30,016 nt of DNA from a virus, in IMG/VR virus record IMGVR_UViG_3300042907_000357, positions 1 to 30,016 of that record, one strand, 5' to 3'. The notes beneath the pieces are model-generated. The model worked only from the letters and a program-made list of their open reading frames with translations, did no database searches and had not been told where the DNA came from. Made by a program: the position numbers and the translations under genes. Below are positions 1 through 30,016 of the stretch, piece by piece (positions within the stretch are counted from its first letter, which is position 1; each line of letters opens with the position of its first letter).

Positions 1-490
1 CTATCAATTCAGATTCAACCTCAACAATAATTGTATCAGCCTTGGCTCTGTTGTGCCTTCTTTCCAAAAGTTTGTCAATAGAGGTTGCAGCCTTGACCTC
101 TGCAACGCCTAAGCGAGATCTCGCAATAGGATCAAAGCCAAGAGATGCCAACGCATCAGTATAGGCTTTATTAATTGCGACAAACGCTCTACCATCGTTG
201 CTCTCAAGGGTAGCCATATATTTATTTCTTGCTGCCTCTGAAGCATCAGCCAAAAATGCAGCATTAGAAATTGCATCAATATCACTAACTGGACTAAGCC
301 AAGTTACAGCCATACCCCAAGCACGATTCCAAAGTTTAATTCCTGTCTCACCAAGAGTATCAGGAGGTGTTGGAATTTCCCTGGCCATGGGCAAATGCGT
401 AATATTATTCAAATCAGGCAAAGGTCTTTGCCCAGGATTGCCCAATAATCTTTTAAGTTCCGTTGGTTTTGGTGGTCTTCCCGCAGTCAT
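1..490 (-). CDS. terS: Terminase small subunit, P27 family (3' end cut by window)
   Basis: DNA-recognition subunit of the packaging motor, expected to bind the packaging site and hand DNA to the large terminase. Reading the minus strand from ATG at 490 gives 163 codons with no stop before the left edge, so the C-terminus is outside. The N-terminus has the Gly-Arg-Pro-Pro-Lys-Pro start followed by a Leu-Gly-Asn-Pro-Gly segment, which is typical of P27-type small terminases. It is followed by a predicted helical body with a Trp-Asn-Arg segment and an Arg-Ser-Arg-Leu segment. The ribosome site is weak (GGAG 11 bases before ATG). The large terminase should follow to the left. Family assignment is from recognised sequence character, not a search. 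Confidence 0.88.
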   Translation of the reverse strand, partial: MTAGRPPKPTELKRLLGNPGQRPLPDLNNITHLPMAREIPTPPDTLGETGIKLWNRAWGMAVTWLSPVSDIDAISNAAFLADASEAARNKYMATLESNDGRAFVAINKAYTDALASLGFDPIARSRLGVAEVKAATSIDKLLERRHNRAKADTIIVEVESELI

Positions 491-606
491 TTTATTTTTT
501 CTCCAATGTCCGTTTTGCGTAATTGATACGCAAAAATCCTATTTCTGTAATTTCGCAGAGAAATACAGAACAGGGCAGCCAGGGTTTACTGCTATTATTT
601 GAGCGT
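491..606. other. Non-coding region with two inverted repeats; candidate cos/packaging or control site
   Basis: Between the terminator behind the HNH gene and the start of the small terminase there is no gene. There are two clear inverted repeats. One has perfect 9-base arms (513-521 and 527-535) around a 5-base centre. The other has arms of about 11 bases with one bulged base (543-570). HK97-type cos phages usually carry cos directly upstream of the small terminase and next to an HNH gene, so this is a reasonable place for cos or a terminase-binding site. The repeats could equally be operator or RNA hairpins in the terS leader. Confidence 0.45.
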
Positions 607-626
607 AAAAAAATCCCCATACGGGG
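607..626 (-). terminator. Intrinsic terminator downstream of the HNH gene
   Basis: On the minus strand a CCCC/GGGG stem with a GTAT loop (626-615) is followed by an A and seven T residues (613-607). It lies 47 bases past the HNH stop and before the terS leader, so it would separate the small-gene operon from the terminase transcript. Confidence 0.75.
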
Positions 627-672
627 TTATGCCAGGAGGGAGGCAGGGGTTTCTACCTTTTAATTAAATAAA

Positions 673-972
673 TTAACCTTTAGAACTGTTGCATTTTCTG
701 CAGAGAACCATAATATTTTCCAAGGTATTTAAACCACCATTTGCTAAACTAAGTATATGGTCTGCCGTCAGGTCCCTATTTGTTCCACATCTTGAACACC
801 ATGGCTGGAGGGTCCTGGCAAGTCTTGATAATTTATGCCATTCATGATTGTATTGTTTATTTCTTTGTTGTCTCTTTGGATCTCTACCCTGGATAGATGT
901 TATGCACTGCTTGCATGTTGATGATCTTGACAGGACTCCACAGTATAGGCAGGGGCTAACGAACCTTTTCAT
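673..972 (-). CDS. HNH endonuclease next to the small terminase
   Basis: A 99-residue HNH nuclease. The N-terminus has a CxxC...CxxC zinc knuckle (C8, C11, C20, C23). The catalytic module follows: C59xxC62, Asp71-His72, Asn86 and C91xxC94, which is the usual zinc-stapled HNH fold. Nucleases of this size placed beside terS are known in HK97-type cos phages to assist terminase cutting, and position and size fit that role here. A free-standing homing nuclease is the alternative. The start is ATG at 972 with only a weak ribosome site. It follows the 77-codon gene after 5 bases and is followed by an intrinsic terminator. Confidence 0.85.
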   Translation of the reverse strand: MKRFVSPCLYCGVLSRSSTCKQCITSIQGRDPKRQQRNKQYNHEWHKLSRLARTLQPWCSRCGTNRDLTADHILSLANGGLNTLENIMVLCRKCNSSKG

Positions 973-977
973 ATTTA

Positions 978-1211
978 TTAATCTGATTCATCATTAGTAT
1001 TATTTATTTCCTGTAGAGACTCACACTCTTCACACTCATGGTCATTATCATAATTGTCATACTTAACCATAGCACCCATATGCCCATTGAATAATGTTAG
1101 GGCAGTCATCATGCCTCTGTTCAATAATGTCTCAATGCCATCAAATGATAATTTCTCATCTGTCTCTAAACCTACTTGAACTGGTCCTATTACTAAGTGT
1201 AGGTTATACAT
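978..1211 (-). CDS. Acidic hypothetical protein, 77 aa
   Basis: Not recognised. The N-terminal half reads as a beta-rich domain (Leu/Val/Ile alternation), and the middle contains a Gly-His-Met-Gly-Ala segment. The last 30 residues are strongly acidic and Asn-rich with a His-Glu-Cys-Glu-Glu-Cys cluster that could bind a metal. The start ATG at 1211 has a good ribosome site (AAAGGA). It overlaps by 8 bases with the end of a possible 40-codon gene and leads directly into the HNH gene, so the genes are probably translated from one message. Confidence 0.7.
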   Translation of the reverse strand: MYNLHLVIGPVQVGLETDEKLSFDGIETLLNRGMMTALTLFNGHMGAMVKYDNYDNDHECEECESLQEINNTNDESD

Positions 1212-1326
1212 AGATTGATTCCTTTATTAGGATTAATTGGTACTCTTTACATACCGTCCAGTTTTTGGGTGCACTGAGTACAGACCCTCTTATTTTACCA
1301 GATTTATCAGAAACTCGCAACTTCAT
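1204..1326 (-). CDS. Possible 40-aa basic microprotein
   Basis: An open frame from ATG 1326 to TAA 1204 fills the gap between two larger genes, overlapping the first by 20 bases and the second by 8. This is the dense packing typical of the region. A ribosome-site-like AGGA lies about 6 bases before the ATG. The product starts with a basic Lys-Leu-Arg segment, then Ser-Asp-Lys-Ser-Gly-Lys, one Trp and one Cys, and no recognisable domain. Without this frame the 95-base gap would hold only a leader. Confidence 0.4.
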   Translation of the reverse strand: MKLRVSDKSGKIRGSVLSAPKNWTVCKEYQLILIKESIYV

Positions 1327-2062
1327 TCCTTATCCTAACTATTGAGGCAAGGTCATATAAACCATTGCGTTTAGGTATCTCATGTTCATCTATCACCTTG
1401 ATTGCTTGTCTCTTTGTGATATTTAGCCATAGACAGATAGCCTCAAGATCCAGCCAAAACTTCTTATCAGGATTATTCATAGCCAATTGTAGGAGTCTAT
1501 ATAGTGTCCAAGAACCCTTGCATTTGAGACAATTAACATCCCCTAATATATTGTCTATATCTATTGCTACCTTATTCTTACATTCATCTGTTGGACAAGG
1601 TATTCTTCTGGTAGTTTCTATGAAGGATTTAGTTACTGATAATCCTTTAGAGTGGATTACTTTGACTTCCCCCGCAAATTCACCAACCCAGTCCTGCTTA
1701 AGAGTCCAGCCTAAATGAGTAATGTGGAACTGGGCTGTTGCAGCAACCTCTGCCTCAGTACTTGGCTCTCGTCTCAGCAGGGCTGGTGGCGTTAGATTTC
1801 TACCTCGTCTGATCAGGGCTTCGTATTTATGTAGGACTGGCAAGATATCCACAGCCATGGAGTAATCCATAGCAGATACATTAAACCCAATTGATCTTTC
1901 AGATGTAGGTGATCCTGACCCAGTTCTGCCTGGAACCAGGAAACCTTTTGCTTCTTGTTGCATGGTAGGAATATCAGAGAGAGACTCTCTTAATGTATTC
2001 TCACATCGTCTGCAGAGATATTGTTCATCTCTTGCATGATGCTGACACAACTGACATTCCAT
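1307..2062 (-). CDS. Zinc-ribbon and helix-turn-helix DNA-binding protein
   Basis: A 251-residue likely DNA-binding protein. It opens with a zinc ribbon (C3xxC6 ... C17xxC20). A middle helical part of about 100 residues follows, then a second Cys set (Cys-Pro-Thr-Asp-Glu-Cys, later Cys-Leu-Lys-Cys near residues 156-181). The C-terminal 50 residues look like a helix-turn-helix of the MerR/excisionase-like kind (Trp-Leu-Asp-Leu-Glu-Ala-Ile...Ile-Thr-Lys-Arg-Gln-Ala). Proteins with this zinc-plus-HTH layout are common in actinobacteriophages and usually annotated only as DNA-binding. It may regulate transcription or act in replication; the sequence does not decide. ATG start at 2062. Confidence 0.7.
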   Translation of the reverse strand: MECQLCQHHARDEQYLCRRCENTLRESLSDIPTMQQEAKGFLVPGRTGSGSPTSERSIGFNVSAMDYSMAVDILPVLHKYEALIRRGRNLTPPALLRREPSTEAEVAATAQFHITHLGWTLKQDWVGEFAGEVKVIHSKGLSVTKSFIETTRRIPCPTDECKNKVAIDIDNILGDVNCLKCKGSWTLYRLLQLAMNNPDKKFWLDLEAICLWLNITKRQAIKVIDEHEIPKRNGLYDLASIVRIRNEVASF

Positions 2063-2072
2063 CTGCTTCCCC

Positions 2073-2336
2073 TTACTTTGGCTCTAATTGCTTAAACAGG
2101 TCATCAACTGTGTTAACACCCTTGAACTCTTTACCTGCTAAGTAATCTGCTGTTACTTCTTTTTCTATTTCTTTGCGTCGTTCTATTCTTGCATGATTCT
2201 TTGGCAAGAACATTACTATTGCTGGTGCTAACCAACTAAGGAAGTATGCAGCAATAACCCACTTCCAAACGCTTCTACCATTACCGTAAGCGATTGCTCC
2301 TGCACATACCATCCAAAGATATTCCATCATTAGCAT
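2073..2336 (-). CDS. Small membrane protein, 87 aa
   Basis: Two hydrophobic segments can be seen: residues about 4-18 and about 26-45 (Trp-Val-Ile-Ala-Ala-Tyr-Phe-Leu-Ser-Trp-Leu-Ala-Pro-Ala-Ile-Val-Met-Phe-Leu-Pro). A charged cytoplasmic-looking C-terminus of about 40 residues rich in Lys and Glu follows. The family is not recognised. It overlaps the upstream gene by 7 bases. Three Met codons lie close together at the start, so the exact start is uncertain by up to four codons. A role at the host membrane is inferred from the segments only. Confidence 0.65.
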   Translation of the reverse strand: MLMMEYLWMVCAGAIAYGNGRSVWKWVIAAYFLSWLAPAIVMFLPKNHARIERRKEIEKEVTADYLAGKEFKGVNTVDDLFKQLEPK

Positions 2337-2740
2337 TCACACTCATCTTGATGTTGGTGTTGACTCTTATCGTATACATATCTTCCATGTCTACTCATGT
2401 CAATAACGATTGCCCATACTCGTGGACCCCATTCGTCATACTCTTCAATCTGTGCATAGACTGGATAGAGTCCATCACCATTACCAGTATTGAATACAGT
2501 TGCATCGTGATCACCTAATGTACCAAATGAATTAGTCAAGGATGCATTAGCAGCACCCATATAACTATACTCACCAACATGATTAACATGATCTTCAATG
2601 TCAAACTCTTCTGGATTATCGTATGATTTCCAACTATCTAAATGGACTGGATCACCAATCATTGCCATTCCTGAATCAACAAAGAATGTTCCAATTAGTT
2701 GTAGATTGTTTAACTTCTTAGCCTTTATTTTCTTACGCAT
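2330..2740 (-). CDS. DUF4241-like protein, 136 aa
   Basis: The protein has a Val-Asp-Ser-Gly-Met-Ala-Met-Ile-Gly-Asp-Pro segment near residues 21-31. A Gly-Asn-Gly-Asp-Gly-Leu-Tyr-Pro-Val-Tyr segment lies near residues 86-95, followed by a strand ending in Ile-Asp-Met. The order 'VDSG...GDP' then 'GDGxYPVY' then a hydrophobic strand is the pattern of the DUF4241 family, whose function is unknown. The C-terminus is a His/Gln/Cys/Glu tail with two Cys at the end, a possible metal site. It overlaps its neighbours by 8 and 7 bases. The assignment rests on motif memory and should be treated as tentative. Confidence 0.6.
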   Translation of the reverse strand: MRKKIKAKKLNNLQLIGTFFVDSGMAMIGDPVHLDSWKSYDNPEEFDIEDHVNHVGEYSYMGAANASLTNSFGTLGDHDATVFNTGNGDGLYPVYAQIEEYDEWGPRVWAIVIDMSRHGRYVYDKSQHQHQDECEC

Positions 2741-3137
2741 TGTTATTCCCCTTGTTCTCGTTGTTGTGATCTATGAAGCCAATTTTCTCCATAGTCTTGT
2801 TGCATTTACCGCAGTTGTCGTCAGATATTTGAACACAATCATCTGCCTTACACCAGTATATCATCTCAGTCATCTGATCTCCAAACGCTTGTAAGTGTAT
2901 ATAGTTGAATGCCTTAAGCATTCTGTGCTTCTTTGACTCAGTAGGTTCTTCTTTGATTGTATACATTCCGCCTCCTACTTCGCTTTCTTTCTTGTCTTCT
3001 CTGTACTGCCTGTCATATTCTTTTCTGCATTCTCTGCAGACTGTAACTCTTCTTGTAGTTGATTTATTAGCCAAGGCAAAGTATTCATCTTGAAGAGGAT
3101 ATTCAATTTCACATTTGATACAAATTCTTTTATCCAT
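2733..3137 (-). CDS. Two-zinc-ribbon protein, 134 aa
   Basis: The N-terminus holds C6xxC9 and, about 25 residues on, CRECRKEYDRQYR. This is the zinc knuckle also found at the N-terminus of the endonuclease VII-like protein two genes upstream, but here no nuclease domain follows. The middle is charged and Lys/Glu-rich. The C-terminal third has a second Cys set (Cys-Lys-Ala-Asp-Asp-Cys and Cys-Gly-Lys-Cys-Asn-Lys) that resembles a rubredoxin-type zinc ribbon. Likely a small nucleic-acid or protein-binding zinc protein. It overlaps the next gene by 8 bases. A Lys/Asn-rich tail ends the protein. Confidence 0.65.
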   Translation of the reverse strand: MDKRICIKCEIEYPLQDEYFALANKSTTRRVTVCRECRKEYDRQYREDKKESEVGGGMYTIKEEPTESKKHRMLKAFNYIHLQAFGDQMTEMIYWCKADDCVQISDDNCGKCNKTMEKIGFIDHNNENKGNNNA

Positions 3138-3138
3138 C

Positions 3139-3342
3139 TCATTTGTCCTCCTGTGGAAATTCTATTGGAGTTCTATACAAGTCATAGAACTTAGACAATC
3201 TTTGATGTACTTCTTGTACAAATAAGAACTGCTCATCAGTTGAGTTTGGCCAATCTGATCTTGATGAACTTGGTAGCATTCCAATGCCATTTTCTAAATA
3301 CATATTCATGTATCGTCTTTCAAACTCTGTTGCTTTTTCCAT
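3139..3342 (-). CDS. Hypothetical protein, 67 aa
   Basis: Not recognised. The product is predicted to be mostly helical, with an N-terminal amphipathic part rich in Glu, Arg and Met and a C-terminal helix (Phe-Leu-Phe-Val-Gln-Glu-Val-His-Gln-Arg-Leu). There is no cysteine and no membrane segment. The start ATG at 3342 overlaps the stop of the endonuclease VII-like gene by one base, and the next gene follows almost directly, so it is read as part of the same operon. Confidence 0.6.
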   Translation of the reverse strand: MEKATEFERRYMNMYLENGIGMLPSSSRSDWPNSTDEQFLFVQEVHQRLSKFYDLYRTPIEFPQEDK

Positions 3343-3956
3343 TAGTTAGCCTCCTCTCTTTTACGACGAATATCATAATTGACGAGATAGCCAATAATCT
3401 TTTCTCTATTTGGGTAGTCTTGTCTCATTCTGCCACCTTCATATACACCAATGGCACTGTTGCATCTATTGCAAACTACGCCTCTTACACACTTACCACA
3501 AGACTTAATTCCTGGGCAGCAAGCATGATCGTGATCAACATGTAGTTTTCTTTCAACTAATCCACTTGAAGATGTTGCAGAACAAACATTGCAACCATCC
3601 TTAGCAAATTCTTTCCATTGTTCTACTGTGAGATTGTATGTAAACTTAAGCATATCTATAAAACTTGCATCATCAATTGAGCGATTTACAGAAGTAGAAG
3701 TTAGACTTACTTTTCTCATCATACGGTCATAGTGTGTACGACAGTATCCTTTTGCATAGTGTCGTCTATCGCATTCATCAAGACTGCACTGAATCTTTCC
3801 TGGACTTCTTTGTGATTTTAGAGTAGATCCAGTTCTACAAGTCTTGCAGTAATAATCAACACTGTGCTTATATTCTTGTGTTGCTTTACCAGTATAGAAT
3901 GCATCTAATGTCTTTTCTTCTTTACACTTGAAGCATATCTTTGTTATTTCAGTCAT
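3342..3956 (-). CDS. Recombination endonuclease VII-like HNH nuclease
   Basis: A 204-residue nuclease. An N-terminal zinc knuckle (C8xxC11 ... C37xxC40) is followed by a short Cys/His segment (C57, C62, C72, H75). The endonuclease VII domain begins near residue 95, with C122xxC125, the catalytic Asp141-His142-Asp143-His144, a C153xxC156 pair, and C162xxC165 then Asn167 closing the zinc site. T4 endonuclease VII resolves branched DNA before packaging. Related phage proteins also include homing nucleases, so a resolvase role is likely but not certain. ATG at 3956 overlaps the stop of the upstream 49-codon gene by one base, and a strong promoter lies about 200 bases upstream. Confidence 0.85.
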   Translation of the reverse strand: MTEITKICFKCKEEKTLDAFYTGKATQEYKHSVDYYCKTCRTGSTLKSQRSPGKIQCSLDECDRRHYAKGYCRTHYDRMMRKVSLTSTSVNRSIDDASFIDMLKFTYNLTVEQWKEFAKDGCNVCSATSSSGLVERKLHVDHDHACCPGIKSCGKCVRGVVCNRCNSAIGVYEGGRMRQDYPNREKIIGYLVNYDIRRKREEAN

Positions 3957-4105
3957 TATGCGTATACCTCCAAAAATTCACGGAGTGTTGTTACGCCTTT
4001 ATATTCATTGCATGGGACACAGTATTGTGTCTGGGTGTAGTCAATTGCATCTGCTATATATCCTTCGCAAAAAATGCAAATAACACTATCTAAGTTTTTA
4101 TTCAT
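3956..4105 (-). CDS. 49-aa CxxC...CxxC zinc microprotein
   Basis: A short frame found in the gap before the nuclease gene: ATG at 4105, stop TAA sharing one base with the next ATG. An AAGGGAAT ribosome site precedes it, and it is the first gene after the strong promoter at 4158-4187. The product has C10xxC13 and C29xxC32, spaced as in a zinc ribbon, followed by a short Leu/Arg/Glu helix. It could bind the nuclease encoded next to it or act as a small regulator. No family is recognised. Confidence 0.65.
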   Translation of the reverse strand: MNKNLDSVICIFCEGYIADAIDYTQTQYCVPCNEYKGVTTLREFLEVYA

Positions 4106-4157
4106 ATTCCCTTGTTCTCCTTATTTGTATTTACAGTCTTGTGAACTGTACATACTA

Positions 4158-4187
4158 AGTATACCATGACCTTTGTTATACTGTCAA
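4158..4187 (-). promoter_or_regulatory. Strong sigma70-type promoter (P3)
   Basis: On the minus strand TTGACA (4187-4182) and TATACT (4163-4158) are separated by 18 bases, with TG one base before the -10 (extended -10). It lies just behind the glycosyltransferase stop and would start transcription of the zinc microprotein, the endonuclease VII-like gene and the genes to their left. The architecture matches the two promoters at 6388 and 6521. Confidence 0.85.
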
Positions 4188-4197
4188 ATAAAAGGCC

Positions 4198-5301
4198 TTA
4201 TTTTGATAACTTTTTGATAACAATTTCCTGTGAATTGTCTGAGGATAGGTCATACCAGCCTTTGTCCCATAACTTTAATAATCTCTTAAAATAAGCGTCA
4301 TAGTGATATCTAATAATATCCGTTGAGTATTTTGAGTATGCATCTAAGGCTATCTTTCTTGGATCCAGCCTTTTTACAAGTTCCGTCGCTTCTACAAACT
4401 GGGCTAAAGTATTGCATCTAAACCCATTGAAACCGTTTCTAATAGTTTCAGTATAAATGCCATGGTCTGTAGAAATAACAGGTGTGCCAGAAGCAAGGCT
4501 TTGAATATGTACATTTGCAAAAGGCTCTTGGTAAATAGTTGGAGTAAATGTAGCAATTGCTCCACCAAATAAGGCTGCTCTATCTTCTGCTTTTACTTCA
4601 CCTATGTACTGACCATAAGGTGGAATATAGTCTCCACTACCTGCCATGATTAATTTAACTCCTGCTGCTTCGCAGGCTTGACTTGCAATATCTACGCCTT
4701 TGCGTTGAGTCATACGACCCATGTAAAGATAATAATCTTGCTTCTCAGTTTGAAGAGGAAAGTTCTCAACATTGTAATATCCATTGATAACTTGGTCATA
4801 GAAATTTATATCTATTTGTGAAGCATTTCTAAATTGGGCTGATACTGCTGCTCTCCAAGTATTGGATTCAAAAACCTTATATTTAGCAAATGTACCTGAA
4901 TACCCAATACCCCACTCAACGCTCATATGGTCTGGGAATGCATCTGCAATTGGCTTCTGAGCCAAACCACCAATTAGGCAGATAAAGTCTTTCTGCTCAA
5001 TATGTCTTGCTATTGTCTGAATTGCATTACGGTTAAAGATCTGCCAATGCGGAAGGGTATTATCAAATGATGCAGATGTGTAGTGTTTATCGCCTACTGC
5101 TTCTAATCTATCTTGTTCTGGTAAGCATTGTATGTAGTCTGTCACATTTGCATCTGTGCCTGGACCAGAGCCATATAGATATACCTCATGACCAAGGGAA
5201 GTCATCATGTTTGCAAATCCATAGACTTTTTCTGTGTAAGCACAGGTAAAGAAATCTTTAGTTACTTGAGTATGTGGCAATGCTACTAAGTGGAATCTCA
5301 T
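4198..5301 (-). CDS. GT-B glycosyltransferase (GT4-like)
   Basis: A 367-residue glycosyltransferase of the retaining GT-B type. The C-terminal half shows the nucleotide-sugar site: a Tyr-Met-Gly-Arg-Met-Thr-Gln-Arg-Lys-Gly-Val segment, a Met-Ala-Gly-Ser-Gly segment, and near residue 260 the Glu-Pro-Phe-Ala...Leu-Ala-Ser-Gly-Thr-Pro-Val-Ile motif of GT4 enzymes. In that motif the second acidic residue of the usual E-x7-E pair appears to be Gln. The N-terminal half looks like an acceptor domain. It could modify phage DNA, a virion protein or host surface sugar. Its place is separate from the hydroxylase/GT60 cassette, but it could extend a sugar added by that cassette. Starts at ATG 5301, coupled to the 48-codon gene upstream. 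Confidence 0.8.
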   Translation of the reverse strand: MRFHLVALPHTQVTKDFFTCAYTEKVYGFANMMTSLGHEVYLYGSGPGTDANVTDYIQCLPEQDRLEAVGDKHYTSASFDNTLPHWQIFNRNAIQTIARHIEQKDFICLIGGLAQKPIADAFPDHMSVEWGIGYSGTFAKYKVFESNTWRAAVSAQFRNASQIDINFYDQVINGYYNVENFPLQTEKQDYYLYMGRMTQRKGVDIASQACEAAGVKLIMAGSGDYIPPYGQYIGEVKAEDRAALFGGAIATFTPTIYQEPFANVHIQSLASGTPVISTDHGIYTETIRNGFNGFRCNTLAQFVEATELVKRLDPRKIALDAYSKYSTDIIRYHYDAYFKRLLKLWDKGWYDLSSDNSQEIVIKKLSK

Positions 5302-5444
5302 TTACAGCAATTGCCTTTGCAGCATTCATTTTCTAACAAGTATATGATTTTGTCTATTGTCTGAATTGATTTCTTAATGCTTTCTTTTGCTTCAGCAAGT
5401 GACTTCTGGTAATTCTGGTTGTTCGTATCCATTGGATAACTCAT
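5298..5444 (-). CDS. 48-aa coiled-coil microprotein with Cys-rich tail
   Basis: An open frame lies in the gap between the 64-codon gene and the glycosyltransferase. It starts at ATG 5444 (or the in-frame ATG at 5432), and its TGA overlaps the glycosyltransferase ATG by 4 bases, which suggests translational coupling. A G-rich stretch lies directly before the first ATG. Residues about 12-40 form one amphipathic Lys/Glu helix. The end is Cys-Cys-Lys-Gly-Asn-Cys-Cys-Lys, a compact metal or disulfide site. Function unknown. Confidence 0.55.
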   Translation of the reverse strand: MSYPMDTNNQNYQKSLAEAKESIKKSIQTIDKIIYLLENECCKGNCCK

Positions 5445-5586
5445 TCCCCCCATTTAGTTCCTCCATTACTTGTTCTCGTATTGCTTCTTTCAAAGCGACT
5501 ATCCATTGATTAGCCATTTCTAACTGCTCTTGATCTTCTGATTGAAGAATAATGTCTCCATTGTAAAAGAACCATTTGTTATCCAT
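5392..5586 (-). CDS. Acidic helical protein, 64 aa
   Basis: Not recognised. It starts with Met-Asp-Asn-Lys-Trp-Phe-Phe and a short beta hairpin-like part. A long acidic helix rich in Gln, Glu and Leu follows (residues about 16-45), then a flexible Gly/Asn/Pro tail. No cysteine pair except the terminal Cys, and no membrane segment. Overlaps both the 45-codon gene upstream (8 bases) and the 48-codon gene downstream (53 bases, different frame). Confidence 0.6.
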   Translation of the reverse strand: MDNKWFFYNGDIILQSEDQEQLEMANQWIVALKEAIREQVMEELNGGNELSNGYEQPELPEVTC

Positions 5587-5716
5587 TGCGTCCCCTAATC
5601 TTTCTCATATCCCTAATTGTACCAAAAAGTTTCATAACTGTGGTTTTTTTCTTTGGCTTTGAGTAGTGCATTTGATACATTGCTCTCCAAAAGTATCTTC
5701 TTGGTCCTTTATGCAT
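5579..5716 (-). CDS. 45-aa strongly basic microprotein
   Basis: The frame from ATG 5716 to TAA 5579 fills the space between the 80-codon and 64-codon genes and overlaps each by 8 bases. This is the same packing seen through the region. AAGGAT lies about 8 bases before the ATG. The product is rich in Lys and Arg (about one third of residues) with Tyr, Trp and Met in the first half, and looks like a nucleic-acid-binding or membrane-interacting peptide. No family recognised. Confidence 0.5.
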   Translation of the reverse strand: MHKGPRRYFWRAMYQMHYSKPKKKTTVMKLFGTIRDMRKIRGRNG

Positions 5717-5951
5717 TTTTTATTATCCTTGGTGCTTTGCTTATGTTGGTTCTTTTATTTCTAACTTCCGCCAAAGTTGTGCCTATGTTAGGTAGGTCTT
5801 TTCCTGGATTACGCTTTTGATATGAAGTGATATATCTTTCAAGGTATTCATCAATTAGTTGCAATACTTGCTCATCATCCATAGTGTTTAAAATTTCTGG
5901 AGTGTTGTCTTTCCAAAATCTTGATATGAGTCCTGGTTCTTTGTTTACCAT
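5709..5951 (-). CDS. Hypothetical protein, 80 aa
   Basis: Not recognised. The middle is an acidic amphipathic helix pair (Asp-Asp-Glu-Gln-Val-Leu-Gln-Leu-Ile-Asp-Glu-Tyr-Leu-Glu-Arg-Tyr), and the C-terminal third is basic and probably unfolded. It overlaps the upstream 74-codon gene by 7 bases and the downstream 45-codon gene by 8. Probably a small host-takeover or regulatory protein, but that is inference from location only. Confidence 0.55.
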   Translation of the reverse strand: MVNKEPGLISRFWKDNTPEILNTMDDEQVLQLIDEYLERYITSYQKRNPGKDLPNIGTTLAEVRNKRTNISKAPRIIKNA

Positions 5952-6169
5952 AATTTACAGTCCTTCGCTAAATGCATCTTTAAATCTGTTTCTGGATGCC
6001 AAAGCATTTTCTGCCCTCTTTTAATTCTTCTTGTGCAGGCATTGCAATTAATAAAGTTATCAATATTTAATATTGTTTTCCAACCTGCTGTGGTGTTTTT
6101 GTTATCTATAAAATCTTTTTCTTTTTTAAAAGGACTTCTTTCATCTATCCAATTAATATTACTTCCCAT
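5945..6169 (-). CDS. Small Cys/His protein, 74 aa
   Basis: Not recognised as a family. The second half contains Cys-Asn-Ala-Cys-Thr-Arg-Arg, Trp-His-Pro-Glu and a final His-Leu-Ala-Lys-Asp-Cys, a C-x2-C ... H ... H-x4-C layout that could bind zinc. The start ATG at 6169 has a good ribosome site (AAGGGG, 7-8 bases upstream). It is the first well-supported gene after the structured RNA and promoter at 6240-6417, so it probably opens an operon. Confidence 0.6.
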   Translation of the reverse strand: MGSNINWIDERSPFKKEKDFIDNKNTTAGWKTILNIDNFINCNACTRRIKRGQKMLWHPETDLKMHLAKDCKLW

Positions 6170-6239
6170 AATCTATTTCCCCTTAGAGTCTTTTCTTTTC
6201 TGGAATCTGCCCATGGCTGTCTTTAACATATAGAAATAA

Positions 6240-6381
6240 ATCTTTAAATTAAAGACAGGGCTTCGCCCCTTTGTACTGCATCGTAATTCAGCACTTGCGG
6301 TGAGAATTCAACGAGACTCAAGCAATCTGCCCGTAGTCCCTTCAGAACCAACATTGATGTGATCTCTAAACGCCCTGAAGT
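6240..6381 (-). ncRNA. Candidate structured leader or small RNA (RNA2)
   Basis: Transcription from the promoter at 6388-6417 should begin near 6381. About 140 bases follow with no convincing gene. A possible stem pairs CTTCAG near the start (about 6380) with CTGAAG near 6345. The 3' end has a short GGGC-GAA-GCCC hairpin flanked by AAAG/CTTT (6251-6272) and then an AT-rich run, a weak terminator-like end. A 36-codon frame (6354 to 6244) exists but has only a poor ribosome site. It may be an attenuator-type leader of the small-gene operon or a separate RNA. Confidence 0.45.
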
Positions 6382-6387
6382 AATCCT

Positions 6388-6417
6388 ATTGTAGCAGAAG
6401 AGTTTTTCTATTGTCAA
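6388..6417 (-). promoter_or_regulatory. Strong sigma70-type promoter (P2)
   Basis: TTGACA (6417-6412), an 18-base spacer, and TACAAT (6393-6388) with TG at the extended -10 position. It begins just after the T-run of the terminator at 6423-6471, so it restarts transcription into RNA2 and the small-gene operon. Confidence 0.85.
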
Positions 6418-6422
6418 ACTAC

Positions 6423-6471
6423 AAAAAAAATCAACCTCCAGGAGAGAACGGGAATTCAATAATCCTGGAGG
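6423..6471 (-). terminator. Intrinsic terminator with 9-bp stem
   Basis: Perfect 9-base arms (6463-6471 and 6435-6443) are followed on the minus strand by TTGA and eight T residues. A competing pair exists: a 7-base segment at 6478-6484 is complementary to 6431-6437 and could lengthen or displace the stem. It ends the transcript from the promoter at 6521 and any read-through from the lysis genes. Confidence 0.85.
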
Positions 6472-6514
6472 CTGACAAGGTTGATATTTACTTCAGGAGG
6501 TGAAATATTCAACT
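6423..6514 (-). ncRNA. Candidate ~90-nt small RNA with anti-Shine-Dalgarno core (RNA1)
   Basis: A consensus promoter (6521-6550) and an intrinsic terminator (6423-6471) bound about 90 bases without a credible gene. The RNA carries CACCTCCT (6502-6495), the same core as the 3' end of bacterial 16S rRNA, in the unpaired part before the terminator stem. Directly after it, ten bases (6497-6488) are perfectly complementary to the 5' end of RNA2 (6383-6374). It may pair with ribosome sites or with RNA2. A simple leader whose signals are accidental is the alternative. Confidence 0.55.
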
Positions 6515-6520
6515 ACAATA

Positions 6521-6550
6521 ATTATAACATAGGTCTTAAAAGACTGTCAA
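6521..6550 (-). promoter_or_regulatory. Consensus sigma70 promoter (P1)
   Basis: TTGACA (6550-6545) and TATAAT (6526-6521), both perfect, with an 18-base spacer and a TG extended -10. The spacer contains a GTCTT-TT-AAGAC inverted repeat (6544-6533) that could be a repressor operator. It lies directly behind the 27-codon gene. Confidence 0.9.
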
Positions 6551-6551
6551 C

Positions 6552-6635
6552 TTATACAATTGCGTCTTCTAATTTAACAAGACCTTCAGCAGTCATTACC
6601 CATATTTGGGCTTCTTCTAAAGTTTCTTCTGTCAT
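6552..6635 (-). CDS. 27-aa acidic microprotein
   Basis: A short frame from ATG 6635 to TAA 6552 with a strong AAGGAG ribosome site 7 bases before the start. The product begins Met-Thr-Glu-Glu-Thr-Leu-Glu-Glu and forms one amphipathic acidic helix with a single Trp. The ribosome site and the tight fit after the 31-codon gene make translation likely. Function unknown. Confidence 0.55.
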   Translation of the reverse strand: MTEETLEEAQIWVMTAEGLVKLEDAIV

Positions 6636-6645
6636 TGTATGCTCC

Positions 6646-6741
6646 TTAGTATACTTTTATTGTTATAGTATTTCCGTCTTTGTCTTCTTTAGTGACTTCA
6701 ACGAATTCCATTTCTTCTATAACTGTTCTTGGATCTGACAT
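6646..6741 (-). CDS. 31-aa acidic microprotein
   Basis: ATG at 6741 shares a base with the stop of the transglycosylase gene, so it is probably translated by coupling. The product is acidic (many Glu and Asp), with a beta-like Thr-Ile-Thr-Ile-Lys-Val end. The family is not recognised. It could be a small tail-end gene of the lysis operon. Confidence 0.5.
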   Translation of the reverse strand: MSDPRTVIEEMEFVEVTKEDKDGNTITIKVY

Positions 6742-7145
6742 TAGTACCAGCCCTTTTCTTTAAAGTGATTCCAGGCTCCACATGGATGTGAATGCCTTCT
6801 TGATATATAGGACAGTGTAGCAACTAATTGCGATACTGCACTATCTGATTTTTTCATGCCAAGACTGCTTACTGTGCTGTCCAGCATTTGGCCTATTCCA
6901 CTGGCTGTAGATGTAGGATTCTGGGCTTTAGGATTCCAAGCGGATTCTTTTCCAACCAACTTGGTAAAGCATTTATATTGTTCTTTATTTAGTAGTTCTT
7001 GGGCTACCTGCTTTGCAGATACCTGCATCAAAGGTGGCCTATCTTTATATACTACTGGTACTGCTGGTGTTGGGCTGGATAGTTGCAATAATAAAACTGA
7101 TATTACTATAAATAGTCCAGCGATAAATGTATTTTTGTTTAAAAT
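6741..7145 (-). CDS. Secreted or anchored lytic transglycosylase-like protein, apparent ATT start
   Basis: A lysozyme-like (SLT/transglycosylase) domain. The catalytic Glu lies in a Gly-Lys-Glu-Ser-Ala-Trp-Asn-Pro segment (about residue 67 in this numbering), followed by Ala-Ser-Gly-Ile-Gly-Gln-Met, the usual second motif. Total length would be 134 residues. From the only nearby standard start, TTG at 7088, the protein would lack its N-terminus. Reading upstream in frame adds Asn-Lys-Asn then a 15-residue hydrophobic segment, a signal peptide or anchor, back to an ATT at 7145 that sits 7 bases after an AGGAG ribosome site. An in-frame stop lies just before. ATT is a rare start, so a sequence error removing an ATG is the alternative. 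Placed with the lysis genes. Confidence 0.75.
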   Translation of the reverse strand: MLNKNTFIAGLFIVISVLLLQLSSPTPAVPVVYKDRPPLMQVSAKQVAQELLNKEQYKCFTKLVGKESAWNPKAQNPTSTASGIGQMLDSTVSSLGMKKSDSAVSQLVATLSYISRRHSHPCGAWNHFKEKGWY

Positions 7146-7379
7146 AGGTATTCTCCTCAGTTAACCCCATGAATTTCCCCATGAGTATTCCTGTCAGATG
7201 CCCTTTAAACGCCTTCTAAGGCTGTTTTAAGACACTTTCAGGCTTTGGTTGTCCCTCTATATCCATATTAAGTTTAAATGGCCCCAGAATCGCTTCCAGG
7301 GCCACCTTTTAAGATCTGAATGGCTCAAATTCCCTTTAGGTGTGTGTAGCCTTGTGACCTTAATATCTAATTTTACCAG
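7146..7379 (-). other. 234-base intergenic region with hairpins and a short direct repeat
   Basis: No gene with a ribosome site is seen. On the minus strand a 10-bp hairpin closed by a GCGA tetraloop (7303-7280) forms only on this strand because two pairs are G-U. It is followed by an AT-rich run but not a clean T-tract. A second hairpin (7227-7207) has two 4-base stem parts around a mismatch. CCCCATGA is repeated at 7165-7172 and 7177-7184. The region could terminate or process the message between the endolysin operon and the transglycosylase. Confidence 0.5.
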
Positions 7380-7595
7380 TTAGTTTGAATTTCGTCCAAA
7401 CTCTTTTTCGTTAGGCTGTAGAGCCTTTGATAAAGGTCCTAATAGACCTGCTAAAAATGCGTTTGCCAATACCTTTGGATCTGTAATTCCAGACATGTAT
7501 AAGGCTACAACTGATGCAAAAGATGCTCTTGCCCATGACTGAGCCATAGCAATTGCCTTTTCTTTATTGGATTTTACGATTTTGGCCTTAGCCAT
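7380..7595 (-). CDS. Small holin-like protein, 71 aa
   Basis: A basic N-terminus (Lys-Ala-Lys-Ile-Val-Lys) precedes one helical hydrophobic stretch (residues about 20-55: Ala-Ser-Phe-Ala-Ser-Val-Val-Ala-Leu-Tyr, then Leu-Ala-Asn-Ala-Phe-Leu-Ala-Gly-Leu-Leu-Gly). The end is a polar Pro-Asn-Glu-Lys tail. This layout is common among small phage membrane proteins encoded next to endolysins and annotated as holins. The start ATG at 7595 has a strong AAAGGAG site and overlaps the endolysin end by 8 bases. Whether it or the upstream one-TM protein is the true holin cannot be told. Confidence 0.65.
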   Translation of the reverse strand: MAKAKIVKSNKEKAIAMAQSWARASFASVVALYMSGITDPKVLANAFLAGLLGPLSKALQPNEKEFGRNSN

Positions 7596-8064
7596 CTTTG
7601 TTCTCCTTTTTTAACTTCATTGTTTTTATTCTTGCTTTTACTTCGTCAGGTGTTTCAACTATCTCAAAATGCATTTCGTCCTTGCGTTTTGCATAGTCAC
7701 CACCCCAACGAATTCCGTACTTCTTACATAATTCTCTAATTGTAACAACCTGCTGCTTGGAAAATGTGTTTTCTGCATGTAGTGGGTGCTTGGTGGCATT
7801 TAGGTCTATGGCTGTACCTGATGAGTGATTGCTCAAAACAGAATCACTACCTCTAACATCTCTATAAGCGTATGCCCAATCATCAAACACTCCAGTATCA
7901 ATAGGTTCTACTTTAGCGTGAAACTCAGCAGCAAAGGCAGTCAAGATTACTCCTGCGTCTTTCTGTAGTCTCATTTTTCTATCAGTGCCTTTGATCTTAA
8001 AGACCTTTATCTCTATTTCCTTCTCATCTTTAGATGCTGGCCAACCGTTTTGAGATTTAGTCAT
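7588..8064 (-). CDS. Endolysin, M15-type peptidase (VanY / L-Ala-D-Glu peptidase-like)
   Basis: Cell-wall peptidase of about 158 residues. The zinc-binding motifs of peptidase family M15 are visible: Ser-Asn-His80-Ser-Ser-Gly-Thr-Ala-Ile-Asp87 and Asp-Glu-Met-His132-Phe-Glu, with a Trp-Gly-Gly-Asp stretch between, as in L-alanyl-D-glutamate or D-Ala-D-Ala cleaving phage endolysins. There is no signal peptide and no separate wall-binding domain, so it should leave the cell through a holin. The frame is open upstream to 8100, but ATG 8064 is preferred. It overlaps the upstream membrane protein by 8 bases, matching the rest of the operon, and the longer version would sit inside that gene. Confidence 0.85.
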   Translation of the reverse strand: MTKSQNGWPASKDEKEIEIKVFKIKGTDRKMRLQKDAGVILTAFAAEFHAKVEPIDTGVFDDWAYAYRDVRGSDSVLSNHSSGTAIDLNATKHPLHAENTFSKQQVVTIRELCKKYGIRWGGDYAKRKDEMHFEIVETPDEVKARIKTMKLKKENKDG

Positions 8065-8284
8065 CAGATTTCTTTCTTGCTCTTGGTCTGTTAGACTCAA
8101 CTAAAATTAACATTATTTGATCTATTCTTTCCTCAAGTCTGGTAACTTGGTCCTTAAGACTTTTTCCAGAATTTGGGACCAACTCAGAAAGGTAGTGTTT
8201 TACTAACCATCTAACTGATCCTACAAATGCAACTGCTATTGTGATTGCAGATACAATAAAGCCTGCCCACTGCTCTATGTTCAT
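8057..8284 (-). CDS. One-TM protein with coiled coil; holin or spanin-like
   Basis: A 75-residue protein with a membrane segment at residues about 8-26 (Gly-Phe-Ile-Val-Ser-Ala-Ile-Thr-Ile-Ala-Val-Ala-Phe-Val-Gly-Ser-Val), then a linker, then a Leu-heptad helix (residues about 42-65) and a basic tail. Such proteins occur directly before phage endolysins and are often called holins or membrane proteins of the lysis module. Its ATG overlaps the epimerase stop by 4 bases (ATGA), so the modification and lysis genes are translated from one message. Confidence 0.65.
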   Translation of the reverse strand: MNIEQWAGFIVSAITIAVAFVGSVRWLVKHYLSELVPNSGKSLKDQVTRLEERIDQIMLILVESNRPRARKKSDD

Positions 8285-9075
8285 ATATTACTCCTTATTT
8301 CAGATTGGATTGCTTGCTTAAATGTGTACTTGGGCTTCCACCCAAGAATATCCCTATTATCTAAAACAGGAATAGTAGACATATCTTGTATGCCTAATAC
8401 CGTATATTTAATGGCAAAGCCATTTTCTTTATATTCATTTACTACATCCATTAATGTTCTGGACTCTCCAGTAAAAATGTCTGTTGTTAGAGAACCATTA
8501 TTTTTGACATATTCCATAGCCATGACATTTGCCCTTGCTATATCTAATACATGTACATAGTCTCTTGTAGAAGTAATACTGTTTATTGTTATTTCTGGCT
8601 GCCGTCCAATTATTGAGAACAAGTTGGTTGATCCAATATCTTGAACTGTTGGGGTTCTACCCACTATGTTGAAGTACCTCAAAACGGCCACTGCAGGGCA
8701 AATGAGGCCTAATAGTCGCTCTTCCCATACCTTACCCTTAGCATAGGCGTTAAAAGGGCTGTAAACGGCTGCAGAGGACGCAAACACCACTGGTATGGAC
8801 GACACTCTGGCTACAATCGCAGTAGACAAGGTAGATAGCAAATTATTAAAGTAATAAGCCCAAGGCTTCTTCTTAGATTCTGGAATAGACTTTAAGGCTG
8901 ATAAATGAATTATGGCTATTGGATCTTGACCAAACAAATAACTAAATAGATAGATAGTGTTTCTACCAATCTTTTTATCTATCTCAATTACTTCATAGCC
9001 TGAGTCCTCAAGAAGTTCTCTTGTTGCCGTTCCTACATAACCACGAGATCCTGTTAGGACTACTTTAGAACTCAT
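8281..9075 (-). CDS. NAD-dependent sugar epimerase (GalE-like, extended SDR)
   Basis: Extended short-chain dehydrogenase. The N-terminal NAD site Gly9-Ser-Arg-Gly12-Tyr-Val-Gly15 is followed by a His-Leu-Ser-Ala segment, the Ser-Ser-Ala-Ala-Val-Tyr strand (residues 100-105), the catalytic Tyr111-x3-Lys115, and Leu-Arg-Tyr-Phe-Asn. This order is that of UDP-glucose/UDP-GlcNAc 4-epimerases. It has 264 residues against about 330 in typical GalE, so the sugar-binding part is short. It probably makes or interconverts the sugar nucleotide used by the glycosyltransferase next door. ATG 9075 is preferred over ATG 9105 because it puts the NAD motif at the usual distance from the N-terminus; the overlap with the upstream gene is 11 bases and the ribosome site is weak. 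Confidence 0.8.
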   Translation of the reverse strand: MSSKVVLTGSRGYVGTATRELLEDSGYEVIEIDKKIGRNTIYLFSYLFGQDPIAIIHLSALKSIPESKKKPWAYYFNNLLSTLSTAIVARVSSIPVVFASSAAVYSPFNAYAKGKVWEERLLGLICPAVAVLRYFNIVGRTPTVQDIGSTNLFSIIGRQPEITINSITSTRDYVHVLDIARANVMAMEYVKNNGSLTTDIFTGESRTLMDVVNEYKENGFAIKYTVLGIQDMSTIPVLDNRDILGWKPKYTFKQAIQSEIRSNI

Positions 9076-9985
9076 AGTAGTTATCCAAAATCTCACCATT
9101 AACAAAATCTAATCCACAGAACTTGCCGTATTCAGCCAATGTTCTTTCTGTTCCTAATCTATATTTTCCAACTGTACCGTCGCCCATTAGCGTAAGGGCA
9201 ATCTCGTCTTTAGATATCTTTTCTAACTTAGCCGTTTCATTTGGCCAATCGCCTGCAACAACTCGTCTTTGGTTCTTTCCAGTTGAATTTGGATTAGTAT
9301 AAAGATGAGACATAAACATCTTGCTTGGAATAAATAAATCATAGCCATTTGTATAGGCTCTTGCTGCCATAAATATTTCTTCACCATCAGCAAATATTAA
9401 TTCATTTGGGTCAAGAAACTTACCTTCAACAAATATGGATCCTCCAGATACAGTTATTGAATGTATATTTCCTTCTGGATTTCCAACTGTTCCTTGCATT
9501 GGTGTTCTGTAAAATTTAAATCTTTGCTTATCTTTCCAATAGAACTGACTTGGTACTTCTAAATGGTCACGCCATTTCTCTTCATCACCATCATACCAAA
9601 AAGGCTTGGGGTAGTTGGTAATCAATGGCTTTTTAAACCCATTAGCCTTGTGTCTATTTACTTCATCAATTAAGAATGTATCCCAGTTCTGATCAAATCT
9701 ACTGTGAGCATCTACTTGTAAGTAGTAATCTTCTCCAGCATAAAGTCTGTCAGCCAAATATCTTCCAAGACCCATTCCAAGATTGTCTGGTGCCTTGCTT
9801 TCAACTAATCTAACATTAGGAATTTGTCTTACTGGATCAATCCAAGAATTGTCTTCATAGAAAATTGAGTGGACACCAAAGACCAACTCTGTTTCTCCAG
9901 ATGATTTGTCTATTGCATCTCTAATCGTCTTTTCAAGTTCATAGTCGTGATAAGAGGTTATTTGAATAAAGATGCTTTTTTTCAT
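9065..9985 (-). CDS. Glycosyltransferase of Skp1-hydroxyproline GlcNAc-transferase type (GT60-like)
   Basis: A 306-residue GT-A enzyme. The opening Ile-Gln-Ile-Thr-Ser-Tyr-His-Asp-Tyr-Glu-Leu, the Phe-Gly-Val-His-Ser strand and the metal/nucleotide segment Tyr-Tyr-Leu-Gln-Val-Asp92-Ala-His94-Ser-Arg-Phe agree with the GlcNAc family (CAZy GT60, Pfam GlcNAc). So does the acceptor-side block Gly201-Glu-Glu-Ile...Ala-Arg-Ala-Tyr-Thr-Asn-Gly-Tyr-Asp-Leu-Phe-Ile-Pro...His227. In Dictyostelium the prototype adds GlcNAc to hydroxyproline on Skp1; relatives act on Thr in mucin-like regions. Here it follows a radical SAM gene and lies three genes after a prolyl-hydroxylase-like gene. The start ATG 9985 has a GGAAAG site and overlaps the upstream stop by one base; a longer frame to 10021 is not needed. 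Confidence 0.82.
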   Translation of the reverse strand: MKKSIFIQITSYHDYELEKTIRDAIDKSSGETELVFGVHSIFYEDNSWIDPVRQIPNVRLVESKAPDNLGMGLGRYLADRLYAGEDYYLQVDAHSRFDQNWDTFLIDEVNRHKANGFKKPLITNYPKPFWYDGDEEKWRDHLEVPSQFYWKDKQRFKFYRTPMQGTVGNPEGNIHSITVSGGSIFVEGKFLDPNELIFADGEEIFMAARAYTNGYDLFIPSKMFMSHLYTNPNSTGKNQRRVVAGDWPNETAKLEKISKDEIALTLMGDGTVGKYRLGTERTLAEYGKFCGLDFVNGEILDNYYEF

Positions 9986-10920
9986 TATTCTTTCCAGATA
10001 GCATGTACACAAGTTGTGCAAAGAGTCTCATAAGAATGCTTAATCATGTCTTGTCTTTCTTGGCTTTCCCAGATTTCCTTTATTGGCTTTTCATTAACAT
10101 TGCCAAATATAGTTTCAAAATCATAGTCATTGCAGCAAATAAATACAGCACCGTTTGCATTAATATGAATCCAAGTATCAGGTCTGCTGCCCATATTGTT
10201 ACAGCCAACTACCTTACCTTTGCCAGTTATTTGATTCTTCATGATTCCACGAGTATCTAAATATCCTGCTCTATCAACCAATGCAGTGTTTGGAGTTATG
10301 TTTATTTCTGGGAAGGCTTCTCTCATTTGCTTAACAGCAGTAGCCGTATCTCCAGTATTATCGTCTAAGTCAATTTCTGGAGCATTTGAAAGTAGTTCCA
10401 TGTACCCAAGAGAAGTCTCATTGATTCCATTTACCTGCATTGTAACTCTTTGATGAGGAAAGTTATCTATTGCGTATCTAATATTGTCCATTACTCTTTG
10501 GTGCATCTTTTCAGGCTTCCCCGTCATTTTTGCCCAAGTTGCAGCATCTGCAGAAGGTGTATTGAAATGAATCACATCAACTACATCACTGTATTCCTTG
10601 ATAATGTCCATCTTGTCTTTTGTTAGTGGAGAGCCATTTGTTAGGACCATTGTTCTTAATCCATGCTCTCTAAATAAATCAAGCATATCTCTGAAGTGCT
10701 TATAAAGCAATACTTCGTTGTAGTGTGCTGTGTATATAAAAGAAAATGATGGATCTACAAAGTCTCCAACGCCCTTTTTCAATTGTTCAATAATAGAACG
10801 AATAGTCTCAATAGGCATTGTGCCTCGCCCAATGACTGGGTTTTCTTCATAGGCTACAGGACAAAACCAACAGCCAAGATTACAAAGTCCGTTAGGATCC
10901 AGTTGAACTAATTTTATCAA
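9985..10920 (-). CDS. Radical SAM enzyme with SPASM-like C-terminus
   Basis: A 311-residue radical SAM protein. Cys13-x3-Cys17-x2-Cys20 binds the [4Fe-4S] cluster. A Thr-Asn-Gly-Ser segment (93-97) and later barrel strands follow. The C-terminal 75 residues hold Cys240, Cys262, Cys263, Cys301 and Cys304 around a Gly-Ala-Val-Phe-Ile-Cys-Cys stretch, as in SPASM-type auxiliary cluster domains, which often act on peptides or sugars. The substrate is unknown; its place between two oxygenases and a glycosyltransferase suggests a modification of the same target. The start is TTG at 10920 with a GGAGG site about 6 bases upstream; no ATG is available. It overlaps the upstream gene by 29 bases. Confidence 0.85.
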   Translation of the reverse strand: MIKLVQLDPNGLCNLGCWFCPVAYEENPVIGRGTMPIETIRSIIEQLKKGVGDFVDPSFSFIYTAHYNEVLLYKHFRDMLDLFREHGLRTMVLTNGSPLTKDKMDIIKEYSDVVDVIHFNTPSADAATWAKMTGKPEKMHQRVMDNIRYAIDNFPHQRVTMQVNGINETSLGYMELLSNAPEIDLDDNTGDTATAVKQMREAFPEINITPNTALVDRAGYLDTRGIMKNQITGKGKVVGCNNMGSRPDTWIHINANGAVFICCNDYDFETIFGNVNEKPIKEIWESQERQDMIKHSYETLCTTCVHAIWKE

Positions 10921-11467
10921 AATCTTCCTCCGTGATATTGCCTCTAATTACCTCAAGATATCCTGGTCCCTTAGTAAAGAACCAGTGATCAGGCTCTGCA
11001 AAATGAAAAAAGATCATTGCTACATAGTTAGTTTCTGGATTTGGGAACTTCTCTCTCCAGTGCTCCTGATCATTTCCATAATAGGCTAATGCTTGATTAG
11101 GATAGAGTGTGTAGTTTTTATTTTCTACCCACAAATCCCACGGCTCATCTTGATAAACACACATGTCTAAAGTGTATGTGCAAGCATTGTCGTCTTTATG
11201 CCTATACAAACTTGGCTCAGGATCTTGTCCCTCATAATGAGCAAACAGTGTATATGTAGGAAGCAATGTGTCACTTCCAAATGTTTCTCTGGCAATAGGG
11301 ATAAGTTTTTCTGCTATTTCTCCCAATAGAGGAAGATTATTATCAGCAACTACATATCTTGAAAATCCTGCTTGATACTCAAATCTTTTTGGATCTGAAA
11401 CAGCATAAGCAAGTTTTGTAAATTCTTCTGTATCTAAAACATGATTAACTAATAATGGCTCGTTCAT
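10892..11467 (-). CDS. Second 2OG-Fe(II) oxygenase-like protein, altered cosubstrate site
   Basis: A 191-residue protein with the iron-binding triad of 2-oxoglutarate oxygenases: His90-Lys-Asp92 and distal His136, on double-stranded helix strands (Tyr-Thr-Leu-Phe-Ala-His-Tyr before, Tyr-Val-Ala-Met-Ile-Phe-Phe-His-Phe after). The Arg or Lys that normally lies about 10 residues past the distal His to hold 2-oxoglutarate is replaced by Asn147 by my alignment to the neighbouring oxygenase. This may mean a different cosubstrate geometry or a non-hydroxylating role. The start ATG 11467 overlaps the upstream TGA in ATGA; a TTG at 11476 is less likely. Target unknown. Confidence 0.7.
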   Translation of the reverse strand: MNEPLLVNHVLDTEEFTKLAYAVSDPKRFEYQAGFSRYVVADNNLPLLGEIAEKLIPIARETFGSDTLLPTYTLFAHYEGQDPEPSLYRHKDDNACTYTLDMCVYQDEPWDLWVENKNYTLYPNQALAYYGNDQEHWREKFPNPETNYVAMIFFHFAEPDHWFFTKGPGYLEVIRGNITEEDFDKISSTGS

Positions 11468-12063
11468 CGCATCCAACTTACTACTGCATATCTTTCGCCT
11501 TCAATGACTGGGCTTACAGAATGGTTATAAACATAGGTAGATGGAAAAACAATCATCTGATTAGCCTTTGGCTTTAGTGTGACACCAAATCGTGGGAAGT
11601 TGATTTCTCCACCTGTATAGTTCTCATTTAAATAATAAACTGTAGATATTCTTCTGTGATATGTTGGGTGGTCGTCTATGTGATTGGTAAATTGCTGACC
11701 TTCTCCATATTTCAAGATGCCATATGTATCGTGCCATTCAGTAAAGATGCCGTATGTTTCCATATAGTCTCTTTCAATTGGATCAAAATTCTCAAAGAAT
11801 AGATTATTGAGATTATTTAAAAATGCATCTCCCAATGACTGAACTGCAACATCTTCTATTTTGCCCTTATAGGGAATGCCAAAAGTACTTGTGTCTCTGG
11901 TCTTTTTATTTACCATTGGATCTGTACTTTCTTTGACTGATGCTGCATTCCAAGCAAATCCAACAGAAGCCATTCCTTCTTCAATATCCTTGTATAAATC
12001 TTGACTATCAGGAATAACATCACTATAGATTACTATTCCTGGTGCTATTTCTTCTTTATTCAT
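11464..12063 (-). CDS. Prolyl 4-hydroxylase-like 2OG-Fe(II) oxygenase
   Basis: A 199-residue oxygenase of the P4H type. The cofactor residues are complete: His128-Ile-Asp130 and His181 for iron, Arg191 ten residues on for 2-oxoglutarate. The Thr-Gly-Gly-Glu-Ile-Asn-Phe-Pro-Arg-Phe-Gly-Val segment and the Lys-Pro-Lys-Ala-Asn...Phe-Pro-Ser segment are typical of P4Hs. These enzymes hydroxylate prolines in repeats such as (Thr/Ser-Pro)n or collagen-like chains. The Thr-Pro repeat protein lies three genes upstream. ATG start at 12063 overlaps the zinc-ribbon gene by 8 bases. Many phage members of this family have unknown substrates, so proline is the likely but unproved target. Confidence 0.85.
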   Translation of the reverse strand: MNKEEIAPGIVIYSDVIPDSQDLYKDIEEGMASVGFAWNAASVKESTDPMVNKKTRDTSTFGIPYKGKIEDVAVQSLGDAFLNNLNNLFFENFDPIERDYMETYGIFTEWHDTYGILKYGEGQQFTNHIDDHPTYHRRISTVYYLNENYTGGEINFPRFGVTLKPKANQMIVFPSTYVYNHSVSPVIEGERYAVVSWMR

Positions 12064-12298
12064 TTACTGGTCCCCACTTTTCTAAGGGACATGCAGCCCC
12101 TATTAGTTTAGTTTTTGCTGCCATAAAGCAGCCACATTTTTTGCACTGTGTTGTTAGTTTAATTAATTCTGGACAGGCTTTGCATATTGCTAACCTATCT
12201 TCTGCTATTTTAGGATCTTTAATATATTGATTTTTATCAATCATATGCCAAGGTCTTGTTTCTCCCTGTGCATTTTTCCATTCTTCCCATTTAGACAT
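12056..12298 (-). CDS. Zinc-ribbon protein, 80 aa
   Basis: A small protein with two CxxC pairs (C39xxC42 and C52xxC55) and further Cys at C57 and C70 (Cys-Gly-Cys-Phe-Met and Ala-Cys-Pro-Leu-Glu-Lys-Trp), giving a treble-clef or rubredoxin-like metal site. The Cys-Lys-Ala-Cys-Pro...Cys-Lys-Lys-Cys-Gly-Cys-Phe-Met pattern with the final Cys-Pro-Leu-x-Lys-Trp is a familiar small-protein family in environmental phages, also often beside 2OG oxygenase genes; no function is known. It is coupled to the prolyl-hydroxylase-like gene. Confidence 0.7.
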   Translation of the reverse strand: MSKWEEWKNAQGETRPWHMIDKNQYIKDPKIAEDRLAICKACPELIKLTTQCKKCGCFMAAKTKLIGAACPLEKWGPVNE

Positions 12299-12315
12299 TT
12301 TTCCCCTTTTAGTTC

Positions 12316-12747
12316 CTATTGTACTCTATTGACTATTTTTTCGCCATCCCAGATATCACCAACATTGGCTGTTTGTCCTTCTGGAACCTTGATTATTGTT
12401 GTTTCTTCAGAAAATATAGCGTTTAACTGATTGTCTTGTGTTGAATTGGCTGTAGCAATGAATCCACCAATATGGATATTGTTACAAATATATGCATAGG
12501 TATTTATTCCTTCCCAGTCACTTGATAGTGGTACTACAGATACTGTTCCTCCAGTAAATTCTGTACCGTCAAAAGTTGCACCAGGAGTTGCTGACCACTT
12601 ATAAGGAGTCGTAACCATTCCAGTAATTGGAAGACCACTCTCTACTCCATCAGTTAGTATTTGTTGTTTTTCTTGGTTGGTTGGATAGGAGAGATGAGTC
12701 CAAACATCCCAAGTTCCTTCGCTATTTTTTACTACGCAAGCGTACAT
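12316..12747 (-). CDS. Tail-associated hypothetical protein, 143 aa
   Basis: The sequence is beta-rich with many Thr, Gly and Trp residues. The C-terminal end Gly-Gln-Thr-Ala-Asn-Val-Gly-Asp-Ile-Trp-Asp-Gly-Glu-Lys-Ile-Val-Asn resembles the closing segment of tail-fibre assembly chaperones and small baseplate proteins. The N-terminus Met-Tyr-Ala-Cys-Val-Val-Lys is followed by a Trp-Asp-Val-Trp segment. It sits between the Thr-Pro repeat protein and the modification cassette, so it may be a chaperone or a fibre-tip protein. No enzyme motif. Confidence 0.55.
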   Translation of the reverse strand: MYACVVKNSEGTWDVWTHLSYPTNQEKQQILTDGVESGLPITGMVTTPYKWSATPGATFDGTEFTGGTVSVVPLSSDWEGINTYAYICNNIHIGGFIATANSTQDNQLNAIFSEETTIIKVPEGQTANVGDIWDGEKIVNRVQ

Positions 12748-12789
12748 TGTTTCTCCTTTTGATATCTAAGTTTAACATATTCGTCATCA

Positions 12790-13641
12790 TTAAACTGCAC
12801 AGAATCCAGTACATGGGTTCCCGTCAATTTCACCAGCACATCCAATACCACATGTATTAGATGGTGCTGGAGTTGGTGTAGGTGTAGGTGTTGGTGTAGG
12901 TGTTGGCGCAGGCGTTGGCGTAGGTGTTGGCGTTGGGGCTGGTGTAGGTGTAGGGGTAGGTGTTGGTGCTGGAGTAGGGGTAGGAGTTGGCGTTGGAGCA
13001 GGTGTTGGTGTTGGTGTAGGGGTTGGAGCAGGTGTAGGTGTAGGAGTTGGGGTTGGTGTTGGAGTAGGTGTTGGTGCAGGTGTGCTGCATGAGTAGCATG
13101 GTGTACATGCTGGACCTGATCCACCACAACCTGGAACATTAGATGCAAGGCAGTTACCATATCCAAGGAATACTGGTGAAGTACAGTCAACCCAGTTTCC
13201 AGATCCTGGAGGACATTCCTTACGAGTTTTGCTGTATAGACCTTCGTAACTATCTTCACCATTACATGTAGGAACCGTGAAGTTGTAATTTACGCAAGAT
13301 CCACATGCAGGTGTAGGAGTTGGAGTTGGTGTAGGGGTTGGTGTAGGAGTTGGTGTAGGAGTTGGTGTAGGAGTAGGAGTAGGGGTAGGAGTAGGCGTAG
13401 GGGTAGGGGTAGGACTTGGAGTTGGAGTAGGTGTAGGGGTTGGTGCTGGGGTAGGAGTTGGTGTTGGGGTAGGTGCTGGTGTTGGAGTAGGAGTAGGAGT
13501 AGGTGCTGGGGTAGGAGTGGGAGTAGGCGTAGGTGCAGGGGTAGGAGTAGGAGTAGGCGTTGGGGTAGGTGTAGGCGTAGGTGTGACTACTTGTCTTAAA
13601 TATACGCCAATACCACTTGGAAAACGCTCTAATGGACTCAC
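12790..13641 (-). CDS. (Thr-Pro)n / Ala-Pro repeat protein with Cys-rich domain
   Basis: A 283-residue protein. A short N-terminus of about 19 residues is followed by about 92 residues of Thr-Pro dipeptides broken by Ala-Pro or Ser-Pro every 8-10 residues. A Cys-rich domain of about 75 residues comes next (Cys-Gly-Ser-Cys ... Cys-Thr-Pro-Cys-Tyr-Ser-Cys, around 11 Cys), then a second Pro-Thr block and a short Cys-rich tail. Such rod-like stretches are typical linkers, and alternating Pro is the known target of plant and algal prolyl hydroxylases followed by O-glycosylation. It has no signal peptide and lies among tail genes, so it is probably virion-associated. The DNA is a degenerate short repeat and likely length-variable. 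Confidence 0.75.
12863..13590 (-). repeat. Degenerate 6-base tandem repeats encoding Thr-Pro
   Basis: Two blocks, 12863-13081 and 13310-13590, are built of GGTGTA/GGTGTT/GGAGTA-like hexamers (plus strand), separated by unique sequence for the Cys-rich domain. Synonymous positions vary strongly, so the amino-acid pattern is kept while the DNA repeats are kept apart. The repeats are regular and lack spacers, unlike CRISPR. Confidence 0.85.
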
Positions 13642-13660
13642 TGTTACTCCTTATTAAATA

Positions 13661-14311
13661 TTAAGCAAACTTAGTTTGTGAACCAAGAACAGTAAATGTT
13701 GCTGTTCCTGTTTTTCTAATTGTATATACATAAACATCTGTAGAGTTTATATTACCAACAGGTAAAGTTCCTCCAAGATATTTAATTGAAGATGGGACAA
13801 CTCCATCAATAGTAAATCCTCCTGCTACTGGCTCATATGCTGTAGCACCAATAGGTGTTTCAAAGACTACTGAAATTTGTTCTCCAGTTGCCATGATTGA
13901 GTCAAGAGTTGTAGTTGAATTACCACGAACATTTAGTGTCCAGTCTGCTGCTGCAGTACCTGTATATATTAATATAGATGAGGTTACTACATCAAGATTA
14001 ATAGTTGCTGGTGATCCTGCAGTTCCTGCTGTTGTCGTAATTGTTTCTTTTGGTGAGGTTAGAGTTGCATTTGTTACATCTCCAAAACTTTCCCATGTTG
14101 TTCCATTATAAAATGTAGTAGCGTTTATGTCAGCAAGGTAGGCAAACATACCTTCTTGTACAATCCCTACTGTCAGGGCAGCATCTCTCGCTGCAGCAGA
14201 CGCAAAGTACATTATTGTCTGATTTTGCAGGTTGTACTGAACCTGTGCTGAGGTTAAAACATCACCTGTATTGAAGGTAAGATAACCAGCGTTTGGACTG
14301 CCTGTAGGCAT
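13661..14311 (-). CDS. Minor tail / baseplate-type protein, 216 aa
   Basis: The N-terminal 75 residues contain Ala-Ala-Ala-Arg-Asp-Ala-Ala-Leu, then Glu-Gly-Met-Phe-Ala-Tyr-Leu-Ala-Asp-Ile-Asn-Ala-Thr-Thr-Phe-Tyr-Asn-Gly-Thr-Thr-Trp. This arrangement is repeated in many phage tail and head-fibre proteins (a surface-exposed beta module). The remaining part is Thr/Gly-rich beta sandwich-like sequence with no enzyme motif. It lies between the tail protein after the tape measure and the Thr-Pro repeat protein. Role in adsorption or fibre attachment inferred from place and composition. Confidence 0.7.
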   Translation of the reverse strand: MPTGSPNAGYLTFNTGDVLTSAQVQYNLQNQTIMYFASAAARDAALTVGIVQEGMFAYLADINATTFYNGTTWESFGDVTNATLTSPKETITTTAGTAGSPATINLDVVTSSILIYTGTAAADWTLNVRGNSTTTLDSIMATGEQISVVFETPIGATAYEPVAGGFTIDGVVPSSIKYLGGTLPVGNINSTDVYVYTIRKTGTATFTVLGSQTKFA

Positions 14312-14326
14312 TGTTTTCTCCTTATG

Positions 14327-15616
14327 TTAGTATGATAAATTGTTATTATTAAGTATACCCTGAGTTGGCGAATCCAGGATAAACGCTTGAATCAATGGTT
14401 CTGCTGTTAATACTTTCATTGTCCATGAGTTTGGAGTGATATCGTGATTAACACCCTGAATAAACAACTCACGAGTAATGAAAGATCCACCAGGCATTGT
14501 TTTAGATATAACAACAAGGCTGTAAATATCTGATGTTAAATTAACTAATACGCTATCTTCGTTATTATCACCAGAAATATCTAAATTCATTGAGTCAATT
14601 CTTAAATTAGCATTAGCACGAGCAGCAAGTAATGTTCTTGCTTGGTCATTTGCCTCTGTGTCTGTTTGCATCAAAAGATTGGTTCTTTGACCAGATTTTA
14701 GAAAGTATGTGTCAATGCTAAATTGATCTATGACAGTCTGTGGTATTGGAGCAGGTAGAGTGCCATCGTTATATCTTGTAATCGTAACATCATTTAGAAT
14801 AAGTTGATCGTCGTAGGCAAAGTCAAGATTTGTGTATGTAAGGCTGCCAGGAGCACTACTATCTGTATAGAATCTTGGAGTAACATCTGCTAATTCAGAT
14901 ACCGTTTCACGATCCAAAAATCTTGCTTTTCCAGATCTTGCCATAAAGAAGGCACCAAATTCAGACTGTTCAATAGTTTGAATTGCCTGTAGCAATGTTC
15001 TTTGTCCACCAGGATCAGCCATCATTGTAGAATCTCCAGGATCTATTGATCTCATTGAACCTGGGAAATCTGAGAAGTCAAGCAAAGAGTTTACTCTTGT
15101 TCCAGATAATTGACCTGCTGAGCATCCAGGAACTGGGGCTACTCCAGTAGAAACATTGTTTAGAAGACGGAATCCATCAACACATTGCAATGTAACTGTA
15201 GAAGTTTCATTTGTTCCTTGATAAAAACCAGTATCGTAAGAAGTGATATATCCTGCAAATAGGTTAACTTCAACAACATCTCCATCAGATGGGGTAAGTG
15301 CATAGATTCTTATCTTACGCAATGGTAATAACTTTGTATAGTATGGACCACTTGCATTAAATGGGTTGAAGTCTGAATTAGGATCATTTAACACTACCGT
15401 CGCAGTTCCAGCCTCAAACTGGGAAAGAATACGGTTACGACCTCTACGAGTAGAGCATCTTAACACCATATCAGAAATATCAACAACATCTGCAGGTGCA
15501 TCACCTAATGTATTAATATCTAATAATCCGTATGTTCCACTATCAAGAAGCAATGGATATGAAAATGAAGGACCACTGGCAAAGTCAATTTCTACTCTAA
15601 GTGTTGGCAAACTCAT
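14327..15616 (-). CDS. Minor tail protein (distal-tail / tail-tip type), 429 aa
   Basis: Follows the tape measure after one base, where siphoviruses encode distal tail and tip proteins. The N-terminal region contains Gly-Arg-Asn-Arg-Ile-Leu-Ser-Gln-Phe-Glu-Ala-Gly-Thr-Ala-Thr and Leu-Asn-Asp-Pro-Asn-Ser-Asp-Phe-Asn-Pro, a block frequent in actinobacteriophage minor tail proteins. The rest is beta-rich with one Glu-Gln-Ser-Glu-Phe-Gly-Ala-Phe-Phe segment. Probably the ring or hub at the tail end to which fibres attach. No lytic domain is visible. Assignment by gene order and the recognised block. Confidence 0.8.
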   Translation of the reverse strand: MSLPTLRVEIDFASGPSFSYPLLLDSGTYGLLDINTLGDAPADVVDISDMVLRCSTRRGRNRILSQFEAGTATVVLNDPNSDFNPFNASGPYYTKLLPLRKIRIYALTPSDGDVVEVNLFAGYITSYDTGFYQGTNETSTVTLQCVDGFRLLNNVSTGVAPVPGCSAGQLSGTRVNSLLDFSDFPGSMRSIDPGDSTMMADPGGQRTLLQAIQTIEQSEFGAFFMARSGKARFLDRETVSELADVTPRFYTDSSAPGSLTYTNLDFAYDDQLILNDVTITRYNDGTLPAPIPQTVIDQFSIDTYFLKSGQRTNLLMQTDTEANDQARTLLAARANANLRIDSMNLDISGDNNEDSVLVNLTSDIYSLVVISKTMPGGSFITRELFIQGVNHDITPNSWTMKVLTAEPLIQAFILDSPTQGILNNNNLSY

Positions 15617-15617
15617 T

Positions 15618-18467
15618 TTATATCGCCTGCAATGTTATTGGATCACCGTTATATTGACCACGCAATAGTCCTGTTCTTATACTTTGAACGAGGTCTTGTT
15701 CTGATGTTACAGATCCTTGTACTGTTACATTGATAACTGGTGACCCACCAGCCATAAGGTTTCCACTGTTCATGCTTGATGCAGTAGCGACTGTTCCTCT
15801 GTTAAATCTAAATTTTTCATCATAATCCATTTGTGCTGAGGCTGCTTGAGATGCTGCTAAATCTTGTGCTTCCTTAGCCTTAAATGCTGCTAATGATGAT
15901 GCTATCTTTACTTGTTGCTCTGCTGCTGCAAGTTGTGCTGCTATAGATGCTGCACCAATTGCTCCAGACTCTTGTGATGCAAGGGCACTTGGAGTAACTC
16001 CTGCTGCTGCGATTGCTGCTTTTGCTGTGTCTCCTGTTGCTTTTGCTACTGCATACGCAATTGCATTGGCTGCAGATGATGCTGCTGAATCTGTTTTTGA
16101 TCCACCCAATCCTGAACCGTCTACCTTTGGTGGAATAACAACTGGTGGAACAACTGTTGGTGGTACTGCTGGATTTGTAACAACAACTCCACTACCAGCC
16201 TTTAGAAGGTCAAGGTATCTTTGTAGGGCTGCTGTAGCGTTTAGCCATCCAATTTCTGCTGCCTTGGCAGGATCAATCAGGGTACCTGAATAAGAAACTG
16301 GAGAACCAATCTTCTTAATATATTCAACGACCTGATCAGTAGTTAGTTTCCACTTATCCTGAATCTTAATAATTTCAGCATCAGTTAACTTACCATCATT
16401 TACTACGCCAACAAAGTCAGCATACATGCGTACTTGCTCTTCAGTTAACTTCCATTTGGTCTTTAACTTCTCAATTTCAGCATCGCTTAGGATACCGTCA
16501 TTTAGATACTGATAGAAATCTAAATATTGTGCTGCTTGGGCTTGTGTGCTACCCCACTTCATAGCAAGATTTATAATCTCATCATCTGTTATAGTTGCAT
16601 CTTCAACAGCAAACAATGTTGCCAAATATGCTTCTACTGCTTCTACAGGAACTCCCCACATTTTGGCAAGAATGGTAATTTCTTTTGTATCAATCTTCTG
16701 ATCAGCCAAAGCCTGAAGAATATCTTGATATCTCTTAGCCAAATCATTTCTAACAGCCAAAGAGAGAATTTCTTCTTTCATTGCCTTCAAGCGTTCTTTA
16801 TCAAGAGCATTTATAACTTTTTGTCTATCAGCAAGAGCAATGGCTGCATTTATTTGAACCATCTTCTCATCTTCAGAAGATAATAGTTTTACTCCTGCTC
16901 GTTTTGCTAATGTGTCGTTTAACTTAGCATAATCTGCTTCAAACTTTGCTCTTAACTTAGCGTCTTTATCAGCCTTTGCTTTAATTGCTGCAAGTCTTTT
17001 TTCTTCAGCAATTTGCTCTTTAGTCTTCTTAACTACCTTATCCTGAGTGGATCTATACTTGTTTACAGCATCATCCATTGATTCAGTTGCTTTGGCAGCC
17101 TTCCACATTGAATACTCTGCTGCTCTTGCTTGATCAGATAGGGTTATCTTATCGCTGCCAGTTAATTTAGAAATTGCCGTAACTACTAATCCTATGCCAA
17201 GTGCAATTCTACCCCAAGGAGTTCTTAGTAGCCAAACTGCAACTGCTTTTAATTTATTTCCTACAAGAATTAGGGCTGCTGCTAATTTATTTCCTGCTGC
17301 TGCAGATGCAAGCATAGCAGTTTTTAATGCATGAAATTGACTAATAATAAATACGCTTGGAGTAGAACTTAAAAGAGCACCCTTCATTCTGTAGTAAACT
17401 CTTAATAGTTTTTCTCCACTTGAAGCATCGCTTAAAAGGATATCTCTAAACTTTTTATTCTGAAGAGTTAATCCAGCAATCATATCTTTATTCATCTTAG
17501 ACTTGATTGTTAGAATACCAAGAACTGTTGTAAGAACTCCTCCAGCAACACTTACTGCCTTAATTGCAACGGCTAACTGAATCCATCCTCCAATACCAAT
17601 TGGAAGAAGGTCATTAATTCCAGAAATAACCTTATAAATATTGCCAAATGCATTTGCAATCTCTTTAATATTTTTAACAGAAGATTCAAGTGCTGCTGTT
17701 AATTTGTCTTCGTTTAAATATAAAAAATATTCTAATGCAGGAGCAATTTTAGTTTCAAGATATTCTGCAAATAGTAAAATAGAAGGCATCAGAGCATATC
17801 CAAGAGTATCAGATATTTGATTAAACCTTAGTCTTAATGATTCTAATTTACCCGCAAAAGTATCTGCTGCTGCTGCAGCCTGTCCTCTACTTATTTGGCT
17901 AAGTTGAACTAATATCTTTCCTAAATCTTTTGACTTAATAGCATTTTGATCAAGAGGTAGTCCTAATTTTGTGAGGGCACCAAATTGACCATTTAATGCT
18001 TTTGTTATTGCTGTTGATACTGTTCCTAAATCTTTTCCTGATGCCACAGAAACATCTGTAGACAATCTTAATAATAGTTGTGCCTGGCTTAAATCGCCAG
18101 TAGCCTGAGCCAATTGCTGTAGAGCAGGTATTAGTACTTCATTATCAATAGCAACTTGTAGTTCAAGACCATCTAAATATTTAACATTGGCTGCAATTGC
18201 TTGTTCTGTTGCGTTTGTTGTATTTCTTAATGCTGTTGCCAATGCTGTTTGTTGTTTTTCATCTGCTGCTGCTGCCTGTACAGCATCTTTTCCTAATTTA
18301 ATCGCAAATGCAGCACTGGCTGCTGCTGCTACAGCAAATGATTTTGTAATCTTTTTCGCTGCAGCATCAAAGTCTTTACCTAATTTAGCAATGTCTTTTC
18401 TTGCTGCTTTAGAACCTTTATCCGTATACTGAGAAACGATTGACGCTACTACTGCACCTACTGCCAT
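15618..18467 (-). CDS. Tail tape measure protein, 949 aa
   Basis: The longest complete gene in the window; it sets tail length. The N-terminal 250 residues are Ala-rich helical with Ala-Ala-Ala-Ala-Ser runs. Hydrophobic segments lie near residues 290-325 and 415-435, as is usual for proteins that reach the host membrane. A long Lys/Glu/Ala coiled-coil region follows (about 470-590). Residues about 595-720 hold four repeats of roughly 37 residues, each ending in Asn-Asp-Gly-x-Leu-x-Asp-Ala-Glu-like and Lys-Trp-x-Leu-Thr segments. A flexible Pro/Val linker (about 740-770) and an Ala-rich C-terminus close the protein. Length predicts a tail of about 140 nm by the usual 0.15 nm per residue. Confidence 0.92.
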   Translation of the reverse strand: MAVGAVVASIVSQYTDKGSKAARKDIAKLGKDFDAAAKKITKSFAVAAAASAAFAIKLGKDAVQAAAADEKQQTALATALRNTTNATEQAIAANVKYLDGLELQVAIDNEVLIPALQQLAQATGDLSQAQLLLRLSTDVSVASGKDLGTVSTAITKALNGQFGALTKLGLPLDQNAIKSKDLGKILVQLSQISRGQAAAAADTFAGKLESLRLRFNQISDTLGYALMPSILLFAEYLETKIAPALEYFLYLNEDKLTAALESSVKNIKEIANAFGNIYKVISGINDLLPIGIGGWIQLAVAIKAVSVAGGVLTTVLGILTIKSKMNKDMIAGLTLQNKKFRDILLSDASSGEKLLRVYYRMKGALLSSTPSVFIISQFHALKTAMLASAAAGNKLAAALILVGNKLKAVAVWLLRTPWGRIALGIGLVVTAISKLTGSDKITLSDQARAAEYSMWKAAKATESMDDAVNKYRSTQDKVVKKTKEQIAEEKRLAAIKAKADKDAKLRAKFEADYAKLNDTLAKRAGVKLLSSEDEKMVQINAAIALADRQKVINALDKERLKAMKEEILSLAVRNDLAKRYQDILQALADQKIDTKEITILAKMWGVPVEAVEAYLATLFAVEDATITDDEIINLAMKWGSTQAQAAQYLDFYQYLNDGILSDAEIEKLKTKWKLTEEQVRMYADFVGVVNDGKLTDAEIIKIQDKWKLTTDQVVEYIKKIGSPVSYSGTLIDPAKAAEIGWLNATAALQRYLDLLKAGSGVVVTNPAVPPTVVPPVVIPPKVDGSGLGGSKTDSAASSAANAIAYAVAKATGDTAKAAIAAAGVTPSALASQESGAIGAASIAAQLAAAEQQVKIASSLAAFKAKEAQDLAASQAASAQMDYDEKFRFNRGTVATASSMNSGNLMAGGSPVINVTVQGSVTSEQDLVQSIRTGLLRGQYNGDPITLQAI

Positions 18468-18470
18468 GTC

Positions 18471-19019
18471 TTAATCCTTCCTCGTATTTAAATTCTTTTG
18501 TAGTGTTGCTTTGGCCTTTTCCAAGGCATTGTAGATATTTTGAGCAATCTTTGATCTGTTTTTATCTACTACATTCCAGACCAAGCGAGATGGCATAAAT
18601 GGAGAATCTTCTCTACTTAGATTACTTATAAATCCATTCTTACCTGCTGTTTTATTGGCTCTACCTGCCAATTCATAAATAACACCTGCTGCTGATCTAT
18701 TCTTTAATGCACCAGCATTAGTTGTATAGTCTTTTCTTACTTTACCCTGAGCCTTTGTAGATGAGATTCCTGCTCTAATAACACTCTGATCCCAAGCAGG
18801 CCATCCTGCTCCACCACGACTTCTTGGATTGCGAGGAGGCTGAGTAGCCCATCCACTTAGTGGTGGTTCAGCCTTAACAGATGCTTGTGCTTCTTTTTTA
18901 GCACTGCTCAGTTCAGAGTTAATAACTTTATTAAACTCTTTAACTGCCTGTTTGTCAAAGGCTTCTAATGCACTTAGTGTTTCTTTGATACCAGTTAACA
19001 CAAATGCACTGCTACTCAT
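18471..19019 (-). CDS. HK97 gp10-like / tail completion-type protein, 182 aa
   Basis: A helical N-terminus, an Arg/Pro/Gly-rich middle (Gln-Pro-Pro-Arg-Asn-Pro-Arg-Ser-Arg-Gly-Gly), a Tyr-Glu-Leu-Ala-Gly segment, and a Phe-Met-Pro-Ser-Arg segment near the end. This order (helix, basic loop, 'Y-E-x-G', 'P-F-x-P') is that of HK97 gp10-type neck or tail-terminator proteins, and the length fits. Those genes normally sit before the tube gene; here it lies between the tail chaperones and the tape measure. Its ATG overlaps the stop of the frameshifted chaperone by 4 bases. The assignment is moderate. Confidence 0.6.
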   Translation of the reverse strand: MSSSAFVLTGIKETLSALEAFDKQAVKEFNKVINSELSSAKKEAQASVKAEPPLSGWATQPPRNPRSRGGAGWPAWDQSVIRAGISSTKAQGKVRKDYTTNAGALKNRSAAGVIYELAGRANKTAGKNGFISNLSREDSPFMPSRLVWNVVDKNRSKIAQNIYNALEKAKATLQKNLNTRKD

Positions 19020-19425
19020 TGCCTACTCGCATTCTTGGATTTCTCCTTGAGATAAATAACTATTGCTTCAAGTATACCGTCAGGTGCTTCAAGCAAATCA
19101 ACTGGAGATAAGCCAGTCTCCACAGAAACCATTGCTACCGTATAGGTTAGGCTGTCTCTGTGGATTCTGAATTTGGGTCTGTCTCTAATTCCACACTGTC
19201 AAGCGTGTCAAGAAAAGACTCTCCAAAAGGCTTTACCACCTTACCAGCATCCTTCATCGCTGCCCAAGCCAGGAAGTAGATATGCTCCAACTTCTGATCT
19301 TCAGTTAGCAACTTAGCAAAACCCTTGTTATATTTGTTTTCAAATGCAACGAGAGTCTTTGGACGAAGAGCATATGTGCCTTCATTTCCGTCACTGGTCT
19401 TTACTTTGATACTTAGTCCATCCAT
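19016..19425 (-). CDS. Tail assembly chaperone, long frameshifted form (gpGT-like), 136 aa
   Basis: Product of a -1 slip at the heptamer on 19171-19177: the first 85 residues are those of the short form, then 51 residues in the new frame to a TGA at 19016. The added part reads Leu-Thr...Val-Ala-Met...Gly-Leu-Ser-Pro-Val-Asp-Leu-Leu-Glu-Ala-Pro-Asp-Gly-Ile-Leu-Glu-Ala-Ile-Val-Ile-Tyr-Leu, a helical tail as found in other phages. It has no good ribosome site of its own, so frameshifting explains the otherwise empty 127 bases. The long form recruits the tape measure in lambda-type systems. Not directly translated in one frame. Confidence 0.85.
19119..19177 (-). promoter_or_regulatory. Programmed -1 ribosomal frameshift signal
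   Basis: On the minus strand the slippery heptamer is C CCA AAT in the frame of the chaperone (19177-19171). After a 6-base spacer (19170-19165) comes an 8-base stem arm (19164-19157), a 30-base loop and the perfect complementary arm (19126-19119). This is the standard heptamer-spacer-stem layout. A slip joins residue 85 to the 51-residue extension. Confidence 0.88.
19147..19425 (-). CDS. Tail assembly chaperone, short form (gpG-like), 92 aa
   Basis: A 92-residue acidic-tailed protein between the tail-tube genes and the tape measure, the constant place of gpG-type chaperones. It has a beta start (Ile-Lys-Val-Lys-Thr), then a helical body with Phe-Glu-Asn-Lys-Tyr and Tyr-Phe-Leu-Ala-Trp-Ala-Ala-Met, then an acidic Ser/Thr/Glu tail. 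It ends in frame 0 at 19147. In lambda the short and long forms (gpG and gpGT) coat the tape measure while the tube assembles; the ratio is set by frameshifting. Confidence 0.8.
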   Translation of the reverse strand: MDGLSIKVKTSDGNEGTYALRPKTLVAFENKYNKGFAKLLTEDQKLEHIYFLAWAAMKDAGKVVKPFGESFLDTLDSVELETDPNSESTETA

Positions 19426-19457
19426 TTTAATTTCCCCTTCAAGGTTATTAGTTTAAA

Positions 19458-19895
19458 CTAAGGAGTAGTGTCCTTAGTGATTGCTCCAGAAATAGGCCAA
19501 TTTACAGAAATTGTACTTAACTGTCCAACTTGAGCATTTAACGGAGTCCACTCTGTTATTAATGCCTCAAATTGGTATTCTGGATTTGATTGTGATTTAG
19601 GTGCGTTTAACGGCCTAACCACACAAGATACTTTTGTTCCTACACGACTTACAGTGGTTCCATTTCCATTGAAAAACTCTTCAAGAGAATTGTCTGCAAA
19701 ATCCTGATAGAAATCAAAAGATACTGAGTTAGTTCCAACACCTGCTATGACTTCTTTATAGATTTGACCATCTTTTACAGGGGTCACATCAAGAACATCA
19801 TGAACAGTAGAAAGCGTTATGCTTGAAATAAGGTCGCTAAAATCATTAGTACCCTCAAAAAGAACATACGCATTTGTTAGAACTATCTTAGCCAT
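19458..19895 (-). CDS. Tail-tube-like protein B, 145 aa (paralogue of the next)
   Basis: Similar along its whole length to the protein encoded directly upstream: the start (Met-Ala-x-Ile-Val-Leu-Thr-Asn), an Asp-x-Ser-Asp segment, an Asn-Ser-Val...Gln-Asp-Phe-Ala segment, and the end Glu-Trp-Thr-Pro-Leu-Asn...Trp-Pro-Ile-x-Gly-Ala-Ile-Thr-Lys-Asp-x-Thr-Pro. These are tail-tube (gpV-like) features, in the gene position of the major tail protein. Only one base separates the two genes. Which copy is the main tube subunit is not evident. Confidence 0.8.
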   Translation of the reverse strand: MAKIVLTNAYVLFEGTNDFSDLISSITLSTVHDVLDVTPVKDGQIYKEVIAGVGTNSVSFDFYQDFADNSLEEFFNGNGTTVSRVGTKVSCVVRPLNAPKSQSNPEYQFEALITEWTPLNAQVGQLSTISVNWPISGAITKDTTP

Positions 19896-19896
19896 A

Positions 19897-20325
19897 TTAA
19901 GGTGTTACATCCTTGGTGATTGCTCCAGTGATTGGCCATGTAACTGATGCTGTAGCGAGTTCGCCAACTGCACCATTTAGTGGTGTCCACTCTGAAACCA
20001 AGGCTGTAAAATCATAGCGAGGGTTGTCTACTGCATCTGGTGCAGATGTGTTAGGCTTTACAGTCATAGCAACTGTTCCACCCAAAAGTGGATAAACTGT
20101 TGCTTCAACTTCTCCTGCTGCGAAGTCTTGGTGGAATTCAAGAGTAACTGAGTTATCAGCCAATCCTGCAATTCTTGTCTTTGCTGCTGCTGGAACATTT
20201 CCGCCTGCGAATGCAGTGGTTTCCAATACATCATAAGTTGATGAAAGTGTAACTGACGCAACATGATCGCTAAGATCAACTGCGCCAAGTTTTACTTCAA
20301 CATTTGTAAGTACTATACGAGCCAT
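19897..20325 (-). CDS. Tail-tube-like protein A, 142 aa (tandem paralogue)
   Basis: The first of two tandem related genes. Beta-rich, with the Trp-Pro-Ile-Thr-Gly-Ala-Ile-Thr-Lys-Asp ending shared with copy B. The sequence is richer in Ala and Gly than copy B, with Phe-His-Gln-Asp-Phe-Ala in the middle. Likely arose by gene duplication; both may build the tube, or one may form the tube and the other a decoration, terminator or distal ring. ATG start at 20325. Confidence 0.8.
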   Translation of the reverse strand: MARIVLTNVEVKLGAVDLSDHVASVTLSSTYDVLETTAFAGGNVPAAAKTRIAGLADNSVTLEFHQDFAAGEVEATVYPLLGGTVAMTVKPNTSAPDAVDNPRYDFTALVSEWTPLNGAVGELATASVTWPITGAITKDVTP

Positions 20326-20327
20326 TG

Positions 20328-20558
20328 TTATTTATCTCCTTGTTCGTAATTGAAATTGTTAAAAACAAATGCTTCTGGTTCATCCTTTAGCACTTGTGGT
20401 TCTTCTTTTGCTTTTGGTGTCTTTACTGCTTCTTTGATATGCCCTGCTGCAAGAAGATGTTCAACTCTTCCTCCTGCACTAAGTATATCATCTTGGGTAA
20501 GTTTTTCACCATTAATCTTACCGCAAACTTTTTTACTTGAGGTAACTGTATATTCCAT
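20328..20558 (-). CDS. Small neck-region protein, 76 aa
   Basis: Not recognised with certainty. The first 45 residues (Val-Thr-Ser-Ser-Lys-Lys-Val-Cys-Gly-Lys...Asp-Asp-Ile-Leu-Ser-Ala-Gly-Gly-Arg-Val-Glu-His-Leu-Leu-Ala-Ala-Gly-His-Ile) look like a compact winged-helix-like fold; the rest is Lys/Pro/Glu-rich and unfolded. Small proteins of this size occur between the tail terminator and tube genes in other phages. Role not known. Confidence 0.55.
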   Translation of the reverse strand: MEYTVTSSKKVCGKINGEKLTQDDILSAGGRVEHLLAAGHIKEAVKTPKAKEEPQVLKDEPEAFVFNNFNYEQGDK

Positions 20559-20567
20559 TGTTTTCTC

Positions 20568-20975
20568 CTATCCCCAAATTGTGAGGTTGTAACGATAAGA
20601 TAAATATTGTGTTTCTCCAGTAGTATAAGTGCCACTTTCAGCAGTTATAACTCTTAGAGTATCAACAAGACCACCTAACGATCTATCTGATTCTAAAGCA
20701 GTTTTAATTGAACCATTACCACTTCCAGCCAAGAAACCATCAAGTTTTTCTTGCCCTGTTCTTTCAGATATTCTTTGAACAATCACAAATACATCAACAG
20801 ATGCTTGGTCTAAACCACGCATATTGTCAACATCAAATGTGAAATCTAATTGCCCTACTACTGCACATGGTGGAACAATAACATCTGGAATTAAGTCATA
20901 GACTCTTAGATTTGTTATTGTCTGCAGGTTGGCTTTGAGTGCATCTCTTACGCCATTGACATTGGTAATAGCCAT
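20568..20975 (-). CDS. Tail terminator / minor capsid-type protein, 135 aa
   Basis: The N-terminal helix Asn-Gly-Val-Arg-Asp-Ala-Leu-Lys-Ala-Asn-Leu is followed by Leu-Arg-Val-Tyr-Asp-Leu-Ile-Pro-Asp, then a beta sheet with a Val-Phe-Val-Ile-Val-Gln-Arg strand. Helix-then-sheet with an Ile-Pro-Asp turn is common in tail-terminator (gpU-like) and neck proteins, and gene order agrees: after the connector and before the tube. ATG shares a base with the connector stop. Confidence 0.65.
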   Translation of the reverse strand: MAITNVNGVRDALKANLQTITNLRVYDLIPDVIVPPCAVVGQLDFTFDVDNMRGLDQASVDVFVIVQRISERTGQEKLDGFLAGSGNGSIKTALESDRSLGGLVDTLRVITAESGTYTTGETQYLSYRYNLTIWG

Positions 20976-21610
20976 TAGTATGCCAACCCAAAATTTCTAC
21001 GGTATGTCTTTAGAAGCATCTCAACATCTGGATCAAGACGAGAATTAAGACGAACTGTTCCTAACTCTACAGAGCCTGCTATACCAAATGGAGATTGTTT
21101 TCTAATAAATAATCTTGCTGCCTGAATCTTGCAGGCTAATTCTACTTCGTAAGGAATTGAGGACCAGCCCCAAACTCCAGTTATTTTTACTGTCTGAGGA
21201 AAGAAATAAGGAAATACATATGTCTGAATTGCTAATAGTCTGGTAACTGGCTTCCCAGTTTCTGGGTTATTTACAGGCTCATACATAACATCTGTATCTA
21301 AATTCCAAATTTGTGTAAATGGACCAGACTGATTTGCTCTTGATGCTATCTCTGTTGGTTGAACAAGATCATCTATCTCTAAGTACCACGGATTTACAGG
21401 TGTGTAGTATTTTGTGACAGGTGATGCTAATGTACCCTCTTGGTAGAAAGATCTCTGGCAGTAGTCATCAATCATACGGCTTGCAGCAAGAATCGCCATT
21501 TGGATTTCATTATCATCCAGGCTGTCTTCAATTTGAAGGCTGTTTCTTACATCTGCTAATGTCGTATAGACATTATTAGGCTGCACACTTTGACTAAGCG
21601 TAGGCTTCAT
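20975..21610 (-). CDS. Head-tail connector protein (gp6-like), 211 aa
   Basis: The start is followed by Tyr-Thr-Thr-Leu-Ala-Asp-Val-Arg-Asn-Ser-Leu, then Asp-Asp-Asn-Glu-Ile-Gln-Met-Ala-Ile-Leu-Ala-Ala-Ser-Arg-Met-Ile-Asp-Asp-Tyr-Cys, a four-helix layout seen in HK97 gp6 and related adaptor proteins that bind the portal. A C-terminal helical part with Ala-Cys-Lys-Ile-Gln-Ala-Ala-Arg-Leu-Phe and a final Arg-Leu-Asp-Pro-Asp-Val-Glu-Met-Leu-Leu segment complete it. Its ATG overlaps the stop of the upstream 34-codon gene (ATGA). Confidence 0.75.
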   Translation of the reverse strand: MKPTLSQSVQPNNVYTTLADVRNSLQIEDSLDDNEIQMAILAASRMIDDYCQRSFYQEGTLASPVTKYYTPVNPWYLEIDDLVQPTEIASRANQSGPFTQIWNLDTDVMYEPVNNPETGKPVTRLLAIQTYVFPYFFPQTVKITGVWGWSSIPYEVELACKIQAARLFIRKQSPFGIAGSVELGTVRLNSRLDPDVEMLLKTYRRNFGLAY

Positions 21611-21711
21611 TTAATCCTCTTCTCCAATTTAGGCAACATTGCTTTCTCCGTCTTAGGAGTTGCAGTTGCTGTTTCTTTCTTGATTTTAAAAATCTTCTTA
21701 ATCTTTTTCAT
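21607..21711 (-). CDS. 34-aa Lys-rich microprotein
   Basis: A short frame after the terminator and directly before the connector gene: ATG 21711 with an AAAAGGGG ribosome site, stop overlapping the connector ATG by 4 bases (ATGA). About a third of the residues are Lys, with a hydrophobic Ile/Phe pattern in the first half and a Thr-Ala-Thr-Ala-Thr-Pro stretch in the middle. It may bind capsid or DNA, or simply couple translation of the connector. Confidence 0.6.
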   Translation of the reverse strand: MKKIKKIFKIKKETATATPKTEKAMLPKLEKRIK

Positions 21712-21721
21712 AAATCCCCTT

Positions 21722-21765
21722 TTTAAAAAGAGTAGGCCCAAAGCGGGGACATTCAGGCCTACTCT
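21722..21765 (-). terminator. Intrinsic terminator downstream of the capsid gene
   Basis: On the minus strand, 10-base perfect arms (21765-21756 and 21738-21729) around a 17-base loop are followed by TTTT (TCTTTTTA). It would lower expression of connector and tail genes relative to the capsid. A further hairpin with 7-base arms (21795-21816) lies closer to the capsid stop and has no T-run. Confidence 0.75.
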
Positions 21766-21831
21766 CCCTTAGATTGCTCTAAGTATTGCAGCAAGGTTAG
21801 GTTTCAAGGCCTAACCCTGTGCAAATTTAAC

Positions 21832-23181
21832 TTAGAATGTAGGTGTTACAAGACCAGTTCCAGAGATTCTGGATACTGCTCCTGGATAACGGCCAGCAGT
21901 GAATGCTGAGTATCCGTAAACTACAGACTTGATTGTGAGTGAGCCTGCACCAGTTGCATCAAAGTTCAATGCGAATGGTGATCCTGCTTGCTCCCATAGG
22001 TGTAGTTCGTTTGCATTTACGCAATAGATATCGTCCTGGTCAGTACCAGAACCTGCTGTTGTTGTAACATTTGCATCTGCAATGATAGGAAGACCCATCA
22101 ATGAGTAACCTGAGTTACCGTAGTATGCTTGTCCAGCACCTGTTGCGTATGAGTTCATTGGACCATTAACTGTTGGAACTACCAATGGACGACCCTGTAG
22201 GTCAACTGCTGCAAGCAAGAATGCAAGACGGCGTGGGTGCATGATCCAGTGTGTTGGATTCTGGAATACGCTTGTCTGTACCTTCTGGTAGGCATCTGCC
22301 AACTTTGGATATAGTTCTGCAACTGTTGGTGAAGCATCGTTAAATGCAACCTGATTGATTCCTGGTGTCTGTTGGATACCAAGGATTTCACCTGATGCAC
22401 CAGAACCATTTAGGATCTGATTATCAAGTGTTGTGTGCCATCCACGAACAAGGTCTTGAATGATGAACTGGTCAATGCCTGTTCCTCTTTCAATTGCTTG
22501 CTTTGAGATATCTTGCTGACCTGCGATTGTACGAACATTCACAGTCAATAGTGTATCGTCAGCATTTGTCTCTGAGATAGCATCGTTTTCAGCAGCCTGA
22601 ACTGCAGTTGATGTACCAGTTGTCATGCGTGAGATATTTAGTGTCATACCTGCTGCTGGAAGAGCCATCTTGTTTGTTGCGAAGTCTGCTGTTGGGCGAC
22701 CTGCACGAGCAAGAGGTGCTGCAAGATCAACGAGGTACTGTGGGATTACAAGACCAGCAAAGTTGCCAGTTCCTACATCACGACGCTCAATCTCTTCTTC
22801 ACGAGTGTGACGAGCCAAACGCTCCTGTGCTGCATAGTCATTACCAAACTTAGCAGCGAATGCATCCTTAACGAATGACAATCCTGACTCTGGTGTATAA
22901 GTACGAGCCTCACGAGTTACCTTTGCTCCGCCAACCTTTGGCATTGCAACATCTGCAACTGCTGAACGAGCCTCTGATGCCTTAGCATCTGCTGCTGCCT
23001 GTGCAGTTAACTTTTCAATCTTTGAATCAAGTGAGCGTGACTCTTCAACAAGGGCATCAACCTTTGCTGATTCGTCTTCTGTAAGGTCTGTACGGTTCTC
23101 TGCAGCAACTGCTTCAAGAACTGCGTCCAACTCTACCTTAACTGCATCACGGCGTTCAATTACTTTGTCTAAATAAGACAT
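21832..23181 (-). CDS. Major capsid protein, HK97 fold
   Basis: A 449-residue capsid protein. The first about 100 residues form a charged helical delta domain (Lys/Glu/Ala/Val), the built-in scaffold removed by the prohead protease. The mature part has the HK97-fold signatures: an Asn-Phe-Ala-Gly-Leu-Val-Ile-Pro-Gln-Tyr N-arm area, an Arg-Gly-Thr-Gly-Ile-Asp segment, the Trp-His-Thr-Thr-Leu-Asp-Asn-Gln-Ile-Leu-Asn-Gly-Ser-Gly core and a Thr-His-Trp-Ile-Met-His-Pro P-domain segment. Ribosome site AAGGAG. The neighbours (protease before, connectors after) agree. Confidence 0.93.
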   Translation of the reverse strand: MSYLDKVIERRDAVKVELDAVLEAVAAENRTDLTEDESAKVDALVEESRSLDSKIEKLTAQAAADAKASEARSAVADVAMPKVGGAKVTREARTYTPESGLSFVKDAFAAKFGNDYAAQERLARHTREEEIERRDVGTGNFAGLVIPQYLVDLAAPLARAGRPTADFATNKMALPAAGMTLNISRMTTGTSTAVQAAENDAISETNADDTLLTVNVRTIAGQQDISKQAIERGTGIDQFIIQDLVRGWHTTLDNQILNGSGASGEILGIQQTPGINQVAFNDASPTVAELYPKLADAYQKVQTSVFQNPTHWIMHPRRLAFLLAAVDLQGRPLVVPTVNGPMNSYATGAGQAYYGNSGYSLMGLPIIADANVTTTAGSGTDQDDIYCVNANELHLWEQAGSPFALNFDATGAGSLTIKSVVYGYSAFTAGRYPGAVSRISGTGLVTPTF

Positions 23182-23297
23182 TTGTTGTTCTCCTTTTTGT
23201 GAGTTATTTTAGTTTGAGGTGGTGGTTATGGATTTCACGACGCTTACAAGGGTGTGAGCCTAACTCCGACTTCAGTCCTATCTTGTGGATAGGAATA
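23182..23297 (-). promoter_or_regulatory. Structured leader before the capsid gene (possible tRNA-like relic)
   Basis: A 116-base gap with no ATG-initiated gene. On the minus strand: a perfect 6-bp hairpin with a 5-base loop (23277-23293), and a long-range 6-bp match (23201-23206 with 23261-23266) that ends just before the capsid ribosome site. Between them lie words that look like tRNA-Thr parts, for example CACCCTTGTAAG, but the acceptor and T arms do not match. An open frame without a start also crosses it. Probably a capsid 5' leader controlling translation. Confidence 0.5.
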
Positions 23298-24680
23298 TTA
23301 TTTTATTGTGTTTCTCTTTGCTTTTGCTAAGCGTAGAGACATTGATCTTGGCATGTTATCTGGCAGGAAGTTTAGAACTGATGGATGATCTCCAACAATC
23401 TTTGCACCTTGTCCAGGAACATCTACTACATCAATAATGCTTGTAGCCATTTCTTGTTCTTCAACATCTTCCAATGGAGACTCAGACTCTTCTTCGCCTT
23501 CTACTCCATTATTGCCAAGCAGTGTACCCATGACTTCTACAGCCTTCATGATATATTCATGACCTTCTGCTAAGTCTCCAAATACGCTTTCTAATACTAA
23601 TAGTGAATCACCACTTACTTCTCTGCCTTCTTTTATTTCCAAGATGGCTCTCTTTATGGCTTCTCTTGCTTCTACAGAAGTTGCAGGATATGCTGGATAT
23701 GTTACGATTGACACATCTCCGTCAGCCAAAGATACCTCAGTAAGGGTTCTTTCTGTACGGTCTTTGCTCCAGTTTTGACGGATAACTCTGAATGCAAAAG
23801 ACATTTGATCAACATCTCCACGCTCAACAAGAGTATATAGATCTCTTGCTTCCTGTGTATTTGCTAACTCTGCTTCAAAGTATAGACCTGTTTCGTCTTC
23901 GTATAATCTCATGGTACCGTTTTTGGTTCTGGCCATAGGTAATCCTTCATGATTAGCCAATAGACGAACATCTGGTGTCTCTTGAAGTGTCTTTGTGAAT
24001 GCACCAGGTGCAATCTTTTCAATAAACGGTAGTGGCAAGGAAGCCTCATTGAATACTGCAGCATAGCCTGCCATACGCATAGTACCGTCTTCTGCCTGTC
24101 GTGCTTCTATGTCTCTGACCGTAAAGGTACGGCGTTCAGTCTTTTTCATCTTGCTCCTTGCTTTATTAGTTTCATTATCTAATTTATCTATTTGGCGTTG
24201 TGCCCAGTCTTGAGCAGCATCATCAAAATTTGCATTGCCACCCCAAAGTAGCCAAGCAACTAATCCAGCACCAGGATATTCTGGATCTGAAGAATCCTTG
24301 TTCTTTGGTGCTTGTCCATCAGCCTTGTGTCTTGCGAACCAAGGGGCCATCTTTCTTACTTTATTATCAGAGATACGACCTGCTGCCATTTCTCTTGCTT
24401 CACGCTTTGTTGCATCTGTTAGACCATCTCCGCCATAACCTTCTGCCAAGTAGTCTAATCCTCTTTGTGCGTTGTCTCTAATAAACTGTGGAACATTAGA
24501 AACTGCTCTAACTTCTCCACCTGGTTCCATATCTTCTGCTATAGATATTGCTACCATTTGATCAACAGCGTCTTGCTTATTGTCATGGCATTTTAGAGTA
24601 GTATATGAACCATCGTCTTCTTGCTTTACCGTCGCCCAACCAGAGCAATCTGACTGTTTATTTGAGACAAGATAAGGCAT
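23298..24680 (-). CDS. Prohead protease (HK97 gp4-like) with N-terminal extension
   Basis: A 460-residue protein. Residues about 180-345 form the HK97-type prohead serine protease: Ala-Gly-Tyr-Ala-Ala-Val-Phe-Asn, Pro-Gly-Ala-Phe, His244 (Leu-Leu-Ala-Asn-His-Glu-Gly), Ser294 (Gln-Met-Ser-Phe-Ala-Phe) and Val-Ser-Ile-Val-Thr-Tyr-Pro-Ala-Tyr-Pro. It cleaves scaffold parts from the capsid protein. The N-terminal 178 residues form a separate domain (two helices, then a Trp-Leu-Leu-Trp-Gly-Gly-Asn stretch) that is not part of the classical protease. The C-terminus after about 345 is acidic and unfolded and may act as scaffold. ATG shares one base with the portal stop. Confidence 0.9.
   Translation of the reverse strand: MPYLVSNKQSDCSGWATVKQEDDGSYTTLKCHDNKQDAVDQMVAISIAEDMEPGGEVRAVSNVPQFIRDNAQRGLDYLAEGYGGDGLTDATKREAREMAAGRISDNKVRKMAPWFARHKADGQAPKNKDSSDPEYPGAGLVAWLLWGGNANFDDAAQDWAQRQIDKLDNETNKARSKMKKTERRTFTVRDIEARQAEDGTMRMAGYAAVFNEASLPLPFIEKIAPGAFTKTLQETPDVRLLANHEGLPMARTKNGTMRLYEDETGLYFEAELANTQEARDLYTLVERGDVDQMSFAFRVIRQNWSKDRTERTLTEVSLADGDVSIVTYPAYPATSVEAREAIKRAILEIKEGREVSGDSLLVLESVFGDLAEGHEYIMKAVEVMGTLLGNNGVEGEEESESPLEDVEEQEMATSIIDVVDVPGQGAKIVGDHPSVLNFLPDNMPRSMSLRLAKAKRNTIK
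24147..24159 (-). promoter_or_regulatory. Internal ribosome site and ATG in the protease gene
   Basis: AAGGAG (24159-24154) lies 4 bases before an in-frame ATG (24149), exactly where the extension ends and the protease domain begins. Starting there would give a 283-residue protein of the usual HK97 protease size. Confidence 0.65.
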
Positions 24681-26086
24681 TATTCCTTGACCTCATCACT
24701 GTAAGCAGCCTTTGGATCTGTTGGATCAACCAAGGATACTTGCTGTAATTGTGCTGAAGGCAATCCTGTGTGAGTTAGTTCTGAGATATCCAGCATCTTA
24801 GCAACATCATCTGGGTTGTAACCAACCTGGACAAGGATAGATGCAATTTCAGCCTTCATCTTATCTCCAACAAGTGGTGCTTGTGAAGCATCAATGTTTT
24901 GTAGAGGAAGTCTATACTGATCTCCTGAATCACCAAGTGATGATAGGTCTTCGTAGTTGCGTACATCGTTTAGTGACAAGAAGCCTTCTCTTAATCCCTT
25001 TGTGTATGCATCAAAACGCTCTATTGTTGTGCCTCGCAAAAGTGCATCAAGGTTAAATCTAATAAATCCATCTGACTCAGGAAGTAGTGGAGATAGTGCT
25101 TGTTCCAAACGCTCAAGCAATGGACGCAATGAGTGTTGAACAAATGAAAGGTTCTGTGCTTCAACAGATGCATAAGACATAGCACCTGATGTAGGATGAC
25201 CTAATAGGCTTAGTGGGACACGGAAAATTCTGGCAATGTCCTCTACATTGAAGCGTCTGACCTCAATGAGTTGTGCGTCAGAAGCGTTTAGTGATAATGG
25301 CTTAAATGATGCACCACCTGATAAAATTCCAATCTTACCAGACATGTATGGACCAGCATGTGACTCTTGCCAGTTACGAGCAATATCTCCTGCTTGTTCT
25401 GCATTTAATTCTCCTGCAACTTCAATAACTCCACCAGGATTAGCAGCGTTACCAAAATATGAGGCAGCGTATGTATCAGAAGCCTGAGCAATACCAACAG
25501 ACATACGGCAAGCACCAATTGGGCTTAAGCCGTAGTGTGATCCTGGTAATCTAAATAGTGGAATATGAAGAACTTCTTTGCTTGTAAGAATCTGATCATA
25601 TAAATTGTTGTCTATATCTTTAACTCTGTATACAAGTGGCTCTCCTGGGATTGGTCTTTCAATTCTTACTTCATTTGGATTAAGTACATATAGTTCTGTT
25701 ACTTCATCATTATCATCTCGTACCGTCAAAATAAATGCATTACCATGTAGGTGTAAGGATGTGATTACCTGCTCAATAAATTCTAATCTTGTTGTTTCTG
25801 GATTTGGCTTGTTTACCCACTCTGGAGTATAGCCATAAACTGTTGTATAGGAAAGGCGATTACGGCCTCTGCGTACATAAGCACCCATTGGCAATGAAGC
25901 AATGGTATCTCCAAGTAGTCTTACGCATGAATAAACTGTAGATGTACGAATAGCAGATTCTGTATCAACATATGTACCTGTATTGGCTACACCAAACAAA
26001 GGACGAGGTGGAATCAATGGAAGTATATATTGACTGTTCATGTCTCTGGCTTCACCAGATGCTTTTAGTCTTTTAGATAGACTCAT
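24680..26086 (-). CDS. Portal protein, HK97 family
   Basis: The dodecameric portal at the capsid vertex, through which DNA enters. 468 residues. Visible are the opening Ser-Ala-Ile-Arg-Thr-Ser-Thr-Val-Tyr-Ser-Cys-Val-Arg-Leu-Leu-Gly-Asp-Thr-Ile-Ala, a His-Gly-Asn-Ala-Phe-Ile strand and Leu-His-Ile-Pro...Tyr-Gly-Leu-Ser-Pro-Ile. Also visible is a crown-side Phe-Arg-Val-Pro-Leu-Ser-Leu-Leu-Gly-His-Pro with Tyr-Ala-Ser-Val-Glu-Ala-Gln. This sequence order is characteristic of the HK97-type portal. It ends with a Thr/Pro/Asp segment. ATG at 26086 with an AAGGAAAAGGG ribosome region. The protease follows directly. Confidence 0.93.
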   Translation of the reverse strand: MSLSKRLKASGEARDMNSQYILPLIPPRPLFGVANTGTYVDTESAIRTSTVYSCVRLLGDTIASLPMGAYVRRGRNRLSYTTVYGYTPEWVNKPNPETTRLEFIEQVITSLHLHGNAFILTVRDDNDEVTELYVLNPNEVRIERPIPGEPLVYRVKDIDNNLYDQILTSKEVLHIPLFRLPGSHYGLSPIGACRMSVGIAQASDTYAASYFGNAANPGGVIEVAGELNAEQAGDIARNWQESHAGPYMSGKIGILSGGASFKPLSLNASDAQLIEVRRFNVEDIARIFRVPLSLLGHPTSGAMSYASVEAQNLSFVQHSLRPLLERLEQALSPLLPESDGFIRFNLDALLRGTTIERFDAYTKGLREGFLSLNDVRNYEDLSSLGDSGDQYRLPLQNIDASQAPLVGDKMKAEIASILVQVGYNPDDVAKMLDISELTHTGLPSAQLQQVSLVDPTDPKAAYSDEVKE

Positions 26087-26112
26087 TTAATTACCCTTTT
26101 CCTTAGTTAAGT

Positions 26113-30016
<3,904 letters not shown>

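Follow-up and report, generated by a model that had tools for sequence, protein, structure and literature searches.

Only a few phage small RNAs (sRNAs) aimed at host messages are known, and the systems closest to the one analysed here come from both bacteria and phages. 6C RNA/B11 (RF01066; PMC10470900) is a small actinobacterial RNA whose two C-rich hairpin loops are directed at G-rich leaders, and repression of eccB4 by B11 survives mutation of either loop alone (PMC10470900). For c4, an antisense RNA made by phages P1/P7, the loops are believed to base-pair around a ribosome-binding site and so to block translation (PMC12197685), and VpdS (PMC12197685) is an example of a trans-encoded phage sRNA. 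We analysed a virus contig of 30,016 bases (the whole stretch is henceforth referred to as the window; GC content ~36-43% along its length), in which a short gene-free unit presents an exposed anti-Shine-Dalgarno (anti-SD) loop. The unit recurs in related phages, some of which carry a second loop complementary to a start codon.

The small RNA unit and its surroundings

The earlier note on this DNA had described a consensus promoter and an intrinsic terminator enclosing about 90 bases with no gene, and each part of this description was borne out. The promoter matches the sigma-70 consensus at 12/12 positions, the sole such match within the 30-kb window; the terminator, a strong one that a simple scanner missed because its loop exceeds 8 nt, is visible in the fold; and the sRNA strand holds no contained open reading frame (ORF) of at least 20 aa, the one TTG frame (6244-6459) extending out of the sRNA. 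The unit therefore has the features of an independent sRNA, namely its own promoter, a Rho-independent terminator and no contained ORF. With its 5' end placed from the position of the -10 box, the predicted RNA folds at -31.8 kcal/mol compared to a mean of -14.9 for shuffled sequences, none of 200 shuffles being as good. A search of Rfam in the window and nine relatives gave no match at gathering score, only chance snoRNA matches with E>5. A gene beginning at AGGAGGTG of the other strand was also considered and rejected, as the window offers it no start codon close enough and the relatives have no evident one in common.

Features of the sRNA locus in the window (all positions are those of the 30,016-base stretch)
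Feature	Position	Strand	Evidence or remarks
Sigma-70 promoter TTGACA-18-TATAAT, extended -10 (TG ahead of -10)	6521..6550	-	12/12 match; TTGACA 6550-6545, 18-nt spacer, TATAAT 6526-6521; relatives have a near-consensus promoter in this position
Predicted small RNA, ~92 nt (5' end 6514)	6423..6514	-	Fold z -5.6; 16 relatives share the architecture
Hairpin 1 with anti-SD loop	6480..6513	-	CACCTCCT 6502-6495; loop CCUCC 6500-6496
Intrinsic terminator: long stem, C/U-rich loop, then eight T	6423..6476	-	Fold; stem 6476-6430, T run 6430-6423
27-aa ORF with SD, upstream boundary	6552..6635	-	Ends just ahead of the promoter
Second promoter TTGACA-18-TACAAT, very conserved (TTGACAATAGAAAAACTCTTCTGCTACAAT)	6388..6417	-	Promoter scan, relatives
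Second unit, 'body A': probable structured non-coding RNA	6245..6382	-	Indels, compensatory pairs

The sRNA promoter begins one base past the 27-aa ORF, and upstream of it are lysis genes, for a D-Ala-D-Ala carboxypeptidase-like protein and for a lytic transglycosylase domain. On the other side, the second promoter precedes at least three unrelated bodies in the relatives, one shared by the window, L100, L112 and L115, another by L082 and L083, and another by L084, L087, L091, L094 and L111. Body A differs between relatives by single-base indels, which argues against a shared reading frame, and four of its predicted base pairs are changed on both sides. A third near-consensus promoter, TTGACA-18-TATACT, again with TG and an 18-nt spacer, is conserved in relatives and lies at 4187-4158 (- strand), where it precedes the genes for a 49-aa CxxC protein and an endonuclease VII-like protein; in several phages this last gene (start 3956, - strand), or its replacement, is preceded by the conserved leader GGAGGTRTAYGCATAATG. 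Elsewhere in the window, a cluster at 8281-10920 (- strand) encodes a radical SAM/SPASM protein, a GlcNAc-type glycosyltransferase and a nucleotide-sugar epimerase, which suggests surface or glycan modification, and a 1236-aa protein with collagen-like repeats (26113-29823, - strand) adjoins the portal gene.

Conservation of the unit in phage relatives and their probable host

We found 16 distinct relatives of the unit in phage contigs; wherever it was within reach, one and the same glycosyltransferase gene lay downstream of them. With the glycosyltransferase as bait, the unit region was recovered in L082, L083, L084, L085, L087, L088, L089, L091 and L094, each with one or two hairpins between a near-perfect promoter and a terminator; these are 9 of 13 bait loci, and the other four reach only 0.6-3.2 kb upstream and may fall short of the unit. 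A combined pattern added L097, L098, L099, L100 and L106. A pattern built on the downstream promoter, and thus blind to CCTCC, returned known members again together with L111, L112 and L115, all three of which contain the unit with CCTCCT. Five matches of the first pattern (L101, L103, L104, L107 and L109) were set aside, being without the family layout and looking like chance. Conservation of the core in related phages had been named beforehand as a point on which the proposal could fail, and CCTCC is kept in 16/16 relatives, hence in all 17 distinct units including that of the window; stems and flanks vary. In ten relatives the fold z ranges from -4.4 to -6.7 with loop cores mostly unpaired. 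The structural support for hairpin 1 is that each unit folds individually, the stems sliding in register between relatives. In the promoter spacers of L098, L115 and the window we also noted differing inverted repeats between the -35 and -10 boxes (e.g. CATAGG-N7-CCTATG in L115); these are possibly operators, a candidacy that was not retained for the family, the repeats being statistically clear only in L098 and L115.

A blastn search against 50,697 phage records gave no match. Capsid relatives of this phage within bacterial genomes are all in Actinomycetota and the best match of its portal protein among isolates is Pontimonas phage phiPsal1; given these matches and the low GC content, the host is likely a member of the low-GC freshwater actinobacterial order Nanopelagicales. 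The relatives are presumably freshwater contigs, as we read them from their sample numbers. Among phages, the relatives of the glycosyltransferase are cyanophage proteins (35%). For the search for targets we used two low-GC actinobacterial genomes from the probable host order, both nearly complete, G231 (40% GC) and G158, which were searched gene by gene over 98% and 94% of their contigs, respectively; genomes of this order are 0.6-2.2 Mb in size.

Loop layouts and complementarity to the DUF4193 gene

In the window sRNA the hairpin-loop CCUCC has an unpaired probability of 0.86-1.0. The octamer CACCTCCT, which the earlier note had placed in an unpaired part, is only partly loop: CCUCC is indeed exposed, but CCUCCU ends in a U that is mostly paired, and CA lies in the stem. 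The octamer itself occurs twice in the window where 0.81 copies are expected, the other copy lying inside an open frame; it is the complete unit, together with its persistence in relatives, that goes beyond chance, not the octamer alone. The claimed identity to the core of the 16S 3' end was confirmed and extended, since two genomes from the probable host order have GGATCACCTCCTTTCT as their 16S 3' end, and UCACCUCCU is therefore identical over 9 nt.

Four loop layouts were observed. One anti-SD hairpin is present in the window, L089 and L106; an anti-SD hairpin together with another hairpin in L082, L083 and L100 (with GUUCACAUGC) and in L111 and L112; two anti-SD hairpins in L087 and L088; and GUUGCCAUA followed by the anti-SD hairpin in L084, L091, L094, L097, L098, L099 and L115. 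In seven relatives the second loop, GUUGCCAU, is the complement of AUGGCAAC, that is, of a start codon and the next five bases, and it lies 5' of the anti-SD loop in the RNA, which is the order required for both loops to pair with one mRNA. Unrelated contigs were among the matches to GTTGCCATA...ACCTCCT...TTTTTT, and several of them read as the complement of ordinary SD+ATG start sites. We considered, too, whether UUGCCAU mimics the anticodon loop of tRNA-Gly.

The pattern AGGAGGTN3-12ATGGCA in the order of G231 and G158 led to the gene for DUF4193. For the two-loop RNAs, DUF4193 was the unique best gene in 7/7 cases in both G231 and G158, with 8+8 up to 9+12 nt paired; the strongest fit was that of L098, with 12 nt complementary at the SD and 8 or 9 nt at the start. 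When the scoring was repeated with every candidate start codon, in all frames of at least 40 aa because the first gene list had lacked proteins of <80 aa, DUF4193 was top or tied for 7/7 RNAs in G231 and 6/7 in G158, and by full-length duplex energies calculated without accessibility it ranked 1st to 12th. Since the two-loop RNAs are related, this agreement counts as one test, not seven. The sites concerned are rare: AGGAGGTG SD sites precede 1/1096 genes in G231 and 2/1109 in G158, the sole such gene in G231 being DUF4193, and 5/1096 genes of G231 start with ATGGCAAC, so that the chance of both loops agreeing on one gene by coincidence is ~0.5% in that genome; the picture in G158 is similar. 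Across the probable host order, GGAGGTN2-10ATGGCAAC was found in 68/296 genomes, and DUF4193 accounted for 24/30 loci inspected. In an unbiased look at 30 DUF4193 leaders, many but not all contained GGAGGTG and ATGGCAAC.

A conserved single-stranded seed complementary to a translation-initiation region is thus found in the two-loop relatives; the loop of the window copy pairs with DUF4193 over 9 nt, and other genes do equally well or better. With only an anti-SD loop, the window copy is the one whose target is least certain. For the one-loop RNAs of L089 and L106, DUF4193 was first or tied (10 nt). The units with UUACCUCCU and UUGCCUCCU point elsewhere or nowhere clear, DUF4193 ranking 95-121 for L111 and L112. 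As a target of the UUACCUCCU loop, AGGAGGTAATCATG, which belongs to a gene starting at the end of another gene, was rejected; rpmI (CAGGAGGUAA), which fits UUACCUCCUG by 10 nt, is a possible target of the UUACCUCCU loops, for which no further support was found.

The DUF4193 ribosome-binding site is among the strongest in G231, G158 and their order, and the protein has no solved structural relative by sequence. Its M. tuberculosis counterpart is, we assume, Rv2699c. Rv2699c is listed among strongly induced genes with a Shine-Dalgarno site (PMC3898074).

Proposed function and relation to known antisense RNAs

We consider it probable, though well short of certain, that the unit encodes a trans-acting phage antisense RNA that would mask, on selected host mRNAs, both the ribosome-binding site and the start codon. 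Host RNA polymerase would make the ~92-nt RNA from the consensus sigma-70 promoter and the RNA's own terminator would end it; the loop or loops would then pair with the SD and start codon of a few host mRNAs, on which 30S loading would be blocked. For the two-loop relatives, the host DUF4193 gene (AGGAGGUG...AUGGCAAC) would be the likeliest target, and since the two loops fit this gene better than any other, host-gene silencing during infection is probable. The one-loop copy in the window probably acts alike through an SD site, its target being less certain. More tentatively, these phages of freshwater actinobacteria may share a modular antisense RNA whose two exchangeable hairpins, antisense versions of the DUF4193 ribosome-binding site and start codon, would specifically silence that gene and whose loop variants would re-aim it to other host genes.

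The loop is the 16S anti-SD core and could pair with any GGAGG site, so that the RNA might instead act as a general shut-off that blocks all strong-SD mRNAs and favours phage messages. We regard this as unlikely: GGAGG precedes only 42/1096 genes in G231 and 43/1109 in G158 (~4%), and GGAGGT 14 and 9, whereas GGAGG is commoner in the phage genes of the window (5/42); moreover, a general shut-off would have no need of a start-codon loop. The earlier suggestion that the RNA binds ribosome sites is accordingly strengthened by the second loop in seven relatives, but general binding or titration of such sites is less likely than action on a few targets, given how rare GGAGGT is in the probable host order. 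GGAGG sites do occur at several downstream phage genes, and the RNA could regulate genes of the phage itself, the endonuclease VII-like one with GGAGGTATACGCATAATG being an example. This, too, we hold to be unlikely, as the loop flanks do not track R of GGAGGTRTA (window, L082, L083, L084, L091 and L097) and GGAGGTN3-12ATGG sites are almost absent in 18 phage records.

It is quite improbable that the RNA occupies a protein (e.g. the GTPase Era or a maturation factor) as a mimic of the 16S 3' end rather than pairing with mRNAs. Although several units match the 16S 3' end exactly with UCACCUCCU, others have ACACCU, UUACCU or UUGCCU before CC, which breaks identity with the rRNA and keeps complementarity to the SD, and such mimicry would leave the GUUGCCAU loop unexplained. 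We give very little credence to the reading that the unit is a leader or terminator gating the unit downstream: it does lie directly upstream of another conserved unit, but that unit starts from a promoter of its own, near-consensus and highly conserved, 5 bases past the T run, and its bodies vary independently of sRNA type.

If an antisense RNA against selected host messages is indeed made, this recurring gene provides a concrete host target for a phage sRNA, in phages that probably infect one of the most abundant freshwater bacterial groups, and it would be a first clue that DUF4193, a conserved actinobacterial protein of unknown function, matters in phage infection. By analogy, the sRNA would act like 6C/B11 or c4, a likeness of mode of action rather than of demonstrated membership in either family. 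Identity with 6C RNA was rejected: there is no covariance match to RF01066 in the window, nine relatives or 101 genomes of the probable host order, and the two loops with runs of ~six C are absent, the loops here being of the (U)CACCUCCU and GUUGCCAU types. That order has no copy of the unit either (0/296 genomes), so there is no obvious sign that a host sRNA was captured. Thus, whereas 6C/B11 is a host gene with C runs in its loops, the present RNA is a phage gene with anti-SD and anti-start-codon loops. VpdS differs in its association with Hfq and Vibrio; the present RNA has no Rfam match, shares no sequence with it and probably belongs to phages of actinobacteria, yet both are separate phage sRNA genes proposed to act against a host mRNA. 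With c4 it has in common that the loops of a phage RNA would pair around a ribosome-binding site, the difference being that c4 targets the ant mRNA of its own phage and the present RNA is an independent gene with a predicted host target.
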